Part shown: piece after piece, positions 1 to 64,000 of the stretch
Layout: the number at the start of each line of letters is the position of its first letter
Position numbering within the stretch: the first letter of the stretch is position 1
Notes under the pieces: model-generated
Database searches by the model: none
What the model saw: the letters and a program-made list of their open reading frames with translations, nothing else
What the model was told of the DNA's origin: nothing
Position numbers and translations under genes: made by a program
NCBI GenBank assembly: GCA_028714695.1
Contig: JAQTLX010000002.1
Coordinates: 1-64,000 of the forward strand
Length of the DNA: 64,000 nt
Reading direction: 5' to 3'
Source of the DNA: Ignavibacteria bacterium
Lineage (GTDB): Bacteria > Bacteroidota > Ignavibacteria > Tepidaquicellales > Tepidaquicellaceae

Positions 1-1
1 A

Positions 2-91
2 GAAGCGATACGAGGAATTACCGGTCGGAGTTTGAAAGTTGTAAAAGAATATATTAAATTGTATAACGATTTACATCCAAAAAAACATTAA
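2..91 (+). CDS. C-terminal fragment of an unidentified protein, helix-turn-helix-like end
   Basis: An open frame enters from the left edge and stops with TAA at 89-91, giving the last 29 residues of a protein. The fragment contains ITGRSLKVVKEYI, which resembles the recognition-helix region of a helix-turn-helix protein such as a transposase or phage/resolvase-type regulator. It is followed by a strong terminator at 151-178, which supports this being a real gene end. The family cannot be assigned from so short a piece. Confidence 0.4.
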   Translation, partial: EAIRGITGRSLKVVKEYIKLYNDLHPKKH

Positions 92-150
92 AAAAGACCA
101 TAGGACAAATGTCCGTATAGTAAATAATTATCGCAAACCAAAGATTATCA

Positions 151-178
151 AGGGCTGCCTAAAAGCAGCCCTTTTTTT
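151..178 (+). terminator. Rho-independent terminator
   Basis: An 8-bp GC-rich stem (AGGGCTGC/GCAGCCCT) with a 6-base loop is followed by seven T. It ends the transcript of the gene that enters from the left and separates it from the aminotransferase. Confidence 0.85.
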
Positions 179-246
179 GTATATGTATTGAATAAAACTT
201 TGCATCCATACCTTTATTTTCCGAAGAGATTTTAATAAATTAACAT

Positions 247-1422
247 ATGTTTTCAAAAAGGTTAAATATTGAATTTGAGCCGAATCAATTATCTATACTT
301 TTTAATGCGAAAATTGCTAAAGGTGAAAAGATATTTGATCTTACTTCCTCAAATCCAACTAAGTTAAATTTTTCTTACGAAGAAAAATTGATACTGAAAA
401 ATTTTATTGATGAGCAATCGCTCGTTTATAATCCTGACCCTAAAGGGCTTATTACTGCAAGAGAAACCGTAAAGGAATATTACAAGTCGCTGGGGAAAAA
501 GGTAAACGTTGAAGATATATTTATTACACCCAGCACGAGTGAAGCATATTCTTTTCTTTTTAAATTGCTTCTTGACCCTGACGATGAAGTGCTCATTCCG
601 CAGCCCTGTTATCCGCTCTTTGAATATTTAGCGATGCTGGATTCTGGAAATGTTATTTATTATCCGCTGTTATACGAACATAAAGCAGGCTGGAGACCTG
701 ATTTTAAGGGACTTCAGGCAAATATTACCGGCAAAACAAAATCAATAATACTAATTAATCCCAATAATCCGACGGGGTCATATATTAAATCTGATGATTA
801 CTTTCGTTTTGTCGATATTTGCAGAAAAAATAAAATTGCACTTATTTCAGATGAAGTGTTTTCAGATTATGACATTGAAAAGAATGATGATATTCTCAGG
901 ACAATAATAGGTGAGAAATCGTATTTGAATTTTATATTGAACGGCTATTCAAAAATGCTGGGGCTGCCACAAATGAAATTCGGCTGGATAGTGATAGAAG
1001 GGGAAGAAGAGATTAAATCCGAAGCGATAAAACGGCTTGAAGTCATTGCTGATACATATTTGTCTGTAAGCACGGTAATTCAGAATGCATCATCTAAATT
1101 ATTCATCACCAAAAATAATATTCAGACACAGATTCGGGGAAGAATTAAGACTAACTATGAAATGCTGCAATCAAAACTTCTCCTCAATCCTGATATTAGA
1201 TTGCTTAAATGCGAAGGCGGATGGAGTGCCGTAATATCATTCGGAAATTTACTTATTTCCGAAGATAAATTTGTATATGGATTACTTGAAAAGAAAAACG
1301 TACTCATTCATCCGGGCTACTATTATGATTTCATTGAGGAAGGTTTTGCCGTAATCAGTCTTCTTACTGAGACTCATATCCTTGAAGAGGGTATAGACAG
1401 GCTATTATCAATTTACGATTAA
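247..1422 (+). CDS. PLP-dependent aminotransferase, class I/II
   Basis: A fold-type I aminotransferase of 391 residues, close to the usual length. Visible landmarks are the substrate/PLP segment with NPNNPTGS (about residues 173-180), the DEVFSDY motif (about 203-209) and the PLP-lysine motif GYSKMLG (about 236-242). Such enzymes move an amino group between an amino acid and a 2-oxo acid in the cytoplasm, but substrate specificity cannot be read from the sequence. ATG is preceded by an AT-rich stretch without a Shine-Dalgarno. The gene is convergent with a two-gene FAD/Fe-S amine or imino-acid dehydrogenase operon; a shared role in amino-acid catabolism is possible but only inferred. Confidence 0.88.
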   Translation: MFSKRLNIEFEPNQLSILFNAKIAKGEKIFDLTSSNPTKLNFSYEEKLILKNFIDEQSLVYNPDPKGLITARETVKEYYKSLGKKVNVEDIFITPSTSEAYSFLFKLLLDPDDEVLIPQPCYPLFEYLAMLDSGNVIYYPLLYEHKAGWRPDFKGLQANITGKTKSIILINPNNPTGSYIKSDDYFRFVDICRKNKIALISDEVFSDYDIEKNDDILRTIIGEKSYLNFILNGYSKMLGLPQMKFGWIVIEGEEEIKSEAIKRLEVIADTYLSVSTVIQNASSKLFITKNNIQTQIRGRIKTNYEMLQSKLLLNPDIRLLKCEGGWSAVISFGNLLISEDKFVYGLLEKKNVLIHPGYYYDFIEEGFAVISLLTETHILEEGIDRLLSIYD

Positions 1423-1503
1423 CAATTAACAATTAGCGATTAGCGATTAACGATCAGCGATTTCGTTTTGCAATTACTAATTACTAATTACTAATTACTA
1501 ATT
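1413..1503. repeat. Two back-to-back arrays of a 7-bp repeat between convergent genes
   Basis: From about 1415 to 1461 there are roughly seven degenerate units of (G/A)ATTA(A/G)C. After a short spacer (TCGTTTTG) come four to five near-perfect units of TAATTAC up to about 1503. The reverse complement of the second unit matches the first (AATTAGT against AATTAGC), so the two arrays could fold into a long imperfect hairpin. The array fills the whole gap between the stop codons of two convergent genes, and could act as a bidirectional terminator or be slippage-prone filler. Confidence 0.75.
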
Positions 1504-2650
1504 ATTTAAGAACTTCCGTTCCTGCAAACTCCCTGTAAAGGCTCAACTGGTTCAGAATAAAGTCAAAATCTTTTGATTTATCTGCAAGTATATCCGAAAT
1601 TATTGAACCAAGTCCCGGACCGAGCATGAATCCCTGACCGCACATTCCTACGGCAAGGAATAAATTTTTAATTTCATTAGTCCAACCGACAATCGGGAAA
1701 CCGTCGGGAGTCATTGGATAAAGGCCTCTCCAGGTTCTCCGAATTCGCAGATTTCTTAGTCTAGGATAAAGTTTCAGCATTCTCTTTACAACCAGGGGAA
1801 GAAATGTTGATGTATTATCGGTATCTTTACCGAAAATCTGCGGTCCCGGAGTAATACAGAATACTACCTGTCCTTCTTTATTTTGATAGAAATAATAATT
1901 CGAAGAATGTTCGTCTGACCTTATGTCAACTACCATCGGTTTGAAAAAAGGTTTTACCGGTTCTGTTATACCTGCTTCATGGCAATCGGGATCGACAGGA
2001 ATTTCGATACCGCATAATGCGCCGACCTCTTTCGCATAAGCGCCGCCTGCATTAATTACTATTCCTGCGGAATATTTTTCCTTATTTGTTTCAACCGCAG
2101 TAATGGCTCCGTTATCGGTTTTTAATGCTATGACTTCTTCGCCGAATACAAAATCCGCTTTTTTATCCCGTGCAAGTTTCAGATATGCGCCAGTAACTTT
2201 AAGCGGCGATGCAGAACCATCCTCCGGTGAAAATGTACCGCCGATAAGATTTTCCCGGTTTATTCCCGGTACAAGTTCGTTTATCTTCGAGGAATCAATC
2301 CAGTCAATATTAAGTTTAAGTTCTTTCTGAACTTCAAGTAATTGTTTCAGTTTATTTCCGATTTCTTCATCATAAACAGGATATAGATAACCACCGTCAA
2401 TCCAGTCAACATCGATTCCGTGTTCGGATTCGAAATTTTTAATAATATCAATTGTCATCCGGCATATTTTAATCTTTGCAGGATCTGAGTGTGTTGCCCG
2501 TATACCGCCTATTGCTGCTCTGTTCTGGCCTCTGCCTTCAGAAGGCAGTTTTTCCAGAACACATATTTTGAGTCCCTTTTTTGCGAGATAATATGCCGCA
2601 GGCACACCGATGCTTCCTGCTCCTATAATTATTACATCATAATTTTTCAT
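1502..2650 (-). CDS. FAD-dependent oxidoreductase of the DAO/sarcosine-oxidase-beta (HcnC-like) family
   Basis: A 382-residue flavoprotein. The N terminus has the dinucleotide-binding GAGSIGVPAAYYLAKKG (about residues 11-27) ending in the acidic ribose-binding position VLEK. The C-terminal third has RRTWRGLYPMTPDGFPIVG and a GQGFMLGPG FAD-closing motif, typical of D-amino-acid/sarcosine/opine oxidase beta subunits. Its ATG overlaps the stop of the upstream 2Fe-2S/FAD gene by 4 bases, so the two are translationally coupled and probably form one heteromeric dehydrogenase. This subunit would carry the substrate-oxidising FAD. Relatives include proline, hydroxyproline and opine dehydrogenases and hydrogen cyanide synthase; which one applies is not decidable here. 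Confidence 0.85.
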   Translation of the reverse strand: MKNYDVIIIGAGSIGVPAAYYLAKKGLKICVLEKLPSEGRGQNRAAIGGIRATHSDPAKIKICRMTIDIIKNFESEHGIDVDWIDGGYLYPVYDEEIGNKLKQLLEVQKELKLNIDWIDSSKINELVPGINRENLIGGTFSPEDGSASPLKVTGAYLKLARDKKADFVFGEEVIALKTDNGAITAVETNKEKYSAGIVINAGGAYAKEVGALCGIEIPVDPDCHEAGITEPVKPFFKPMVVDIRSDEHSSNYYFYQNKEGQVVFCITPGPQIFGKDTDNTSTFLPLVVKRMLKLYPRLRNLRIRRTWRGLYPMTPDGFPIVGWTNEIKNLFLAVGMCGQGFMLGPGLGSIISDILADKSKDFDFILNQLSLYREFAGTEVLK

Positions 2651-4725
2651 TGTTCTTCCCCGCTTTCTTCGTTGATGATTGCACCCATCGGAATCTCAAT
2701 GCTCAACGGTCTTTTGGTTGCCTGGGTTACCTCGTACCAGTTAACACCTGCAGCCGAAAATATTCTCGGCAGTAAAATTGAGCAGGTTCTAGAGCCGCAT
2801 GCTCCCATTCCCACGCGTATTTGTTTCAGTTGATTCACGTCTTTAATCTCGTTCTCTTTAATGAATTTTATAATTTCTCCGACGGATACTCTTTCGCATC
2901 TGCAAAGAATGCTATTGTCAGGTATATAATTAAATTCAGGTTTAGGAAGCGGTTTTGTTTTATCTTCATCCTGAATCCTTATTCCCGCAATCTTAGCGGC
3001 GTTTTGCAAAGTAACTTTAAATGTAATAAGATATGTTTTGTATTTTTTATTCAATTGAATTTTCATCACCTCGCCTTTTTCGAGAATGTTTCCTTCCGTA
3101 TCAGTAAGAGTTACAAATTCATTTTCATGGAAATTCGGAATGAACTCATGGGGCAGCACAACTTCGGCCCATTCTCCGTAAAGTTTTTTCGCTACTGAAA
3201 TAGCGAGTCCGGGGCAAACTGCAACGCACATTCCGCAGCGCGTACATTCCTCTCCGGTATAATAAGGCAAATCCATTATATTACCAAGCGCTTCATCGAG
3301 TTTGATTGAGCCCGATGGACAGACCGAGATACACGGATTGCATGGAATCTCCTGGTAGCAATGCATAATAGGAGTGTATTTTTCGTTCAGTTCCGTAACG
3401 GGTTCGCTGATAGTCTTACCTGGCTTTGATTTCAGTACCTCCGCTTTTTTGAACCAACTATCGTCTATCGTTACATCTTTTCCCAGTATTTTCGCCAGTT
3501 GCAGTCCGGCAATTTTTCCTCCGAACATGGCAGATGATGCTTCCGCTATTTCATCCGCGTCTCCTGTCTTTACCGCATTGTATCCGAACTGAATCGCTGT
3601 ATTGTAAAACTCATCTATTGAACTAAGACCTACGGCTATAAGTAATGTGTCGACAGCAAAAGTTTTTGCTTTTTCAAGCAGGGGATTAAAATTATCATCC
3701 ACTTCCGCAATTGTAATTCTTTCAACCTTTCCGTTTCCTTCCGCGGTAAGAACCGTATTGCGAAGATAAACTGGAACGCCCATACGTTTTATTTTATCTG
3801 CATGTACCTTATAGCCCGTAACGTTATCCAGAATATCAGCAATACCGACGACAGTAATACCGGTCTGTAGTGCGTGATAAGCCGCTATAAGTCCGACATT
3901 TCCGCTTCCGATAATAAAAATTCTGTCCGATGATTTTATCAAATCCCGGTTTACAAGAGTCTGAAATGCTCCAGCACCGTACACTCCCGGAATATCATTT
4001 CCGGGGAAAACAAGATTTTTCTCGCGTGCACCGGAAGAAATAACGAGCCCGTCAAAATCGACAATCGCATAGTTCTTATAATCTATGAAAATTCCCGCTT
4101 TCTTGTCTTTATATAAAGCGGCAACAGATGTATTTGTATAAACTCTGATATTGGAATACGATCTAATTTCTTTTTCGAGCAAAGCGGCAATCTCTATACC
4201 TCTTTTGCCGGCATAACAATCTTCGATTGAACCGAAGAATTTATGCGTTTGAAGTAATAATTTCCCGCCAAGGTTTTCCTTGTCGTCGATGAGAATAATA
4301 TCGAAACCGAGTTTCGCGAGTTCTACGGCGGAAGTAAGTCCGGACGGTCCTCCGCCTATTACAAGTATTTCACATTTCAGGTATTCAATGCTGAACTTAT
4401 TTAATTTCCTGTCTTCAGAAGGGAGGTCCGGCAAATGTACCATTGTTCGGACTTCCATGCCGTCCTTAAGTCCTGTAATGCATGATTTAAGGGGCTTTCC
4501 GTCAATTATTAATGTACAGTGCGAACACTGACCGTTAGCACAGAATATTCCCTGAGGCGCGTCATCCACCTGATGAATGGAAAATTCTTTTACGCCGTTG
4601 GCAATCAAAGCGGAAGACACAGGTTCGTTTTCATAACCGTGAAAGGTCTCGCCATTGAAACTAAAAGAAACTTTATTCTTATTTTGGTTGGTTTTTAAAA
4701 CAGGGTGATTCTCAATTCTATTCAT
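2647..4725 (-). CDS. Multidomain Fe-S/FAD oxidoreductase, HcnA-HcnB / sarcosine oxidase alpha-like fusion
   Basis: About 692 residues from ATG at 4725 (TTG at 4746 would add 7). Order of domains: a plant-type 2Fe-2S domain with CANGQCSHC and a later KSC; an FAD Rossmann motif GGGPSG followed by a pyridine-nucleotide-disulfide oxidoreductase fold with a second GSGNVG; two ferredoxin-type 4Fe-4S motifs (CNPCISVCP, CTRCGMCVAVCP); and a C-terminal BFD-like 2Fe-2S domain with CRCE and GACGSRTC. In hcnABC, opine and archaeal proline dehydrogenase systems these parts are often separate proteins. The role inferred is electron transfer from the partner flavoprotein at 1502-2650 to the respiratory chain or a ferredoxin. 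No clear Shine-Dalgarno precedes either start. Confidence 0.82.
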   Translation of the reverse strand: MNRIENHPVLKTNQNKNKVSFSFNGETFHGYENEPVSSALIANGVKEFSIHQVDDAPQGIFCANGQCSHCTLIIDGKPLKSCITGLKDGMEVRTMVHLPDLPSEDRKLNKFSIEYLKCEILVIGGGPSGLTSAVELAKLGFDIILIDDKENLGGKLLLQTHKFFGSIEDCYAGKRGIEIAALLEKEIRSYSNIRVYTNTSVAALYKDKKAGIFIDYKNYAIVDFDGLVISSGAREKNLVFPGNDIPGVYGAGAFQTLVNRDLIKSSDRIFIIGSGNVGLIAAYHALQTGITVVGIADILDNVTGYKVHADKIKRMGVPVYLRNTVLTAEGNGKVERITIAEVDDNFNPLLEKAKTFAVDTLLIAVGLSSIDEFYNTAIQFGYNAVKTGDADEIAEASSAMFGGKIAGLQLAKILGKDVTIDDSWFKKAEVLKSKPGKTISEPVTELNEKYTPIMHCYQEIPCNPCISVCPSGSIKLDEALGNIMDLPYYTGEECTRCGMCVAVCPGLAISVAKKLYGEWAEVVLPHEFIPNFHENEFVTLTDTEGNILEKGEVMKIQLNKKYKTYLITFKVTLQNAAKIAGIRIQDEDKTKPLPKPEFNYIPDNSILCRCERVSVGEIIKFIKENEIKDVNQLKQIRVGMGACGSRTCSILLPRIFSAAGVNWYEVTQATKRPLSIEIPMGAIINEESGEEQ

Positions 4726-4903
4726 AATGAAGTAAATTTTCAACAATCATATACAAAAATCGCAAAATTAAATCAGCCATTCAAGGATAATATATTAATA
4801 TTATAGTATAAAATGATATAGATATGCTTGGACAAAATGAATTGTTTTTTTAAGCCAATTATAATAACTTAAAAAGTAGTTTAAAAATTAAAAAAGGTAA
4901 AAA

Positions 4904-5506
4904 ATGAACAAATTACGCGCGCTGGTGTTGGCTGTTCTGTTTGCTTTTACTTTTAGTGGTGTGTTTGGTTATACGTTTATGGACGAAAGTTCAAATTCAC
5001 CGACTGAACAGACTTCTAAGCAGCAAAAGAAGAAAAGCAAAAAGACAAAGAACACTAAAAAGAAAAAATCATCCGGTAAGAAAACAAGTAAGAAAACGAA
5101 AACCGGTAAAAAGAATACAAAAAAAACCGGCAAAAAGAACACGAAAAAGACCGGTAAAACCAAGACAACAAAGAAATCCGGAAAGAATACGAAAAAGACA
5201 TCAAAGAAATCCGGAAAGAACACAAAGAAAAAAGGCAGCAAAAAGGGAAATAAGAAGAACAGAAAAGGAAATAAGAAAGGAAAGAAGAACAGAAAAAACA
5301 GAAGAACAAGAAGAACGAGAGTGAACACTACTCCGAAGACTTATTCGCCAAGCACAAATAACGGTACATATACCCCTCCTAAAAAATACGAACCGGAAAC
5401 CAAGGAGCCTGAAAAGAAAGGAAGAGAATATAAGCGAGAAGAAAAGCAGGAAGGAAATTTTAAGAAAGAACCGAAAAAAGAAGAAACAAAGCAAGATAAT
5501 CAATAA
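4904..5506 (+). CDS. Secreted lysine-rich low-complexity protein
   Basis: A 200-residue protein with a signal peptide (residues 1 to about 23: K/R, then a hydrophobic run ending GVFGY). It is followed by about 110 residues that are mostly Lys, Thr, Gly, Ser and Asn, built from degenerate units such as KKTGKKNTKKTGK and KKSGKNTKK. A short Arg-rich patch (NRRTRRTR) follows, then a proline/Tyr/Glu-containing mixed-charge tail. It resembles histone H1-like or polycationic wall-binding tails in composition only; no family is recognised. A strong terminator follows. The predicted product is an extracytoplasmic polycation that could bind nucleic acid, LPS or anionic polymers. Antisense and other-frame ORFs here are by-products of the repeat. 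Confidence 0.75.
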   Translation: MNKLRALVLAVLFAFTFSGVFGYTFMDESSNSPTEQTSKQQKKKSKKTKNTKKKKSSGKKTSKKTKTGKKNTKKTGKKNTKKTGKTKTTKKSGKNTKKTSKKSGKNTKKKGSKKGNKKNRKGNKKGKKNRKNRRTRRTRVNTTPKTYSPSTNNGTYTPPKKYEPETKEPEKKGREYKREEKQEGNFKKEPKKEETKQDNQ

Positions 5507-5531
5507 ACGTTAATATATTTATTTCATATTA

Positions 5532-5559
5532 AACCTGCAAATTGCTTGCAGGTTTTTTT
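5532..5559 (+). terminator. Rho-independent terminator of the lysine-rich protein gene
   Basis: A 9-bp stem AACCTGCAA/TTGCAGGTT with a 5-base loop, followed by a run of seven T, 26 bases after the stop codon. Confidence 0.85.
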
Positions 5560-5760
5560 ATGCTCGTTTTTCTTGACTAAAGTGCTTTTATTTATGGTTA
5601 AAATGCGATGCAGTTAATAAATCACTTAATCAAACGGGATAGTTGATTGAAAAAACACAGGTTAATTTCAATAATGTGATAGATTATTGTATTGACTATT
5701 AAGAAATTATTAATTTAATTATACAAAATTGTAATTAAAAATTAATCGGAGGTAAAAAAA

Positions 5761-6501
5761 ATGAAGAAAGTATTAGTACTCCTTATTCTCGCAGCACTGA
5801 CATTCAGTTTTGGTAATGCTCAGGCTCAGAAAATAAAGTTAAACATTATCGGCGGTTATTCACTGCCATTGCCTGATTTAAAAGGTACATTTCCGGATGA
5901 TGTTGATAAAAGCCCGACACCTTATATGATGAAGTCAGGTTTTAATGTAGGCGGTGTAGGTAAATATTATTTTGACAAAAAGAATTCCATTGGTTTAACA
6001 TTATCTTTGTTATACAACGGCTTCAGTCAAAATGTAGATAATCCATCAACTCTTGTAGGCGTAAGCAACGTGAAATTCAACATGAATAATTTTCAGATTG
6101 GCTTAGGCGGTGAATACAGAATTCCTGTAAAGGGAGCCGTAGTACCGTTCTTCGATGTTGACTTAACAGCGAATATTTTATCAGGCAAGAGCAGAGTTAC
6201 ACCAACGGGATACTCGGAAATTGAAACCAAAATGAAATCAGCAACAAGATTTGGATTCAATGTAGGAGTTGGTGCAGAGTTTATAGCATCATCAAAGATC
6301 TCTTTCGTTGTCGGCGGTAAATATCAGTTTATGAATTTAATCGGAAAAGATTACACAGAAGATGTGTCCGGTTCAGATTATAATCTTAACGATAAAGAAT
6401 GGACTGATGCACTCGGAACCGTTCATAAAGCAAGAAACATGATGGCGATTCAGATTTACGGCGGTATCAATTTCAATCTTGACCAGATATTCAAGAAATA
6501 A
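5761..6501 (+). CDS. Outer-membrane beta-barrel protein, copy 1 of a tandem pair
   Basis: A 246-residue protein with a cleavable signal peptide ending NAQAQ (about residue 23). Alternating hydrophobic/polar strands, many glycines and a C-terminal strand ending in an aromatic (IYGGINFNLDQIFKK) are typical of small 8- to 10-stranded outer-membrane barrels. It is clearly paralogous to the next gene: the signal peptides are almost identical, and LNIIGGYS, DLKGTFPDD, TPYMMK, GFNVGGVGKY and KNSIG are shared. Unlike many genes here it has a good Shine-Dalgarno (CGGAGGT, 8 bases before ATG), suggesting strong expression. Function (porin, adhesin or structural barrel) is unknown. Confidence 0.82.
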   Translation: MKKVLVLLILAALTFSFGNAQAQKIKLNIIGGYSLPLPDLKGTFPDDVDKSPTPYMMKSGFNVGGVGKYYFDKKNSIGLTLSLLYNGFSQNVDNPSTLVGVSNVKFNMNNFQIGLGGEYRIPVKGAVVPFFDVDLTANILSGKSRVTPTGYSEIETKMKSATRFGFNVGVGAEFIASSKISFVVGGKYQFMNLIGKDYTEDVSGSDYNLNDKEWTDALGTVHKARNMMAIQIYGGINFNLDQIFKK

Positions 6502-6521
6502 ATTTACAGATATATTAATAC

Positions 6522-6555
6522 AAAGACCGTCCTGAAAAGGACGGTCTTTTTTTTT
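6522..6555 (+). terminator. Rho-independent terminator of barrel copy 1
   Basis: A 12-bp stem AAAGACCGTCCT/AGGACGGTCTTT with a GAAA tetraloop and a run of more than eight T. This is one of the strongest terminators in the window. Confidence 0.92.
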
Positions 6556-6588
6556 AATATTTATCTTCTTTAAGCGAAATACTGAAAA

Positions 6589-6626
6589 AATTTTATATTT
6601 AATGTAGACAAATAATTGTTTATATT
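6589..6626 (+). repeat. 38-bp dispersed repeat, copy A
   Basis: This 38-bp AT-rich stretch matches 8424-8461 at 34 of 38 positions by eye. The core in both is AATTGTTTATATT preceded by TTTTATATTTA. It sits in the long leader region between the two tandem barrel genes, while copy B sits just before pheT. It could be a shared regulatory site or a remnant of duplication. Confidence 0.6.
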
Positions 6627-6762
6627 TATTTTGTGATTTATAATAAAATCATAATTTGACAGAATTTTTGTACTCGAGATTTTTAAAGCAGCCTTAATTT
6701 GCTTTATGTAGATTTGGCAGAGATTAACGAAAAGAAAGAAATGCAATAATGCTAAGATTTAT

Positions 6763-6770
6763 TATATTTG
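6763..6770 (+). promoter_or_regulatory. Bacteroidota-type -7 element upstream of barrel copy 2
   Basis: TATATTTG matches the TAnnTTTG -7 consensus known for Bacteroidota primary sigma factor. No clear TTG lies at the expected -33 spacing, so this is a half-match. Transcription from here would give a leader of about 105 bases before ATG at 6883, ending in the Shine-Dalgarno CGGAGGT. The rest of the 381-base gap 6502-6882 holds the terminator at 6522-6555 and the repeat at 6589-6626; nothing else is recognisable. Confidence 0.35.
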
Positions 6771-6882
6771 TATCGGCCGCACAGACATGAAGGGAAATCA
6801 TTAAGGAATATTATATTGAATATAAAATAAATATTAATTTAATTACTCAAAATTATTAATTAATTAAACGGAGGTCTTAACA

Positions 6883-7629
6883 ATGAAGAAAGTATTAGTA
6901 CTCCTTGTTCTTGCAATAATGGCATTCAGTTTCGGTAATGCGCAGGCTCAAAAAATAAAATTAAATATCATTGGCGGATATTCAATGCCTATGCCCGATT
7001 TAAAAGGTACATTTCCAGATGATATAACGAAAGATCCTACACCTTATATGATGAAAAAAGGATTTAACGTAGGCGGTGTCGGAAAATATTTTTTTGACAA
7101 GAAAAACTCAATTGGTGTTACGTTGTCGGTGTTATACAACTCATTTAGCCAATCAGTAGACAATCCTTACGGTTCGACAAATTTGGAAATAACCAACGAT
7201 AAGTTCAAAATGAATATGTGGCAGATCGGATTAGGCGGAGAATACAGATTACCGCTTAAGGGTGCAATTACACCGTTCATAGATGTAGACTTTACAGCGA
7301 ATTTTATCGGCGGTGATATGACTGAAACGAACCTTTACGGTGGAACCACAAATTATTCTTATAAAAGGGCGACAAGATTTGGTCTGAATGCCGGCGCAGG
7401 TATTGAAATTAATGCATCAAAAGAATTTACGTTTGTCATTGGAGCAAAATATCAGATGTTTAATTTAATCGGGAAAGATACTACGTTAACCGGTCTTGGA
7501 AACAATCAATACGGACTCAATGATAAAGAGTATACAATCGGTGGAATAAAATCAAGTGCAAGAAACATAACGGCCATTCAAATTTACGGCGGTTTCAGTT
7601 ACAATATTGATGCATTGTTCAAAAAGTAA
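6883..7629 (+). CDS. Outer-membrane beta-barrel protein, copy 2 of a tandem pair
   Basis: A 248-residue paralogue of the protein at 5761-6501. The first 60 residues are nearly the same (signal peptide to NAQAQ, then KIKLNIIGGYS, DLKGTFPDD). The middle loops have diverged (GSTNLEITNDKFK, TETNLYGGTTNYS) while strand segments such as QIGLGGEYR and RFG are kept. This pattern, conserved strands with variable surface loops, is expected for outer-membrane barrels. The similarity extends upstream into the leader (TATTAATTTAATTA) and the Shine-Dalgarno CGGAGGT, so the duplication included regulatory DNA. Each copy has its own terminator and is a separate transcription unit. Confidence 0.82.
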   Translation: MKKVLVLLVLAIMAFSFGNAQAQKIKLNIIGGYSMPMPDLKGTFPDDITKDPTPYMMKKGFNVGGVGKYFFDKKNSIGVTLSVLYNSFSQSVDNPYGSTNLEITNDKFKMNMWQIGLGGEYRLPLKGAITPFIDVDFTANFIGGDMTETNLYGGTTNYSYKRATRFGLNAGAGIEINASKEFTFVIGAKYQMFNLIGKDTTLTGLGNNQYGLNDKEYTIGGIKSSARNITAIQIYGGFSYNIDALFKK

Positions 7630-7650
7630 AAATTAATTTTATATTCATAA

Positions 7651-7683
7651 AAGGCTGTCCCGGAAAGGACGGCCTTTTTTTAT
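7651..7683 (+). terminator. Rho-independent terminator of barrel copy 2
   Basis: A 10-bp stem AAGGCTGTCC/GGACGGCCTT with one G-T pair, a 6-base loop and seven T. Its GTCC/GGAC core resembles the terminator of copy 1, consistent with a duplication that included it. Confidence 0.88.
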
Positions 7684-7750
7684 TTCTATTTTTAACAAAT
7701 ATATATATATTATTCATACTGAATTTTTTCCCCAAATTAAATTTAAAATT

Positions 7751-8311
7751 ATGGCATCACGTTTATTTATCGTTCTTTTAATGATATTAACGGTTACTTC
7801 GTTTTCATTTTCACAAAGCAGGTTCACGAAAAAAGGTCAATTAGAAGTAAGCGGTTCATTGAGTTATTCTAATGTTACGGACGTAACAGGAGGCAAAGCA
7901 AGCAGCGGCAGCATGTCTTATTTATTTATTTTACCTTCAGTTCAGTATTTCGCAGCAAATGGATTTGAAATAGGCGGTGCGGTTGAACTTATGAGTATTT
8001 CCCCTTCAAGCGGTGATGGAATTACGGACTATACTTTCTATTTGATTCCGACGTATAATTTTAAAACGAACAGTGAGTTTTTCCCATATGTTCAAGGTCA
8101 GATTGGATACACGGCAACATCGTCCAACAATACAACAATTTCCGGATTGGCATGGGCTCTGGAGACAGGTGTGAAAATGAATTTCATGGGAAATGGTCTC
8201 ATTAAATTTGGTTTCAATTACAAACAATTGACAAAGAACAATGACAATTCAAGCAGTAGAAACGGTATGAATATTTTCAGTGCGGCTGTCGGTATAGGTC
8301 TATTTTTCTAA
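7751..8311 (+). CDS. Small outer-membrane beta-barrel protein
   Basis: A 186-residue protein with a signal peptide (residues 1 to about 21, ending SFSFSQ). Alternating strands follow: GQLEVSGSLSYS, GGAVELMSI, YTFYLIPTYNF, LAWALETGVKMNF and KFGFNYKQL, with a final strand ending in GIGLFF. The terminal phenylalanine is the classical signal for BAM-dependent insertion into the outer membrane. It resembles the OmpW/OmpA-type 'outer membrane beta-barrel' domain proteins of Bacteroidota, usually of unknown function. It is not obviously paralogous to the two preceding barrels. It forms its own unit with a terminator at 8341. Confidence 0.8.
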   Translation: MASRLFIVLLMILTVTSFSFSQSRFTKKGQLEVSGSLSYSNVTDVTGGKASSGSMSYLFILPSVQYFAANGFEIGGAVELMSISPSSGDGITDYTFYLIPTYNFKTNSEFFPYVQGQIGYTATSSNNTTISGLAWALETGVKMNFMGNGLIKFGFNYKQLTKNNDNSSSRNGMNIFSAAVGIGLFF

Positions 8312-8340
8312 ATATCGATTTATTATTTATTTTAAGAATT

Positions 8341-8375
8341 ACCCGTGCAAGACTGTTTTACTTGCACGGGTTTTC
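8341..8375 (+). terminator. Rho-independent terminator
   Basis: An 11-bp stem ACCCGTGCAAG/CTTGCACGGGT with a 9-base loop, followed by TTT-CTG; the T-run is short but the stem is strong. Confidence 0.8.
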
Positions 8376-8423
8376 TGTTAGATTCTGACGATTATATACT
8401 GCTAATTATATAAAAGTTCAGAG

Positions 8424-8461
8424 AATTTTATATTTATTGTGGATAAACAATTGTTTATATT
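8424..8461 (+). repeat. 38-bp dispersed repeat, copy B, with a perfect 16-bp palindrome
   Basis: This stretch matches 6589-6626 at 34 of 38 positions. It contains ATAAACAATTGTTTAT (8444-8459), a perfect 16-bp palindrome, ending 19 bases before the pheT start codon. The position suggests an operator or promoter element for the pheT-zapA operon. No matching regulator is identified in the window. Confidence 0.6.
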
Positions 8462-8478
8462 ACTTTTTTATATTTTTT

Positions 8479-10881
8479 ATGAGAATAAGTTTAAACTGGA
8501 TAAAAACGTTAATACCCGGATTTAAAGTAGAATCTTATGAAGAACTATTCAAGGATATGGTTGGAATAGGTCTTGATATAGAATCTATTGAAAACGAAAG
8601 GGAAAAGTACGAGAATTTTGTTATTGGTGAAGTTCTTGAAACAGAAAAGCATCCGAATGCCGATAAATTAACTCTTTGCAAAGTTAATATCGGTGAATCC
8701 GTACTGAATATTGTTTGCGGTGCACAAAATGTAGCGGCAGGTCAGAAAGTATGTGTTGCGAAAATCGGAGCAAGAATCCCGAACGGCGGATTTGAAATAA
8801 AGAAAAGCAAGATAAGGGGAGAATTATCGGAAGGTATGATTTGTGCCGAAGATGAACTCGGATTATCCGAGGACCACTCCGGAATTATGGTGCTAAATCC
8901 CGATGCTAAAGCAGGGCAGGAATTTTCGAATTATATCGGCGCGGATGATTATTTCATTGAAATAGGAGTTACTCCTAATCGCGGAGATTTATTTTCACAA
9001 ACAGGCATGGCAAGGGAGATAGCAGGTATATACGGTCTGAAAGTAAGGCAGCCTGAAATTAATATTTCCGAATCAAGCGAATATTCAAAAGATTTTATTG
9101 ATATAACAATAGAGAATACAAACTACTGCAAGAGATTTACCGGCAGGATAATTAAAGACGTTACCGTAAAGGAATCGCCCGAGTGGCTGAAAAAATCCTT
9201 AAAGGCAGTAGGGCTTAGACCGATAAATAATATTGTTGATATTACAAATTATGTGATGATGGAAACGGGACAGCCGCTTCATGCATTCGATTACGACCGC
9301 GTTAAAGGGAGGAAAATTATAGTCAGAACCGCAAACGAAGGAGATAAATTTACAACTCTCGATTCAAAAGAAAGAATCCTTAATGCAAATTCTCTGATGG
9401 TTTGCGATGGTGACGGACCATCGGGCATTGCGGGAATTATGGGAGGCGAGTTTTCGGAAATCTCAGGCAAAACTAAAAATGTTTTAATTGAAGTCGCATA
9501 TTTTGATCCTGTATGTGTTAGAAAGAATTCGAAGCGGCTCGGTCTTCAGACTGATGCTTCACAGAGATTCGAAAGGGGAGTTGATATTGCAAATATACCA
9601 TACGTCTCTGACAGAGCCTCATCTTTGATTCAGGAACTTGCGGGAGGAAAGGTATTAAAAGGCATTGTCGATGTTTATCCTCATAAGTTTGAGAAACTGA
9701 CAGTCGGGATGAGAAGCGAATGGGCGGAAAAGGTCATAGGGATTCGGATTTCGAAAGAGAAAATAATCTCTTTGCTTGAGAGCATTGAAATTAATTTTTC
9801 GGGAGAGAAAGACGGTTATCTGCATTTCGATATACCCGAATACAGGAGAGAGGATATTCAGAGGGAGATAGATTTGATAGAGGAAATTGCAAGATTATAC
9901 GGATATTCAAACATTGAAAATGATTACAGTTTTAAACTGGATGTATCGGGGCATATAGATTATCAGGATAAATACATTAATTATATAAATTCATCGCGGG
10001 AATACTTTATAGGGCGGGGATTTAATGAAATAATTTCTTATTCGCAGCAGGATGATAAGAAAATAAGTCAGTTCAACGTAAAACCTGTTCTGATAAAAAA
10101 TCCGAATTCGGTTCTTATGAATTCGATGAGAGTGAATCTTATGTACGGCATGGTAATGACAGTACTCGGGAATATAAACGAGATGGGTAAGGATGTCTCG
10201 CTCAGACTTTTTGAAATCGGGAAAGTATTTGCCGATACAGGCAGCAGTTTTTCCGAAGAATCGCATTTATGCTTTTCTGTTTACGGAAAACGGGATACAA
10301 AGTCATATGATATTAAGGAAAGCAATTTTGACTTCCTGGATATTAAGGGTGAACTGGGAATGTATTTGGCTAAATTAAATATTGAAAATTATGAATTAAT
10401 TTACTATAATGCTGAAGGCGGAAACGGGTATTTCGACATAAAGTCCAAAAATAGCGTAATAGGCAATATTTGGATTGTAAACAGAAAGGTTTTCAGTGAT
10501 TTTGATGTAGATTATGAAGTTTACGTTGTAGAACTTATACTTGATAGTGTTTACAAATTATTATCGGGCGGGAGTAAGTTCTCTGAAATATCAAAGTTCC
10601 CTCCGGCAAAGCGTGATATAGCGATATTATCGGATAAGAAGGTAACGTTCTTTGAGTTAAATAATGTTATACGCGAATCAGGCGGGAGCCGCTTAAAATC
10701 GGTTAATTTATTTGATATTTATTCCGATGAGAAACTCGGGAATGAAATGAAAAGCATGACATTCTCGCTGGAGTTCGGTTCCGATGAAAAGACGCTGACT
10801 GATGATGAAGTGAACGGTATGATACAAAAGATAATCAAGAACTTAAATAAAAAACTTGGGGTTACTTTAAGAGCAAACTAA
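8479..10881 (+). CDS. pheT: Phenylalanine--tRNA ligase beta subunit
   Basis: An 800-residue protein that charges tRNA-Phe as the beta part of the alpha2-beta2 synthetase. The start is set at ATG 8479 (MRISLNWIKTLIPG), the conserved N terminus; the open frame extends 14 residues further upstream through the palindrome. Visible domains in order are the tRNA-binding OB domain (HPNADKLTLCKVNIG, about residues 56-70), the B3/B4 editing region (GLRPINNIVDITNYVMMETGQPLHAFD split over about 255-283; LQTDASQRFERGVD), the B5 domain, and the C-terminal ferredoxin-like anticodon-binding domain (KFPPAKRDIAIL). Length is normal. It heads a cluster with a coiled-coil protein and zapA, with a 6-base gap to the next gene. 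Confidence 0.97.
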   Translation: MRISLNWIKTLIPGFKVESYEELFKDMVGIGLDIESIENEREKYENFVIGEVLETEKHPNADKLTLCKVNIGESVLNIVCGAQNVAAGQKVCVAKIGARIPNGGFEIKKSKIRGELSEGMICAEDELGLSEDHSGIMVLNPDAKAGQEFSNYIGADDYFIEIGVTPNRGDLFSQTGMAREIAGIYGLKVRQPEINISESSEYSKDFIDITIENTNYCKRFTGRIIKDVTVKESPEWLKKSLKAVGLRPINNIVDITNYVMMETGQPLHAFDYDRVKGRKIIVRTANEGDKFTTLDSKERILNANSLMVCDGDGPSGIAGIMGGEFSEISGKTKNVLIEVAYFDPVCVRKNSKRLGLQTDASQRFERGVDIANIPYVSDRASSLIQELAGGKVLKGIVDVYPHKFEKLTVGMRSEWAEKVIGIRISKEKIISLLESIEINFSGEKDGYLHFDIPEYRREDIQREIDLIEEIARLYGYSNIENDYSFKLDVSGHIDYQDKYINYINSSREYFIGRGFNEIISYSQQDDKKISQFNVKPVLIKNPNSVLMNSMRVNLMYGMVMTVLGNINEMGKDVSLRLFEIGKVFADTGSSFSEESHLCFSVYGKRDTKSYDIKESNFDFLDIKGELGMYLAKLNIENYELIYYNAEGGNGYFDIKSKNSVIGNIWIVNRKVFSDFDVDYEVYVVELILDSVYKLLSGGSKFSEISKFPPAKRDIAILSDKKVTFFELNNVIRESGGSRLKSVNLFDIYSDEKLGNEMKSMTFSLEFGSDEKTLTDDEVNGMIQKIIKNLNKKLGVTLRAN

Positions 10882-10887
10882 TACCAG

Positions 10888-11277
10888 ATGGATAATAAAT
10901 CCGAAATAAACAAGGAAGAATTAGTAAAGTTACAGGGGATATTTACTATATCTCTCGACAATATGCTTAAAAAGGTAAACGGTTTGATAGTTAAAAACCG
11001 GGGATTATCCGATGAAAATCATCAGTTAAAAGAGAGCATAAAGGATTTAAACAATAAAATTACGGAATTGAAACTGCAACTTAATAAGATAAATTCCGAT
11101 TCGCTGTTCAAGGAAAAGGAAATTTCTGATCTTAAAAATATGTTATTGAGTGCAGAAAATACAAAAACCAATATAAGAGACAAAGAGTTTGTAAGATCAA
11201 GGTTAAAGGAATTGATCTCAAGGATAGACGTTCATTTAGAACAATACGAAGATCAAGTTCAGGATTTTGAAGATTAA
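10888..11277 (+). CDS. Small coiled-coil protein between pheT and zapA
   Basis: A 129-residue acidic/basic, cysteine-free protein that is predicted almost wholly helical. Heptad-like runs of Leu/Ile (LSDENHQLKESIKDLNNKI, ELKLQLNKI) cover about residues 40-90. It starts 6 bases after pheT and ends 30 bases before zapA, so it is in the same operon. Size, coiled-coil character and linkage to zapA suggest a cell-division accessory role like that of ZapB. This is an inference from context; no sequence family is recognised. Confidence 0.75.
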   Translation: MDNKSEINKEELVKLQGIFTISLDNMLKKVNGLIVKNRGLSDENHQLKESIKDLNNKITELKLQLNKINSDSLFKEKEISDLKNMLLSAENTKTNIRDKEFVRSRLKELISRIDVHLEQYEDQVQDFED

Positions 11278-11307
11278 ATTATGGCTGGTAAAATTCAAAA
11301 TTAAAAA

Positions 11308-11607
11308 ATGAAAACTTCAGGTATCAAAGTAAAAATATTTAACAGTGATTACAATTTGCTAGGTGACAATCCCGCAGAAGTGGAACGGTATGCAAAATAT
11401 GTAGACCAGATAATGCAAAGGATAAATTTTCAGTCACCGAATACTTCGGTTGAGTCAATAGCCGTCGTATCGGCGTTAAATATTGCTGAGTCGTATTACC
11501 GAGAGAAAGATCAGCGTGCAGAAACTCAGAAAGAGTATTTTGAAACACTGAAGTCAAATATAAATAAGATTGAAGAAATTAATAAACTGATTGACAGCAA
11601 TCTTTAA
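11308..11607 (+). CDS. zapA: Cell division protein ZapA
   Basis: A 99-residue ZapA-family protein, the usual length. The N-terminal globular part has VKIFNSDYNLLGDNPAEVERYAKYVDQ split over residues 6-33, and the helix has SIAVVSALNIAESYY (about 50-64) leading into the C-terminal coiled coil. ZapA binds FtsZ at midcell and bundles protofilaments. It follows a small coiled-coil gene and is directly followed by the 6S RNA gene; the zapA-ssrS linkage is also known from Proteobacteria. Confidence 0.93.
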   Translation: MKTSGIKVKIFNSDYNLLGDNPAEVERYAKYVDQIMQRINFQSPNTSVESIAVVSALNIAESYYREKDQRAETQKEYFETLKSNINKIEEINKLIDSNL

Positions 11608-11630
11608 TAGTTCTTTAAAATAATGGTTTT

Positions 11631-11850
11631 ACCGCAAGCCAGCCATATATCAAACATTATATAGAACCATCAAATTTCTATTAGCGGGGAGGTTAGCTCT
11701 CGCAAGTGCTAGGTCAGGCCTCAGTCTTCGGATTTTACTCTCCGTTGAGGCGGATTAAGAGTATCGGTGGAAGACCGCGACACTTTGGCGCCCCCCACTG
11801 TTTGCTTACAAAGGTTCCTATATAACCTTTGATGCTGACTTGCGGTTTTT
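11631..11850 (+). ncRNA. ssrS: 6S RNA (SsrS)
   Basis: A 220-base gap downstream of zapA folds like a 6S RNA. The terminal stem pairs ACCGCAAG (11631-11638) with CTTGCGGT (11839-11846), then AGC with GCT, ATCAAA with TTTGAT, and TATATAG-AACC with GGTT-C-CTATATA. A large internal bubble follows around GCGGGGAGG opposite GCGCCCCCC, and an apical arm includes GGCCTCA (11717-11723) with TGAGGC (11746-11751) and GGTC with GACC. A long T-run follows directly, giving termination. 6S RNA binds RNA polymerase holoenzyme as an open-promoter mimic. Evidence is structure plus the zapA neighbourhood; no covariance search was possible. Confidence 0.82.
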
Positions 11851-11896
11851 TTTTATATTAAATTAACAATAATCAGAAAAATTATACATATACATT

Positions 11897-13555
11897 ATGC
11901 CGGAAATGGAATTATACATATTGCTTCCCATGTTAGTAGGCCTGTGTCTGATAACGTTCTTTTTAGGATGGTATATTCAGGTAAAGGTTAACAAAAACAA
12001 GGTAGATGGTGCTGAGAACGTTGCAAAGAGAATCATGAAAGATGCAGAGACCAAATCAGCCGAACTTATAACGGAAGCAGAAAAAAGAGCACGAAATTTC
12101 AAACAGGATGCAGAAAAAACTGCACAGAATTTAAAAAAGGAAAAATTACTAGAAGTAAAGGACGAATTCTACAAGCGCAAACAGAAGTTTGACGAAGATT
12201 GCAGGGCAAGAGACAAAGAAATCAGCGAAGTTGAAAAGAAAATCAGAAACGAAAAAGAAGCCGTTGATAAGATAAAGAACGATCTTGTTGCAAAGGAAGA
12301 AACAGCGCAAAAGTCTCATGCAGAATATTCTGCAAAGATAAAGGAATTCACTGAAAAGAAAATTGAAGTCGAGAGGCTTGAGTCCGAAGTGAATTCGCTT
12401 TTGGAAGAACAACGTACAAAACTTCACAGGATATCAGGTTTAAGCGAAGATGAAGCCAAGAAAATTCTATTTGAAAGTCTTTTAAATCAGGTTAAACTCG
12501 AATCTGCTCAGAAACTTCAGGAAGTGCGTGACCAGACAAAACTCGAAGCAAATAAGATTTCAAAGAATATCGTAATACAGGCGATACAAAGATCTGCCGT
12601 AGACCATTCGGTCGAAACAACGGTAAGTGTTCTTCAGATACAATCCGATGAACTCAAAGGCAGAATTATCGGCAAGGAAGGCAGGAATATACGTGCATTT
12701 GAGGCGGCTACCGGAGTTGATATAATTGTAGACGATACGCCTGAAGCCATCATCATTTCGGGTTTCGACCCATTCAGAAGGGAAATAGCGCGTATAGCGA
12801 TGGAAAGGCTTATTGCCGATGGCCGTATTCACCCGGCAAGAATTGAGGAAGTTGTTCAGAAAGTGGAAAAGGAACTCAACGAAGAAATAATCAGAGTCGG
12901 CGAGCAGACTTTGATAGATATGAGCATACAGGGAGTAAACAGGGACATAATAACTCTTATCGGCAGAATGAAATATCGTTCAAGTTACGGACAGAACGTA
13001 TTAAATCATTCGGTTGAAGTAGGACATATTGCCGGAATCATGGCGGCAGAACTTGGTCTTGATGCAGTAATGGCAAAGAGAGCAGGGCTGTTTCACGATA
13101 TAGGAAAAACCGTTGACAGGAACATCGAAGGACCGCATGCTTTACTTGGTTATGAAATTTCTAAGAGGTGCAAAGAGCATCCAATAGTTTGCAATGCAAT
13201 CGGTTCTCATCATGATGAAATACCTATGGAACATCCGATTGCCGTACTTGTACAGGCTGCTGATGCAATTAGCGGTGCAAGACCCGGCGCAAGGAGAGAA
13301 TCTGTTGAGGCTTATTCCAAACGTCTTGAGAAACTTGAAGCGATAGCAACATCATTTGAAGGAGTATCAAAAACTTACGCAATACAGGCAGGAAGAGAAG
13401 TAAGAGTAATTGTAGAACAGGATAAGGTAAGCGATATTCTTCAGGACCAATTAGCAGAGGATATAGCGCATAAAATTCAGGAAGAAATGGAATATCCGGG
13501 ACAGATAAAAATAAACGTAATAAGAGAGCGCAGAAGTATTGCATATGCGAAATAA
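11897..13555 (+). CDS. rny: Ribonuclease Y
   Basis: A 552-residue membrane-anchored endoribonuclease that initiates mRNA decay. An N-terminal transmembrane helix (about residues 5-27) is followed by a long charged coiled coil (about 35-200). Next is a KH RNA-binding domain with GRIIGKEGRNIRAFE (about 256-270), then an HD phosphohydrolase domain with NHSVEVGHIAG and the LFHDIGK metal-binding motif, and a C-terminal RNase Y-specific region ending near RERRSIAYAK. All key elements are present and length is normal (an internal ATG 9 bases downstream is an alternative start). It lies between the 6S RNA gene and coaE. Confidence 0.96.
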   Translation: MPEMELYILLPMLVGLCLITFFLGWYIQVKVNKNKVDGAENVAKRIMKDAETKSAELITEAEKRARNFKQDAEKTAQNLKKEKLLEVKDEFYKRKQKFDEDCRARDKEISEVEKKIRNEKEAVDKIKNDLVAKEETAQKSHAEYSAKIKEFTEKKIEVERLESEVNSLLEEQRTKLHRISGLSEDEAKKILFESLLNQVKLESAQKLQEVRDQTKLEANKISKNIVIQAIQRSAVDHSVETTVSVLQIQSDELKGRIIGKEGRNIRAFEAATGVDIIVDDTPEAIIISGFDPFRREIARIAMERLIADGRIHPARIEEVVQKVEKELNEEIIRVGEQTLIDMSIQGVNRDIITLIGRMKYRSSYGQNVLNHSVEVGHIAGIMAAELGLDAVMAKRAGLFHDIGKTVDRNIEGPHALLGYEISKRCKEHPIVCNAIGSHHDEIPMEHPIAVLVQAADAISGARPGARRESVEAYSKRLEKLEAIATSFEGVSKTYAIQAGREVRVIVEQDKVSDILQDQLAEDIAHKIQEEMEYPGQIKINVIRERRSIAYAK

Positions 13556-13587
13556 ATTATATAATATTCAATAATTATAAAATCTCT

Positions 13588-14199
13588 ATGGGAAAAAAAA
13601 TGCAGGGTAAAGTTTTAGTCGGAATAACAGGCGGGATAGGATCCGGGAAATCGGAAGTGTGCCGGTATTTATCGAAGAAAGGATTTAAAGTAATATTTGC
13701 TGATTTGATGGCGAAAGATTTGTACAAGAAAAACAAACCCCTTGCAAATAAGGTTATTAAAGCGTTCGGCAAAGACATACTGAATTATCAGGGAGTTATC
13801 AGCCTAACGAAATTAAGAGAAATAGTATTTGCAAATAAAAAGAACTTCAATAAAATAAACGAGTTAGTCCATCCGATAGTAATCAATGAATTGATGAAAC
13901 ACATCAAGACATTGAAGCAGCGAATTATAATCATTGAATCGGCACTGGTCTTCGATACAACCTTTTATAAGTATCTGGATTATGTAATAATGGTTTACTC
14001 AAACAAAAAGAACAGGGTTCAGAGAATCATGATGAGAGACGGTGCCAACAGAAAGGAAATTGAAAGAATAATGAAATTCCAGTTGGACGAAAAAGTCAAG
14101 ATTGAGAAATCCGATTTTGTTCTGGTAAACAATAAGTCGCTTGATGATTTAGACAAGGACATGGAGTTATTCAGCAAGGTCCTTAATATTTTGAAATAA
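13588..14199 (+). CDS. coaE: Dephospho-CoA kinase
   Basis: A 203-residue P-loop kinase that phosphorylates dephospho-CoA in the last step of coenzyme A synthesis. The Walker A motif is GGIGSGKSEV (about residues 13-22), followed by the FADLMAKDLY segment corresponding to the conserved DAD-like region and by VHPIV (about 94-98), which is typical for CoaE. Two possible starts exist (13588 and an internal ATG at 13600); the first is taken. Length is normal. It is 32 bases downstream of rny and probably co-transcribed with it. Confidence 0.93.
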   Translation: MGKKMQGKVLVGITGGIGSGKSEVCRYLSKKGFKVIFADLMAKDLYKKNKPLANKVIKAFGKDILNYQGVISLTKLREIVFANKKNFNKINELVHPIVINELMKHIKTLKQRIIIIESALVFDTTFYKYLDYVIMVYSNKKNRVQRIMMRDGANRKEIERIMKFQLDEKVKIEKSDFVLVNNKSLDDLDKDMELFSKVLNILK

Positions 14200-14351
14200 C
14201 AGTTCTTTCGTAGTTAATTTTTGTAAAAAATTAATCTTTATTAGGAACTTGAAAGTATTTTTTTCAGTTAACATTTTTACTGAATAATTTACGTATAAAA
14301 TTCATTAATAAACTTAAAGAAATTTTTTTTACAAAATAAAAGGGGGCCATT

Positions 14352-16241
14352 ATGAATCACCTAAAAACTACAATGGTGTTAATGCTGTTATTAGTACTAT
14401 TCATTTCCAGTTCTACATTTTCGCAAGACAATCCTTACAAACTCTCAAGAGAAGAGCAAAGGATTAATTCAATGGACTTAGCGCCAATTACAAATTCTCC
14501 GACATTATCAACCGGCAAAACACAGAGAACAGTATCACAACAGGAATCTGCGATTGTGCAGGAAATGAAGGTTCTTAAAGAATCAGGCAATCCGGCAAAC
14601 CGCGACAGAATTATCGAACTTCAGAAACAGATTGATGCAATAACCGGAAATTCCGTTACCAGAACAAGTAACCCATATGTCGGCGGCGGAACATCTTTTG
14701 CGGGCAATCCTGTATTTTACGACAATCCTTTAGTTAATGCATCAAGAATCTTTTCCGGTGCAGTAAAAGGTATTGCAACATGCACAGAACAATTAGGTTC
14801 GACAGCAGGTAAAATCTGGGTAGCAGTGGGAGTTCCGGGACCAACGACAGGCGGCGATACAGTAAAGATTTTTTCATCGGTGGATAACGGAATTACGTGG
14901 ACGCTCAATTATTACGCATGGCTCGGCGGTACAGACAGAATTCAGTACGATCAAATGGACATTGAGTTAATTGAAAGTGCATCAGGTACAAAATATTTTC
15001 ATCTTATCTACGGATTAAGGTCGACAAACGGAACAGGTAATTATTTCGCAGGCGGCTGGAGTTTTTCAAGCGCATCAGCCGGAAATCTCTGGGGACTCGC
15101 ATGGCCGGGCGGCGGTTCAGTAAACAGATATTATAATCCGAGATTAACATCGGATAATGCACAATATCCGACAAATGCATATATCTACGTAGTTGCATCG
15201 TACGATTCTACAATTTCAACAGGTCATTATAATTCACAAAGATTTGCATATATGCTGAATCCTTACAGCACGACACCTGCAATTACATACACAGCAGGTA
15301 ATGTCTATTGGAACTCGACCACTGCAATTTTAGAAGATCTTCAGAGTGATATAGCATGGTTCAGGAATTCCAATGATTCGTTAATGTTCTCATATTCAAA
15401 CTGTCCTGATTCAACAAAGATATTTTTCTCGAAGATGGCAGTTGGAACTTACGTGGGCGGTTCAGCGGGAGGATTTATCGGAGGAACACAATCGACTGAC
15501 AGAAAATCTCATGCAAGTTTATCGACAAACGGTAATTCCAATGGTTCCGCTATCTGCATATTCAATCAGATAACAGGTGGATTCCAGAGTGTAAAATATT
15601 TCCGTACTACAAACTTCAGTTTTGCGGGTACAATTAACGAAAGTGTGCTTATGGGACCGCCTGCAGGCACTGCCTATGCACCCGGTATAACAGGTATAAG
15701 GAAAGGTGATTCTCACTATTTCGGATATATTTATTACGGTACATCGGTAGATACATTGCGTTTAACAAAGGTGACGATGGGCGGGGCATTTACGGTTGAC
15801 AGAGTATTTGTCAATCCAAATATCATTTTGACGGCAACATGCGCCCCGAGACCGGGATGGAGAAACGTATCGAATGACAGTTGCTTCGTGGTTTACTGCG
15901 GTTCAGGTCCCTCAAACGTTTGGGCATCCGGCGGCTGTACAGGTACTGTAACAGGCATCGGAGGCAACCAGACACCTGTATCCTATAAATTGGAACAGAA
16001 CTATCCGAATCCGTTTAACCCGGTTACAAAAATCTCGTATGCATTACCTGTGCAGGGTCTTGTGACACTGAGGGTATATGACATTCTCGGAAAAGAAGTT
16101 GCAACGCTCGTAAACGAAACGAAGAATCCAGGTTCATATACGGTTGAGTTCAACGCTTCAAACTTATCAAGCGGAGTATACTTCTATAAACTCGAATCAA
16201 ATTCATTTTCAGATATAAAGAAATTAATGCTTATTAAATAA
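14352..16241 (+). CDS. Secreted surface protein with T9SS type A sorting domain
   Basis: A 629-residue exported protein with a signal peptide (residues 1 to about 25, ending STFSQ). A linker with a short coiled-coil-like segment (about 65-100) follows, then a large beta-rich body of probable propeller type (IFSSVDNGITWTLNYY resembles an Asp-box). The end is an 80-residue C-terminal sorting domain: LEQNYPNPFNPVTKISYALP, LRVYDILGKEVATLVNE and SGVYFYKLESN...KKLMLIK. That domain targets cargo to the type IX secretion system for release or attachment to the surface. A Shine-Dalgarno-like AGGGGG lies 6 bases before ATG. A strong terminator follows. The specific function is unknown. Confidence 0.88.
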   Translation: MNHLKTTMVLMLLLVLFISSSTFSQDNPYKLSREEQRINSMDLAPITNSPTLSTGKTQRTVSQQESAIVQEMKVLKESGNPANRDRIIELQKQIDAITGNSVTRTSNPYVGGGTSFAGNPVFYDNPLVNASRIFSGAVKGIATCTEQLGSTAGKIWVAVGVPGPTTGGDTVKIFSSVDNGITWTLNYYAWLGGTDRIQYDQMDIELIESASGTKYFHLIYGLRSTNGTGNYFAGGWSFSSASAGNLWGLAWPGGGSVNRYYNPRLTSDNAQYPTNAYIYVVASYDSTISTGHYNSQRFAYMLNPYSTTPAITYTAGNVYWNSTTAILEDLQSDIAWFRNSNDSLMFSYSNCPDSTKIFFSKMAVGTYVGGSAGGFIGGTQSTDRKSHASLSTNGNSNGSAICIFNQITGGFQSVKYFRTTNFSFAGTINESVLMGPPAGTAYAPGITGIRKGDSHYFGYIYYGTSVDTLRLTKVTMGGAFTVDRVFVNPNIILTATCAPRPGWRNVSNDSCFVVYCGSGPSNVWASGGCTGTVTGIGGNQTPVSYKLEQNYPNPFNPVTKISYALPVQGLVTLRVYDILGKEVATLVNETKNPGSYTVEFNASNLSSGVYFYKLESNSFSDIKKLMLIK

Positions 16242-16260
16242 GGCATCAGGATTTCAAATG

Positions 16261-16297
16261 AAAAACCCGGACAGGCGAAAGCCTTCCGGGTTTTTTT
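16261..16297 (+). terminator. Rho-independent terminator
   Basis: A long stem AAAAACCCGGA/TCCGGGTTTTT with a bulged C, an inner AGGC/GCCT stem and a GAAA tetraloop, ending in a T-run, 20 bases after the stop. Confidence 0.92.
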
Positions 16298-16466
16298 ATT
16301 TATTTTCGCTTTTTTTCATATAATCGGTATAATCATATTGAATCAGTTTTAAATTGATTATTCATTGCAATATGTTTAATTTTATGATATTAATAAAGAA
16401 AGGGGGTTCGTCTTCCACGGGCATCAAAGTTATAGTAGCAACGGAAGTATCCTAAACGGGAAAGTA

Positions 16467-16949
16467 TTGGTTTTAAATCAAAACTATGAACCTATAACGA
16501 TATGCAATGTAAGAAGAGCAATAGTTCTGACATATTTAGGAAAAGCGGAAGTAGTAAGTAATCTTGACGGTAAGAAAATAAATACAATTTATCATAGTTT
16601 TAAATGTCCCAGCATTGTTAGGTTGTCGTTATTTGTCAGGGTACCCTATAAGAAAATAATCCTTTCAAGAAAGAACATTCTTAGAAGAGATAATCACAAA
16701 TGTCAGTACTGCGGCTCTACGGTTAACTTAACCGTGGACCACATAATCCCAAAATCCAAAGGCGGTGAAGATACCTGGGAAAATCTAGTTACTGCCTGTA
16801 TCAGGTGTAATAACAGAAAAGGCGACAGGACTCCGGAGGAATCCAAAATGTGTTTAGTCTCAAAACCCAAAAAGCCGTCACATATAACATTTATCAAAAA
16901 CTTTGTCGGCGCAATTGATGACGGGTGGAAACCCTATCTTTACATGTGA
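16467..16949 (+). CDS. HNH endonuclease family protein
   Basis: About 160 residues from TTG at 16467. A treble-clef HNH domain is visible: CQYCGS (about residues 78-83), the catalytic core TVDHIIPKSKGG (about 88-99), NLVTAC and CIRCNNRKGDRTP. The four cysteines form the zinc site, and DH of DHI is the catalytic pair. This is the chromosomal 'HNH endonuclease' family widespread in Bacteroidota, of unknown role. The N terminus in that family reads xVLVLNQxYxP. Here the matching sequence extends upstream in frame (GSILNGKVLVLNQNYEP) without any ATG/GTG/TTG, so the true start is uncertain. A Shine-Dalgarno-like AAGGGGG lies at 16400-16406. Confidence 0.85.
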   Translation: MVLNQNYEPITICNVRRAIVLTYLGKAEVVSNLDGKKINTIYHSFKCPSIVRLSLFVRVPYKKIILSRKNILRRDNHKCQYCGSTVNLTVDHIIPKSKGGEDTWENLVTACIRCNNRKGDRTPEESKMCLVSKPKKPSHITFIKNFVGAIDDGWKPYLYM

Positions 16950-16981
16950 TTTCCCTTATTAATTACCAAATATATTAATGT

Positions 16982-18676
16982 ATGGATATTCAAAATAAGA
17001 AAGTTCTGATTCTCGGAGGATGGGGCCTTGTCGGCTCAGCAATAGCAAGAAGGATAATGGCAGGAAAGCCGAAACAGGTAATACTTACCTCTTTGTTGAA
17101 AAGAGAAGCGGAAGATGTTTGTAAGGAGTTAAACAAAGAATTTAAAACAAAGAACACGTTTGTACCGGCGTGGGGAAATATCTTTGTCAGGAGTGAATTT
17201 AAGGATACGAACCGCGAAGTTTATATGAACGATCCAAAAAAGCGTGCATTGATTATCAATGATATCGTTAACGAACTCGACGAGAAGCTGCTTAAGTCAT
17301 CAACTCTTTACGGTATGCTCGCAAAGCACCAGCCTGATATAATCATAGATTGCATAAATACTGCAACAGCGATTGCTTATCAGAATATTTATAAATCTTA
17401 TTACGATGTTCTTAAAGCGGCGAACAGCAAAGAAAGAAATTTCGATAAACTTAAGGAAGAATCGGAAAAAATGATTTGCTCATCCTACGTACCGCAGTTA
17501 ATACGCCACGTACAATTGCTTTACAATTCAATGCTTAGGTTCAAAACAAAATTTTATTTCAAAGTCGGAACCAGCGGTACAGGCGGCATGGGTCTGAATA
17601 TTCCATTCACACACAGCGAAGAAAAACCGTCAAGAGTCCTTCTTAGCAAGTCATCGGTGGCGGGCGCTCAGACGCTGCTTCTTTTCCTCATGGCAAGAAC
17701 ACCTAACGGTCCGGTTATTAAAGAAATAAAGCCGACCGCTTCGATAGCCTGGAAAAAAATTGTTTACGGAGAAATTAAGAAAAAAAACAAACCTGTCGCA
17801 ATATTCGACGTCGATTTAAAGAGCGCGGATGAATTAAAAGGAACAATAACAGGCAAAGCGGAGAATGAATACAAAAGTAAAGGCACATTAAAGACAGTGT
17901 ATATTGACACCGGTGAAAACGGAATATTCTCAAGGGGAGAGTTCGAAGCCATTACAACAAACGGACAAATGGAATTTGTCACACCTGAAGAGATAGCGGA
18001 AAATATTTACAGGGAACTCATCGGCGGTAATACAGGCAACGACATAATCAGCGCGCTTGATTCTTCCGCAATGGAGCCCTCTTACAGGGCGGGATTCCTG
18101 CAGCACAGCGCAGTCAAAAGAATAAAACAACTTGAAAAAAAGAATAACACTCATTCGGTTGCATTTGAAATGCTCGGACCTCCGCGCTTGTCAAAACTTC
18201 TGTATGAAGCGCATTTGATTAAACTCATATACGGAAACTTCAGCAGTTTCATCAACGATAGTTCCAAAAACTGCGCCAGAAAAGTTATGGAACTTATTAA
18301 GAAGAATTCCGCGTTAAGGAATGAGATTGTTTCAATCGGCGTTCCGATACTATTGCTAGACGGGAAAAAGGTACTTAGAGGTCCCGATATGAAGATTCCC
18401 GCACTTGCGCCGGGAGAAGTGCTTAAACTTGATAAAAATAAAGTTGAAAAATGGACGCATGATTGCTGGCTGGATTTAAGAGAAAGCAACTGGAAGAGTT
18501 GGAAGACAAGGCTTACTAATATAATAAAGGATACCGAAAAGAATTATGACGGCAGTTACAGTTCAAGAGTAACGTTCGATTATAATTACTGGGATAATTT
18601 TCAGGATATTAATATTGGAAAAATAGTAGGCTGGATATTTATCAATGAGGAAAAAGGTCTTAGAATGAAAGGCTGA
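16982..18676 (+). CDS. Uncharacterised Rossmann-fold protein, SDR-like N terminus
   Basis: A 564-residue cytoplasmic protein. The N terminus reads KKVLILGGWGLVGSAIARRI, a dinucleotide-binding GGxGxxG motif at about residues 11-18, followed by a likely second strand VILTSL. The segment QPDIIIDCINTATAIAYQ (about 121-138) looks like the fourth Rossmann strand of an epimerase/SDR domain, and GTSGTGGMGLNIPFTHSEE (about 197-215) is a conserved-looking loop. The remaining 300 residues match nothing I recognise. No YxxxK dyad is evident in the expected place. A nucleotide-sugar or lipid oxidoreductase is possible but unproven. A hairpin follows the gene. Confidence 0.7.
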   Translation: MDIQNKKVLILGGWGLVGSAIARRIMAGKPKQVILTSLLKREAEDVCKELNKEFKTKNTFVPAWGNIFVRSEFKDTNREVYMNDPKKRALIINDIVNELDEKLLKSSTLYGMLAKHQPDIIIDCINTATAIAYQNIYKSYYDVLKAANSKERNFDKLKEESEKMICSSYVPQLIRHVQLLYNSMLRFKTKFYFKVGTSGTGGMGLNIPFTHSEEKPSRVLLSKSSVAGAQTLLLFLMARTPNGPVIKEIKPTASIAWKKIVYGEIKKKNKPVAIFDVDLKSADELKGTITGKAENEYKSKGTLKTVYIDTGENGIFSRGEFEAITTNGQMEFVTPEEIAENIYRELIGGNTGNDIISALDSSAMEPSYRAGFLQHSAVKRIKQLEKKNNTHSVAFEMLGPPRLSKLLYEAHLIKLIYGNFSSFINDSSKNCARKVMELIKKNSALRNEIVSIGVPILLLDGKKVLRGPDMKIPALAPGEVLKLDKNKVEKWTHDCWLDLRESNWKSWKTRLTNIIKDTEKNYDGSYSSRVTFDYNYWDNFQDINIGKIVGWIFINEEKGLRMKG

Positions 18677-18705
18677 TTTGTAATTTATATTTTGGTATTA
18701 TTATA

Positions 18706-18740
18706 TGCATCCCCGGCAGTATCCCGGGGATGCAATTTTA
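18706..18740 (+). terminator. Terminator-like hairpin
   Basis: An 11-bp stem TGCATCCCCGG/CCGGGGATGCA with a 7-base loop, followed only by ATTTTAA; the stem is strong but the T-run is weak. It separates the Rossmann protein gene from the nuoM-like gene. Confidence 0.65.
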
Positions 18741-18779
18741 AGTTAGAAGAGATTTTAATAAATATTAAATAATAATTTT

Positions 18780-20330
18780 TTGAGTAATATACTTAGTATA
18801 TTGATTTTCATGCCGCTTGCATTGGCGGTACCTTTACTGTTTTTTAGAAGAGACAATGAAAAGTTGATAAAATCTTATGCACTTATAGTGTCCTTATTAA
18901 CTTTTTGCTTTTCGGTATTTGTTTTCTTCTCGTTCAACCCGGATAACGGCGACTTTCAATTCGTCGAAAAATCGCTGTGGGTTAAAATGATAAACTCATA
19001 CTACTTTGTCGGAATTGACGGAGTGTCTCTTGTCCTGATACTTTTGAGCACGTTGATTTTCCCTGTCTCAATTCTCGCTTCATGGAATACAATCAAAACC
19101 CGTGTGAAAGAATTTTTTATTCTTTTGCTTGTACTTGAAGGCGCTTTAATTGGCGTATTCTGCGCACTCGATCTGATTTTATTCTATGTTTTCTGGGAGT
19201 TCATACTTATACCGATGTATTTTCTAATAGGAATCTGGGGCGGTGAAAACAGAATATACGCGGCAGTGAAGTTTTTCCTTTATACAATGTTCGGAAGCGT
19301 CCTTCTTTTAATAGGAATAATCTGGTATGCATTTATCAACCAGTCTTTTACAGGTGTAATTACTTTTGACATTACTCAATTAGTTGTTAACTCAATTTAT
19401 GTGCCTCTGGATAAGCAGATTTTTCTTTTCATACTGTTTACTCTCGGCTTTTTAATAAAAGTGCCTTTGTTCCCGTTCCATACCTGGCTGCCTGACGCAC
19501 ATGTTCAGGCTCCAACCGCGGGTAGTGTAATACTTGCTGCTCTGCTGCTTAAAATGGGGACTTACGGTATTCTTAGATTCTCAATGGCGTTTTTTCCCGC
19601 TGCATTCGTAAAACTTACGCCTTATATAGCGGTTCTAGCCGTAATAGGCATTATATATGGGGCGCTGCTCTCCATAGTACAAAAAGATATGAAGAAACTT
19701 GTCGCATATTCTTCCGTGAGCCATATGGGTTTTATTGTTCTCGGTATTTTTGCACTTACTGTAGAATCGATGCAGGGCGCAGTGCTGCAGATGATTAACC
19801 ATGGCCTGTCTACGGGTGCGCTATTCCTTATCGTAGGCATGTTATACGACAGAAGGCATACCAAGGAAATATCAGAATACGGCGGCGTGAGAAAAGTTAT
19901 GCCAGTGTTCGCTGGAATTTTTCTTCTTGTCAGTTTGTCATCAATAGGCTTGCCCGGCTTAAACGGATTCATAGGCGAGTTCCTAATTCTTACTGGTTCG
20001 TTCGGTTCGTTTAATTTAGGAACATACTGGTTTACAATCTTATCTTCCACTGCTGTAATATTCTCGGCTGTTTATTTACTCTGGCTTTATCAGAGAGTAA
20101 TGCTGGGTCCGCTTGAGAAAGATGAAAATAAATCTCTGAAGGATATAAGTAAGATTGAACTGGCTGCTATTCTTCCTTTGGTGTTTTTCATTATCTGGAT
20201 AGGAGTGTATCCGAATACATTTCTCAGAGTGACCGACAAGACCGTAAAGAAGATGCTCATAAATTATGATGATTCGAAAATACAAACGTTTAAAGAATTG
20301 CACATGAAAGTAAATCAGGAACAAAAATAA
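18780..20330 (+). CDS. nuoM: NADH-quinone oxidoreductase subunit M-like proton-channel protein
   Basis: A 516-residue polytopic membrane protein with about 14 helices, starting at TTG. Family landmarks: FYVFWEFILIPMYFLIGIWGG (split; the glutamate of FWE is the channel residue), KFFLYTMFGS, PFHTWLPDAHVQAPTAGSV (about 237-255), LLKMGTYGILRF, VAYSSVSHMGF and GLPGLNGFIGEF. In complex I NuoM is one of three antiporter-like proton pumps. No other nuo gene is in the window. The next gene, a Na+/H+ antiporter-like permease, begins directly after the stop codon. The pair may supplement a complex I encoded elsewhere or form a separate ion-translocating unit. Confidence 0.88.
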   Translation: MSNILSILIFMPLALAVPLLFFRRDNEKLIKSYALIVSLLTFCFSVFVFFSFNPDNGDFQFVEKSLWVKMINSYYFVGIDGVSLVLILLSTLIFPVSILASWNTIKTRVKEFFILLLVLEGALIGVFCALDLILFYVFWEFILIPMYFLIGIWGGENRIYAAVKFFLYTMFGSVLLLIGIIWYAFINQSFTGVITFDITQLVVNSIYVPLDKQIFLFILFTLGFLIKVPLFPFHTWLPDAHVQAPTAGSVILAALLLKMGTYGILRFSMAFFPAAFVKLTPYIAVLAVIGIIYGALLSIVQKDMKKLVAYSSVSHMGFIVLGIFALTVESMQGAVLQMINHGLSTGALFLIVGMLYDRRHTKEISEYGGVRKVMPVFAGIFLLVSLSSIGLPGLNGFIGEFLILTGSFGSFNLGTYWFTILSSTAVIFSAVYLLWLYQRVMLGPLEKDENKSLKDISKIELAAILPLVFFIIWIGVYPNTFLRVTDKTVKKMLINYDDSKIQTFKELHMKVNQEQK

Positions 20331-21590
20331 TTGATACCTGATAAAATATTAATAATACCTTTTATTTTGCTTCTGCTTGCAATTTCAGTTTTCCCATTAG
20401 CGGTACCGAATTGGTGGCATAGACATTATCCTAAAGTTTCATTAATTCCCGGAATTCTGATAATTTTATATTATCTATTTATTTCTTCCGATGTACCGAA
20501 AATAACGCATACATTAGAGGATTATTTCAGTTTCATATCTTTACTCTTCGGTCTTTATGTTGTATCGGGGGGAATATTCATAAATATAAAAGGCAAATCT
20601 ACACCTCTCAGAAATGCCGTCCTGCTTTCAGCCGGAGCAGTTTTATCAAATATTCTAGGAACGACAGGCGCATCTATGCTGCTTGTGAGACCATATATTG
20701 AATCAAACAAATACAGAATTAAGCCCTATCATATTATATTTTTTATTTTCCTTATTGGCAACATAGGAGGTTCGCTAACACCCATAGGAGATCCTCCCTT
20801 GCTTTTAGGATATATAAAAGGTGTACCATTCTTATGGATTTTCAGGCAAATGTTATTTGTATGGCTTTTTGCCGTTGGCGTTCTCCTTGCAGTGTTCATA
20901 ATAATCGACGGATTTTATTTCAGAAAAATCCGCCTGAACCTGAAACATGATATAGATAATACCGGCGAGCGTATATTTGTTAAAGGTTACAGAAATCTGA
21001 TATTTCTATTTGTAATTGTTATTTCAGTTTTCATAAGAGAGCCGAAATTCCTTTCGGAAATAATAATGATTGCATCGGCAATTATTTCTTACAATATCAC
21101 GCCAAAAGATATTCACGAAAGGAATCATTTTAATTTCGAACCTATAAAGGAAGTCGGCATAATATTTTTCGGCATTTTTGCAACGATGATACCCGCTCTG
21201 TCGTATATAACACTACATTCAAAGAGTTTAGGACTTGACTCGGTTAATCATATATTCTGGTACAGCGGTATTCTTACAAGTTTTCTTGATAATGCTCCTA
21301 CATATATGAATTTTCTTTCGGGCTCCATGGGGGGTTTTGGATTATCGGTTGATAAAATAAGCGACGTTATTAAATTCTCGGCGGATTATCCCGATTTTCT
21401 TAAATCGGTTTCAACTGCATCGGTCTTTTTTGGCGCCATGACTTATATAGGAAATGCGCCTAATTTCATGATTAAATCGATAGCGGAGCATAAAGGAATT
21501 AAAATGCCGGGGTTTTTTGAGTATATTTACAAATATTCACTTGTAATTCTTATTCCTTTATTTGTATTTGTCTGGTTAATTTTCTTTTGA
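20331..21590 (+). CDS. NhaD/CitM-type sodium:proton antiporter-like permease
   Basis: A 419-residue membrane protein with roughly 11-12 hydrophobic helices, starting with TTG immediately after the nuoM-like stop codon. Conserved ion-transporter-superfamily motifs are seen: LSNILGTTGASMLLVRP (about residues 104-120), FLIGNIGGSLTPIGDPPLLLGY (split, about 141-162, a re-entrant loop), and the C-terminal counterpart SFLDNAPTYMNFL with TASVFFGAMTYIGNAPNFM. NhaD members exchange Na+ for H+ across the inner membrane. The tight junction with nuoM implies co-translation and a shared role in ion-gradient management; substrate is inferred from the family. Confidence 0.82.
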   Translation: MIPDKILIIPFILLLLAISVFPLAVPNWWHRHYPKVSLIPGILIILYYLFISSDVPKITHTLEDYFSFISLLFGLYVVSGGIFINIKGKSTPLRNAVLLSAGAVLSNILGTTGASMLLVRPYIESNKYRIKPYHIIFFIFLIGNIGGSLTPIGDPPLLLGYIKGVPFLWIFRQMLFVWLFAVGVLLAVFIIIDGFYFRKIRLNLKHDIDNTGERIFVKGYRNLIFLFVIVISVFIREPKFLSEIIMIASAIISYNITPKDIHERNHFNFEPIKEVGIIFFGIFATMIPALSYITLHSKSLGLDSVNHIFWYSGILTSFLDNAPTYMNFLSGSMGGFGLSVDKISDVIKFSADYPDFLKSVSTASVFFGAMTYIGNAPNFMIKSIAEHKGIKMPGFFEYIYKYSLVILIPLFVFVWLIFF

Positions 21591-21658
21591 TATTAAACTC
21601 TCGAATATTAGGAACTAATTTCATATATTTATGTATATAATTATAAATAACACTTGAT

Positions 21659-23257
21659 ATGAGTAATAAAAAGTTAATTTTTCCAATATTTATTGTTCTG
21701 ATAACTCTCAGCATAATTGCAGGTATGAAAATACAGACTGCGATTTCAGATGATAAAGTTGATGAGCAGGTTCGTAAATTCAAGGAAGTATTGAATATTA
21801 CTTCAAGATATTACGTTGACAATATTGACACGCAAAAACTTACCGAATCGGCGATAAAAGGAATGCTTGAGGAACTCGACCCGCATTCCATTTATATAAG
21901 TTCCGATCAGTTAAAAAGGGTCAATGAAGAATTTCAGGGCAGTTTTGAAGGTATTGGAGTAGAATTTGACGTTCTGAATGATACGCTTACAGTAGTTTCT
22001 CCAATCAGCGGAGGTCCGTCTGAAAAACTGGGGATACTTGCAGGCGACAGAATCGTTAAGATAGACGGAGTTTCTGCCGTAAAGATATCGCGTGAGGATG
22101 TTCCGAAAAAATTAAGAGGACAGAAAGGCACGCAGGTGAAACTTTCGATTGCAAGATATGGATTGAATGAACTTATGGAATTTACGGTTACGAGAGATAA
22201 AATTCCTTTATACAGTGTTGATGCATCATTCATGTTTGATAAAGAAATCGGATATGTAAAAGTTTCAAGATTTGCGGCGACTACTTACGATGAGTTTATG
22301 CAGGCAATGAACAAACTCAAGGGGCAGGGCATGACGAGAGTTATTCTCGACCTGCGCAGCAATCCGGGAGGCTATCTGGAACAGGCATTCAGAATGGCAA
22401 GCGAATTCCTTCCTGCAGGAAAAAAAATAGTATATACAAAAAGCAGACTGAAAGAATTCGAGGAAGAATATAAATCAACCGGAGGTTCATTTCAGGATAT
22501 TCCTTTAATATTACTTGTCAATGAAGGTTCTGCATCCGCCAGTGAAATTGTTGCAGGCGCTATTCAGGACTGGGACAGGGGACTAATAGTCGGAGAAACT
22601 TCATTCGGCAAAGGACTTGTGCAGAGGCAGTTTGATTTATCCGACGGTTCGGCATTCCGTGTTACAACAGCAAGATACTATACACCTTCCGGGAGAACAA
22701 TACAGAAGCCGTATGAGGGCGGTAAGTATAAAGACCCGATGAGACTCGATACACTCGAAGGCGATAATTTCTCGCACGATAAGGATACTAAAGACACATC
22801 AAGACCAATATTCAAGACCTTCGGCGGCAGAACTGTTTATGGCGGCGGGGGTATATCGCCTGATTATTATGAGAAACTTGATACTTTAACGAGATATACA
22901 GTGCAGTTGAGAAGGCTCAATCTAATGTACGAATTTACGGAAAAGTACATGCTGAAGAACAGGAAAAGTATTGAAAGCAAATACAGTTCATATATCGATT
23001 TTAATAAAGGATTCAGCGTATCGCAGGATATGCTTGATGAACTAGTGAAGATGGCAGATTCAAAGAAGGTAGATTTTGACAGGACAGCCTTTGACAGGGA
23101 CAAGGAATTCCTGCGTACATCAATAAAAGCGCAGATTGCAAGAGACATTTGGGGCAATGAAGGATTCTATGCAATATTCATGTATTCCGATGAGCAGGTA
23201 TCAAAAGCAATAAGTCTGTTTGAATATGCCGTTAAACTTTCAAAGGGTAATAAATAA
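21659..23257 (+). CDS. S41 family carboxy-terminal processing protease (CtpA-like)
   Basis: A 532-residue exported protease. An N-terminal hydrophobic signal or anchor (about residues 5-22) is followed by a CTP N-terminal segment (GMLEELDPHSIYIS) and a PDZ domain (FEGIGVEFDV ... GILAGDRIVKIDGV). The S41 domain contains NEGSASASEIVAGA (about 288-301), which supplies the nucleophilic serine, and ETSFGKGLVQ about 25 residues later, which supplies the lysine of the Ser-Lys dyad. Such proteases trim or degrade envelope proteins in the periplasm. The C-terminal 170 residues are family-typical. It is followed after 4 bases by a DUF3108 gene. Confidence 0.93.
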   Translation: MSNKKLIFPIFIVLITLSIIAGMKIQTAISDDKVDEQVRKFKEVLNITSRYYVDNIDTQKLTESAIKGMLEELDPHSIYISSDQLKRVNEEFQGSFEGIGVEFDVLNDTLTVVSPISGGPSEKLGILAGDRIVKIDGVSAVKISREDVPKKLRGQKGTQVKLSIARYGLNELMEFTVTRDKIPLYSVDASFMFDKEIGYVKVSRFAATTYDEFMQAMNKLKGQGMTRVILDLRSNPGGYLEQAFRMASEFLPAGKKIVYTKSRLKEFEEEYKSTGGSFQDIPLILLVNEGSASASEIVAGAIQDWDRGLIVGETSFGKGLVQRQFDLSDGSAFRVTTARYYTPSGRTIQKPYEGGKYKDPMRLDTLEGDNFSHDKDTKDTSRPIFKTFGGRTVYGGGGISPDYYEKLDTLTRYTVQLRRLNLMYEFTEKYMLKNRKSIESKYSSYIDFNKGFSVSQDMLDELVKMADSKKVDFDRTAFDRDKEFLRTSIKAQIARDIWGNEGFYAIFMYSDEQVSKAISLFEYAVKLSKGNK

Positions 23258-23261
23258 GAAA

Positions 23262-24056
23262 TTGAAGAATATATTTTTAATATTTTTCATTATAGTTTTT
23301 TCGATTCCGGCCCTGCCTCAGGATAAAATTCTTGAGGTAGGGGAGGAGTTGAATTATTCCGTGTATTACGGGTTCATAAAACTCGGAGAAGTGAAATTCA
23401 AGGTTACGGGAAGGAATAAAGAAAGCAAGAATGATTTTATCACTGCAACGGCTTCCATAAAGAGTTTCGACGCGATACCCATGATAAACATCAATTACAT
23501 TTTCGAATCCATCATGCTGACCGATAAGAACGAAGTAAGGTCTTCGAAATTCACGGCGACTGAGTTCAAGGAAAAATCAATAACCAATATTTACTATACA
23601 TTTGATTATGACGATGAAGTGATAAAGACGCGTAAAGAAATCGATGGTTTGACTGACGCAGAGAAAACAATAAGTATTGAAAATAATAAAAAATATCAGG
23701 ACGGCTTATCCCTTCTTTATAATGCAAGGCTGCAGTCAAAATCCGATAAATCAAATCAGCGTTATAATGTACCCGTTTACATAAATGAGAAAGAATCATC
23801 GGTACGCTATTCATTCTCATCAAAGCCCGAGGAAGTTGAAATAGACCTCGAGGATTATGGAATTAAATGTGTTAAAGTTGCAGGAGTGGCAGATTTTGTA
23901 GGCGTATTCGGGCTTACAGGGGAGTTCATAGGGTGGTTTTCCGATGATGATTTCAGGGTTCCGGTAAAAGCGAAATTCAACGTAACGATTGGCAGCATTA
24001 CGCTTGAACTTGCTTCTGTCAAGAAAAAAAACTGGAAAGCCCCTGCTTATAAATAA
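23262..24056 (+). CDS. DUF3108 domain-containing exported protein
   Basis: About 264 residues from TTG at 23262, which gives a proper signal peptide (MKN, then a hydrophobic run ending IPALPQ). An upstream TTG at 23220 would put 14 extra polar residues before it and overlap the protease gene. The mature part, LEVGEELNYSVYYGFIKLGEV and repeated beta strands, matches the DUF3108 family of periplasmic proteins found near LolA and outer-membrane assembly genes. It sits 4 bases after the CtpA-like gene and before lolA. Function is unknown; an outer-membrane or lipid-handling role is inferred from context. Confidence 0.82.
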   Translation: MKNIFLIFFIIVFSIPALPQDKILEVGEELNYSVYYGFIKLGEVKFKVTGRNKESKNDFITATASIKSFDAIPMININYIFESIMLTDKNEVRSSKFTATEFKEKSITNIYYTFDYDDEVIKTRKEIDGLTDAEKTISIENNKKYQDGLSLLYNARLQSKSDKSNQRYNVPVYINEKESSVRYSFSSKPEEVEIDLEDYGIKCVKVAGVADFVGVFGLTGEFIGWFSDDDFRVPVKAKFNVTIGSITLELASVKKKNWKAPAYK

Positions 24057-24061
24057 GTAAA

Positions 24062-24092
24062 TTGAATAATTATCTGCCTTTGCGTAAATTTG
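24062..24092 (+). promoter_or_regulatory. Bacteroidota-type promoter for lolA
   Basis: TTG (24062-24064), 20 bases, then TAAATTTG (24085-24092) fits the -33 TTG / -7 TAnnTTTG promoter described for Bacteroidota. The start codon of lolA is 21 bases downstream. It suggests lolA can be transcribed independently of the ctpA-DUF3108 pair. Confidence 0.5.
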
Positions 24093-24112
24093 TTTTTAAA
24101 CCTTAATTATTT

Positions 24113-24739
24113 ATGAACAAAATCAAATTATTAGTTATAATTTTAGTCTTATTAGGTGTAAGTAATTCTTATTCGCAGGATGCGCAGGAAATTATCAAGA
24201 AAGTTCAATCCAACTATAACGGAATAAACGATGCAAAAGCAAGTTTTTCTCATACCGTGAAATATTCTTCAGGAAAGTCACAAACTGAGTCCGGCACTAT
24301 ATATATTCAGAAAGAAAATAAATACAGGATTGAAACTAAGAATCAGGTTGTTTTAACGGACGGTGTAACATCCTGGTCATATTCATCCAAGAAAAAACAG
24401 GTAATCATCGATAACTATAAAAACGATGGGAATACATTTTCCCCAAACAAATACTTATTCAGTTATCCCGAAAACTTTTATTCGGACGTTGAAGGGTCCG
24501 AAACAATATCGGGTTTGGACTGTTACCTTCTCAAATTATCGCCAAGAAGCAAAGGGAATGTGAAATCGGCAAAAATATGGGTTGATAAAGACCAGTATTT
24601 AATCAGAAAAATTCATATCAATTCATCCGAATCTTCCGATACATACCTTCTGAAAAAAATATCGCTTGATGCAGGAATTAGTTCATCGAAATTCACATTT
24701 TCACCGCCGTCAGATGTTGAAGTAATCGACTTAAGATAA
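24113..24739 (+). CDS. lolA: Outer-membrane lipoprotein carrier protein LolA
   Basis: A 208-residue periplasmic chaperone that carries lipoproteins from the inner-membrane Lol complex to the outer membrane. A signal peptide (to SNSYSQ, about residue 22) precedes the LolA fold: AQEIIKKVQSNYNGINDAKASF, SGTIYIQKENKYRIE, LTDGVTSWSYSSKKKQV and a C-terminal WVDKDQYLIRKI strand. Length is normal. It has its own promoter-like element and is followed by a membrane protein gene whose TTG start is 6 bases after the stop. Confidence 0.9.
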   Translation: MNKIKLLVIILVLLGVSNSYSQDAQEIIKKVQSNYNGINDAKASFSHTVKYSSGKSQTESGTIYIQKENKYRIETKNQVVLTDGVTSWSYSSKKKQVIIDNYKNDGNTFSPNKYLFSYPENFYSDVEGSETISGLDCYLLKLSPRSKGNVKSAKIWVDKDQYLIRKIHINSSESSDTYLLKKISLDAGISSSKFTFSPPSDVEVIDLR

Positions 24740-24745
24740 TATTAA

Positions 24746-25759
24746 TTGATAAAAGACTTTAAAAAGATATTAAGGTTCACAGTCCTGACTGCAATTCTTG
24801 TATTCTTTATATATCTGGCATTCAAGGACATTGATTTCAAATTACTTTATCAGGAATTATTAAAAACCAAATATCTTTATGCGATAGCCGGTATGTTTAT
24901 CGGAACTTTCATCGGCAGTTACGTAAGGGCGTTGAGATGGCGGTATCTTCTCGATCCTCTCAAGAAAAATATACCGATGTCAAGCCTGTTTCCTCCCGTG
25001 ATGATAGGATACATGATGAATGCGATTATCCCTCGCGGCGGCGAAGTTGCCCGGCCTGTCATTACTGCTCAGAAAGAGGGTATCTCAAGAGCCGCTTCAT
25101 TCGGTACAATTATAGTAGAGCGCATATTCGACATGCTGTCAATGTTCGTCATGTTCGGATTTTGTCTTTTCTTTTTCAGGCAGAAAATTTCCGATTCTTT
25201 TCCTTATGATATTGAAATGATTTCGCTTTACTGCTCTCTCGGCATTATTGCATTTGTCCTCGTTATTGTTGTTATGCTTTTGAATCTGGAAAAAACCGAA
25301 TTGATAGTTGAAAAACTGACAAAGAAATTTTTGCCCGGAAAATATCAGGATAAGATACATAAAATATTCATATCGCTTATAAGCGGATTTCTTTTTATTA
25401 AACATCCGAAATCATATTTTAAAATATTCATTACAACCGCGTTAATCTGGATATTTTATGCCGTATCATCTTATCTTGCATTCTTTGCTTTCGATATTAA
25501 ACTCGGATTTCTTGATGCAAATCTAATTGTTGTCCTGTCTTCGTTTGCAATGACACTGCCCCTGCCCGGAAATTCAGCGGGTACAGTATATTTATTCCTG
25601 AAGACCGCGCTTGTTAGTATTTACGGTGTGAATCCTGAAGTTGCAATAGGGTATGCGATTGTCACTCATCTTCTGAATGTACTCGGTATTTTAATATCGG
25701 GCTTCTATTATTCTATCAAAGAAAATTACAAATTCAACCTCGGATTTAAATCCGAATGA
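24746..25759 (+). CDS. Lysylphosphatidylglycerol synthase transmembrane-region family protein (UPF0104)
   Basis: A 337-residue inner-membrane protein with about 8 helices, starting at TTG 6 bases after lolA. Family landmarks are GTFIGSYVRALRWRYLLDP (about residues 52-70), MIGYMMNAIIPRGGEVARP (about 86-104), GTIIVERIFDMLSMF and the late PLPGNSAGTVYLFLK. The family resembles the flippase/transmembrane half of MprF but lacks the soluble synthase domain, so a transport or flippase role for lipids or glycolipids is the general inference. Specific substrate is unknown. Confidence 0.83.
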   Translation: MIKDFKKILRFTVLTAILVFFIYLAFKDIDFKLLYQELLKTKYLYAIAGMFIGTFIGSYVRALRWRYLLDPLKKNIPMSSLFPPVMIGYMMNAIIPRGGEVARPVITAQKEGISRAASFGTIIVERIFDMLSMFVMFGFCLFFFRQKISDSFPYDIEMISLYCSLGIIAFVLVIVVMLLNLEKTELIVEKLTKKFLPGKYQDKIHKIFISLISGFLFIKHPKSYFKIFITTALIWIFYAVSSYLAFFAFDIKLGFLDANLIVVLSSFAMTLPLPGNSAGTVYLFLKTALVSIYGVNPEVAIGYAIVTHLLNVLGILISGFYYSIKENYKFNLGFKSE

Positions 25760-25835
25760 TATTGCCGTTTGAATTCAGGAATAAAAATTTTACTTTCACT
25801 AATTATATTAACTATCCGGACTGAATTAATTATTA

Positions 25836-27029
25836 ATGAGCGGCGGGAATAAAATAAAAATCTCAAGAACCGTTATTGTATTAAGCGTCGTCAGTCTTCT
25901 GACTGACATTTCGAGCGAAATGCTTTATCCGGTTATGCCGGTTTATCTGAAATCCATAGGCTTTTCGGCGCTTATTATTGGTATTCTTGAAGGTGTGGCG
26001 GAGGCCACCGCGGGTTTCAGCAAAGGATATTTCGGCAGTTTGTCGGACAGAACGGGTAAAAGAATTCCGTTTGTCAGATTCGGATATTTGTTGAGTGCAT
26101 TGTCGAAACCGCTGCTTGCAGTATTTCAATTTCCCTTATGGGTTTTTATGGCGAGGGGATTCGACAGACTGGGAAAAGGCATCCGAACTTCTGCGCGTGA
26201 TGCAGTTCTTTCGGCAGAATCAACTCCCGAAACAAAAGCAAGAATATTCGGCTTCCACAGGGCAATGGATACGGCCGGCGCAATGTTAGGGCCTGTCGCA
26301 GCACTTATATATCTCTATTTTTTCCCCGATAATTTCAGGATTCTGTTCCTTATTGCTTTTTTACCTGGAATTATTTCAGTCTCTTTTACTTTCTATCTGA
26401 AAGACAAAACTGTTATTCCGGACCCGTCAGTAAAAAAGAAAGGATTTTTTTCTTTTCTCCAATACTGGTCAAAATCCGATGCTCAATATAAAAAACTTGT
26501 CTGCGGATTGTTATTTTTTACATTAATAAATAGTTCGGATATTTTTTTACTGCTTATGATAAAGCAGGCAGGTTATTCAAATATCGAAGTTGTTGCCGCT
26601 TATATCTTTTATAATTTTGTCTATGCGGCAGTCTCTTATCCCGCAGGCATGCTTGCCGATAAACTCGGATTCAAAAAAGTTTTTATTATCGGGATGATAA
26701 TATTCGCGGTAGTATACGGCGGAATGGCTATGAGCCCTTCGCTTCTGATAATCTTTGCTCTTTTCTTTTTATACGGTATTTATGCGGCAACTACGGAAAG
26801 CGTTTCCAAAGCATGGATTTCAAATATATCAAAGAAAGATGATACTGCTACCGCCATAGGATTTTACACAGGGTTCGGAAGTATTTTCACCATGCTGGCG
26901 AGTATAATTGCAGGATTCCTCTGGAATCAGTTCAATCCGCAGGCGGCATTTTTTGTTTCCTCTATCGGTGCTGTACTTACGGCTCTTTATTTCCAATTTA
27001 TTATAAAACACAAAAAATATGTCAATTAA
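25836..27029 (+). CDS. Major facilitator superfamily transporter
   Basis: A 397-residue protein with 12 predicted helices. It has the MFS loop 2-3 signature GSLSDRTGKRIPFVRFGY (about residues 67-84) and its counterpart GMLADKLGFKKVFIIG in the second half (about 273-288). The N-terminal SLLTDISSEMLYPVMPVYL is typical of a clade of bacterial MFS proteins annotated only as 'MFS transporter'. Substrate is unknown. Its end overlaps the PAP2 phosphatase gene by 11 bases, indicating translational coupling. Confidence 0.87.
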   Translation: MSGGNKIKISRTVIVLSVVSLLTDISSEMLYPVMPVYLKSIGFSALIIGILEGVAEATAGFSKGYFGSLSDRTGKRIPFVRFGYLLSALSKPLLAVFQFPLWVFMARGFDRLGKGIRTSARDAVLSAESTPETKARIFGFHRAMDTAGAMLGPVAALIYLYFFPDNFRILFLIAFLPGIISVSFTFYLKDKTVIPDPSVKKKGFFSFLQYWSKSDAQYKKLVCGLLFFTLINSSDIFLLLMIKQAGYSNIEVVAAYIFYNFVYAAVSYPAGMLADKLGFKKVFIIGMIIFAVVYGGMAMSPSLLIIFALFFLYGIYAATTESVSKAWISNISKKDDTATAIGFYTGFGSIFTMLASIIAGFLWNQFNPQAAFFVSSIGAVLTALYFQFIIKHKKYVN

Positions 27030-27837
27030 AAATTCGTTAATATCTCTGATTGTTTTCCTTGTATTTATTTCGAATTCATATCCTCAGAGCGCAAAAGACG
27101 GAAGGAATGTCTTCGATATAATCGGTTCGGATATAAAGGAATCAGTAAATGACGGTTTATCGGTTTACACTGCTCCTCTTAAATGGAATAAAAAGGACGG
27201 GATAACCTTCGCGGCATTTGTGCTGACAACAACGGCTGTATATCTTAAAGACGAATCGATAAGGGCAAATTCGTTCAAACAGCACAGCGTGATAAATGAT
27301 AAACTCGCGGATGCGGGGAAATTGTACGGTAATCTTATTGCTCCCGTAATAATTGGCGGAGGAATTTATTCAGGCGGCTTGATAATGAAAAATGAAGATG
27401 TACGCATAACCGGAAGAATGATTTTCGAATCGGTGTTGTATTCGGGAATAGTAACGACATTTTTCAAAAGTCTTTTAGGAAGAGCAAGACCATATAAAGA
27501 TAAAGGTTCTCAGTTCTATCAAACGTTCAGTTTCAATACCGATTACACTTCGATGCCTTCAGGGCATTCAACGGTTGCATTTGCACTGTCATCCGTACTT
27601 GCAAACAGAATTCATAATGTTTATGCGTCAATCGGTCTGTATACAATAGCCGGTATAACCGCATTATCCCGTATTTATCATGATGAGCACTGGGCTTCGG
27701 ATGTGATGCTGGGTTCCGCGATCGGATATTTCATCGGGGATTTCATTTCATCAAAAAAAGTAAATTCTTCGGAGGGTAAGAATAGGATAAGCATATATCC
27801 GGGTCCGGGCAGTCTGAATCTGAACATCGGCCTGTAA
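27019..27837 (+). CDS. PAP2 family phosphatase, exported
   Basis: A 272-residue protein with a signal peptide (to SYPQ, about residue 22). The type 2 phosphatidic acid phosphatase motifs are complete: KSLLGRARP (KxxxxxxRP), PSGHST (PSGH) and SRIYHDEHWASD (SRxxxxxHxxxD). These enzymes dephosphorylate lipid phosphates such as phosphatidate or undecaprenyl pyrophosphate on the periplasmic side. Hydrophobic stretches surround the motifs. The overlap with the upstream MFS gene suggests a functional pair of unknown substrate. Confidence 0.87.
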   Translation: MSIKNSLISLIVFLVFISNSYPQSAKDGRNVFDIIGSDIKESVNDGLSVYTAPLKWNKKDGITFAAFVLTTTAVYLKDESIRANSFKQHSVINDKLADAGKLYGNLIAPVIIGGGIYSGGLIMKNEDVRITGRMIFESVLYSGIVTTFFKSLLGRARPYKDKGSQFYQTFSFNTDYTSMPSGHSTVAFALSSVLANRIHNVYASIGLYTIAGITALSRIYHDEHWASDVMLGSAIGYFIGDFISSKKVNSSEGKNRISIYPGPGSLNLNIGL

Positions 27838-27912
27838 GAAAAGGATTTAAACTTTTTGTGTTTTGAATCGTATATATTATTAAATACTTTTTAGAACAAT
27901 AAGAGAATAGTT

Positions 27913-28797
27913 ATGAAAAACATAATAACATTATCGCTTATAGTATTTACTTTCCTTTTTTACGGTTCTGCATATACCCAGTCAGTAAAAGGGAACGGAA
28001 ATATTATCAAGAAAGATATTCCCGTATCGGGTATGAATAAAATCAGTTCACTGGGCTCTTTTAATGTATTCATTAAACAGTCAGATGCGGAAAAATTAAA
28101 TGTCGAAGGCGACGAAAATCTGATGGAGTATTTCCTTGCCGAAGTATCTGGCGGAGAATTAAGCCTGAGTTTTAGTAAGAACAATGTGAGTCCCACCAAA
28201 TTCAATGTATACGTTGAAGTAAAAAATCTTAATAAATTGGACGCGGTTGGTTCTGGCAATGTTAAATCGGAGAATACGATTAAATCCGATAAATTCTATC
28301 TTGAAATGGTAGGTTCGGGTAATCTGGATTTCAATATCTCGTCCACCGATTTGATTATTGATGTAACAGGTTCAGGAGATGCCAAAATAATTGCGAGCGC
28401 GACAAATTGCAAAACCGAACATACGGGCTCAGGCAATATGGACCTTACATACGATAACAGTCAGGGTAATATCAAATTGGAACATGCAGGCTCGGGAAAC
28501 ATGACTGCAAACCTGAAATCGCAGAATGCAATTCTGGATAATTCAGGCTCGGGTGATTTTTCCGTGGAAGGCTTTACAAGCAATCTGAAACTCGAAAATA
28601 GCGGGAGCGGAAAATTCAGAGGCGAGAAGTACGCAGCCGATTATCTGAGAGTTGAATTAAACGGTTCAGGTGACGCATCGCTAATCTGCAATAAAGAAGC
28701 GGGCATAGAAATTAACGGCTCGGGGGACTTATATCTCGGCGGTAATTATACTGTCAAGAGGATTGAAAATAACGGCTCGGGAAAACTCAAGAAATAA
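27913..28797 (+). CDS. Head-GIN/DUF2807 domain protein with GSG repeats
   Basis: A 294-residue exported protein with a signal peptide to about residue 22 (ending AYTQ). The mature part is a beta-solenoid made of about nine repeats of 20-22 residues, each centred on GSG followed by N, D or K (VGSGN, VGSGN, TGSGD, TGSGN, AGSGN, SGSGD, SGSGK, NGSGD, NGSGD, NGSGK). This is the putative auto-transporter adhesin head GIN domain (DUF2807), widespread in Bacteroidota. A structural or adhesive envelope role is assumed but unproven. It ends 2 bases before the methyltransferase gene. Confidence 0.85.
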   Translation: MKNIITLSLIVFTFLFYGSAYTQSVKGNGNIIKKDIPVSGMNKISSLGSFNVFIKQSDAEKLNVEGDENLMEYFLAEVSGGELSLSFSKNNVSPTKFNVYVEVKNLNKLDAVGSGNVKSENTIKSDKFYLEMVGSGNLDFNISSTDLIIDVTGSGDAKIIASATNCKTEHTGSGNMDLTYDNSQGNIKLEHAGSGNMTANLKSQNAILDNSGSGDFSVEGFTSNLKLENSGSGKFRGEKYAADYLRVELNGSGDASLICNKEAGIEINGSGDLYLGGNYTVKRIENNGSGKLKK

Positions 28798-28799
28798 AT

Positions 28800-29645
28800 A
28801 TGATTAAAAAAGATAAACCGGATTATATCGGAGCAGATTATAAATTTGATACACTGCTGTCATCATCAGTGCTGGATGAACTTCCGTTATGGTCTGCTCC
28901 GTTCGGTTTATCACTATTAGATGAAGTAAAGTATTTTAAAAACATAAAGGCGCTCGACATTGGATTTGGGTCAGGTTTCCCGCTTATAGAACTTGCACAA
29001 CGGTTGGGTAAAACATCAATTGTTTACGGAATAGATCCCTGGCCGCCATCGCACAAACGAACTCTATACAAACTCGATTATCACAAAATTACTAACGTAA
29101 AACTCATTAAGGGGGCCGCGGAAAAAATTCCTCTGGAAGATAATTCAATCGATCTCATTGTTTCCAATAACGGGACAAATAATGTCCGGGATGTCGATAA
29201 AGTATTTTCCGAATGCAGGAGAATATCGAAAAAAGGAGCCCGGTTCATAATAGCGGTCAACCTCGACGGAACAATGATAGAATTTTACGATGAATATTTT
29301 AAGGCGCTTAAGAAAAGAGGAATGAAAAATGAAATAGAGAAACTCCGTAAGCATATTTATGATAAAAGGCGTCCTTTAAAAGAATTGAAATCGCATTTTT
29401 CGAACAACGGATTTAAAATCGATAAAGTCACGCTTAAAGAATTTAAAATGAAATTTTCGGATGCCGAATCATTTTTCAATCATACTCTCATTAAAATCGG
29501 TTTCTTAGATAGTTGGAAAAAAATACTTCCTCCAAATACATCTTCGGATATACTTATCGAAATTACAAAAGAACTTAATAAATCAAACAAACACGGTTTA
29601 GTGTTCTCGATACCCTATGCAATAATAAACTCAGTGAAGGCATAG
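28800..29645 (+). CDS. Class I SAM-dependent methyltransferase
   Basis: A 281-residue cytoplasmic protein. Motif I is ALDIGFGSGFPLIELA (about residues 51-66), the acidic end of strand 2 is YGIDPWPP, motif II/III is GAAEKIPLEDNSIDLIVSNNG (split), followed by KKGARFIIAVNLDG. This is the Methyltransf_11 layout, with substrate unknown. The last 120 residues (DAESFFNHTLIKIGFLDSW) form a family-specific cap. It follows the GSG-repeat gene by 2 bases; whether they act together is unknown. Confidence 0.83.
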   Translation: MIKKDKPDYIGADYKFDTLLSSSVLDELPLWSAPFGLSLLDEVKYFKNIKALDIGFGSGFPLIELAQRLGKTSIVYGIDPWPPSHKRTLYKLDYHKITNVKLIKGAAEKIPLEDNSIDLIVSNNGTNNVRDVDKVFSECRRISKKGARFIIAVNLDGTMIEFYDEYFKALKKRGMKNEIEKLRKHIYDKRRPLKELKSHFSNNGFKIDKVTLKEFKMKFSDAESFFNHTLIKIGFLDSWKKILPPNTSSDILIEITKELNKSNKHGLVFSIPYAIINSVKA

Positions 29646-30030
29646 TCTTTTTATATTTTCTCTTGTCCAATCTAATAAAGCAGTAATTATTATTATTTTA
29701 ATGCTTAATATATTGAACTAATATATTAATTGTCCCGTTATTACTGGGCTTAAAAAAAAGCAGCGGAATCACAAAATATCCTCAAACTATACGTAAAATC
29801 TTATTACGAAGAATTTATATTAAACAAATATGCTTTTATTATGTAATTTTCTTTACTATATTGAATATTCCAGGTTACCTTATTGTTGTTAATAATGCTA
29901 TGGAGAATAAAAATCAAATAAGGATACATAACTCACTGCGATATATTATATGGAGTAATAATCCCTTGCCGAGTCAAAATAATCCATATAAAATGGAATC
30001 AAATACTTTTAAACAAAAAAATATTACTGT
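29646..30030. other. Gene-free AT-rich gap
   Basis: 385 bases with no supported gene, RNA or strong terminator. A 44-codon open frame from 29900 overlapping the next start codon has unconvincing composition. The stretch probably holds the promoter for the surface-protein cluster that begins at 30031, but no consensus element stands out. Confidence 0.5.
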
Positions 30031-31686
30031 ATGAAAACGAAATTATTTTATGTCTTTGTATTTTTATTAATGAGTTTTGTCGTTGGAAATTCTATGGTTA
30101 TTCGAACGCAGGTACGGTTTAATCCGAACAATATTGATTCATGGATACAGAGTACGGGTATTTTCAATCAGGATATACGTACAAATAATACACCGGGTTT
30201 CATGTGGCCGACAGGCAGTGACAGATTCGCAATATTCACAACAGGATTATCAATCGGCGCATATATAAACGGGCAAATGAGACTTGCATCCTGTTCATAT
30301 AATGGAGAATACACACCGGGCAGAATACTTTCCGGGATACCAACCACGGATAGTAATACTTTCAAAATATATAAAGTAACCCGTGGGGACGGTCCTTCAA
30401 ATCCGGATTGGGTTAACTGGTATAAAATGGTCCCATTTGGAGCACCATTCGTAGATGTCAATAACAACGGAGTATTTGATTCGAATATAGACACACCCGG
30501 CGTTAAGAATGCACAGCAAACAGTTTTTATTTGTTTAACTGATGGTTTCCCGGAAAGCCATTTCCTATCAGAAGGTTTTTCCGGTGGTACAGATCCGCTC
30601 TTTTCCGAAATGCACTTCACTGCTTGGGGATATTCTAATACTGTTTATTCGGATATGCAGTTCGTTAAATTTGATATTATCAACAAGGGCACATACGCAT
30701 GGAATCAGGTTTTTATGGGGATAGTGGCAGATCCTGATTTAGGAAACGGTAATGATGATTATATCGGGTGCGATACTGCAAGACAACTTGGTTTCTGTTA
30801 CAATTCGTTGAATTATGATGGAAACGGGAATCCTCCGAGTTATGGACTAAATCCTCCTTCTGTGGGAATGATTCTTTTAAAAGGATGTGCAGATAATTCG
30901 GTTAATCCTCCGTTGAATTTTAGGATGACATCTTTTAACTACTTTACAAATAATACTAGCGGGGGGCTGACTTGCGAGCAGGATCCCTCAATACCGACTG
31001 AAGCATATGAATATCTTAAGGGTAATAAAAAAGACGGTTCACCGTTTATGGACCCGTTTGTAACTCCTCACAAGCAAACAAAATTCTGTTATCCGGGCGA
31101 CCCTGAGACAGCGGAAGGATGGACAGAATACCGCGGCTCGGTTCAGAATTGCGGAGGTCCGACCGGTAATACAATTACTGCAAATCCATCAGGAGACCGA
31201 AGATTTATCATAGGAACAGGGAATAATGATTTTAATATCAATCCCGGTGATACCCAAAAAATTGTTATTTGTCAGTTAATAGCACGCGGCACGAATAACT
31301 GGAACTCGGTAACAAAACTGAAACAACTAAGCGACATTGCATGGAATCTTTACAATGCCGGATTCATAACAGGTGTGCAAAACATATCCACAATTGTACC
31401 TGAAAAGTTTTCGTTATCTCAAAATTACCCCAATCCTTTTAACCCCGTCACAAAAATAAAATTTTCAATACCCGAAAACGGAAAATTGAATATTGGGAAT
31501 GGCAATGTAACGATGAAAGTATTTGATATGCTTGGAAAAGAAATAGCAACTATTGTAAACGAGAGATTGAACCCCGGAACGTATGAAGTTACATTCGACG
31601 GCAGCAAATATTCCAGCGGTGTGTATTTCTACAGACTGAACGCCGGAAGTTTTACGGAAACAAAGAAAATGATATTGTTAAAGTAA
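30031..31686 (+). CDS. Secreted surface protein with T9SS type A sorting domain
   Basis: A 551-residue exported protein with a signal peptide (residues 1 to about 21). The body begins with RFNPNNIDSWIQSTGIFNQD and FMWPTGSDRFAIFTTGLSI, a layout I associate with an uncharacterised Ignavibacteria surface family. The C-terminal sorting domain has LSQNYPNPFNPVTKIKFSIP, MKVFDMLGKEIATIVNE and SSGVYFYRLNAGSFTETKK. It is the first of three consecutive T9SS genes. Its last 119 bases are almost identical to those of the next gene, suggesting gene conversion of the sorting domain. Function is unknown. Confidence 0.85.
   Translation: MKTKLFYVFVFLLMSFVVGNSMVIRTQVRFNPNNIDSWIQSTGIFNQDIRTNNTPGFMWPTGSDRFAIFTTGLSIGAYINGQMRLASCSYNGEYTPGRILSGIPTTDSNTFKIYKVTRGDGPSNPDWVNWYKMVPFGAPFVDVNNNGVFDSNIDTPGVKNAQQTVFICLTDGFPESHFLSEGFSGGTDPLFSEMHFTAWGYSNTVYSDMQFVKFDIINKGTYAWNQVFMGIVADPDLGNGNDDYIGCDTARQLGFCYNSLNYDGNGNPPSYGLNPPSVGMILLKGCADNSVNPPLNFRMTSFNYFTNNTSGGLTCEQDPSIPTEAYEYLKGNKKDGSPFMDPFVTPHKQTKFCYPGDPETAEGWTEYRGSVQNCGGPTGNTITANPSGDRRFIIGTGNNDFNINPGDTQKIVICQLIARGTNNWNSVTKLKQLSDIAWNLYNAGFITGVQNISTIVPEKFSLSQNYPNPFNPVTKIKFSIPENGKLNIGNGNVTMKVFDMLGKEIATIVNERLNPGTYEVTFDGSKYSSGVYFYRLNAGSFTETKKMILLK
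31568..31686 (+). repeat. Near-identical 119-bp gene end, copy 1
   Basis: The last 119 bases of this gene match 33661-33779 at all but one position (A at 31578 against T at 33671), including third codon positions and the stop. They encode the end of the sorting domain (GTYEVTFDGSKYSSGVYFYR and onward). Sequence identity breaks down just upstream. Confidence 0.9.
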
Positions 31687-31700
31687 ATTATTATTTTAGA

Positions 31701-33779
31701 ATGAGAAATATATTAATCTTCATTATAATTTTGGTCGCATCGAATGTACTGGCGCAATGGGTGCCTGTATCAAATGGATTATTTTCAGACCAACAAGTAT
31801 ATACAATCTCTTCAAAAAATTCATATCTTTTTGCCAGTACTTTTAATTTTGGAGCGTGTGTTTCAACAGATAACGGAAATTCATGGTACATGAGAAATGA
31901 CATTTTAAGTCATGCCCCAAGAGAATATGCATTTACAAATCAATATATATTTGCAGGTTTAATAGATCCAAATGTTCCTGTGTATCGTTCCAGCAATAAT
32001 GGAGTCAATTGGGTGGCAGCAAATAACGGTTTATCTTTGGTTGTCTTAAATGCACTTTATGCGAAAGGAGAAATACTGTTCGCCAGCGGTATAAGCGGAG
32101 ATGGGATTTACCGTTCAACAAATTATGGGAATAACTGGATAGGAATTAGTAACGGTATTAATAATCTGCATTATGTATACTCCTTTTGTTCCAATAATAA
32201 CTATTTATTTGCCGGTACGAGCAGTTATGGTATTTATCGTTCGAGTAATAACGGAGATAATTGGACCGCAGTTAATTCGGGACTAACAAGCGTTAGCGTT
32301 TTTTCTATGACTATAAGTGGTTCAAATCTATATGCCGGAACTCATAATGGTATTTTCCTTTCTACCAATAACGGAGATAACTGGACGGCAGTCAACAATG
32401 GCTTAAATAATCTATATATAAAAACGATAACCGCCAGCGGAAATAATATTTATGCTGCAAATAATAATAGTGTTTTATTTTCATCTAATAATGGTTCAAA
32501 TTGGTCAACAATAAATAGTAATATCCCGGATACAAATATTACTTCTATCGCTATATACGGAAGTAAATTATTGGCAGGTACAAATAACTATGGAATTTAT
32601 TGTTCAACTAATAATGGCAGCAGCTGGTCTCCTCTGAATAATGGCATAGTATATCAGTATGCTTACTCAATAGCAGCGAATTCTTCAAGAATATTTTTAG
32701 GTTTGTGGAAAAACGGTCTTTATTACTCAACAAATAATGGAGATTTTTGGAATCATAGTAATTTGTTATCTGAAACAATAAATTCAATTAAGTTTAAAGG
32801 TAATGATATTTTTGCTGGAATTGATTACGCCGTTTATCGTTCAACGGATAACGGATCTAATTTTTATTATTCAGGACTTGGCAATGAAGCAGTTGTGGAT
32901 CTTTCTGTTTGCAACAATTACATATTTGCAGCGGCTTATGGAAGCGGAGTTTTTCGTTCAACTGGTAACGATACAAATTGGACAATGGTTAATTCGGGAT
33001 TAAAAAGTTTTAGGTTCGGATCCCTATTTACAGTTGGAAATAATATTTATGTAAGTTCTGATTCAGGTGTCTATTTATCGACTAATTCAGGAAATAATTG
33101 GGGACCCGCAAATAACGGGTTGACTAATAGAAGAATATCCGGATTTACATATAATGGTACATACATTTTTGCAGGTACTGACACAGGCGTCTTTAAATCC
33201 TCAAATTATGGCATCTCTTGGACTTTATCGAACAACGGACTCCTTGCTAATTATGTCGTTGCGTTGGCTTCACAAGGTTTGAATGTTTTTGTCAGTACAT
33301 ATGATGCTATCTATCTTTCGACTAATAACGGAAATAACTGGAATACAATTAGTAGTGGTTTATATTCAAGCCCTGCAGCAGGTCCTTTACTGTTAACTAA
33401 CAATTATATATTCGCATGCATCTATAATCGTGCCGTTTGGAGGCGTCCATTGACGGATATCGTCGGAGTGAATAACATTTCAATAAATGTTCCTTCAAAA
33501 TATTCACTATCTCAAAATTATCCTAATCCGTTTAACCCTCTAACAAAAATATCGTTCGCAATACCGGAAGAAGGAAATTGGAGAGATGGAATTGGAAATG
33601 TCATATTGATTGTTTATGACATCACAGGCCGTGAAATAGAAACTCTTGTAAATGAGTCACTGAACCCCGGTACGTATGAAGTTACATTCGACGGCAGCAA
33701 ATATTCCAGCGGTGTGTATTTCTACAGACTGAACGCCGGAAGTTTTACGGAAACAAAGAAAATGATATTGTTAAAGTAA
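31701..33779 (+). CDS. Secreted Asp-box beta-propeller protein with T9SS sorting domain
   Basis: A 692-residue exported protein with a signal peptide (to VLAQ, about residue 18). The body consists of about 13 repeats of roughly 40 residues carrying the Asp-box-like SxNNGxxW motif (STDNGNSW, SSNNGDNWTAVNSGL, STNNGDNWTAVNNGL, STNNGSSW, SSNYGISW), typical of sialidase/photosystem-stability-factor-like propellers. The C-terminal domain has LSQNYPNPFNPLTKISFAIP and VYDITGREIETLVNE, routing it through T9SS. It starts 14 bases after the previous T9SS gene and shares its 3' end. A role in surface binding is likely, ligand unknown. Confidence 0.87.
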   Translation: MRNILIFIIILVASNVLAQWVPVSNGLFSDQQVYTISSKNSYLFASTFNFGACVSTDNGNSWYMRNDILSHAPREYAFTNQYIFAGLIDPNVPVYRSSNNGVNWVAANNGLSLVVLNALYAKGEILFASGISGDGIYRSTNYGNNWIGISNGINNLHYVYSFCSNNNYLFAGTSSYGIYRSSNNGDNWTAVNSGLTSVSVFSMTISGSNLYAGTHNGIFLSTNNGDNWTAVNNGLNNLYIKTITASGNNIYAANNNSVLFSSNNGSNWSTINSNIPDTNITSIAIYGSKLLAGTNNYGIYCSTNNGSSWSPLNNGIVYQYAYSIAANSSRIFLGLWKNGLYYSTNNGDFWNHSNLLSETINSIKFKGNDIFAGIDYAVYRSTDNGSNFYYSGLGNEAVVDLSVCNNYIFAAAYGSGVFRSTGNDTNWTMVNSGLKSFRFGSLFTVGNNIYVSSDSGVYLSTNSGNNWGPANNGLTNRRISGFTYNGTYIFAGTDTGVFKSSNYGISWTLSNNGLLANYVVALASQGLNVFVSTYDAIYLSTNNGNNWNTISSGLYSSPAAGPLLLTNNYIFACIYNRAVWRRPLTDIVGVNNISINVPSKYSLSQNYPNPFNPLTKISFAIPEEGNWRDGIGNVILIVYDITGREIETLVNESLNPGTYEVTFDGSKYSSGVYFYRLNAGSFTETKKMILLK
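33661..33779 (+). repeat. Near-identical 119-bp gene end, copy 2
   Basis: Partner of 31568-31686, with one difference in 119 bases. It lies at the same place in the coding sequence of the next paralogous sorting domain. Confidence 0.9.
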
Positions 33780-33794
33780 TATTTAATAAACTGC

Positions 33795-35406
33795 ATGAAA
33801 ACAAATAAAATTTTGTCATTTGCAGGAAAGTGGCATATTGTTTTCATAGTAAGTTTGTTTTTGCTGCCTGATGTATGTTCGCCGCAGGCATCCGTCGACT
33901 GGGATCAGATATATAAGGGGCCCGGTGGTTACGGATTCAGTCCTGAACAGATAGCAGTGGACAATTCCGGTAATACTTTTGTAACGGGAACGGCTGTATC
34001 CGGTTTTTCGGATAGTAAAACGAGTTTTCTTGATATTGTTACGGCTAAATATAATTCATCCGGAGTTCTTCAATGGCAGAAAAGTTTCTTTAATACAGGC
34101 GGTCATCAGGACATTGCCAGAGCCTTGACCATAGACAGATACAGCAATGTAATGTTGTCGGAGAGTTTACGGATACAACAGACAATACATATTCATTTGT
34201 AACTTTAGAGTATAATTCGTCCGGTGATTTACTCTGGGCGAGAAAGAAAAATTATGCGTATCAATACCCATATTACAGAAAAGGCATTATTGTAGATTCC
34301 TCATTGAATGTCTATGTTATTTGTACAGATGAACACATGTCTTACCTTATAAAATATAACAGTAACGGTGATTCATTATGGACTTACAGTTCAAAAGACT
34401 ACGTCATTGAATCTATGCCGGATAATGAAAATAATATCTTGATTGCCGGTGGAAATAAATTAAAGAAAATATCTCCTGAAGGTTTGTTGGTTTGGGACAA
34501 AACTATGCCCAAATACATACATGCATCGAATCTGACAAAAGATTTGATTGGTAATTATTGTCTGTGCGGCGAATTTATGGATACACTTTATTTTTATAAA
34601 ATATCTTCATCCGGGGAATTATTGTGGTCTAAATATTTTAAAAAATATTACGTTGGCAACTATTATTTTTATAACTCACAAAGATGCATATTGACGAAAG
34701 ACGGTAATATACTTCTTGGATTTGAAACCCCGAATGCAATAAAAAGCGATATTACTTTGATGAAATATAAACCATCAGGTGACTTGATTTGGGAACGAAA
34801 ATATTCGTATGCTGACACTTCGGAGCAATTTCTGATTGAGTTAAAAGAAGACTCAAGAGGGTTTGTTTATGTATGCGGGTTCAGCAGAAAAAATAATTTG
34901 CCTATTACGCAACGTGATGATTACTTTGTTACACTTAAATACAATCCGGATGGGAAATTAATCAGAGCAACTCGAAAAGAAGGGCTCCCAACATACTCGG
35001 GTATTCCAAAGTGTTTTACAATAGATTCATACGACAAATTGTATCTGGCTTGCGAAGATGAGACGGCGAATAATTTTTATTCCGCGACGATTCTCGCGAA
35101 ATTTTCTCAACCGTATGAGATACACTATCTATTCCGATTCCAACCGGATATAATCTCTCTCAGAATTACCCGAATCCTTTTAACATCAAAACAATCATCA
35201 GATTCGAAATACCAATTAATGCAAACGTAAAACTTACTGTGTATAATGTTCTCGGAAAAAGAATCGAAACACTGGTGAACGGCTATTTGACTGCTAACCG
35301 GTATGAGATTTCATGGGATGCATCTCCTTTTCCCGGCGGAGTGTATTTCTACAGACTTGAAACGGAAGGATTCACATCGACTAAAAATATGATTCTGGTT
35401 AAATAG
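33795..35406 (+). pseudogene. T9SS surface protein gene broken by two single-base deletions
   Basis: Reading starts at ATG 33795 with a signal peptide and SBBP-like propeller repeats (IAVDNSGNTFVTGTAV, TAKYNSSGVLQWQKSF). This frame stops at 34202, but the protein continues in the -1 frame from about 34153 (VVGEFTDTTDNTYSF, TLEYNSSGDLLWAR) to about 35116. From there homology moves -1 again into IPIPTGYNLSQNYPNPFN, VYNVLGKRIETLVNG and GGVYFYRLETEGF, ending at TAG 35404-35406. Each shift fits loss of one base. Repaired, the product would be about 537 residues with a full T9SS sorting domain. Either the gene is decaying or the assembly has two indels here. It starts 15 bases after the preceding T9SS gene. 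Confidence 0.85.
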
Positions 35407-35504
35407 TTGATTAAATTTCACTTTAATATATACGGATTAGTACTTTAATCCCTTACGATACATAATTTAATTTTTATATTACTCAAATATAATTATATTT
35501 AGAT

Positions 35505-36902
35505 ATGTATAGTAAGGTTGATTCGCGAATACTCGATTTATTGAAGAAAATAACGGGGGAGGAATCTGTTCTTGCCGATTCGGAAACTCTTGAGAAATTC
35601 TCAAAGGACGAAACGGAAGATTTTTCTTTTCTTCCCGAAGTCGTAGTCAAACCTGCCGATGCAGTCCAGATTTCGGAAATTTTAAAACTTGCAAACGACA
35701 ATTTAATTCCTGTTTATACAAGAGGCGGAGGCACAGGTCTCTCGGGGGGCGCTTTGCCTGTTTTAGGCGGTATTGTTATTTCGATGGAGAGATTCAATAA
35801 AATACTCGAAATTGACAGGGAAAATTTTCAGGCAACAGTTGAATCCGGAGTGATTACTCAGGTCTTTCAGGAAGAACTCGAAAAAGAAGGTTTGTTTTAT
35901 CCGGTTGATCCCGCTTCGAGAGGGAGTTGTTTTATAGGAGGTAATGTAGCGGAATGCTCCGGCGGGCCTAGGGCTGCAAAATATGGTGTTACAAGAAATT
36001 ATGTTCTTGCAATTGAGTTCGTTACTCCGCGCGGAGAAATAATTTTTACAGGCTCGCGGACGATTAAAAACGTAACAGGTTACAGTCTCACTCAATTGCT
36101 TACAGGCAGTGAAGGCACGCTTGGTATAATCACGAAAATTGTTTTCCGGATACTTTCATTGCCTAAATATAAGAAAATTCTTCTTATTGCTTATAACAGT
36201 GTGAACGACTGCATCTCATCGGTTGCGGAAATTTATAAAAGCGGAGTTAATCCCGCTGCGCTCGAATTTCTTGAAAGGGACGCAATCAAAGCATCGGAGA
36301 CGCAATTAAGCAAAATATTCCCTAACAGCGATGCCGAAGCGCAATTACTGATAGAACTTGACGGAAACGATGAGAATCAACTTAACAATGAAGTCCAGTG
36401 CATAGCCGATACTATAGAAAAGTTCTCGCCTAAGGATATAATCCTTGCTGAAGACCGTGCAAAGATGGAGGAACTTTGGGCTCTGAGACGCTCGGTAGGT
36501 GAAGCCGTAAAATCAATATCGACTTATAAGGAAGAAGATACTGTCGTTCCAAGGGCTAAAATGCCCGAACTTCTTGACGGCATCAAAAAGATAACCGGAA
36601 AATACGGCATAAGGGCAATATGTTACGGACATGCGGGCGACGGAAATCTGCATGTAAATATTCTCAAAGAAAATTTATCCGATGAATACTGGAATGAGAA
36701 TATTAAAACTGCGATAAAGGAAATATTTGAACTTACGGTATCACTCGGCGGAACAATATCGGGCGAACACGGAATAGGATATTCACAGAAAGAATATCTA
36801 TCAATTGCAATATCGGATGGGGAAATAAATTTAATGAAGAATATTAAGAAGGCTTTTGATCCGGATAACATTTTAAATCCCGGGAAAATATTTGCAAATT
36901 AA
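35505..36902 (+). CDS. FAD-binding oxidase, GlcD family (glycolate/D-lactate dehydrogenase type)
   Basis: A 465-residue flavoprotein with the PCMH-type FAD domain: YTRGGGTGLSGGALP (about residues 73-87), ESGVITQVFQ, DPASRGSCFIGGNVAECSGGP (split, about 145-165), RTIKNVTGYSLTQLLTGSEGTLG (split). The C-terminal cap has ICYGHAGDGNLHVNI (about 370-384) and SGEHGIGYSQKEYL (about 421-434), the metal and substrate histidines of the family. It oxidises a 2-hydroxy acid such as glycolate or D-lactate. No Fe-S partner (GlcF) is adjacent. The thioesterase gene begins immediately after. Confidence 0.9.
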   Translation: MYSKVDSRILDLLKKITGEESVLADSETLEKFSKDETEDFSFLPEVVVKPADAVQISEILKLANDNLIPVYTRGGGTGLSGGALPVLGGIVISMERFNKILEIDRENFQATVESGVITQVFQEELEKEGLFYPVDPASRGSCFIGGNVAECSGGPRAAKYGVTRNYVLAIEFVTPRGEIIFTGSRTIKNVTGYSLTQLLTGSEGTLGIITKIVFRILSLPKYKKILLIAYNSVNDCISSVAEIYKSGVNPAALEFLERDAIKASETQLSKIFPNSDAEAQLLIELDGNDENQLNNEVQCIADTIEKFSPKDIILAEDRAKMEELWALRRSVGEAVKSISTYKEEDTVVPRAKMPELLDGIKKITGKYGIRAICYGHAGDGNLHVNILKENLSDEYWNENIKTAIKEIFELTVSLGGTISGEHGIGYSQKEYLSIAISDGEINLMKNIKKAFDPDNILNPGKIFAN

Positions 36903-36903
36903 T

Positions 36904-37308
36904 ATGGTAAAAAACGAACACAGATATAGACCGCTTTATGCTCATACAGACATTATGGGTATTGTGAATAATTGCAGGTATCTTGAATATTTCGAGGCGG
37001 GCAGGAATGAACTCATGCGCAGTATCGGATATACATACGCAAAACTGGAAGCAAAAAACATAGGACTGCCGCTAATCGATGCGCATCTTAACTTTTACAG
37101 TCCTGCAAAGTATGACGATGATTTAAGAATCATCGCGTACCTGAAAAATATGCCGACCGTGCGAATCAGAATCGAATATGAAATAAAGGTCGGAGAATCA
37201 CTGCTTGTGGACGGTTACACGACACATTCATTTCTGGATTTGAAGCGATTCAAGCCTGTCAGACCTCCGTCCGATTTCATGGAAGTATTAAAAACTTATT
37301 TTAAATAA
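36904..37308 (+). CDS. Acyl-CoA thioesterase, YbgC/FadM hot-dog family
   Basis: 134 residues from ATG at 36904, one base after the GlcD-like stop; the in-frame TTG at 36892 is inside the previous gene. The hot-dog signature YAHTDIMGIVNNCRYLEYFE (residues 11-30) contains the catalytic aspartate of HTDxMGxVxNxxYLxYFE. Such enzymes hydrolyse acyl-CoA thioesters in the cytoplasm. Close packing with GlcD-like and nadC genes indicates an operon, though the functions are not obviously linked. Confidence 0.88.
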   Translation: MVKNEHRYRPLYAHTDIMGIVNNCRYLEYFEAGRNELMRSIGYTYAKLEAKNIGLPLIDAHLNFYSPAKYDDDLRIIAYLKNMPTVRIRIEYEIKVGESLLVDGYTTHSFLDLKRFKPVRPPSDFMEVLKTYFK

Positions 37309-37309
37309 A

Positions 37310-38185
37310 ATGACTAAGAAAAACTATTACAGGAATTTTGATTTTAAAACGGCGGGAAGTTACATCAACCTTGCCCTTAAAGAGGATTTGGGTAGGGGTG
37401 ACGTTACGACCGACTTGCTTATACCTGCCAAGAATAAATCACGCGCGCTGCTGGTACTGAAAGAACACGGAGTGATTGCAGGAATTGAACTGTTTAAACT
37501 GGTTTATAAAATAGTTGATCCGAAAATTATTATCAGAACCTCATGTCCGGAAGGAGTAGCCATTAAAGGCGGAACTAAGATAGCGGAAATAGTCGGAAAT
37601 TCCAGAAGCATACTTAAAGCCGAACGACTGTCTTTGAACATAATTCAGAGAATGAGCGGAATTGCTACAGCAACATTCTGTATTAAGAAAAGACTTGCAA
37701 ACGATAAGATTAAACTTGTAGATACGCGTAAAACAACTCCTAATTTCAGAATATTCGAGAAACTTGCAGTGAAAATAGGCGGCGGCGATAATCACAGATT
37801 CGGTCTATACGACATGATTCTTATTAAGGACAATCATATAGAGGCAAATAACGGCGTTGAGAATACACTGATATATCTGAAAAAAGTTTTAAAAAAGAAG
37901 GAACTTAAAGTTGAAATCGAAGTAAAAAATATTGTTGAATTCAAGAAAGTGCTTGAACTCGGCAGAGGCATAGTTGATATTGTTATGCTTGATAATTTTA
38001 AAATCGAAGATGTTCAAAAGGCTGCGAAATTAAATAGAGGCGCTTATAAGATTGAAATATCGGGCGGTGTCAATCATGAGAATATTATGAATTACGGTAA
38101 GATAAAAGGTATTGATATTATATCAGTCGGAGCCATTACGCATTCAGTCAGGTCACTGGATCTTTCTTTGGAATTTATATCTTGA
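37310..38185 (+). CDS. nadC: Nicotinate-nucleotide diphosphorylase (carboxylating)
   Basis: A 291-residue quinolinate phosphoribosyltransferase that makes nicotinate mononucleotide in de novo NAD synthesis. Landmarks: ALKEDLGRGDVTTDLL (about residues 22-37), RLSLNIIQRMSGIAT, the active-site VDTRKTTPNFR, KIGGGDNHRFGLYDMILIKD (split, lysine of IKDNHI) and IVMLDNF, EISGGVN and SVGAITHS in the C-terminal barrel. Length is normal. No nadA or nadB is nearby. It starts 1 base after the thioesterase stop. Confidence 0.95.
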   Translation: MTKKNYYRNFDFKTAGSYINLALKEDLGRGDVTTDLLIPAKNKSRALLVLKEHGVIAGIELFKLVYKIVDPKIIIRTSCPEGVAIKGGTKIAEIVGNSRSILKAERLSLNIIQRMSGIATATFCIKKRLANDKIKLVDTRKTTPNFRIFEKLAVKIGGGDNHRFGLYDMILIKDNHIEANNGVENTLIYLKKVLKKKELKVEIEVKNIVEFKKVLELGRGIVDIVMLDNFKIEDVQKAAKLNRGAYKIEISGGVNHENIMNYGKIKGIDIISVGAITHSVRSLDLSLEFIS

Positions 38186-38242
38186 AATATAACATATAAA
38201 GGTTTAAATTAGAAAAATTTTTAAAATAAAACCCATTATGCT

Positions 38243-38782
38243 ATGAAGAATTTAACTTACAGGCTCAATTTTTTGGTAGCTATATTAGTTACTGTTTCTT
38301 TAGTGTTTGCTTGCGGTAAATTGAAGGAAATTGCAAAGGAAGAAACTAAAAAAGACGACACAAAAAAAGAAGAAACCGTAAAGAAAGAAGATTCGAAAAA
38401 GGAATCCGCATCTGACAAAAAAGACGGCAGTGCGAAACTCTATTTCTGCGAACAGTACAAGAACGGCGAAGAAATCGGAGTAAGCAAAAAATTCACACCG
38501 GGCTGGCTTACGGTTATGGTTGATTTGCGTCCCGCAGGAACAACACTCGGAACCGGTAAAGTTGAATTGAGACTTACTAAAATTAAAGACGGAGAAGGCA
38601 ATTCTATTAGCGAGAAAATTTTGAAAACTGTACCTTTTGATGTTCAGGCAGACTGGGATTATACATATTTCACTGACAAAGATAATTTAAAGTTTACTAC
38701 ACCCGGTACATACAGGGTAACATGCCAGAAAAAAGACGGTACACCTATCGTCAGCGGTGAAGTTGAAGTAGTACCTAAATAA
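38243..38782 (+). CDS. Lipoprotein with a charged linker, paralogue of the next gene
   Basis: A 179-residue protein with a lipoprotein signal peptide; the lipobox is LVFAC with Cys about residue 24. A highly charged Lys/Glu/Asp linker of about 40 residues (KKDDTKKEETVKKEDSKK) follows, then a compact beta domain: AKLYFCEQYKNGEEIGVS, FTPGWLTVMVDLR and PGTYRVTCQ. The domain has two further cysteines. It shares LYFCExY, FTxGxLTVMV and the PGxYRV segment with the product of 38835-39254, so the two arose by duplication. No known family is recognised. Confidence 0.75.
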   Translation: MKNLTYRLNFLVAILVTVSLVFACGKLKEIAKEETKKDDTKKEETVKKEDSKKESASDKKDGSAKLYFCEQYKNGEEIGVSKKFTPGWLTVMVDLRPAGTTLGTGKVELRLTKIKDGEGNSISEKILKTVPFDVQADWDYTYFTDKDNLKFTTPGTYRVTCQKKDGTPIVSGEVEVVPK

Positions 38783-38834
38783 CAAGTTTATTAATTAATT
38801 TAAAAATAAGGGTGAAGCCCTTTGGGAGATAGTA

Positions 38835-39254
38835 ATGAAGAAACTTTATGTAATTTTTACAATCTTTGCTTTATTCGCGATATTCGGATTAACTTCGAAT
38901 GTTCACGCACAAAACGGACCTGTACTTTATTTTTGTGAAAGTTACGGGACTGACGGTGAAGTTGGTATCAGCGACAGATTTACAACCGGATTTCTTACGG
39001 TAATGGTAAAATGTGATTATGCATTAGGACTTTCCAATGTATCCATACAATACGATAAAATGAATGTCGGAACGGGAAAATTTGAATATTACAAGAAATT
39101 CGAATTTAAAATTGACCCAACGATGAAATATATATATTTCGCAAAAACTAAAACTGCGGATATGAGTTTCGATGCTCCCGGTATTTACAGGGTATATCTT
39201 CTTGATGATGCAGGTAAAACAGTTACAAGCAGTCTGATAGAAGTTATTAAATAA
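38835..39254 (+). CDS. Small secreted protein, soluble paralogue of the preceding lipoprotein
   Basis: A 139-residue protein with a cleavable signal peptide (to NVHAQ, about residue 25) and no lipobox. The mature domain has LYFCESYGTDGEVGISDRF, TTGFLTVMVKCDY and APGIYRVYLLD, aligning with the domain of the upstream lipoprotein but without its charged linker. The start is preceded by a small hairpin (AAGGG/CCCTT, about 38807-38821) and a Shine-Dalgarno-like GGGAG (38823-38827). A terminator follows. The pair gives one membrane-tethered and one free version of the same fold; function is unknown. Confidence 0.75.
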   Translation: MKKLYVIFTIFALFAIFGLTSNVHAQNGPVLYFCESYGTDGEVGISDRFTTGFLTVMVKCDYALGLSNVSIQYDKMNVGTGKFEYYKKFEFKIDPTMKYIYFAKTKTADMSFDAPGIYRVYLLDDAGKTVTSSLIEVIK

Positions 39255-39275
39255 TTAATATTACATTTTTTAAAT

Positions 39276-39314
39276 AAAGGTTATTCCGTATTTTCGGAAT
39301 AACCTTTTGTTTTT
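39276..39314 (+). terminator. Rho-independent terminator
   Basis: A 13-bp stem AAAGGTTATTCCG/CGGAATAACCTTT with a 6-base loop, followed by TTTGTTTTT. It ends one base before the start codon of the flippase gene, so that gene must have very little leader or rely on read-through. Confidence 0.88.
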
Positions 39315-40754
39315 ATGCTGGATAAGATAAAATCGCTTTCTAAAGACACGCTTATATACGGTACTAGCACGATTCTCGGAAGATTTCTGAATTTTCTTTT
39401 CGTTCCTATTTATACCAATCTTTTTCTCCCGGGTGAGTTCGGCGTGGTTGCCAATGTTTATGCTTATATAGCGATATTAAATGTCTTCTTTACAGTCGGA
39501 CTGGAGTCGGGTTATTTTAAGTTTGCATCAACTCTCGAGGTCGGCAATGAAAAAGAGAATTTTTCGCATCCGTTTTTAGGTATCTTGCTCAATTCTTTTT
39601 TCCTTTCCGCAATACTGTTCATTTTTTCCAAAGATTTCAGCGGAATTTTTCAGGTTGATTTAAAATATGAAAGCATAATCAAATGGACTGCGCTTATTCT
39701 GTTCTTCGATGCTCTTTCAATTGTTCCGTTTGCTTTTCTCAGACTTAAACATAAGCCAGTTAAATTTGCCGTAATACGACTTGTTAATATTGTTCTTACC
39801 GTTTTGTTAAACGTCTTTTTCATCGTAGTTCTGAGAAAAGGCATTGAATATGTTTTCATCACAAATCTGATTGCATCGGGCGTAACTTTTCTGCTGCTGT
39901 CTCCGATTGTGTTTGAAAACATAAAATTTTCATTTAACAGGAGGCTTGTAAGTGAACTGCTGAGATTCTCTCTCCCGTATATTCCGGCCGGAATCAGTTC
40001 AAATATTATTCAGGTTATAAACCGGCCGATTATGACTGCATTAACAAATGAATATACAGTGGGTGTTTTTCAGGCAAGTTACAGGCTCGGCATTTTTATG
40101 ATGCTTTTTGTCTCAATGTTTGAATTCGCTTGGCGTCCGTTCTTCCTTCAGAATGCGAAGGAACCGGATGCTAAAGAAATTTATTCGAAAGTTATGACTG
40201 CTTTTCTTGCAGTGGCCGCTATAATTTTTATATTTCTGACTTTATTTATTGATGATATTGTTGCCATACCTCTGCCGCATAAAGGTCATCTCGTTGGGAA
40301 GGCATACTGGGCAGGACTTTCTATAGTGCCTCTTATACTAATGTCCTATGTTTTCTACGGTATATATATAAACCTTATGGCAGGCATCTATATTGAAAAA
40401 AAGACAAAATATCTTCCTTATATAACGGGTATAGCGGCTGTAATAAATGTCGCCGCGAATTTTATTTTAATCCCGATGCTTAATATGACAGGTGCAGCGA
40501 TTGCAACCCTTTTAAGTTATATCGCCATGACAGCAGGGATATACTACGCTTCACAGAAATTCTATAAAATTAATTACGAATATTCCAAAATCGGCACGCT
40601 GATACTTATTATGTTTCTGACATACGGTGTTTATTTCGCAGTACATTCGTACGATGTTTTGTATCTGAAAATATTGGCTTTTATAATTCTTACAGGTTCT
40701 ATATTTGTATTTAAAATCATTAATCCAAAAATCTTTAAGCAGTTCAGTAAATGA
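39315..40754 (+). CDS. Oligosaccharide flippase / polysaccharide biosynthesis protein (Wzx-like)
   Basis: A 479-residue protein with about 14 hydrophobic helices. The N-terminal LIYGTSTILGRFLNFLFVPIYT (split, about residues 13-34) and SLPYIPAGISSNIIQVINRP (about 218-237) are typical of MATE-like MVF/Wzx flippases, which move undecaprenyl-linked sugars across the inner membrane. No glycosyltransferases lie next to it; instead the NamZ-like and CapA-like genes follow with a 4-base overlap and 1-base gap, forming a cell-envelope operon. The ATG is right at the foot of the preceding terminator. Confidence 0.85.
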   Translation: MLDKIKSLSKDTLIYGTSTILGRFLNFLFVPIYTNLFLPGEFGVVANVYAYIAILNVFFTVGLESGYFKFASTLEVGNEKENFSHPFLGILLNSFFLSAILFIFSKDFSGIFQVDLKYESIIKWTALILFFDALSIVPFAFLRLKHKPVKFAVIRLVNIVLTVLLNVFFIVVLRKGIEYVFITNLIASGVTFLLLSPIVFENIKFSFNRRLVSELLRFSLPYIPAGISSNIIQVINRPIMTALTNEYTVGVFQASYRLGIFMMLFVSMFEFAWRPFFLQNAKEPDAKEIYSKVMTAFLAVAAIIFIFLTLFIDDIVAIPLPHKGHLVGKAYWAGLSIVPLILMSYVFYGIYINLMAGIYIEKKTKYLPYITGIAAVINVAANFILIPMLNMTGAAIATLLSYIAMTAGIYYASQKFYKINYEYSKIGTLILIMFLTYGVYFAVHSYDVLYLKILAFIILTGSIFVFKIINPKIFKQFSK

Positions 40755-41950
40755 AATATTTCCTGATATCGTTGTTACTATCTATAACTTTATTCTCATC
40801 TGATGTTAAAAGTCAGTTATTCAGAACGGGCGATGAAGTGTTGTTGACCGATATGAAGCATCTGATTGCAGGAAAGAATCTTGGAGTGATAACCAATAAA
40901 ACGGGCGTAGACCGTTCCGGAACGCATATTCTGGACAGGCTTGTTGAAAACGGCTTTACTGTAAAAAAAATATTTACTCCGGAACATGGATTCGCTGCTG
41001 ATGACAATTTCAGTGTATCAGGAATCAGCATCCCGGTAATCTCTCTTTACGGAAAGAAAATATCAATATCGCAAAATGATATCGAAGATATCGACGTCCT
41101 GATTTTCGATATACAGGAAATGGGAGTACGGTTCTACACGTATACATCAACACTGTTTCTTACTATGAAAGACGCTAAATCATTCGGCAAGACATATATT
41201 GTCTGCGACAGACCTTCGGTTGCGAACATTAATTATTCATCCGGATTCAATTTGAATAATCAATTTTCATCGTTCGTAGGGAAAATTCCTGCAGTTGAAA
41301 TTTTCGGCATGACAATCGGGGAGTTATCGAATTATCTTAATTCGGAATATGTGAAAAATCATGAATTTTATGTTGCGAAGATGAGCGGTTACAGCAGAAA
41401 TACTCTGTATGAGAACGTAATGAAAGGCTGGGTTAATCCGTCGCCAAGCATTACTTCGCTCGAGAGTGCCAGATTATATCCTGTACTGTGTTTTCTCGAA
41501 GGAACGAATATCTCAGAAGGACGCGGCACTGATAATCCGTTCTGTGTTTTTGGTGCGCCATTTCTGGATTGCGATAATCTCATAACCGAGTTAGGCAGGT
41601 ACAATCTTGAAGGTGTTACTTTTGAGAAAACCGAATTTATTCCCGACCAGAATAAACTACCTTCTTATACCGCAATGAAATTTACCGGTAAAAAATGTTA
41701 CGGACTGAAAATTATAATTACAGATTTTAATAAATTCAAACCATTCGAAACATCCGTCGCGGTTCTGTTGTCACTAAAAAAAGAAAACGAATTTAAATGG
41801 ACAGGCGGTAACTTTATTGATAAACTTGCAGGAACTGATTTATTGAGGAAAATGATAGACGAAGGTTATTCTTTTGACGAAATCATATCGAAAAGTAACG
41901 AAGATTCGGATAAGTTCAGAACAATAATATCTTCTTATCTTTTATATTGA
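40751..41950 (+). CDS. DUF1343 protein, NamZ-like exo-beta-N-acetylmuramidase
   Basis: A 399-residue exported protein overlapping the flippase gene by 4 bases. After a signal peptide (to SDVKSQ, about residue 22) come the family motifs GVITNKTGVDRSG (about residues 41-53), FTPEHGFAADD (about 76-86), VLIFDIQEMGVRFYTY, TYIVCDRPS and EGTNISEGRGTDNPF (about 254-268). DUF1343 proteins include NamZ, which removes terminal N-acetylmuramic acid from peptidoglycan fragments during wall recycling. No amino-sugar permease or kinase is adjacent. Confidence 0.85.
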   Translation: MKYFLISLLLSITLFSSDVKSQLFRTGDEVLLTDMKHLIAGKNLGVITNKTGVDRSGTHILDRLVENGFTVKKIFTPEHGFAADDNFSVSGISIPVISLYGKKISISQNDIEDIDVLIFDIQEMGVRFYTYTSTLFLTMKDAKSFGKTYIVCDRPSVANINYSSGFNLNNQFSSFVGKIPAVEIFGMTIGELSNYLNSEYVKNHEFYVAKMSGYSRNTLYENVMKGWVNPSPSITSLESARLYPVLCFLEGTNISEGRGTDNPFCVFGAPFLDCDNLITELGRYNLEGVTFEKTEFIPDQNKLPSYTAMKFTGKKCYGLKIIITDFNKFKPFETSVAVLLSLKKENEFKWTGGNFIDKLAGTDLLRKMIDEGYSFDEIISKSNEDSDKFRTIISSYLLY

Positions 41951-41951
41951 T

Positions 41952-43055
41952 ATGAAATTATCATATCTCATACTATTCTTTCTTTTATTATTATTTGTAT
42001 CCTGCAAACCGGAAAAACCTAAAGGCGATAATTCTTCAAAGGAAATAAATGAAATTAAAAAAGAATTGCCGAAAGAAGAGACACTGTATTCTGTAATTGC
42101 AGTGGGTGATATAATGATGGGTACAACATATCCTTCGAGAGATCTGCCTCCCAATGACGGTGAAAATCTTTTTGACGGAGTTTCTGAAATTCTCAACGAT
42201 GCCGATCTCACAATGGGAAATCTCGAAGGTCCGCTACTGAATTCAGGCGGCACTCCCAAGAAATGCAGGGATTCTCTGGCAAAATGCTATTCATTCAGGA
42301 CTCCCGAACATTATGCGGGTTACCTTAGCAATGCCGGATTCGATTACATGAACATGGCTAATAATCATGCCGGTGATATGGGAGAAGCAGGCCGCAATTC
42401 CACATATAAAGTTCTGGAATCGGAAAATATATTATATGCCGGAACGGATGAATATCCGACTGCAATTTTCGAGACAAAAGGGAAAAAATTCGGAATAGCG
42501 GGATTCGCTCCGAATAGAGGTACGATAAGCATAAATGATCTCGATAACGCAGAGAATGTGGTAAAGGAACTCAAATCTAAATGTGATTTTGTGATAGTGA
42601 TGTTTCATGGAGGCGCAGAGGGTCCTGCGTATCAGCATGTTCCAAAAAGAAAAGAGGAATATCTGGGTGAGAACAGGGGTGACGTTTATGAATTTGCGCA
42701 CACCGTCATAGATGCCGGGGCGGATGCCGTTTTTGGTCACGGTCCGCACGTTACAAGGGCTGTAGAAATTTACAAGAAAAAATTTATTGCATACAGTCTC
42801 GGAAATTTCTGCACGTACGGGAAATTCGGTTTATCCGGAGTGCAGGGCATTTCACCGATAATGAAAATTTACATTAACGAAAAGGGTAATTTTATACGAG
42901 CGGAAGTAACTTCGGTCAGGCAGATTAAAAGAGGGTTTCCCGTTTTAGATGAGAATGAAACTGTTTATAAAGTCCTGAAAAAACTCAGTAATGAGGACTT
43001 TCCGGGTAATCTTTTGAAATTCAGCGATAACGGTTTTATCAATTTCCCCGGTTGA
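41952..43055 (+). CDS. CapA family lipoprotein (PGA_cap metallophosphatase-like)
   Basis: A 367-residue protein with a lipobox LLFVSC (Cys about residue 18). The PGA_cap domain motifs are present: VGDIMMG (about residues 51-57), TMGNLEGPLL, FDYMNMANNHAGDMGEAG (about 131-148), IVMFHGGAEG, GADAVFGHGPHVTRAVE and KKFIAYSLGNF. Related CapA proteins act in poly-gamma-glutamate capsule assembly, but the domain is a calcineurin-like phosphoesterase fold used more widely. It begins one base after the NamZ-like stop and is followed by lexA. Confidence 0.87.
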   Translation: MKLSYLILFFLLLLFVSCKPEKPKGDNSSKEINEIKKELPKEETLYSVIAVGDIMMGTTYPSRDLPPNDGENLFDGVSEILNDADLTMGNLEGPLLNSGGTPKKCRDSLAKCYSFRTPEHYAGYLSNAGFDYMNMANNHAGDMGEAGRNSTYKVLESENILYAGTDEYPTAIFETKGKKFGIAGFAPNRGTISINDLDNAENVVKELKSKCDFVIVMFHGGAEGPAYQHVPKRKEEYLGENRGDVYEFAHTVIDAGADAVFGHGPHVTRAVEIYKKKFIAYSLGNFCTYGKFGLSGVQGISPIMKIYINEKGNFIRAEVTSVRQIKRGFPVLDENETVYKVLKKLSNEDFPGNLLKFSDNGFINFPG

Positions 43056-43107
43056 TATTATCCGTTTTTTCTCTTGACAAACCTATTTAAATATGCCATA
43101 TTGAATT

Positions 43108-43734
43108 ATGGAGAAAAAACTTACAAAAAAGCAGAAAAAAATTCTTGAGTTTATCTCAAAATTCGTCGAGGAAAATTCATTCCCTCCGACACTTAAAGAA
43201 ATTGCCGCAAAATTTAAACTTACTATCGGCACTATTCAAGACCATGTCTTCGCACTTCAGCGTAAAGGATATCTGGAAAAGAAACCCGATACCGCCAGAG
43301 GTTTTAAAATTATCAAATCCAGTTCCGGAGACCAGTTGAAAGCAAAAGCAGAAGTAAATTACATCCCGCTTTATGGAAGCGTTGCGGCTGGAGAGCCAAT
43401 ATTCGCGAATGACAATATTCAGGGCTATGTTGCTCTGGAGAAAAGTCCCAGAGGACATAATATTCATTTTGCATTGAAAGTAAAAGGCGACAGTATGATA
43501 GATGCCGGTATTTATGACGGCGATATCGTTATAGTTAGGAAACAGGATGCTGCAGACGACGGAGATATTGTCATTGCACTGCTTGATGATGAAGCAACAG
43601 TAAAGACTTTGAGGAACAGCAAAATTAAAGCATATCTTGAGGCGGCAAATTCTAAATACAAATCTATTGTTAACCGCCCCTTTTCCGTAATCGGCAAGGT
43701 AATTGAATTGAGACGGCAGTTCCTTAATGCTTGA
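43108..43734 (+). CDS. lexA: LexA repressor
   Basis: A 208-residue SOS repressor. The N-terminal winged helix is LTKKQKKILEFISKFV ... LTIGTIQDHVFALQRKGYL. The autocleavage site is Ala94-Gly95 in SVAAGEPI, and the catalytic dyad is Ser129 in KGDSMIDAGI and Lys166 in ATVKTL. RecA-stimulated self-cleavage releases SOS genes. Upstream, TTGACA (43075-43080) with an AT-rich -10-like CATATT at normal spacing would put transcription start almost at the ATG. No LexA operator could be identified with confidence. Confidence 0.95.
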   Translation: MEKKLTKKQKKILEFISKFVEENSFPPTLKEIAAKFKLTIGTIQDHVFALQRKGYLEKKPDTARGFKIIKSSSGDQLKAKAEVNYIPLYGSVAAGEPIFANDNIQGYVALEKSPRGHNIHFALKVKGDSMIDAGIYDGDIVIVRKQDAADDGDIVIALLDDEATVKTLRNSKIKAYLEAANSKYKSIVNRPFSVIGKVIELRRQFLNA

Positions 43735-43764
43735 GATATAAGGTCTTGCATTTATTTTGGAATT

Positions 43765-44157
43765 ATGAGAATATCATTTGTCATATTTCTTTTTGTGTTT
43801 ATTTCATTTCTATTCGTAAGTTGTTCAAAAGAAGATAAATTCGGAGGACCGGTTAAAGAAATTAAACTGGAAGAGATTGATTTATATATGTCCGACGAAG
43901 GATTTGCAATGTTTGAAAAAAAATGCTCATCGTGTCACAGGATAGATGAAATACTAACAGGCACACCGTTAAGAGGCATAACAGACAGAAGGACGCCCGA
44001 ATGGATTATGAACATGATGCTTAATCCCGGCGGCATGGTAAAAGATAATAAAGCAGCCTCGGAATTATATCAAAAATACGGTGTCATGATGTCACCACAG
44101 GATATTAGTCATACCGACGCAAGAAAGATACTGGAATATTTAAGAACACAAAATTAA
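43765..44157 (+). CDS. Monohaem c-type cytochrome lipoprotein
   Basis: A 130-residue lipoprotein (lipobox LFVSC, Cys about residue 19) with a single haem-binding motif CSSCH at about residues 55-59 and a candidate axial methionine in GVMMSPQDI (about 111-119). The layout, with LRGITDRRTPEWIMNMMLNP between, fits a small class I cytochrome c. It would be an envelope-tethered electron carrier. It follows lexA after a 30-base gap; no oxidase or reductase gene adjoins it. Confidence 0.87.
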   Translation: MRISFVIFLFVFISFLFVSCSKEDKFGGPVKEIKLEEIDLYMSDEGFAMFEKKCSSCHRIDEILTGTPLRGITDRRTPEWIMNMMLNPGGMVKDNKAASELYQKYGVMMSPQDISHTDARKILEYLRTQN

Positions 44158-44494
44158 TATTTCTTTCTTCATCGGGAATCGATTCTAAGTCAACTTTTCT
44201 TATTAATTCATAAATAAATTATTACCGAATTAAATTCAGTCTTGACAATTCCTAAAAACAAATTTAATTTGCATTGAATCCCGCAAAATTATCAAACTGT
44301 TTAGAATAAATTGTTCAAAGAAATGTTTTAATCTTTTGTAAAAAAGTTTTACGTTTTTTTATGAATATTTTAACAATTTGAAAATGATTTCTAACCATAT
44401 TTGCTGTAAGAAAAACGCACAATTTTTAAAACAAAAACTGCATTATTTCTTTTTAATAAATTCATTTTCTTTTAATCAAAATTTGGGGTAAATA
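44158..44494. other. 337-base gene-free gap upstream of the TonB receptor
   Basis: No gene or RNA is supported here. TTG at 44242-44244 followed after 19 bases by TTAATTTG (44264-44271) roughly fits the Bacteroidota -33/-7 pattern with one mismatch. A weak GTAAAA/TTTTAC hairpin with a T-run (44338-44360) could be a terminator or leader structure. The receptor gene would have a leader of about 220 bases if this promoter is used. Confidence 0.4.
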
Positions 44495-47440
44495 ATGAGA
44501 AGAATCCATCTACTTGTCTATTTTGTTCTTGTTTTTAACTTCGGTCTTTACGCTCAAAGCGTGAAGTTGACAGGAACAGTTACAAATTCTGAAACACTTG
44601 AATCCATTTCTAATGCTACTGTTGAATTGGTGCCTGGTCAATATAAAACGCTGACGGATTCAAAGGGTTATTTCGAGATAAAGGGTATAAGTCCTTCCAC
44701 TTATACAGTTATCGTAAATTATGTCGGTTATGAACAGTTTAAATCTGAAATAGACATAAAATCCGATATGTATTATGATGTGGCTTTAAAAAGCGGTGGT
44801 CTTAGCACAGATGTAATAGAAATTAACCGTGCTATCTACCGCGAGACACCTGTTGCATTTACAGATATTGACCAGAAAACTATCGGAACAAGAATGCAGG
44901 GACAGGATGCTCCGTTGTTATTAAGAAATGTTCCCGGCTTCTATGCATACTCAACTGATGGTGTCGGAAACGGAGAGGGCAAATTGTTAATCAGAGGATT
45001 TAACCAGAACTATGTTCAGGTATTGATAAACGGAATTCCTACAAATGACCCGGAATCAAATTCGGTTTACTGGTCCAACTGGGGCTCGGTCTCCGCAAAT
45101 GCGCAGTCAATTCAGATTCAAAGGGGCGCGGGTTCATCTCTTTACGGTTCCGGTTCATTCGGAGGTTCGTTTAATATACTGACCGAAACACCGGGAATAA
45201 ATAAATTTCTCGGATTAACAGGCAATATTGGCAGTCCGAAAAATTCGATGTATGGTATTACTGCATCAAGCGGCTTATTGGGAAAATTTGCCGGCACCTT
45301 GAATGTTGAAAGAAAAATTTCTGAAGGCACAAGAACGAGCGGCAGATACGAAGGATTGAATTACTATCTCTCCGCTGCTTTCCTGCCTGCGGCAAATCAA
45401 ACTTTCAATCTAGTTTTACACGGCGCTCCTCAGGTACACGGATATTCATGGAGCAATGATATTGGGTATTTCAAAAAGTTCGGATATAAGGCAAATCCAG
45501 CCCCGATTATTTCAAGAAATGTTGCTAACCAATGGGATGCCAAATACGGCGCGCAGCCCGATGCTACAAGCCAATACAGAAGTATTTCCGACGGTGTAAG
45601 AGAACTTGCAGACGATAATTTTGTAAATCTTTCGCACAATATGTTTCACAAACCGCAGGTTGAATTGCACTGGACATACAATTTAAAAGATAATTCAACG
45701 ATCCGTGCAACGGGCTTTTGGTCTGCCGGAAGAGGCGGCGGCTCGAGCATTAACGGTAATGGTTCCGTATGGAGTTATAAAACAAAAAGCGTAGGTTCCA
45801 ATGGTGTAAGATATGATACTTTGATAAATAATAAATATGGAGCAGACGGTTATATTAATGACCTGGGAGTTTTTGAAAATACTTATCTCGGAGCAAATAC
45901 TTCACAAAAGAACAGTTATTCAATTCACAATCAGACAGGCATCCTTGCAAGTTATGAAAGCAATCTCGGAAAGACATTCAAATTCACAAGCGGTGCTGAA
46001 TTCAGATACTGGAATGCCGATCACCCCGGATATTTTACTAATTTATTTGGAAAACCCAGTGTAACTCAAAGTTATGCGTTAAGAGATACATCAGGAAGAG
46101 TGACAGGCGCCACATTCTCAAGAAAAGTTTATCAGGGAGATATTAACGGACCAAACTACGATATCGGTCCGGATGTTTTCGGATGGACTTCCGATAATGA
46201 TCCAACATACAGGTCGCAGTATAGAAATTACACGGGGAAAGTGCCCCAGTTAACAATTTTTACTCAAGGAAACTGGTCTTATAAGAAACTTAATATAATG
46301 GGTTCGCTGCAATATGTGTGGTATCAGTATAAATTGGTCGAGCAGATGCCAAGTGAAAATGCAATCGGACAGAAACTTACAATTCAGCAGGCTAATACAA
46401 TGAATCTGCAGAATGAAGGCCCTCTCAACGGTAAGTTTTATATGAAGGGTACTGATAATCGCTGGTATGAATTCGCACTGGTTAACGAAAACAGATCAAG
46501 AGGCTTCTTCCAGCCTAAAGTCGGATTCAACATTAATGCAACAAACAATTTTAACGTATTCGGTAATTTTGCACACGTAGAAAGATTTGTTGATCTTGGT
46601 GTTTATTATAATCAGGGACGTGTAAATCCGGATGCAAAAGACGAAATCTCAAATCAGTTCGAACTCGGCGTCGGTTGGACTTCCGGTTTATTATCTGCTA
46701 AACTTAATGGTTACTACATGCTGTGGGATAATAAATCCGCCAGCATTCAGGACCAGTCAATGGCAGGACAGCCCGGATACGACAGAAATGGTTTCAGAAC
46801 AGAATTAATTGGAACATCCAGACACGAAGGTCTTGAATTTGAGTTGGGATATTCCTTGAACAAATTACTGCCCGTAAAGGGATTCGGCGTAAAGGGCTCG
46901 CTTACATTTATGGATAATAAATGGCAGTCGGTGCTCGATGCAGTTAAAATAGATCCGATTACAGGCTTACGCAGAGTATTTAATGCATCGGCGCTTGATG
47001 CTAACGGCAACAAGGTACCGTTGTATTTTGACCAACTTGAAGGAACACCTCTTGCAAGCGGTCCGCAGTTCATGTCGACTTTCAGTCTGACTTATGACAA
47101 GCAAGGATTATTCGGTTCAGTTGATATGAGTTTCTATGCAAAAGATTATGTACTTGACGGCGGCTCTTATATGGCAACAAACGGTGATTTTGTAGGAAGT
47201 GACGCATCAGGAAATCCCATATTCAGGAATGAATTTACTGACAAATTGCCGACGAGAGTTTTATTTGACGCAAATTTGGGATATAATTACAATTTCGGCA
47301 AGTCATTCCCTATAAAGGGAACGATAGTATTCCAGGTATTGAATATTTTTGATACCGATTATTTCGCAGCAGCCGACAGGTCCGGTGTAATTCCGGGAAT
47401 GAAGAGATCATTCAGAGCAAATATATCTCTCGGCTGGTAG
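44495..47440 (+). CDS. TonB-dependent outer-membrane receptor with CarboxypepD-like N domain
   Basis: A 981-residue outer-membrane receptor. After a signal peptide (to LYAQS, about residue 21) comes a carboxypeptidase-regulatory-like beta sandwich (VKLTGTVTNSETLESISNATV, about 23-105). The plug domain follows, with NVPGFYAYSTDGVGNGEGKL, LIRGFNQNYVQVLINGIPTND (split) and QSIQIQRGAGSSLYGSGSFGG (split), then a 22-strand barrel to the C-terminal SLGW. Such receptors import siderophores, vitamins or oligosaccharides using TonB energy. No SusD partner is adjacent, so a sugar-utilisation locus is not indicated. A terminator follows. Confidence 0.92.
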   Translation: MRRIHLLVYFVLVFNFGLYAQSVKLTGTVTNSETLESISNATVELVPGQYKTLTDSKGYFEIKGISPSTYTVIVNYVGYEQFKSEIDIKSDMYYDVALKSGGLSTDVIEINRAIYRETPVAFTDIDQKTIGTRMQGQDAPLLLRNVPGFYAYSTDGVGNGEGKLLIRGFNQNYVQVLINGIPTNDPESNSVYWSNWGSVSANAQSIQIQRGAGSSLYGSGSFGGSFNILTETPGINKFLGLTGNIGSPKNSMYGITASSGLLGKFAGTLNVERKISEGTRTSGRYEGLNYYLSAAFLPAANQTFNLVLHGAPQVHGYSWSNDIGYFKKFGYKANPAPIISRNVANQWDAKYGAQPDATSQYRSISDGVRELADDNFVNLSHNMFHKPQVELHWTYNLKDNSTIRATGFWSAGRGGGSSINGNGSVWSYKTKSVGSNGVRYDTLINNKYGADGYINDLGVFENTYLGANTSQKNSYSIHNQTGILASYESNLGKTFKFTSGAEFRYWNADHPGYFTNLFGKPSVTQSYALRDTSGRVTGATFSRKVYQGDINGPNYDIGPDVFGWTSDNDPTYRSQYRNYTGKVPQLTIFTQGNWSYKKLNIMGSLQYVWYQYKLVEQMPSENAIGQKLTIQQANTMNLQNEGPLNGKFYMKGTDNRWYEFALVNENRSRGFFQPKVGFNINATNNFNVFGNFAHVERFVDLGVYYNQGRVNPDAKDEISNQFELGVGWTSGLLSAKLNGYYMLWDNKSASIQDQSMAGQPGYDRNGFRTELIGTSRHEGLEFELGYSLNKLLPVKGFGVKGSLTFMDNKWQSVLDAVKIDPITGLRRVFNASALDANGNKVPLYFDQLEGTPLASGPQFMSTFSLTYDKQGLFGSVDMSFYAKDYVLDGGSYMATNGDFVGSDASGNPIFRNEFTDKLPTRVLFDANLGYNYNFGKSFPIKGTIVFQVLNIFDTDYFAAADRSGVIPGMKRSFRANISLGW

Positions 47441-47460
47441 TAGTGCTGTTTTAAAATATA

Positions 47461-47490
47461 AAAAGCGGAGTTATATCTCCGCTTTTTTTG
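47461..47490 (+). terminator. Rho-independent terminator of the TonB receptor gene
   Basis: A 10-bp stem AAAAGCGGAG/CTCCGCTTTT with a 6-base loop and seven T, 20 bases after the stop codon. Confidence 0.92.
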
Positions 47491-47597
47491 TAAAGTCACT
47501 TCGTTATTAAATTTTATACCATATTTTATTGTTTTAATGTTATAATCAGTATGATATTTTATACTAATTACATTCGGTTAAATTAATCCTATATATT

Positions 47598-48569
47598 ATG
47601 AAAATTACTATTGTCGGCGCCGGCAATGTCGGTGCAACGTGTGCAAATGAAATAGCAATTAAAGAAATTGCCGATGAACTTGTAATTCTTGATGTAAATG
47701 AAGGAATGACGAGAGGTAAAGCACTTGATTTATGGCAGACATCGCCTATACTTAGTTTCGATACCCGGATAGTTCCTGCCGCGGATGATTATGAAAAGAC
47801 AAATAATTCAGACGTGGTTGTCATTACAGCCGGTTTGCCGAGAAAACCCGGAATGTCAAGAGATGATCTAATTCATACAAATGCTTTGATTGTAAAAGAT
47901 GTAGTTGAAAACATCGTTAAATATTCACCGGAAGCAATTTTAATTATAGTATCAAACCCTCTTGACGTTATGACATATGCAGCGTTTCTTGCCGCTAACG
48001 GTCTTTCTTCAAAGAAAGTTTTTGGTATGGCAGGAATTCTTGACACAGCCAGATTTAAATCATTCATAGCCGAGGCGCTGAATATTTCTCCGAAAAGTAT
48101 TCATGCGATTTTAATGGGCGGACACGGAGATTCTATGGTGCCTCTTCCCAGATACACAACCGTTTCAGGCATTCCAATAAAAGAACTTTTGCCTGAAAAG
48201 AAACTAAATGAGATACTTGAAAGAACGAAAAAAGGCGGAGGCGAACTTGTGAATCTAATGGGAACGTCTGCCTGGTATGCTCCCGGCGCGGCTACCGCTC
48301 AGATGGTCGAATCGGTTGTAAGAAATCAGAGAAGAGTTTTTCCTGTCTGTGCCGCTTTGAACGGTGAATATGGATTATCTAATCTTCATCTCGGTGTACC
48401 TGTAGTCTTGGGTAAGAACGGGATTGAAAAAGTTATAGAACTTCATCTTGACGAAGAAGAAATGTCACTTTTGAAAAAATCAGCAAAAGAAGTTAAACAA
48501 CTTATGCAGGTTCTGGACGATATGAATATATTCGAGAAAAAGTACGCTCATCTGAATCCTATCGGGTAA
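47598..48569 (+). CDS. mdh: Malate dehydrogenase
   Basis: A 323-residue NAD-dependent dehydrogenase of the lactate/malate family. The N-terminal GAGNVGATCA (residues 7-16) binds NAD, with Asp34 of ILDVNEG as the ribose-binding acid. The substrate loop is GLPRKPGMSRDDL, followed by VSNPLDVMTY and the catalytic histidine in GGHGDSMVPL. The arginines of RKPGMSR mark malate specificity, as in the mdh type 3 family of Chlorobi/Bacteroidota. It interconverts malate and oxaloacetate in the TCA cycle. It is convergent with a small minus-strand gene 20 bases away. Confidence 0.96.
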   Translation: MKITIVGAGNVGATCANEIAIKEIADELVILDVNEGMTRGKALDLWQTSPILSFDTRIVPAADDYEKTNNSDVVVITAGLPRKPGMSRDDLIHTNALIVKDVVENIVKYSPEAILIIVSNPLDVMTYAAFLAANGLSSKKVFGMAGILDTARFKSFIAEALNISPKSIHAILMGGHGDSMVPLPRYTTVSGIPIKELLPEKKLNEILERTKKGGGELVNLMGTSAWYAPGAATAQMVESVVRNQRRVFPVCAALNGEYGLSNLHLGVPVVLGKNGIEKVIELHLDEEEMSLLKKSAKEVKQLMQVLDDMNIFEKKYAHLNPIG

Positions 48570-48589
48570 GCGCCAAATTCATCGGCAGT

Positions 48590-49063
48590 TCAGATTTTCT
48601 TAAAAGTAATGTTGAGTCCGGGAGATAATCCCAGAGAAATATTCACAGCATCGAGACCGTAATCTCCCATCTTTATTGATGTATAGAAATCTCCGGCTTT
48701 GAATAATAACTTGAGTATTAACTTTACCATTTTATTCCCTTCCGCCTGTTCCATTACCGATAATCTTTCTTCGTCCGAAATGCTGTTCAGATAATGAAAG
48801 GATAATGAAATCGACGGGCTAAGCCCAAGTGAAACTCCCATTCCTTTAAATTCATATCCCGCTGAAGTTATAAGTCCTATTGAGCCGTTGATACTGTCAA
48901 CTGTTTCTTTAATTTTGCCCGAACCCGCATCTTTGAAATCCTCGGCGATTTCTTCCTGTTCATCGCCCAAATAATTGTCCTTAAAACTAATCACTTTGTC
49001 CGTTACATTACTTACTGCGCCTTTTGCGGCCTCTTTTGCTTTGTTGAATATATTATCTGTCAT
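48590..49063 (-). CDS. Hypothetical protein with two LGLSP repeats
   Basis: A 157-residue cytoplasmic-looking protein without signal peptide. The first 60 residues are charged and helical (MTDNIFNKAKEAAKGAVSN start). The rest carries two related segments, GVSLGLSPSISLSF (about residues 76-89) and NISLGLSPGLNITF (about 141-154), each beta-like, separated by a helical stretch. I recognise no family. It is transcribed against mdh. Confidence 0.65.
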   Translation of the reverse strand: MTDNIFNKAKEAAKGAVSNVTDKVISFKDNYLGDEQEEIAEDFKDAGSGKIKETVDSINGSIGLITSAGYEFKGMGVSLGLSPSISLSFHYLNSISDEERLSVMEQAEGNKMVKLILKLLFKAGDFYTSIKMGDYGLDAVNISLGLSPGLNITFKKI

Positions 49064-49231
49064 TTGTTTTTTTAAGCAAAAATATTCTTTATTAATGAAA
49101 AATGCAATTTTATTTAAATCAGATTATTCATTATTGATAAATTTTAATATTTACTTTCTTAACGGCTTAACATAACTTTCATTTACCTTGATTTAGGCAG
49201 TATCGGCGATTCCCATTCATTTAATCGGAAT

Positions 49232-52200
49232 ATGGAATTAGAATCTATTGAAAATAATATTCTTGCTCCAAAAACATCTCAACGAATTAAATTTCGAGGG
49301 CTATTCATTGCAATAATTTCTTTAATAATATTAACGCTTATAGTTCTTGGCTATGTTAATGTAAATAAAACGAGAGAAAAACAGTACAACAGTGCATCTG
49401 AAAACCTCAGAATTATCTCAGATAATAAAGTTGACAGAATCAATAAATGGAGAAATAGTATTATTCTGGGTTCCCGCAAATTTATGAATGACATTGTCAT
49501 TCAAAGGTTTCTTAACGATTGGTTCAGCAGCGAAATAAAAAAAGATGACGATACATTTATTAAAAAATGGCTGACTAATTTTCTGGATTCGGGGGAAGTG
49601 AAAGAGTTCGCTGTCTTTTCGCCGGAAAGGAAATGTCTTGTATTCTCTGATAAGCCGGAGAATTATTCGGAGAAGGAAAGAATATCGGCATTTAATAAAT
49701 GCCTGCAGGGAAAAGATGTAGTTATGTCGGATTTGTATTTTGAAAATGAATATGATAGTGCCAGAATATCTGTTTTTATTCCGGTTATAAATACAAATTC
49801 ATTGAAGAGAATTGTGTCAGGTGTTATCATGCTGGAAATTAATCCCTATATCGAATTATTCCCTATAATTGAATTTTGGCCGTTGAAATCGAATCTCTCA
49901 CAATCCGTACTTATTCGCAGAGATTCAGCGAATGTACTTTACATTGTGAATCGATTATCAGAAAAAAATTCTGTTCTAAAACTGAAATCCCCTCTAAATG
50001 ATACAGACTTTGTCTCTGTTAAAGCGGTTAACGGCCGTACAGGTATCTTCGAAGGAAAAGACTACAATAAAAGAGAAGTGATATCATCATCAGGGAACAT
50101 ACAAGGTACAAATTGGATTTTACTGTCAAGTATAGACAAGGAAGAACTTGATAACCAGGTTGCAAAAACAACAAATATCATTCTTGGATTTATTTTTCTG
50201 ATAATTTTATTTTTCGTTCTTCTGTTAGTACTGGTTCTGAGGCAATACAGATTATCGAAATACAGTGAACTATTAAAAATAGAAAAGGAAAAGAATATTC
50301 AATTCGAAAGATTAAATACTTTGCTGCAAAATGCAAATGACAGCATATTATTGCTGAGCAGCGATGGACTCGTGATTGACGTTAATGATAAAGCCGTAGA
50401 AGTGTATGGTTACTCCAAGAAAGAATTTTCGAAATTGAACATAAGAGATTTAAGGGCTCCTGAAGAAAAAGCATCTTTTAATTCAGCATACTTCGATTTG
50501 AAGAAAAAAAGGTCGCTTGTTATCGAAACAATTCATATCTCAAAAACCGGAAGAACATTTCCGGTTGAAGCCAGTGCATCAATAATAACCTTCGATGGAG
50601 AAGACTATATACAGAATATTGTCAGAGATATAAGTTATAGAAAAGAAACTGATAAGAAATTAAGAGAATCTGAAAATATGTTTAAATCTGCATTTGATTA
50701 TGCGAATGATGCTATGTTCATAATGGACCATGATATAATACTTGATGCAAACAGAAATGCGGAGATACTTTTCGGAATCCCGAAGAAAGACATGATTGGC
50801 AAAAGACCATTTAATTTATCTCCGCAATATCAGGAGGGAGGAAAGGCATCCAAAGAAAAAGCGCTGGAGTCCATCAGTAAAGCAGAGTCCGGCATTCCGC
50901 AGTTCTTTGAGTGGATTCACAGAAATTCAGACGGTGTTGATTTCAATACTGAAGTAAGCCTTAATACTATAATCCTTGAAAACAAAAATCTTATTTTTGC
51001 AGTAGTACGCGACATTACTTTCAGAAAATATGCGGAAAATACACTGCGTGAAAGAGAAAACAGACTTAATCTGGTACTTGAAGGTGCCGAAATAGGATAT
51101 TATGATATGAACATGATTACCGGTGAAGTGATTACCAACGAAAGATGTTATAAGATGCTTGGTTATAATGCAAATGAAATTGTCCGCAGCAGAAAATGGT
51201 GGAGGGATATTGTTCATCCCGATGATGCAATAAATTCGCAAATCATATGGGAAGAATATTTATCCGGAAAAAGAGATATATATGAAGTTGAAGTAAGATT
51301 GAGAAAAAAAGACGGTACCTGGTTATGGGTGCTTGATAAAGGTAAGTTTTTCGAAGTAACGGAAGACGGTAAACCTATAAGAGTTGCCGGTACACATCTT
51401 GATATATCCGCCCTGAAATATTCCGAAGAGGCAATGAGAATTGCAAAAGAGGCAGCAGAAGAAGCCAGCCGCCTGAAATCAAATTTCCTTGCAAATATGT
51501 CTCATGAACTCAGAACCCCGATGACAGGTATAATCGGTTTTTCCGAAATGCTTTTCACGGAACTGGAGGATTCAGAACATAAAGAAATGGCAGAGATGAT
51601 TTTAAAAGGCGGTAAAAGATTAACACAGACTCTGAATTCAATACTCGACCTATCAAGGATTGAAGCAAATCAGATTGAAGTGAAAAAAAATGAATGCAAT
51701 ATAATACCTCTGGTTGAAAATTCAGTGAAGTTATATCAGCAGGCTGCCAAATTGAAGGGATTGAATATCGAAATCAACAGTGATAAAGATGAGTTATTTT
51801 GCATTCTGGATGAAAAAATATTCGAAGATATTCTGAATAATTTAATTAAAAACGCACTGACATATACCGAAAGAGGAAATATTAGCATATCCGTAAGTAC
51901 CATCATTAAAGGTGAAATCAGTTTTGCAAAAATTTCGGTAAAGGATACAGGGATTGGAATTCCCGAAGAACTCCATCAGCAGATTTTTGCTCCTTTCCGT
52001 CAGGTCAGTGAAGGATTAAACAGGAAATATGAAGGAACAGGTCTCGGACTCACATTGACAAAAAAATTAATCGAACTCATGGATGGCAAAATTCATGTCA
52101 AGAGTAAAGTAGGGGAGGGTTCGGAATTTATAGTCGAAATACCTTTATCAACAAAGAAAACCGAAAAAATGTTAAATTCTATTCCTGCCGATTCAGTTTT

Positions 52201-52573
52201 ACCGAAAGCATTGTTCGTTGAAGATGAATATGAGAATTTTGAACTGATAAAGATTCTTCTCAAGCCTTATTTGAATATAGAAAATGCAGTAACCGGATAT
52301 GATGCACTTGAAATGATTAAAAGTAATAATTACGCAATCATATTTATGGATATAGGACTTAAGGGAATTGACGGAATGCAGACTACAAAAGAAATAAGGA
52401 AAATGGACAGATATAAAAACATACCGATTATCGCTATTACTGCTTTCGCAATGACGGGCGATAAAGAAAGAATTCTTGAAAGCGGCTGTGACGAATATCT
52501 GCCTAAGCCTTTTAAAAAAGAAGCACTATTTACAATTTTAAAAAAATATATTAATTTGAATTTGAAAAGTTAA
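49232..52573 (+). CDS. Hybrid sensor histidine kinase with three PAS domains and a receiver
   Basis: A 1113-residue membrane kinase. Transmembrane helices at about residues 28-48 and 312-333 flank a periplasmic sensor of about 260 residues (Cache-like by layout). Then follow PAS1 (about 360-465), PAS2 (about 478-598) and PAS3 (about 605-728, with KDGTWLWVLDKGKF and a PAC end). HisKA carries His758 in NMSHELRTPMTGIIGFSE, the HATPase has N-, G1- and G2-like boxes (DTGIGIPEE, GTGLGLTL), and the C-terminal receiver has the phospho-acceptor Asp1040 in IFMDIGLKG. It probably feeds the receiver-only protein encoded 10 bases downstream. Confidence 0.92.
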   Translation: MELESIENNILAPKTSQRIKFRGLFIAIISLIILTLIVLGYVNVNKTREKQYNSASENLRIISDNKVDRINKWRNSIILGSRKFMNDIVIQRFLNDWFSSEIKKDDDTFIKKWLTNFLDSGEVKEFAVFSPERKCLVFSDKPENYSEKERISAFNKCLQGKDVVMSDLYFENEYDSARISVFIPVINTNSLKRIVSGVIMLEINPYIELFPIIEFWPLKSNLSQSVLIRRDSANVLYIVNRLSEKNSVLKLKSPLNDTDFVSVKAVNGRTGIFEGKDYNKREVISSSGNIQGTNWILLSSIDKEELDNQVAKTTNIILGFIFLIILFFVLLLVLVLRQYRLSKYSELLKIEKEKNIQFERLNTLLQNANDSILLLSSDGLVIDVNDKAVEVYGYSKKEFSKLNIRDLRAPEEKASFNSAYFDLKKKRSLVIETIHISKTGRTFPVEASASIITFDGEDYIQNIVRDISYRKETDKKLRESENMFKSAFDYANDAMFIMDHDIILDANRNAEILFGIPKKDMIGKRPFNLSPQYQEGGKASKEKALESISKAESGIPQFFEWIHRNSDGVDFNTEVSLNTIILENKNLIFAVVRDITFRKYAENTLRERENRLNLVLEGAEIGYYDMNMITGEVITNERCYKMLGYNANEIVRSRKWWRDIVHPDDAINSQIIWEEYLSGKRDIYEVEVRLRKKDGTWLWVLDKGKFFEVTEDGKPIRVAGTHLDISALKYSEEAMRIAKEAAEEASRLKSNFLANMSHELRTPMTGIIGFSEMLFTELEDSEHKEMAEMILKGGKRLTQTLNSILDLSRIEANQIEVKKNECNIIPLVENSVKLYQQAAKLKGLNIEINSDKDELFCILDEKIFEDILNNLIKNALTYTERGNISISVSTIIKGEISFAKISVKDTGIGIPEELHQQIFAPFRQVSEGLNRKYEGTGLGLTLTKKLIELMDGKIHVKSKVGEGSEFIVEIPLSTKKTEKMLNSIPADSVLPKALFVEDEYENFELIKILLKPYLNIENAVTGYDALEMIKSNNYAIIFMDIGLKGIDGMQTTKEIRKMDRYKNIPIIAITAFAMTGDKERILESGCDEYLPKPFKKEALFTILKKYINLNLKS

Positions 52574-52583
52574 TTTTCAGGTT

Positions 52584-52952
52584 ATGGAAAAATTAAAAAT
52601 ATTGTTATTTGAGGATGATGAGGATTGTTCATTTATAATCACCAGATTGCTTTCAAAAAATTTTCTCTTAGATCATTCAGATACTGCCGAAGCCGGTTTA
52701 ACTCTTGCAAAAAATACCGTTTACGACCTTATTTTGATGGATATCGGACTAAAAGACGTAAATGGTATGGATATAGTGAAGAAACTCCGCAGTATGAAAC
52801 ATTATGAGAATACACCTATTGTCGCATTAACTGCATTTGCCATGTTCGGCGATAAAGAAAAATTTCTTGAAGGCGGATGCACTCATTATTTATCCAAACC
52901 GTTTTTATCTTATGAACTTATCGAAACAGTGAACTCCGCTCTTAAAGTTTAG
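52584..52952 (+). CDS. Receiver-only response regulator
   Basis: A 122-residue stand-alone receiver domain. The acidic pocket is FEDDEDC (residues 9-15), the phospho-acceptor is Asp53 in LILMDIGLKDVNGM, followed by the conserved threonine in ALTAFAM and lysine in SKPF. No output domain is attached. Its MDIGLK, LTAFAMxGDKE and SKPF segments closely resemble those of the receiver at the end of the preceding hybrid kinase, suggesting it arose from that domain and works in the same phosphorelay. Confidence 0.9.
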   Translation: MEKLKILLFEDDEDCSFIITRLLSKNFLLDHSDTAEAGLTLAKNTVYDLILMDIGLKDVNGMDIVKKLRSMKHYENTPIVALTAFAMFGDKEKFLEGGCTHYLSKPFLSYELIETVNSALKV

Positions 52953-52988
52953 ATTTTCATTTTACTAATATTTAACTGAAATATTAAT

Positions 52989-52996
52989 TATATTTG
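52989..52996 (+). promoter_or_regulatory. Bacteroidota-type -7 element upstream of the second kinase
   Basis: TATATTTG is a full match to TAnnTTTG, 26 bases before the TTG start at 53023. No TTG at the -33 spacing is evident. Confidence 0.35.
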
Positions 52997-53022
52997 TGTA
53001 ATTAGACAAACTTTATAATTAT

Positions 53023-54792
53023 TTGGGAAGAAAATCTACATATACGATTGTTGTTATTTACTTCATATTTGGTGTTTTATGGATACTAATTACCGATTAC
53101 TTTCTGAAAACTATTGTCCCATCTCTGGGTATTTTTGCATATATATCCTCATTTAAAGGTATATTTTTTGTCGTGCTTTCCACTCTTTTTATATTTTTAC
53201 TGTTAAAAAGATTTTTTTATAAGGAAATCACCGAAATTGAAAACACAGACAAAAAAATTCTTGATAAATTACAACTTGAACTTGAAGATAACAAAAGAAT
53301 TAAGGAAAAATTATTGAAATATCAGGTGAATCTAAATGCTCTGATAGAAAGTAATCTTCAATCATTTGTGCTTCTCGATAAGGATTCTAATATCATTCTA
53401 TTTAACAAGTCTGCCGAGTTTTATATCGGTAAGGTGACAGGCGTTAATATAAAGAAAGATATGAATCTTAGAGAAATTTTACCTGTCGATATGAAAGAGT
53501 CATTTACTCTTAATTTCAATAAAGCAATCAACAATATTCCTGCTCGTGTAGAAAAGAAATTTAATATAGACGGACGTGAACTCTGGGTTAATTTTATTTA
53601 TAATCCGGCTTTTAATAAGGCAAATGAGATATTCGGTGTGATTTTTACGGGTATCGAAAGCACCGAACGGATGAATATGATGAATGAACTGAAAAAAACT
53701 GTTGAAATATATGAAGAACTCATAAAAGCAACTCCCGATGCAGTATCGATAACTAACAAACAAGGAAAACTGGAGTACATTTCTCCCGTAGCACTTGAAC
53801 TGCTTCGAATTGATGATATTAATAAGGCAGTCGACCAGCCCTGCATAAAGTGGTTCGCTGAAGAAGAATATGAAAATCTGCAAAGCAACATTGATTTAAT
53901 AATTAATCATAAACACCAAACAAAAGGGTCTGTCTATAAAATGAGGCGCGACGATGGTTCTTATTTTATAGCAGAATTCAATTCGAGTCCGATTGAGAAT
54001 ATTGACGGCAATCCGACTAGTTTTATTTCAACTTTCAGGGATATAACGCAAAGAATTGAGTCCGAAGAAAAATTAAGAGTATATTCGAATGAACTCAAAG
54101 AACTTAATGCAAGTAAAGACAGGTTCTTTTCAATCGTTGCTCATGACCTTAGGAATCCGCTTCAGGGATTGCTTGGTTTTTCCAGCCTGTTGAACGATAA
54201 TTTCAGCGATCTGACGATAGATGAAGTTAAAGAATATATCGGCTACATATATCAGTCTGCTAAGAAAATGCACTCTCTTACAAATAATCTTCTGCAATGG
54301 TCGAGAATAAAAACAGGAAAAATCGATTATAGTCCGCTTAATATTAATGTATATAATGCCGTCAAACATAATATTGACCTGCTGAAACCAAGCGCCTTTA
54401 AAAAGGAAATAAACATAGAAACGGAAATCGAATCGGATATTAATATCTACGCCGACAGGAAAATGTTCGATTCGATTTTGCAGAATATTTTAAGCAATGC
54501 CATAAAATTTTCATATCCTAAGAACAGAATTGATATAAGCGCGGAAATAAATAAAAATTTTGTCCGCCTTAGCATCAGAGACTACGGTTTGGGCATCAAA
54601 AAAGAAAACACAAGCAAGTTATTCTCAATCGATACTCATTTCACAACGACAGGCACGCAGGATGAAGAAGGGACAGGGCTCGGGCTGATACTCTGCAAGG
54701 AAATGGTTGATAAGCACGGCGGAGAAATAACTTTTGAAAGCGAATATAAAAAAGGCAGTGTCTTCAGTTTCACACTGCCCAAAGGTACATAA
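53023..54792 (+). CDS. PAS-containing sensor histidine kinase
   Basis: A 589-residue kinase starting at TTG. Two N-terminal transmembrane helices (about residues 5-27 and 38-62) lie close together with almost no periplasmic loop. Two PAS domains follow (about 98-220 and 225-345, the second ending in a PAC motif with SFISTFRDITQR). HisKA holds His374 in FSIVAHDLRNPLQGLLGFSS, and the HATPase_c domain ends with EGTGLGLILCKEMVDKHGG. There is no receiver. It may share the receiver-only regulator encoded just upstream. Input is probably cytoplasmic via the PAS domains. Confidence 0.9.
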   Translation: MGRKSTYTIVVIYFIFGVLWILITDYFLKTIVPSLGIFAYISSFKGIFFVVLSTLFIFLLLKRFFYKEITEIENTDKKILDKLQLELEDNKRIKEKLLKYQVNLNALIESNLQSFVLLDKDSNIILFNKSAEFYIGKVTGVNIKKDMNLREILPVDMKESFTLNFNKAINNIPARVEKKFNIDGRELWVNFIYNPAFNKANEIFGVIFTGIESTERMNMMNELKKTVEIYEELIKATPDAVSITNKQGKLEYISPVALELLRIDDINKAVDQPCIKWFAEEEYENLQSNIDLIINHKHQTKGSVYKMRRDDGSYFIAEFNSSPIENIDGNPTSFISTFRDITQRIESEEKLRVYSNELKELNASKDRFFSIVAHDLRNPLQGLLGFSSLLNDNFSDLTIDEVKEYIGYIYQSAKKMHSLTNNLLQWSRIKTGKIDYSPLNINVYNAVKHNIDLLKPSAFKKEINIETEIESDINIYADRKMFDSILQNILSNAIKFSYPKNRIDISAEINKNFVRLSIRDYGLGIKKENTSKLFSIDTHFTTTGTQDEEGTGLGLILCKEMVDKHGGEITFESEYKKGSVFSFTLPKGT

Positions 54793-54806
54793 ACCGGGAA
54801 ATATTT

Positions 54807-55346
54807 CTAGAGATTCTTTAAAACGATATTAAGCCAGTTTATAACTGTATTCCTTGTCTTTGTCTTCTTTATCATTTTGTAATCTTTCCAGATTTTTTTC
54901 TTTCCCTCATATCCGATTCTTTCTCTTAAATTTTCTTCAAGTTGCTCAATCTGGTATTCTCTTAACTTTTCCATATCTGTCACATCCCTGTTCATTTCCC
55001 TGAGTTTGAGATTGCTTAAACGATTATTGAGAAAATTTTTATCTTTGTGAATTACGCTTATATTATCAGGATTGTAATATCTGAACGCTGAAATAATCAA
55101 ATTTTGTACTGGGTAATTTCTTTTTATTCCGTTCTTTGTAATATAAACCCTGAGATATCTGGAATTAGGAGATAAGAACTGTGTCAATTGCTGTATGTGC
55201 CCGTATTTGTTCCTTACGTAAACCCTGCCTTTTTTGTCAGCAAGGTAATTTCCGTAATCCGGAATCTTTCTTAAACTTGTCCTGGAATATCTTCCCGTAG
55301 AAGTGTCCCAGACATTATTCAGACGAATGTATTTTGAGGCTGACAT
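54807..55346 (-). CDS. HNH/NUMOD4-type nuclease-like protein of phage origin
   Basis: About 179 residues from ATG at 55346 (MSASKYIRLNNVW), 5 bases after the upstream gene; the open frame reaches further only by overlapping that gene. The segment PDYGNYLADKKGRVYVR resembles NUMOD4, followed by an HNH-like region with VQNLIISAF, ISVIHKDKNFLNNRLSNLKL, the pattern of homing-type HNH nucleases (His followed by D/N-rich loop and NNRxxNL). The C-terminal 70 residues are charged and helical. It pairs with the phage recombination-type gene upstream and is convergent with the kinase. Confidence 0.65.
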   Translation of the reverse strand: MSASKYIRLNNVWDTSTGRYSRTSLRKIPDYGNYLADKKGRVYVRNKYGHIQQLTQFLSPNSRYLRVYITKNGIKRNYPVQNLIISAFRYYNPDNISVIHKDKNFLNNRLSNLKLREMNRDVTDMEKLREYQIEQLEENLRERIGYEGKKKIWKDYKMIKKTKTRNTVINWLNIVLKNL

Positions 55347-55351
55347 GATTT

Positions 55352-55906
55352 TTAATTTTGATTGAAAATATCGTATAAACCGGATGCCATTAATACAGCA
55401 CCTACAAATGCTCTCTTCTGGGCTGTCTTTTGAATGTAGTTCTTCATACCGATTATATTTGAACCGCATATTTTTTCATACCATAACCACTTTCCGTTCC
55501 TATTTACCCATTTACCGTCTCCGGTCCGAAGTTTATTCTTATATTCATCTTTTGTTATCTGATTTATGTCGCACTGAATAAAACGGTCTTTGAAGCATTC
55601 CTCTAAACTGTTTGAACTACCTTCGCTAATTCCTGTAATAATACCTTCATTGTTGCGTATTATACACCGGTAAGTAAAATCCAGAAATTCTTTTTCCCTG
55701 TCGGTAACACTGCTTACACATATCAGGGATTCGATTTGTAATTTAAGACGGCTCCTTATTTTTTCGGCTCCCGATCTGAGAAGTATCGGTCTGCTTTTTG
55801 ATTTCAAAAATGCAAAATCTTTTCCCGGTACAAGCGCTCTCAAAAGAGTTTGCTCTTTGCAGCCGCCAGGAATTTTAATTTCGGAATTGTTTTTGTTTTC
55901 TTTCAT
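55352..55906 (-). CDS. Phage-type DNA recombination/single-strand annealing-associated protein
   Basis: A 184-residue protein preceded by a Shine-Dalgarno-like GGAGAAA. The pattern GKDFAFLKSKSRPILLRSGAEKI, a Lys/Arg-rich loop, DFTYRCIIRNNEGIITG and a C-terminal NYIQKTAQKRAFVGAVLMASG (split) with DIF matches a family of phage proteins next to RecT/ERF annealing proteins, which typically end KMAxKRAxVDAxLxATGxSDIFxQD. Function in the family is unproven; single-strand DNA handling is inferred. Its promoter region contains two inverted repeats (55952-55975 and 55975-56036). Confidence 0.65.
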   Translation of the reverse strand: MKENKNNSEIKIPGGCKEQTLLRALVPGKDFAFLKSKSRPILLRSGAEKIRSRLKLQIESLICVSSVTDREKEFLDFTYRCIIRNNEGIITGISEGSSNSLEECFKDRFIQCDINQITKDEYKNKLRTGDGKWVNRNGKWLWYEKICGSNIIGMKNYIQKTAQKRAFVGAVLMASGLYDIFNQN

Positions 55907-55951
55907 TTTTTTATTTCTCCTTATTAATTAATTGTATAACTAATTGAATAC

Positions 55952-55975
55952 AATATAATACAAATGTATTATATT
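55952..55975. repeat. Perfect 10-bp inverted repeat with 4-base spacer
   Basis: AATATAATAC (55952-55961), AAAT, GTATTATATT (55966-55975). It is 46 bases upstream of the minus-strand phage-type gene at 55906, a typical place for a repressor operator. Confidence 0.7.
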
Positions 55976-56036
55976 ATGCTATCATTAACTGATAATAATT
56001 ATTTCCTTAGAATAATTATTAGGCTGACAGCATAGC
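55975..56036. repeat. Long imperfect inverted repeat
   Basis: Arms of about 28 bases: TATGCTATCA ... AATAATTATT on the left, and AATAATTATT ... TGACAGCATA on the right, separated by about 7 bases. Copies of the palindrome AATAATTATT lie at 55994-56003 and 56011-56020. It lies in the divergent region between the minus-strand phage-type gene and the first sigma-54 unit, and could be an operator region, a recombination site or a mobile-element end. Confidence 0.6.
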
Positions 56037-56049
56037 AGAAAATCAAAAG

Positions 56050-56096
56050 ATAGTAGAAGTACAATAAGTGATTTTTTATGATAGTAGATGCACTAT
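56050..56096 (+). promoter_or_regulatory. Paired dyad sites upstream of sigma-54 promoter 1 (candidate enhancer)
   Basis: Two copies of an ATAGT-N6-ACTAT-type dyad: 56050-56065 (ATAGT...ACAAT) and 56081-56096 (ATAGT...ACTAT, perfect). Start-to-start spacing is 31 bp, close to three helical turns. The second ends 61 bases before the -24 element, the usual distance range for an NtrC-type activator. The same motif occurs in pairs before the two other sigma-54-like promoters. Confidence 0.6.
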
Positions 56097-56156
56097 ATTA
56101 TTCGCAATACCAGAAAATTTTTTAGTCCAATTCTGATAAAAAAAACAAGTTTTCTG

Positions 56157-56173
56157 TTGGCACGCTAATTGAT
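56157..56173 (+). promoter_or_regulatory. Sigma-54 (-24/-12) promoter 1
   Basis: TTGGCACG-CTAA-TTGAT against the consensus YTGGCACG-N4-TTGCW; GG and the -12 element are separated by the required 10 bases, with C to A as the only mismatch in the core. Start of transcription would be near 56184, ahead of the small membrane-peptide gene. Confidence 0.7.
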
Positions 56174-56212
56174 ATTATAAGAGTAACTAAAATTTAATCA
56201 AGGGAGAAGATA

Positions 56213-56308
56213 ATGGATCAAGACATCAAGACAAAGTACGTAAATCCTTACACAATCGTATTAGCAATTCTGTTTATATTCTTAAACGTTGCGATGTTTG
56301 CTAAATAA
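56213..56308 (+). CDS. 31-residue single-pass membrane peptide
   Basis: A very short but well-framed gene. It has a Shine-Dalgarno AGGGAGA 6 bases before ATG, 31 codons, TAA at 56306-56308, a sigma-54-like promoter upstream and a strong terminator downstream. The peptide is MDQDIKTKYVNPY followed by a hydrophobic segment TIVLAILFIFLNVAMFA and a final Lys: a single transmembrane helix with a polar N terminus. Possible roles include a small regulatory membrane protein or a type I toxin-like peptide. No family is recognised. It is the first of three units sharing the promoter architecture. Confidence 0.75.
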   Translation: MDQDIKTKYVNPYTIVLAILFIFLNVAMFAK

Positions 56309-56328
56309 CAATTGTGATTATCTTATGA

Positions 56329-56358
56329 ATAATAGCCGGAATGATATCCGGCTATTAT
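56329..56358 (+). terminator. Rho-independent terminator of the membrane-peptide gene
   Basis: A 12-bp stem with core AATAGCCGGA/TCCGGCTATT, a 6-base loop and CTTATTTTT after it, 20 bases past the stop. It defines the 31-codon gene as a separate transcript of about 180 bases. Confidence 0.85.
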
Positions 56359-56397
56359 CTTATTTTTAATTGCTTTCCCGAAAGTTAATACTATAAT

Positions 56398-56445
56398 ATA
56401 GTGGGTATACTATATTTTATTATAGTATTGTAGTATATTTATTAT
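56398..56445 (+). promoter_or_regulatory. Paired dyad sites upstream of sigma-54 promoter 2
   Basis: ATAGT-N6-ACTAT, perfect, at 56398-56413, and GTAGT-N6-ATTAT at 56430-56445. Spacing is 32 bp start to start, and the second copy ends 36 bases before the -24 element. The surrounding sequence is rich in further TATAGTAT/ATACTATA half-sites. Confidence 0.58.
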
Positions 56446-56480
56446 TTACCTCAATTATTTACCAAAAATGGGCATATTTT

Positions 56481-56497
56481 CTGGCACACCTATTGCT
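56481..56497 (+). promoter_or_regulatory. Sigma-54 (-24/-12) promoter 2
   Basis: CTGGCACA-CCTA-TTGCT: GG and GC are separated by exactly 10 bases and all strongly conserved positions match. This is the best sigma-54 match in the window. The start codon of the T9SS propeller gene is 36 bases downstream of the element, leaving a leader of about 25 bases. Confidence 0.8.
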
Positions 56498-56532
56498 TTA
56501 TAAAGATTATACAAACGAGAAAGGTTAAATTA

Positions 56533-58179
56533 ATGACTAAAAAGGCAATATTCTTCTTCATGACAATAGCAGCAGTATTATCTTTTAATGCAGTTTCTGC
56601 ACAATGGCTTCCCGGAAATCAAATCAACTTAGATGTTAATCCTTGCGTTACGATGGCATCAAACAACACTGTTTTCATAGCAGGAGGTCATAATATCAAT
56701 AATTCCAGAGGGGTTGTTTATAAATCGGTTGATGGGGGAATCACTTTTTCGTCGGTTAGAATGAATTCGACAATAAAAAAGATTTTTTCCATATATTCTA
56801 CAAATGAAAATACTATATATATAGGCGAAGGTAATAATGACGGGGGTCTTCTAAAGGGCGCAAAAGTATGGAAAACGACTGATAACGGATTGAACTGGAC
56901 AAATATAGTTAATCTTGGGACTAAAAATGGTTTTATCAACTTTATACTTTTTTCAAATTCCAATCCTTCTTTTGGTGTGATTCAATCGGATCCTGAATCA
57001 AATAATGGCGGTGATTTTAAATTATGGAAAACAACAAACGGAGGATTGAACTGGACTTCTTTTTCGGCACCGGATGCAAAATCAACCGGATATCAAAATT
57101 CCGGATTTGTAATAGATGCAAATTTCTTCGGTTTTGGCTTATATGATAGTTCTAAGATTGAAATTACAAGAAATGGCGGATTAAACTGGAGTATTATTAA
57201 TATTCCGTGTCTTGAAAAAACCGGCATATCCTCAATATCATTCAGCAATAATAAACTTAATGGCATCGCGGCATCCAGAGTCACGGAAAGTACAGTAGCC
57301 AGAACAACCAACGGCGGTTTAACCTGGTTTTCTCAATCAATTTCTGCAAATAAGAATACCATTTCCGGCACAGGCTTTGTAAAATATATTCCGGGAACAT
57401 CATCAATTTATTTAATGGTATCAAATTCAACGGGAACGGTAAGTTACAAATCAATTGATAATGGTGAAACATGGGAAATATTAAGTGTGCCTTCACAAAT
57501 AAAAGATATTAATGATCTGGCGGTATATTATTCCGGTTCAGGTAATGCAGGGGCATTTGCAGGTTCAAGTTCTACAGTCCCGATAAAATTAATAGATCCA
57601 ACACCGCTGCCCGTCAAACTGCAGTCATTTTCTTACTCAGTAAGCGGTCAGGACGTGAATTTAAATTGGGTCACATCGTCAGAAGTGAACAATAATGGTT
57701 TTGAAATAGAGAGAGAAAACGATGGAAATTGGTTGAAAATTGGTTTTGTAAAAGGTATTGGCAATTCAAATCAACAAAATTCGTACAAATTCTCCGATAA
57801 AAAAGTTGGCAGCGGTAAATTTTCTTACAGAATAAAACAGATAGATTATAACGGAAATTATGAGTATTTCAATTTAAATGGACAGGTAGCAATCGGAACA
57901 CCGGCACAATTTAAACTTTCTCAAAATTATCCGAATCCTTTCAATCCCGTTACTAAAATAGACTTTGAACTATCACAGGACGCATCAGTATCAATTAAAG
58001 TATATGATATGACCGGCAGGGAAGTGTCCGGTATTTTCGAAGGTACAAAAACAGCCGGATATTATACCGTTCAATTTGACGGGAGCAAATTATGCTCAGG
58101 AATCTATTATTACAGTTTAATTGCAAATTCTAATGGAATTGAGACCGTAATTACTAAGAAAATGAATTTAATAAAGTAA
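56533..58179 (+). CDS. T9SS-secreted Asp-box beta-propeller protein A
   Basis: A 548-residue exported protein with a signal peptide ending VSAQW (about residue 24). The body (about 25-355) is a propeller with Asp-box-like repeats: SVDGGITF, TTDNGLNWT, TTNGGLNWTSF, TRNGGLNWS, TTNGGLTW and SIDNGETW. A second beta domain (LPVKLQSFSYSVSGQDVNLNW, about 363-455) precedes the C-terminal sorting domain LSQNYPNPFNPVTKIDFELS, VYDMTGREV and SGIYYYSL. It is paralogous to the next gene over its whole length. It is controlled by sigma-54 promoter 2. Similar propellers bind glycans or proteins; the ligand is unknown. Confidence 0.87.
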   Translation: MTKKAIFFFMTIAAVLSFNAVSAQWLPGNQINLDVNPCVTMASNNTVFIAGGHNINNSRGVVYKSVDGGITFSSVRMNSTIKKIFSIYSTNENTIYIGEGNNDGGLLKGAKVWKTTDNGLNWTNIVNLGTKNGFINFILFSNSNPSFGVIQSDPESNNGGDFKLWKTTNGGLNWTSFSAPDAKSTGYQNSGFVIDANFFGFGLYDSSKIEITRNGGLNWSIINIPCLEKTGISSISFSNNKLNGIAASRVTESTVARTTNGGLTWFSQSISANKNTISGTGFVKYIPGTSSIYLMVSNSTGTVSYKSIDNGETWEILSVPSQIKDINDLAVYYSGSGNAGAFAGSSSTVPIKLIDPTPLPVKLQSFSYSVSGQDVNLNWVTSSEVNNNGFEIERENDGNWLKIGFVKGIGNSNQQNSYKFSDKKVGSGKFSYRIKQIDYNGNYEYFNLNGQVAIGTPAQFKLSQNYPNPFNPVTKIDFELSQDASVSIKVYDMTGREVSGIFEGTKTAGYYTVQFDGSKLCSGIYYYSLIANSNGIETVITKKMNLIK

Positions 58180-58201
58180 TCCTAAAATGCGAAATTTTCT
58201 C

Positions 58202-58237
58202 GTAGTATAAAAACTCTTATAACAGTATGATGACTAT
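58202..58237 (+). promoter_or_regulatory. Paired dyad sites upstream of sigma-54 promoter 3
   Basis: GTAGT-N6-ACTCT at 58202-58217 and ACAGT-N6-ACTAT at 58222-58237, each with one or two departures from ATAGT-N6-ACTAT. Spacing is 20 bp (about two helical turns), and the second ends 48 bases before the -24 element. Confidence 0.5.
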
Positions 58238-58284
58238 TAATTCAAAAATAAAAGCCCAAAAGAAAGTAAAAATCCCCTTTATTT

Positions 58285-58301
58285 ATGGCACAATTTTTGT
58301 A
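58285..58301 (+). promoter_or_regulatory. Sigma-54 (-24/-12) promoter 3
   Basis: ATGGCACA-ATTT-TTGTA: the -24 TGGCAC is intact and spacing to the -12 element is right, with C to T at the -12 cytosine. It lies 21 bases before the start codon of the second propeller gene. Confidence 0.6.
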
Positions 58302-58322
58302 ACTAATATGTAAGAGATAACA

Positions 58323-60065
58323 ATGAGAAAAAATTTAATAAATATAATAATGAAATCACAAGGTACAAAAATCGGAAAATATGCAGTTGTTGTAACTTTA
58401 ATGCTGGTGTTGACTGCTAACTTATCTTTTGGACAATGGGCACCATCCGGTTCAGCCAATTTAAACAATATAGGTTCATGGCCGAGTGTTTCTGTTGTTA
58501 ACGATAATTTGGTATTTGTTGTTGGCGGAACAGCCGGTTACGGACCCGTCATTTATAGATCAACAAACGGCGGCGCGAATTTTACTGAACTTCCAAGAAA
58601 CGGAATAACAACTTCAGGAAGATTTTTCTCATGCGTATGGGGTAAAGATGCGAATACAATATTTGTAGGCGATGGTGCACCATCAGGTGACGGTACAGTA
58701 GCAGATTCAAAATTTTATAAAACCACCAACGGAGGCACAAACTGGACTGTGATTGGACATAGCGGCAGCGGTGTAACCGGATTTTTTAACGGTATCGTAT
58801 TTTCAAGATCAAATCCGCTTGTTGGATTTGCAAATTGTGATCCGAGCGGAACGACAGGACATTTTTTAATGTGGAAAACAACAAACGGCGGTGTAAACTG
58901 GACGAGTTTCACATTTACCGCTCCAAGCGCTTACGGTGCACAAAACTCTGTATTCTGTATCGATGCAAATTTCTTTGGGTTCGGCTTAAACGTTGCTAAT
59001 GCACGTGTTGCAATAACAACGAACGGCGGTACAAACTTCAATTATTATTCGCTGCAGGGTGCAACAAGTTCACAGGGATTTGTTTCTACTGTTACTTTCA
59101 ACGACGACAAAATTCATGGATATGCGGCAGTAAGTTCAACTAACAATAATATCTGGCAGACAACAAACGGCGGACTGACATGGAATGTTCTTGATGTAAC
59201 CGGAGTTCCAAACAATGTTTCAGGACAGGCAAACATAAAATACGTATCAGGTACAAATTCAGCGTTCTATGTTATTTCGAACACGAATATAACATACAGT
59301 TTCAGAATAGAAAATAACGGCGCTGTATTTACACCTTATACAAGTTCGACATCTGCAGTAAACATAATGCATATTGATGCATATTACAGCGGAGCAAAGG
59401 TAAACGGCAATGCTTCGGTTTACACTATTTCTCCTGCGGGCAGTGTATATAAACTTCAGGATTCACCTCTTCCTGTTGAAATGGCGTCATTTACTTACTC
59501 AACATCAGGAAGAAATGTCAATCTGAAATGGATTACATCGATGGAACAAAATAATGCAGGATTTGAAGTTTACAGAATAAATGACGGTCTCGATAAAAAC
59601 ACAATTTCAAACTGGACAAAAGTCGGTTTCGTACAGGGCAAAGGTACTGTAAACGGCAACACTGAATATAATTTTACCGACAATGGTTTGAATACGGGAA
59701 AATATGATTACAGACTTAAACAAATAGATTATAACGGAAATTTCCAATTTTACAATCTTAACGGATTGGTAAACATCGGAACACCGAGCAAGATAAGCCT
59801 CGGTCAGAATTATCCGAATCCTTTTAATCCTGTAACAACAATCGGATATGAAATTCCTCAGGATTCAAAAGTAACAATGAAGGTATACGATATAACCGGA
59901 AAACAAATTACATCGCTTGTAAATGAATCTCAGACAGCGGGTTATCACACAGTGAAATTCGATGCATCGGGATTCTCAAGCGGAATGTATTTCTATAAAA
60001 TATTTGTAAGCGGTGCTAACGGAGTAAACACCGAAATTACAAAAACAATGAGTGTCGTGAAGTAA
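58323..60065 (+). CDS. T9SS-secreted Asp-box beta-propeller protein B
   Basis: A 580-residue paralogue of the product of 56533-58179. The signal peptide is long (positively charged start, hydrophobic run ending NLSFGQW about residue 39); an internal ATG at 58350 is an alternative start. Asp-box-like repeats include STNGGANF, TTNGGTNWT, TTNGGVNWTSF, TTNGGTNF and TTNGGLTW. The second domain starts LPVEMASFTYSTSGRNVNLKW, and the sorting domain reads LGQNYPNPFNPVTTIGYEIP, VYDITGKQITSLVNE and SSGMYFYKIFVSG. Promoter 3 and a downstream terminator make it its own unit. Confidence 0.87.
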   Translation: MRKNLINIIMKSQGTKIGKYAVVVTLMLVLTANLSFGQWAPSGSANLNNIGSWPSVSVVNDNLVFVVGGTAGYGPVIYRSTNGGANFTELPRNGITTSGRFFSCVWGKDANTIFVGDGAPSGDGTVADSKFYKTTNGGTNWTVIGHSGSGVTGFFNGIVFSRSNPLVGFANCDPSGTTGHFLMWKTTNGGVNWTSFTFTAPSAYGAQNSVFCIDANFFGFGLNVANARVAITTNGGTNFNYYSLQGATSSQGFVSTVTFNDDKIHGYAAVSSTNNNIWQTTNGGLTWNVLDVTGVPNNVSGQANIKYVSGTNSAFYVISNTNITYSFRIENNGAVFTPYTSSTSAVNIMHIDAYYSGAKVNGNASVYTISPAGSVYKLQDSPLPVEMASFTYSTSGRNVNLKWITSMEQNNAGFEVYRINDGLDKNTISNWTKVGFVQGKGTVNGNTEYNFTDNGLNTGKYDYRLKQIDYNGNFQFYNLNGLVNIGTPSKISLGQNYPNPFNPVTTIGYEIPQDSKVTMKVYDITGKQITSLVNESQTAGYHTVKFDASGFSSGMYFYKIFVSGANGVNTEITKTMSVVK

Positions 60066-60085
60066 AATCATTCCTCCTTTCTCCT

Positions 60086-60120
60086 AAGGGGACATTCCTA
60101 CGGAATTGTCCCCTTTTTTT
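60086..60120 (+). terminator. Rho-independent terminator of propeller gene B
   Basis: A stem AAGGGGACA/TGTCCCCTT continued by TTCC/GGAA across one bulged T, then a run of seven or more T. Confidence 0.9.
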
Positions 60121-60167
60121 ATTCCGGAATTTTATTTTGTTTGAATTAATTAATTACGTGATTGTAT

Positions 60168-60209
60168 AAAAAAAAGGGCAGCCTGCAATCTTGCTTAAGT
60201 TCGCTGCCC
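60168..60209 (-). terminator. Minus-strand terminator at the end of the phage-gene operon
   Basis: Read on the minus strand: GGGCAGC (60209-60203), a 20-base loop, GCTGCCC (60182-60176), then a run of eight T (60175-60168). It would end transcripts coming from the capsid-endolysin side and faces the plus-strand terminator at 60086, marking a boundary between the phage genes and the surface-protein genes. Confidence 0.78.
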
Positions 60210-60298
60210 GCCTGGGAGAGATATTATGATTTATTATGATTCCGTGTATATGTTTCTATTCTCAAATCAAAATACAAAACGAATGCTTCTAACGAGAA

Positions 60299-60466
60299 TT
60301 ATTTTCTGTGGATTGTGTGTCTGTTCAAAATGAAAACCGATATCAGTAGATTTACAAGCCGTTCAATCCTCTTAACTTTGTGTTTGGATTTTGTAAAATC
60401 TTTTTCCTTGTAATCTCCGTCTTCGGGTTTCCAACCGTAATACTTATATACAAATTCTTTATTCAT
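60299..60466 (-). CDS. Possible 55-residue basic protein at the end of the phage operon
   Basis: An ATG-initiated frame of 55 codons with coding-like composition: YKYYGWKPEDGDYKEKDF, a Lys/Arg-rich middle (KSKHKVKRIERL) and a hydrophobic patch VNLLISVFIL. It ends 90 bases before the minus-strand terminator. No clear ribosome binding site is seen and the family is unknown. It may be a small phage-associated protein. Confidence 0.4.
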   Translation of the reverse strand: MNKEFVYKYYGWKPEDGDYKEKDFTKSKHKVKRIERLVNLLISVFILNRHTIHRK

Positions 60467-60803
60467 TGCCGATATATAAATTTAAAATCATTCCTTATAT
60501 AAGTAATAACAATTTATATGCCATAGCAATTACGCAAAATTTTTCTGTTTTCAGGCTTTTTTGAAGATTAATGATTCTTATAAAAGGAATTTTATCATTT
60601 TGAGAATAAAGAATTGTTAAATCCAAAATCGCTCTAAATCCAATATTAATAATAACTAATATGTTCGTTTTCTTGAAAAAATATTTCTATGATTTCCGTA
60701 TTATTGAAAAACTTTTCAAAAAACTCAAGAATTTTTCAAAAAACGCGATTTTTGATAAATAATCGGGTTAATCTCATTTTGACAAAAGAAAATACAAATT
60801 TCG
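60467..60803. other. 337-base gene-free AT-rich gap
   Basis: No gene is supported. A direct repeat TTTTCAAAAAAC occurs twice, at about 60713 and 60734 (21 bp apart), with a neighbouring TGAAAAACTTTTCA inverted repeat. These could be regulatory sites for the small minus-strand frame or a recombination site. Nothing else stands out. Confidence 0.4.
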
Positions 60804-61244
60804 TCAATTTAGCACACTCTTTCTCAGTGTTTCCTGATCTTTGACCTCTATAAATTGAACGTGTCCCAATTCCCAGTTGAGGACCGTTAAGCCTTCATCC
60901 GTGAAAATCTTACGCAAATAATCATAATTCCCTTTATATGAAAACTCTCCGTCGATATAAAAAGCAATGTCGGCGGCGATACCGAAATGATGCATTCCGT
61001 TTTTTCTGATTTTACTTTTACCTGATTTGTAATACTCCGACTGCAGATTATTGCTTCTGTAAGTCTCGACAATATAAACATCATGCGAGGGATATTTTTC
61101 GTTGTATTTTCCGAAACATAAAATAAGTTTATCCAGAAAATCCGGAAACAACAAATTTAAGTCGTTCACGGGTTTTGTAGAATCAAATTCCTTTGATTTC
61201 TTTATGACATTGTCATAATGCTCTTTTAATTTATCATAATCCAT
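60804..61244 (-). CDS. M15-family peptidase, probable phage endolysin
   Basis: A 146-residue soluble D-Ala-D-Ala-type/L-Ala-D-Glu peptidase. The zinc-site motifs are MHHFGIAADI (about residues 84-93; His86 and Asp92 of HxxGxAxD) and the downstream GHVQF (about 127-131), with a catalytic glutamate in NWELGH. YIVETYRSNNLQSEYY is the typical N-terminal R-S segment. Size fits a phage lysis enzyme, which cleaves peptidoglycan cross-links at cell lysis. It starts 1 base after the preceding membrane-protein gene. Confidence 0.85.
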   Translation of the reverse strand: MDYDKLKEHYDNVIKKSKEFDSTKPVNDLNLLFPDFLDKLILCFGKYNEKYPSHDVYIVETYRSNNLQSEYYKSGKSKIRKNGMHHFGIAADIAFYIDGEFSYKGNYDYLRKIFTDEGLTVLNWELGHVQFIEVKDQETLRKSVLN

Positions 61245-61245
61245 T

Positions 61246-61851
61246 TTATAAAAATTTAAGTTTTAATGAAACTGACATGAAGAATTTATTTTTCTCATTT
61301 CCGTAGCCAAATCCTGCTATTATAAAAATCTTATCCTTGTATGAAACCCCGGTTTCTGAAATTATTTCATAATTGAATTTGAGTTTCTGCTGAGGATATA
61401 ACTTTATTGATACATCGGGTCTACAGAAATTAAAATTTCTGCTTTTTATGATGATATTCTCCTTAACGGGAACGAGAGTGAAGTCATTTCCGAGGTTATC
61501 GAATTTATATTCACTGACTATTGTATCAAATATATTAACTGTTTTCACATTCAGATTCCTTCCCGATTTTTCCAGTCGTATCGGCAGATCGTACTTCGTA
61601 ATTTTTTCGATAAAGACAGTATCCGTTTTCTGCACGTATATTTTTTGCGGTGTCAAATGATTGTTCGCAAGTTTATCGATGAACCTGAATACGGTATCGT
61701 GACTGATTTCGGATTCGTACTTTCTTAATATATTCGTATCTCCGATTTCAATTCTATTGTCATTGTATTTATTTTTCACAGACATGAAAACCAGCAGACC
61801 AATACCGATTAAGAAAATAAGTGATAGAATTATTTTGCACCAATTATTCAT
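61246..61851 (-). CDS. Membrane-anchored hypothetical protein, possible spanin-like lysis accessory
   Basis: A 201-residue protein with one N-terminal transmembrane helix (about residues 7-25, IILSLIFLIGIGLLVFMSV) and the rest predicted outside the cytoplasm, ending in an aromatic beta stretch (FFMSVSLKLKFL). No family is recognised. Its position between a holin-like gene and an endolysin gene, where phages often encode Rz-type spanins, suggests a lysis or envelope role by context only. Confidence 0.65.
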   Translation of the reverse strand: MNNWCKIILSLIFLIGIGLLVFMSVKNKYNDNRIEIGDTNILRKYESEISHDTVFRFIDKLANNHLTPQKIYVQKTDTVFIEKITKYDLPIRLEKSGRNLNVKTVNIFDTIVSEYKFDNLGNDFTLVPVKENIIIKSRNFNFCRPDVSIKLYPQQKLKFNYEIISETGVSYKDKIFIIAGFGYGNEKNKFFMSVSLKLKFL

Positions 61852-61870
61852 TTTACTTTCTCCTTTTCAT

Positions 61871-62119
61871 TTACTGTTCCGTAGCCCGTTCTTTGCCGGT
61901 CGAATTTAGTTCTGCAAATTTTTGGGCTGCCTTCCCGCCGAAACCGAAGCCGAGCAATGCGGCGCTCAGGTAAATAAATTCATGAAGATATATATCTTCA
62001 TATCTCATAAATCCCATGACAAGAACGGCAAACGCTGCGATTAAGCCCGCAATTACGGTAAGAAAGGAAATTAATCTCATCATGGAATATTCTGTGTTTT
62101 CAAGAAAAAATTTTAGCAT
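61871..62119 (-). CDS. Small two-helix membrane protein, holin-like
   Basis: 82 residues from ATG at 62119 (MLKFFLENTEYSMMRLISFL), 10 bases after the connector gene. The longer frame to 62158 would overlap that gene. Two hydrophobic helices (about residues 13-35 and 41-59) are joined by RYEDIYLHE, with a charged C terminus ending KERATEQ. Size, topology and place just upstream of an endolysin fit a phage holin; no family signature is seen. It resembles small 'EYSxMRL' membrane proteins of phages and prophages. Confidence 0.65.
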   Translation of the reverse strand: MLKFFLENTEYSMMRLISFLTVIAGLIAAFAVLVMGFMRYEDIYLHEFIYLSAALLGFGFGGKAAQKFAELNSTGKERATEQ

Positions 62120-62129
62120 ATATGTTATT

Positions 62130-62756
62130 TTAAATTTTAACCGATAAATATTTTTCAAGTATGGAATCGTAATTTTCGTCTTTATATGTGAACGAATACT
62201 TAGTCTCGCTGCCTGAGTCTTTTTTGAGTATGTCCATGCGTTCCAGACCGATTCTCCGAGTCAGATTTTCATCGCCGCAATACTGAAAACTTTTTAGAAA
62301 TGATTCTGCTGACATCATCAATGCAACCCATTTCAAATCAGGAGGTAATTCGTTTATCGGGTCATTTGCATTTTCGATATATCCTGCGAAATATTTTATT
62401 CTGATATTGGAGTTTCCTGCAGGGAGTGTGAATCCGTTTAATAGGATAATTTTACCGCTGTCCTGTTCGCAGAATAGGTTTTCTTCAACCGGTTTTCCTC
62501 CGAACAGATCTGCGCTGAAAGTACCCGTTTCTTCTCTTACCATAACGGAATCTACTTTCTCTACTGGATAGTTCGATAATCTTATAATATTCTCGTTCTT
62601 GCCGCTGAGTATTTCATATATTCTCGAATAACTTAGTTTCCTTTTGCATAGATTGTTTATTCTGGCAGTTGTCATATCAATGATTTTGCGAAGGAAATTA
62701 TCCTGGGAAGTATCCTTTATCCTGAGGAAATATTTTAAATCATCTATATTTATCAT
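62130..62756 (-). CDS. Phage head-tail connector protein, gp6-like
   Basis: A 208-residue helical/beta protein. The N-terminal IDDLKYFLRIKDTSQDNFLRKI with a second helix TTARINNLCKR (about residues 3-40) is the pattern of gp6-like/QLRG head-tail adaptors of HK97-type phages. It follows the capsid gene on the same strand, as connectors normally do. The C-terminal extension is longer than the usual 90-110 residues of gp6, so a fused or lineage-specific domain is present. Confidence 0.75.
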   Translation of the reverse strand: MINIDDLKYFLRIKDTSQDNFLRKIIDMTTARINNLCKRKLSYSRIYEILSGKNENIIRLSNYPVEKVDSVMVREETGTFSADLFGGKPVEENLFCEQDSGKIILLNGFTLPAGNSNIRIKYFAGYIENANDPINELPPDLKWVALMMSAESFLKSFQYCGDENLTRRIGLERMDILKKDSGSETKYSFTYKDENYDSILEKYLSVKI

Positions 62757-62786
62757 TTTTATGTGTTTTAAATTCTAAATTTTATA

Positions 62787-62809
62787 AAGAGGGAGGAATC
62801 CTCCCTCTT
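62787..62809 (-). terminator. Hairpin between capsid and connector genes
   Basis: A 10-bp stem AAGAGGGAGG/CCTCCCTCTT with a 3-base loop, 35 bases after the capsid stop. The minus-strand T-tract is short (TTTATA), so it may attenuate rather than fully end transcription, setting high capsid and lower downstream expression. Confidence 0.6.
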
Positions 62810-62843
62810 ATTTGTTTATTCATTGCGGTATATTCTTCAAAAA

Positions 62844-63986
62844 CTATTCTACCGCCGTTTTCAGAACGGAAAGCGCAATCGGGTATGTGAATTTCACATC
62901 GAATGAAGCATTGAAATTCAAACCTACGAGTCCGGATTGCCACAGATTGACGTTCTGAGTTCCCATCTGAACCGTAGCATCTTTGCTGAAATCTATCGTC
63001 AGATTATTTCTTAATCCGATTGCCATATAACTCAAATCACCGAATGCTAAAAATGCCCTGTCTGTTTCGGATTCGCTCAATGAGTAACAGGCATCCGATA
63101 ATTCGACCGGATATCCTTCAAGTATCATTTCTTTCCTGTCCTGCGGGCTGAGAACGTACTCGGAATTAGGCGCGTATTTCAGGGATTTTATCAATCCGTA
63201 AATGGTTCTGTTCATGTACCATTTTGAATTTTTCAGAGTATGCGATGGTACTGAAGAAACCGCTTCGATAAGATCATCATATGTTAAACTGTTGAAATCG
63301 GTGCCTGTTATTTCCATAACTTTTGCGCCGATGCCGTTTGTGAGCAATCCGTCGATATTTCCCGGAATACCCCTGAATGCGGCAGTATCTATTGTGTATG
63401 ACATAATCTGAGCGGCAAGATTTGTGACGAATCCCATGACATCAAATGCTTCATCTTCAAGCAGTTGCTTCGAGAACAGGACTATAAAACCGCCGTCCTT
63501 TCTTCTAAGAATTACCTGTGCGAAAGACGGGTTCGAAACGGGTTTTACCGTGCCTTCACTTACAAATGACCATGTAGGAAGCGTGTCGAGTTTAGGTATC
63601 ACAAGTTCGCGTCTTGTCATATTGTATATCGTTGCGTTTCGCATCGCTACACCGCCGGATTTTACGAGTGACATGATTCTGTCGTTCCATTCCTGAGGGA
63701 CCAAATAACCTCCGGCAGTGCCTGTAGATTCATTCAGGAAATCCCTGTAATTCACGGGCAGTAATTCCGGTTTACCATAAACGATTGACTTAAGAAAATT
63801 CCTTCCGTCCTGCACGGTCTTGCTTTCTTTATTAGCCGTATCTCTGAATCCTTCAGAGGGAATTTGCGTCGAAGTCAGATTTCCGATGTCCGCTATCTCC
63901 TTCTTTACAATTTCAGCGGCAACTTTTCTTGAAATTGCTTCAACTTTGTTTTCGTCGATTAATTCGACATTTGTGTTTTCATCCAT
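62844..63986 (-). CDS. HK97-fold phage major capsid protein
   Basis: A 380-residue capsid protein. An N-terminal helical scaffold-like segment of about 70 residues (ENKVEAISRKVAAEIVKKEI) precedes the capsid core, which begins FLNESTGTAGGYLVPQEWNDRI (split, about residues 85-106), the classic HK97 transition. Core landmarks are ATIYNMTRRELVIPKLD, FSKQLLEDEAFDV, AFRGIPGNIDGLLTNG and the P-domain/C-terminal AFGDLSYMAIGLRNNLTID. It would form the head shell. The usual upstream partners (protease, portal, terminase) would lie beyond 64,000 on this strand. Confidence 0.9.
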   Translation of the reverse strand: MDENTNVELIDENKVEAISRKVAAEIVKKEIADIGNLTSTQIPSEGFRDTANKESKTVQDGRNFLKSIVYGKPELLPVNYRDFLNESTGTAGGYLVPQEWNDRIMSLVKSGGVAMRNATIYNMTRRELVIPKLDTLPTWSFVSEGTVKPVSNPSFAQVILRRKDGGFIVLFSKQLLEDEAFDVMGFVTNLAAQIMSYTIDTAAFRGIPGNIDGLLTNGIGAKVMEITGTDFNSLTYDDLIEAVSSVPSHTLKNSKWYMNRTIYGLIKSLKYAPNSEYVLSPQDRKEMILEGYPVELSDACYSLSESETDRAFLAFGDLSYMAIGLRNNLTIDFSKDATVQMGTQNVNLWQSGLVGLNFNASFDVKFTYPIALSVLKTAVE

Positions 63987-64000
63987 TTTGTTTTTCCTTT

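Follow-up and report, generated by a model that had tools for sequence, protein, structure and literature searches.

In Desulfovibrio vulgaris, the regulons of group I (NtrC/AtoC-type) sigma-54 activators are small and use inverted-repeat sites, most of which lie less than about 100 bp from the promoter; some activator sites there precede operons that have no -24/-12 element (PMC4641369). The same Desulfovibrio survey held the GSFTGA variant of the activator loop to be functional (PMC4641369). Francke et al. proposed in 2011 that sigma-54 is a general controller of the bacterial exterior, and we found no mention of Bacteroidetes or Chlorobi in the text of that study (PMC3162934). A 2025 survey of sigma-54 regulons does not mention Ignavibacteria or T9SS (PMC12316311), and our literature searches found no sigma-54 regulon for Ignavibacteria or for T9SS cargo. 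In the PorXY-SigP system of Porphyromonas gingivalis, PorX acts with an extracytoplasmic function (ECF) sigma factor on secretion-apparatus genes (PMC4800418, PMC8265659).

Here, we describe, in an Ignavibacteria bacterium, what is very probably a single sigma-54 regulon that covers T9SS surface proteins and membrane micropeptides and would be driven by a phosphorelay composed of a hybrid kinase, an Hpt protein, and an NtrC-type regulator. Its mark is the palindrome ATAGT-N6-ACTAT, which lies 48-74 bp upstream of -24/-12 promoters and often occurs as two copies separated by two or three helical turns; this site was not found in the sigma-54 regulon literature searched. Like the NtrC/AtoC-type regulons of D. 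vulgaris, the system has a response-regulator activator with an AAA+ domain and a Fis-type HTH; unlike them, it has T9SS surface proteins and micropeptides as targets, belongs to Ignavibacteria, and includes a linked Hpt protein and hybrid kinase, implying a four-step phosphorelay (PMC4641369). Its targets are components of the exterior, in keeping with the view of Francke et al. (PMC3162934). It shares with PorXY-SigP a two-component system placed over T9SS-related genes, but here the sigma factor is sigma-54 and the sites were found at cargo genes, not apparatus genes (PMC4800418, PMC8265659). As a sigma-54 activator regulon it is of an ordinary kind; its novelty lies in the site, the assigned regulator, the targets, and the taxon.

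We analyzed the first 64,000 nucleotides of one contig (C2:1-64000, referred to as the window) of a draft genome of 3.85 Mb; tests at the genome level relied on pattern searches and on stretches of the genome. The original prediction had placed three sigma-54-dependent units in the window, and the features of these units are as follows.

56050..56065, plus strand: distal dyad of unit 1, ATAGTAGAAGTACAAT, one mismatch to ATAGT-N6-ACTAT
56081..56096, plus strand: proximal dyad of unit 1, ATAGTAGATGCACTAT, perfect, gap to -24 of 61 bp
56158..56171, plus strand: -24/-12 sigma-54 promoter of unit 1, TGGCACGCTAATTG, from pattern search
56213..56308, plus strand: open reading frame of a 31-residue single-span membrane peptide, MDQDIKTKYVNPYTIVLAILFIFLNVAMFAK, start codon ATG at 56213
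56329..56367, plus strand: intrinsic terminator ending unit 1, 12-bp stem and T-rich tail
56398..56413, plus strand: dyad of unit 2 (distal copy), ATAGTGGGTATACTAT, perfect, gap to -24 of 68 bp
56430..56445, plus strand: possible second dyad of unit 2, GTAGTATATTTATTAT, two mismatches, gap of 36 bp, doubtful
56482..56495, plus strand: -24/-12 sigma-54 promoter of unit 2, TGGCACACCTATTGC, full consensus, from pattern search
56533..58179, plus strand: propeller 1, 548 aa, with signal peptide, Sortilin/Vps10-type propeller, and T9SS type A C-terminal sorting domain (PF15902 and PF18962 above cut-off)
58202..58217, plus strand: distal dyad of unit 3, GTAGTATAAAAACTCT, two mismatches
58222..58237, plus strand: proximal dyad of unit 3, ACAGTATGATGACTAT, one mismatch, gap to -24 of 48 bp, 20 bp from the distal copy
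58286..58299, plus strand: -24/-12 sigma-54 promoter of unit 3, TGGCACAATTTTTG, from pattern search
58323..60065, plus strand: propeller 2, 580 aa, with signal peptide, beta-propeller, and T9SS C-terminal sorting domain (PF18962)

A pattern search of the window returned TGGCAC-N5-TTG elements at 56158, 56482, and 58286, exactly where they had been predicted. All three have the fixed -24/-12 spacing of the TGGCAC-N5-TTGC type; the full TTGC is present in unit 2 only, the other two units having TTGA and TTGT. Across the 3.85-Mb draft genome, TGGCAC-N5-TTG occurs 22 times, compared to 10 for the reversed control, and sigma-70-type promoters around the three units did not exceed chance level. Absence of rpoN had been named as an outcome that would overturn the prediction; the genome encodes one complete RpoN of 489 aa, with activator-interacting, core-binding, and DNA-binding domains (PF00309, PF04963, and PF04552), and ten strong Sigma54_activat proteins (NtrC-type activators).

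The dyad pairs were likewise found at the distances first described: the proximal copies lie 61, 36, and 48 bp from the promoters of units 1 to 3, and the copies of each pair are 31, 32, and 20 bp apart. That every unit has two dyads holds for units 1 and 3; the proximal copy of unit 2 at 56430, which sits in AT-rich surroundings with many half-sites, is a doubtful, weak copy. Dyads with at most one mismatch number 6 in the window versus 2.5 expected. This count was matched by 4 of 100 shuffles and is only mildly unusual, which by itself would be compatible with palindromes and TGGCA-like sites arising by chance in AT-rich intergenic DNA. Thus, the case had to rest on evidence from outside the window.

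To this end, 197 genomes (29 of the same family and 168 others) were compared using the pattern of a dyad followed after 42-72 bp by TGGCA-N6-TTG. The relatives named here are all metagenome-assembled genomes (MAGs) of uncultured organisms, mostly labelled Ignavibacteriae or Ignavibacteria. The family has 13 exact arrangements, spread over 10 of its 29 genomes; of the 168 others, 2 had a match, and these last two matches apparently lie inside coding sequence. Reversed and permuted controls of the exact arrangement gave no sites in the 29 family genomes. With at most one mismatch, the family has 37 sites; a permuted dyad combined with an unchanged promoter part gave 10. Some of the weak sites, though not most, are therefore accidental, and individual ones (56430 and those in G005 and G020) may be among them. 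The original prediction was to fall if the dyad proved as frequent in random intergenic DNA; its frequency at sigma-54 promoters is far above chance. The reversed and permuted controls rule out a chance origin of the whole regulon, and the dyad is also conserved in orthologous leaders, which leaves this explanation a negligible probability.

The placement of the dyads in the relatives is also regular. For the 13 exact sites, gap lengths fall into clusters at 49-50, 60-62, and 68-69 bp (Rayleigh p ~0.0003 versus uniform, period 10.5). The pairs in the window had been described as lying near whole helical turns, and these distances are right; among the relatives, however, second dyads are weaker and mostly 20-21 bp further upstream, and many promoters have just one good dyad. 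Comparison of 36 promoter sites showed that positions 3-5 and 13-14 are invariant; the inner bases favour T at position 7 and A at position 10, so the fuller site reads ATAGTNTNNANACTAT. The dyad has the properties of an activator site (UAS), namely, a palindrome located less than about 200 bp upstream of the promoter and helically placed, and it is conserved in G001 and G003 at the promoters of the propellers and the peptide and, in 8 genomes, in the kinase leaders. The genes behind the family sites mostly encode exported proteins, including the propeller 1 ortholog in G003 (L096). Targets that are not clearly exported are coiled-coil proteins (L168, L175, and L176) and a cytoplasmic-looking gene after L189; the proteins at L168 and L176, which follow dyad promoters in two genomes, are coiled-coil-like, have ~249 residues, and have neither a Pfam match nor a signal peptide.

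In its own genome, the dyad is rare. The perfect ATAGT-N6-ACTAT occurs 4 times in 3.85 Mb versus 14 times for the reversed control, and versions with at most one mismatch number 120 versus 349. Each of the four perfect dyads can be accounted for: two are in the window, and the others are at C2:363319 and C6:33853. The one at C2:363319 lies 69 bp upstream of a -24/-12 promoter, TGGCATGAATATTGC (C2:363404), which precedes the gene for a 728-aa protein carrying a T9SS sorting domain. By chance, one of the two perfect dyads outside the window would fall 42-72 bp before any of the 47 sigma-54-like sites with a probability of ~0.0008. At C6:33853, the dyad is separated by 5 bp from the start codon of the gene that follows, which encodes a PAS hybrid histidine kinase of 930 residues. 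A scan allowing two mismatches gave 16 matches versus 10 controls; thus, only one further site was kept, at C25:27319, for its full -24/-12 element and a target conserved in relatives. This fifth promoter has a two-mismatch dyad, ATAGTATCCGGACTTC, a gap of 61 bp, and the element TGGCAGGATAATTGC, and is followed by a gene for a DUF4402-like exported protein whose homologs in relatives are also behind dyad promoters. Such proteins, of ~170 residues, recur after dyad promoters in five genomes (L091, L167, L169, L185, and L282). The proposed genome scan, therefore, returned a rare dyad tied to -24/-12 promoters before exported proteins. The three units very probably share one system, but the regulon is larger than the three-unit one first proposed, with at least five promoters in the genome and the kinase leader.

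Some sigma-54-like promoters in this genome form a second class, with a TGAGA-N5..7-TCTCA dyad ~50-116 bp upstream; none of them has the ATAGT dyad. The TGAGA dyad is probably the site of another activator. The loci of this class are C2:72849, C2:294353, C2:297301, C8:73189, C9:126878, C15:7856, and C3:43960 (L022, L024, L025, L028, L030, L036, and L052).

A signal peptide combined with a C-terminal sorting domain (PF18962), as expected of T9SS cargo, was found in both propellers, in the target of C2:363404, and in the G008 target; signal peptides were assigned by eye. The structural model of propeller 2 is of low confidence (pLDDT 64), and its best matches in the PDB are propellers, with a predicted fold resembling sortilin, GH74, and sialidases. 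Other genes next to propeller 2 (window 60804-63986) look phage-derived, including a capsid gene (PF05065) at 62844-63986, and the G001 propeller gene also adjoins homolog-like neighbours, of 204 and 147 residues (L188 522-1581). PAS-type histidine kinases flank the trio here (window 49232-54792) and in G003 (L182 86-1588 and 7172-9442); the candidate regulator is encoded elsewhere.

The product of unit 1 could in principle be a small RNA rather than a peptide. Its predicted transcript of ~190 nt ends in a strong terminator and folds somewhat better than shuffles (z -2.4); however, no Rfam family was matched across the three-unit region, and 31-codon orthologs of the peptide open reading frame, with a Shine-Dalgarno sequence, adjoin propeller genes in G001 and G003. 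Our own open reading frame, which follows a Shine-Dalgarno sequence (AAGGGAG) at 56200-56206, differs from its G001 ortholog, MDQENFKKFVNPYSVLVVILVLFLNVAMLAK, at 9, 5, and 25 sites in codon positions 1, 2, and 3, respectively, a pattern indicating that the peptide gene is translated and under selection. We therefore consider the small RNA quite improbable and treat the product as a peptide. The orthologs in G001 and G003 each have their own dyad and sigma-54 promoter, and the G001 propeller is likewise behind a dyad promoter. G003, a second species, carries the trio in the same order (31-residue peptide, propeller 1, and propeller 2), with a -24/-12 element and dyads before each; peptide orthologs thus adjoin the propellers in three species. 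Other short single-span peptides, of 40, 40, and 32 residues and unrelated in appearance, follow dyad promoters in G010, G022, and G003. Tentatively, these observations suggest that single-span micropeptides of 31-40 residues are standing members of the regulon and that a dedicated small membrane factor may accompany each deployment of T9SS surface proteins. If so, the micropeptide might, for instance, tune the secretion machine or the inner membrane.

The kinase behind the perfect dyad at C6:33853 has a PAS-HisKA-HATPase-REC-REC-Hpt-like architecture. Genes upstream of it that share its strand encode an Hpt protein, a glyoxalase/HPPD-like protein, and the candidate regulator; the free-standing Hpt is thus encoded between kinase and regulator.

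C6:35521-36903, same strand as the kinase: NtrC-type response regulator, 461 aa (PF00072, PF00158, and PF02954 above cut-off; loop GSFTGA)

This product has the receiver, the Sigma54_activat domain with a GAFTGA-type loop, and the Fis-type HTH_8 that characterize NtrC-type activators. NtrC1 and other solved NtrC-family regulators (PDB 4l4u and 1ny5) are the closest solved sequences, with homologous receiver and AAA+ domains and a different recognition helix. PorX-type regulators consist of a receiver and an alkaline-phosphatase-like domain. The PorXY-SigP model was rejected for this system because an AAA+ activator and sigma-54-type promoters were found instead.

The original prediction had called for a linked NtrC-type regulator, and the dyad itself points to one. 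We found 8 clear kinase orthologs (42-100% identity over the searched N-terminal part), and all 8 have the dyad just before the start codon (4 perfect, 3 with one mismatch, and 1 with two); these leaders have otherwise diverged, and the dyad is the principal block they still share. Each of the 8 genomes also encodes the regulator less than about 3 kb from the kinase on the same strand. Orthologs of the regulator (at least 58% identity) occur in 19 of the 29 family genomes, and every one of the 10 genomes with exact sites is among them. Sites with at most one mismatch were present in 16 of the 19 genomes with the regulator versus 2 of the 10 without it (Fisher p 0.001, without ancestry correction), a co-occurrence mapped for this one regulator among the ten activators; G007, G014, and G017 have the regulator and no site with at most one mismatch. 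The recognition helix reads FHPV[ST]LRQKI in all intact orthologs (FHPVSLRQKI in our genome) and differs from that of the other activators compared. The kinase alone was rejected as a marker of the regulon, because several site-bearing genomes lack it and all of these have the activator; the sensor must differ in the six concerned (G004, G006, G019, G021, G026, and G028). In most relatives, a secreted phospholipase-D-type-like protein is encoded directly before the regulator gene (L136-L151), and our own copy has a T9SS-like tail.

Collectively, these data indicate that the dyad is most likely bound by the C6:35521-36903 regulator. The regulon and its dyad could be real and yet be served by a different activator, either one of the other nine or a second paralog, the kinase dyad then being a cross-regulatory site. 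Activators can control unlinked genes, and several relatives encode a second activator that is 49-69% identical to this one and, where compared (L165), has an identical recognition helix. The conserved dyad, however, is found in the locus of this activator only, the other nine activator loci of our genome having no dyad with at most one mismatch within 1.5 kb, and every genome with an exact site has an ortholog of this regulator; a different activator is, on this evidence, unlikely. Far less probable is that the dyads are operators of a repressor or another non-sigma-54 regulator that merely lie near the promoters. No -24/-12 element follows the kinase dyad, as this explanation would have it, but activator sites without sigma-54 promoters are also known (PMC4641369), and the fixed, phased distance of 48-74 bp across the family is the usual placement of activator sites. 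Motif, promoters, family conservation, linkage, and co-occurrence all support the central proposal of an NtrC-type activator working with sigma-54 on surface protein genes.

By analogy with the biology of group I activators, the PAS hybrid kinase would phosphorylate the free-standing Hpt, which would in turn phosphorylate the NtrC-type regulator. The active regulator would then assemble on the dyads and loop to the sigma-54 polymerase, presumably switching on the secreted T9SS propellers, G-W-S-S-type proteins, the DUF4402-like exported protein, and the single-span micropeptides. The dyad in the kinase leader suggests feedback on the kinase, which would probably be repression because no -24/-12 element follows it.

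In vitro binding could test this system, making culturing unnecessary. The regulon also gives a handle on micropeptides that annotation usually misses. It links sigma-54 to T9SS cargo, a connection absent from the sigma-54 surveys cited here (PMC3162934 and PMC12316311). For an uncultured class, it supplies a binding site together with a candidate regulator, a candidate phosphorelay, and a list of targets.

Follow-up and report, generated by a model that had tools for sequence, protein, structure and literature searches.

KdpF and CydX are small accessory subunits of membrane complexes. MgrB is described as a small single-transmembrane (TM) regulator of the sensor kinase PhoQ, 47 aa long and with a periplasmic region (PMC8404706), and E. 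coli YohP (27 aa) and DinQ as membrane-active peptides (PMC12719787, PMC3567139). In Flavobacterium psychrophilum, sigma-54 promoters drive the gliding operon remF-sprF as well as genes for chaperones and for exported proteins whose function is unknown (PMC9723704), so an association of sigma-54 with surface genes or genes linked to type IX secretion (T9SS) has a precedent. The passages on that regulon mention no small membrane peptide, and the words 'small protein' occur 0 times in the text. Literature searches, largely confined to journals outside subscription, gave no title or abstract on a regulon that joins sigma-54, T9SS cargo and tiny membrane peptides when directed at sigma-54, T9SS, gliding or Ignavibacteria, and nothing for sigma-54 with small membrane proteins.

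Here we describe a 31-codon gene in a 64,000-nucleotide stretch of DNA (the window; contig C2, positions 1–64000, of the 3.85 Mb genome G000), which we compared with the same-genus relatives G001–G004. The 31-codon ATG-TAA frame, sigma-54 element, AGGGAGA word and 12-bp hairpin named in the original prediction are all present at this locus (Table 1). There are 186 ATG open reading frames (ORFs) of 25–45 aa within the 64-kb window, nine of which have a TM-like stretch (a 19-residue Kyte–Doolittle mean of at least 1.8), two of these nine also having an RBS-like word; because short frames are common in the window, the ORF by itself is weak evidence. It rises above chance because promoter, RBS and frame are conserved in four genomes, each with a T9SS propeller as the next gene, and because the codon positions carry a pattern of selection on protein.

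Table 1. Features of the peptide and propeller genes in the window.
Feature	Position	Strand	Basis
Activator-like palindrome ATAGT-AGATGC-ACTAT, AGT 75 nt upstream of the -24 element	56081–56096	+	AGT-N6-ACT in 10/10 promoters; genome scan
Peptide-gene sigma-54 element (-24/-12), TGGCACGCTAATTG	56158–56171	+	Conserved at 4/4 orthologous loci; RpoN in genome
Shine-Dalgarno-like AGGGAGA	56201–56207	+	GGGAGA retained at 4/4 loci; leader not folded around AGGGAGA
Single-TM peptide gene, 31 codons ATG-TAA, MDQDIKTKYVNPYTIVLAILFIFLNVAMFAK	56213–56308	+	Homologues in G001, G002, G003; codon-level purifying selection; AlphaFold2 helices
Terminator-like 12-pair hairpin with T-rich tail	56329–56358	+	Folding compared with shuffles
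AGT-N6-ACT palindrome of propeller 1	56400–56411	+	Promoter comparison and genome scan
Sigma-54 element of propeller 1 (TGGCACACCTATTG)	56482–56495	+	Sigma-54 pattern scan
Propeller 1, 548 aa, Sortilin/BNR-like repeats, T9SS type A sorting tail	56533–58179	+	Orthologue in G003
Two AGT-N6-ACT palindromes of propeller 2, 20 bp apart (58204–58215, 58224–58235)	58204–58235	+	Promoter comparison and genome scan
Sigma-54 element of propeller 2 (TGGCACAATTTTTG)	58286–58299	+	Sigma-54 pattern scan
Propeller 2, 580-aa T9SS-tailed surface protein	58323–60065	+	66–79% identical in G001–G003

The original prediction had proposed a search of related genomes and a comparison of synonymous with nonsynonymous change as checks on the gene, and both favour it. 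A tblastn-type search of 59 genomes found the peptide in four of the five same-genus genomes, its own included (G000–G003), and gave no match elsewhere; G004 gave no match, though its genome is fragmented. The three homologues are 58, 55 and 50% identical to the window peptide, and M1, N11, P12, Y13, L20, F23, N25 and A27 are invariant in all four. The 28 nucleotide differences between the G001 and G002 genes fall 5/1/22 by codon position (pN 0.10, synonymous change saturated), and those between G000 and G001 and between G000 and G002 fall 9/5/24 and 9/6/15, with a dN/dS of 0.14 for the latter pair. Overall, pN is 0.10–0.23 among G000, G001 and G002, with synonymous change saturated or nearly so, and 0.29–0.41 relative to the more distant G003 (gapped alignment). 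When random substitution was simulated (20,000 trials per pair), the frame stayed open with identity as high as observed in 0, 0.5 and 0% of trials for three pairs. The codon-level evidence thus identifies a real protein gene that is translated and under selection, and with its homologues a conserved, unannotated micro-protein gene.

A profile of the four peptides, run against 391 genomes of the class, matched 52 genomes at E 0.1 or better, but only the four genomes of the genus scored below 1e-16 and the next best was 2e-4. Fifteen of the weaker loci were inspected; fourteen lacked an upstream sigma-54-like site, the other had one that looked like chance, and none combined promoter, RBS and a 31-codon frame, so no convincing copy was found beyond the genus among the 391 genomes. 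A search of the genome_contigs collection returned two loci, in LaPlata bin-1896 and Lac Pavin MAG contigs (Ignavibacteriae; matching G002 and G003). The four genomes that carry the peptide are those of related lake-type bacteria in which it has been kept as a protein.

The peptide has a Kyte–Doolittle hydropathy of 2.21, indicating a single TM helix, and in the AlphaFold2 model (mean pLDDT 79, pTM 0.36) helices are predicted at residues 3–9 and 12–30, the short N-terminal one being separated from the TM helix by a break at N-P; both agree with the one clear TM helix that had been proposed. The model predicts a helix and says nothing about partners. The peptide is single-copy in G000 and is named by none of the family libraries. 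A match to the light-harvesting antenna subunit (PF00556; E 0.031–0.045, 14–15 bits against a cut-off of 23) in two of the three homologues scanned was rejected; a pigment-binding His is the mark of such subunits, and there is no His in any of the four peptides.

The promoter and Shine-Dalgarno are conserved at all four loci, and hairpins also lie 3' of the gene at the other three; the original claim that the gene has a promoter and a hairpin terminator of its own is thus supported at sequence level. In the window the hairpin has an MFE z-score of -5.44, with 0 of 200 shuffles folding as well, and suggests that the peptide has a separate transcript, its amount set apart from that of the propellers. 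Because the leaders fold no better than shuffles (z-scores of +1.37, +0.30, +1.62 and -0.58 for the four loci), the RBS of the peptide gene is taken to be open. Further upstream, positions 56035–56060 resemble a CRISPR direct repeat in Rfam, probably by chance, since the match scores 25.8 bits and the gathering score is 39.

Each of the four peptide loci has the sequence TGGCA[CT]G-N4-TTG, with TGG located 52–67 nt before the ATG. RpoN is encoded in the G000 genome (Sigma54_DBD match, E 2.6e-51), and genome-wide the sigma-54 pattern occurs at 16 sites, compared with 6 for a reversed control. About ten strong sigma-54 activators (enhancer-binding proteins) are encoded in G000, none of them inside the window, and in Pfam searches neither the adjacent kinases nor the receiver showed a domain typical of such activators. 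Elsewhere in G000 (C10:78.9–80.2 kb, L113), three close sigma-54-like sites each precede an exported protein of 109–123 aa.

The peptide and propeller promoters have a palindrome in common. In a search of the 200 bases upstream of the sigma-54 sites, AGT-N6-ACT is present in all ten promoters (those of the peptide in four genomes, propeller 1 in two and propeller 2 in four), and lies 75–77 nt from the TGG of the -24 element in the four peptide promoters and 82–84 nt from it in the six propeller promoters; the propeller 2 promoters have a second copy 20 bp nearer. Markov-shuffled sequences contain it in at most four of ten promoters (mean 0.35) and in all ten in 0 of 2000 shuffles, although this count is post hoc since the palindrome was first noticed by eye in the tested regions, and a scan of the 59 genomes is the fairer measure. 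Variants of the AGT-N-ACTAT form with other spacers (0–5, 7–15) occur in no more than one region each. When the upstream regions were searched for 11-mers without bias, no word exceeded the level of shuffled sequence.

The scan for the palindrome together with a sigma-54 site gave 55 matches in the 29 genomes of the family, of which 13 are the promoters where the palindrome was discovered, while the reversed control gave 10; the corresponding numbers were 4 and 8 in 15 sister-family genomes, and 4 and 5 in the remaining 15 of the 59. Flanking positions that were outside the search pattern are also conserved, with R at -2 (0.98) and Y at +13 (0.88) placed symmetrically about the palindrome. AGT-N6-ACT is absent from 14 of 14 hsp20-type sigma-54 promoters, a control made up of 13 promoters of the family and one of the sister family (L117); L005, from G000 itself, gave no row under the stricter pattern, and L178 had no sigma-54 site in this check, the searched stretch extending beyond the start of the locus. 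The ACTAT form occurs in 2 of 22 other sigma-54 promoters. Small heat-shock genes of hsp20 type lie directly behind sigma-54 sites in many relatives (L005, L085, L088, L092–L096, L102, L103, L107–L109, L111 and L117).

These patterns are those of a putative activator site upstream of all four peptide promoters. Co-regulation of the peptide with the propellers, which the original prediction had raised as a hint, is supported at the sequence level by the common palindrome at its fixed spacing, and because this activator-like element is common to all ten promoters the link is stronger than could then be seen. The palindrome as a candidate tie between the peptide and T9SS surface proteins is newly recognised here.

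Among the 51 distinct promoters in the family, 16 precede an ORF with a T9SS tail, or 17 if propeller 1 is included, its tail being beyond the end of the locus; for comparison, the YPNPFN tail is present on 5 of 61 listed window ORFs of at least 110 aa. Six precede a single-TM peptide of at most 42 aa: four of the window type, one copy of a second peptide family (G003:C46, below) and a 40-aa peptide in G022:C11. The remaining promoters are followed by small soluble proteins, other exported proteins or a receiver-domain protein, or are unclear, and five have no ORF of at least 28 aa in reach. The labels of these ORFs are mechanical, and the 38-aa ORF of L104 is probably in the wrong frame. Judged by these predicted ORFs, enrichment of T9SS cargo behind palindrome promoters is clear, though not exclusive. 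Two small soluble families, of 69–71 aa (L261, L265, L271) and 107 aa (L263, L264), are likewise preceded by the palindrome and a sigma-54 site in G003 and G004, the former also in G009.

Propellers 1 and 2 match the sorting domain PF18962 at 39.7 and 40.4 bits (cut-off 27), with TIGR04183 also above its cut-off, and a T9SS propeller is the next gene downstream of the peptide in all four genomes. In G003 the order is hybrid kinase, receiver protein, peptide, propeller 1 and propeller 2. In G000 the kinase-receiver pair is separated from the peptide by a further kinase and by two phage-like genes on the minus strand, and propeller 2 is followed by endolysin-like, connector and capsid genes; the neighbouring kinases of the window occupy 49232–52573 and 53023–54792. 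G001 and G002 have the peptide and propeller 2, without propeller 1, in the same phage-like surroundings, with a kinase fragment, an HNH gene and a phage-like protein upstream of the peptide in G002; the capsid is 83–84% identical in these two genomes. Because propellers accompany the peptide in four of four genomes and phage-like genes in three of four, the peptide tracks the propellers, not the phage-like genes. The minus-strand phage-like genes (window 54807–55906 and 60804–64000, and on to about 77.8 kb of G000:C2, L125) are interleaved with plus-strand surface genes and comprise HNH, phrog_10048, endolysin-like, connector, protease-capsid fusion, portal and terminase genes, and G001 and G002 have part of the set in the corresponding position; inspection by eye recognised no tail genes, and the set is possibly a domesticated element.

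We propose that a single enhancer-binding activator would switch on a surface programme that includes the secreted propellers and the 31-residue peptide. The peptide would sit in the inner membrane, with a short polar N-terminus, the conserved NPY break and one TM helix, and would touch, through its helix, a membrane machine of the programme and modulate it in an accessory or feedback role; this machine would most likely be either the inner-membrane complex of the T9SS or a sensor kinase, for which the kinase adjacent in G003 is a plausible candidate if MgrB is taken as the model. A modulator function in envelope sensing or secretion is suggested by regulon membership and gene neighbourhood, and the full reading, in which the product of the gene is an inner-membrane modulator made with a sigma-54 surface programme, is one that we judge could equally prove right or wrong.

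Several alternative explanations can be weighed against such a modulator. The peptide could instead belong permanently to the structure of one membrane complex, such as the T9SS motor or a respiratory complex, in the manner of KdpF or CydX, and its small size, its single TM helix bearing invariant residues and its production together with secreted cargo would suit this. However, it was found in one genus only, whereas 48 of 59 relatives have matches to the T9SS protein propeller 2 or to its tail (E 1e-40 or better), and this narrow spread speaks against a core part of the T9SS. Nor does its gene share an operon with a subunit of any complex, and we regard an accessory subunit of any kind as unlikely. 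It is quite improbable that the peptide is a membrane-active stress peptide that alters membrane potential or fluidity and slows the cell, even though its size and single TM helix match YohP and DinQ, as it is co-regulated with secreted proteins and not with damage genes. Type I toxins commonly have a structured leader hiding the RBS, and by the shuffle z-scores none of the four peptide loci has such a leader. Nor did a search with three consensus patterns find an antisense promoter-like site in the transcribed stretch of any of the four loci, although a missing consensus is weak evidence; the one sigma-70-like site, on the minus strand at 56201–56174, points away from the peptide gene. The original suggestion of a type I toxin therefore loses ground to the unstructured leader with its open RBS, the single copy in its own genome, the sigma-54 control and the absence of an antisense promoter-like site; the leader, the single copy and the lack of such a site count against a stress peptide of the YohP or DinQ sort as well.

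The position of the peptide between phage-like genes in G000, G001 and G002 raises the idea of a holin or other phage cargo belonging to the surrounding cluster (HNH, phrog_10048, endolysin-like, connector and capsid). We consider this very improbable and a phage origin largely refuted by the G003 locus, where the peptide accompanies both propellers and directly follows the receiver gene, nothing phage-like intervening; no capsid homologue was found in the G003 or G004 genomes at E 1e-10, and the peptide has no PHROG match and no relative in the viral_contigs search. That the product is a small RNA, with the open frame as a by-product, is scarcely credible: a promoter of its own and a strong hairpin would fit, but the third-position excess, the saturated synonymous change and the simulations of random change all speak for coding, and no Rfam family matched at its gathering score. 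The original prediction had taken loss of the frame in relatives as the sign of a small RNA, and the frame is conserved; the codon-position pattern rules out a small RNA as the sole product.

Single-TM peptides behind sigma-54 sites form a second family in these bacteria, about 30–38 aa long with a D-x-S-F-F start and G-F near the end, at G000:C2:141780–141890, G000:C9:126575–126840, L122, L203 and L204–L212. It has 26 matches in 10 of the 391 class genomes (E 0.001), with tandem copies, five of them in G003:C46, and several loci lie after a REC-kinase and an NtrC-like activator and before a receiver protein. Like the window peptide, these peptides have one TM helix and a sigma-54 site mostly 51–65 nt before the ATG of the first copy; unlike it, they occur in tandem and in several loci adjoin the NtrC-like activator and receiver. 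A test for a common origin of the two families found none (hhalign probability 0.9%, no profile similarity). We tentatively suggest, as a possibility short of an even chance, that a dedicated activator recognising RTAGT-N6-ACTAY runs a sigma-54 surface programme in the family, and that within it adhesin-like proteins secreted by the T9SS have time and again been joined by tiny single-TM peptides, unrelated to one another, which would modulate secretion or the sensor; the literature searched describes no such pairing.

Proteins this short escape annotation, and beyond the model bacteria few small membrane proteins are known in a clear regulatory setting. This lineage is known from metagenome assemblies; codon evolution settles the coding status of the peptide, and the regulon can be read from the DNA. 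If the proposed modulator is real, micro-proteins become connected with both sigma-54 control and type IX secretion, with the peptide and propeller as a testable pair. By analogy with MgrB (PMC8404706), it would be a small membrane protein with a TM region for contact, under the control of a programme that it possibly tunes; unlike MgrB, whose partner is PhoQ, it has 31 aa, almost no C-terminal tail and apparent sigma-54 control. With YohP (PMC12719787) the window peptide has in common a length of 27–31 aa, one TM helix and conditional expression, and it differs in its apparent co-regulation with secreted surface proteins.
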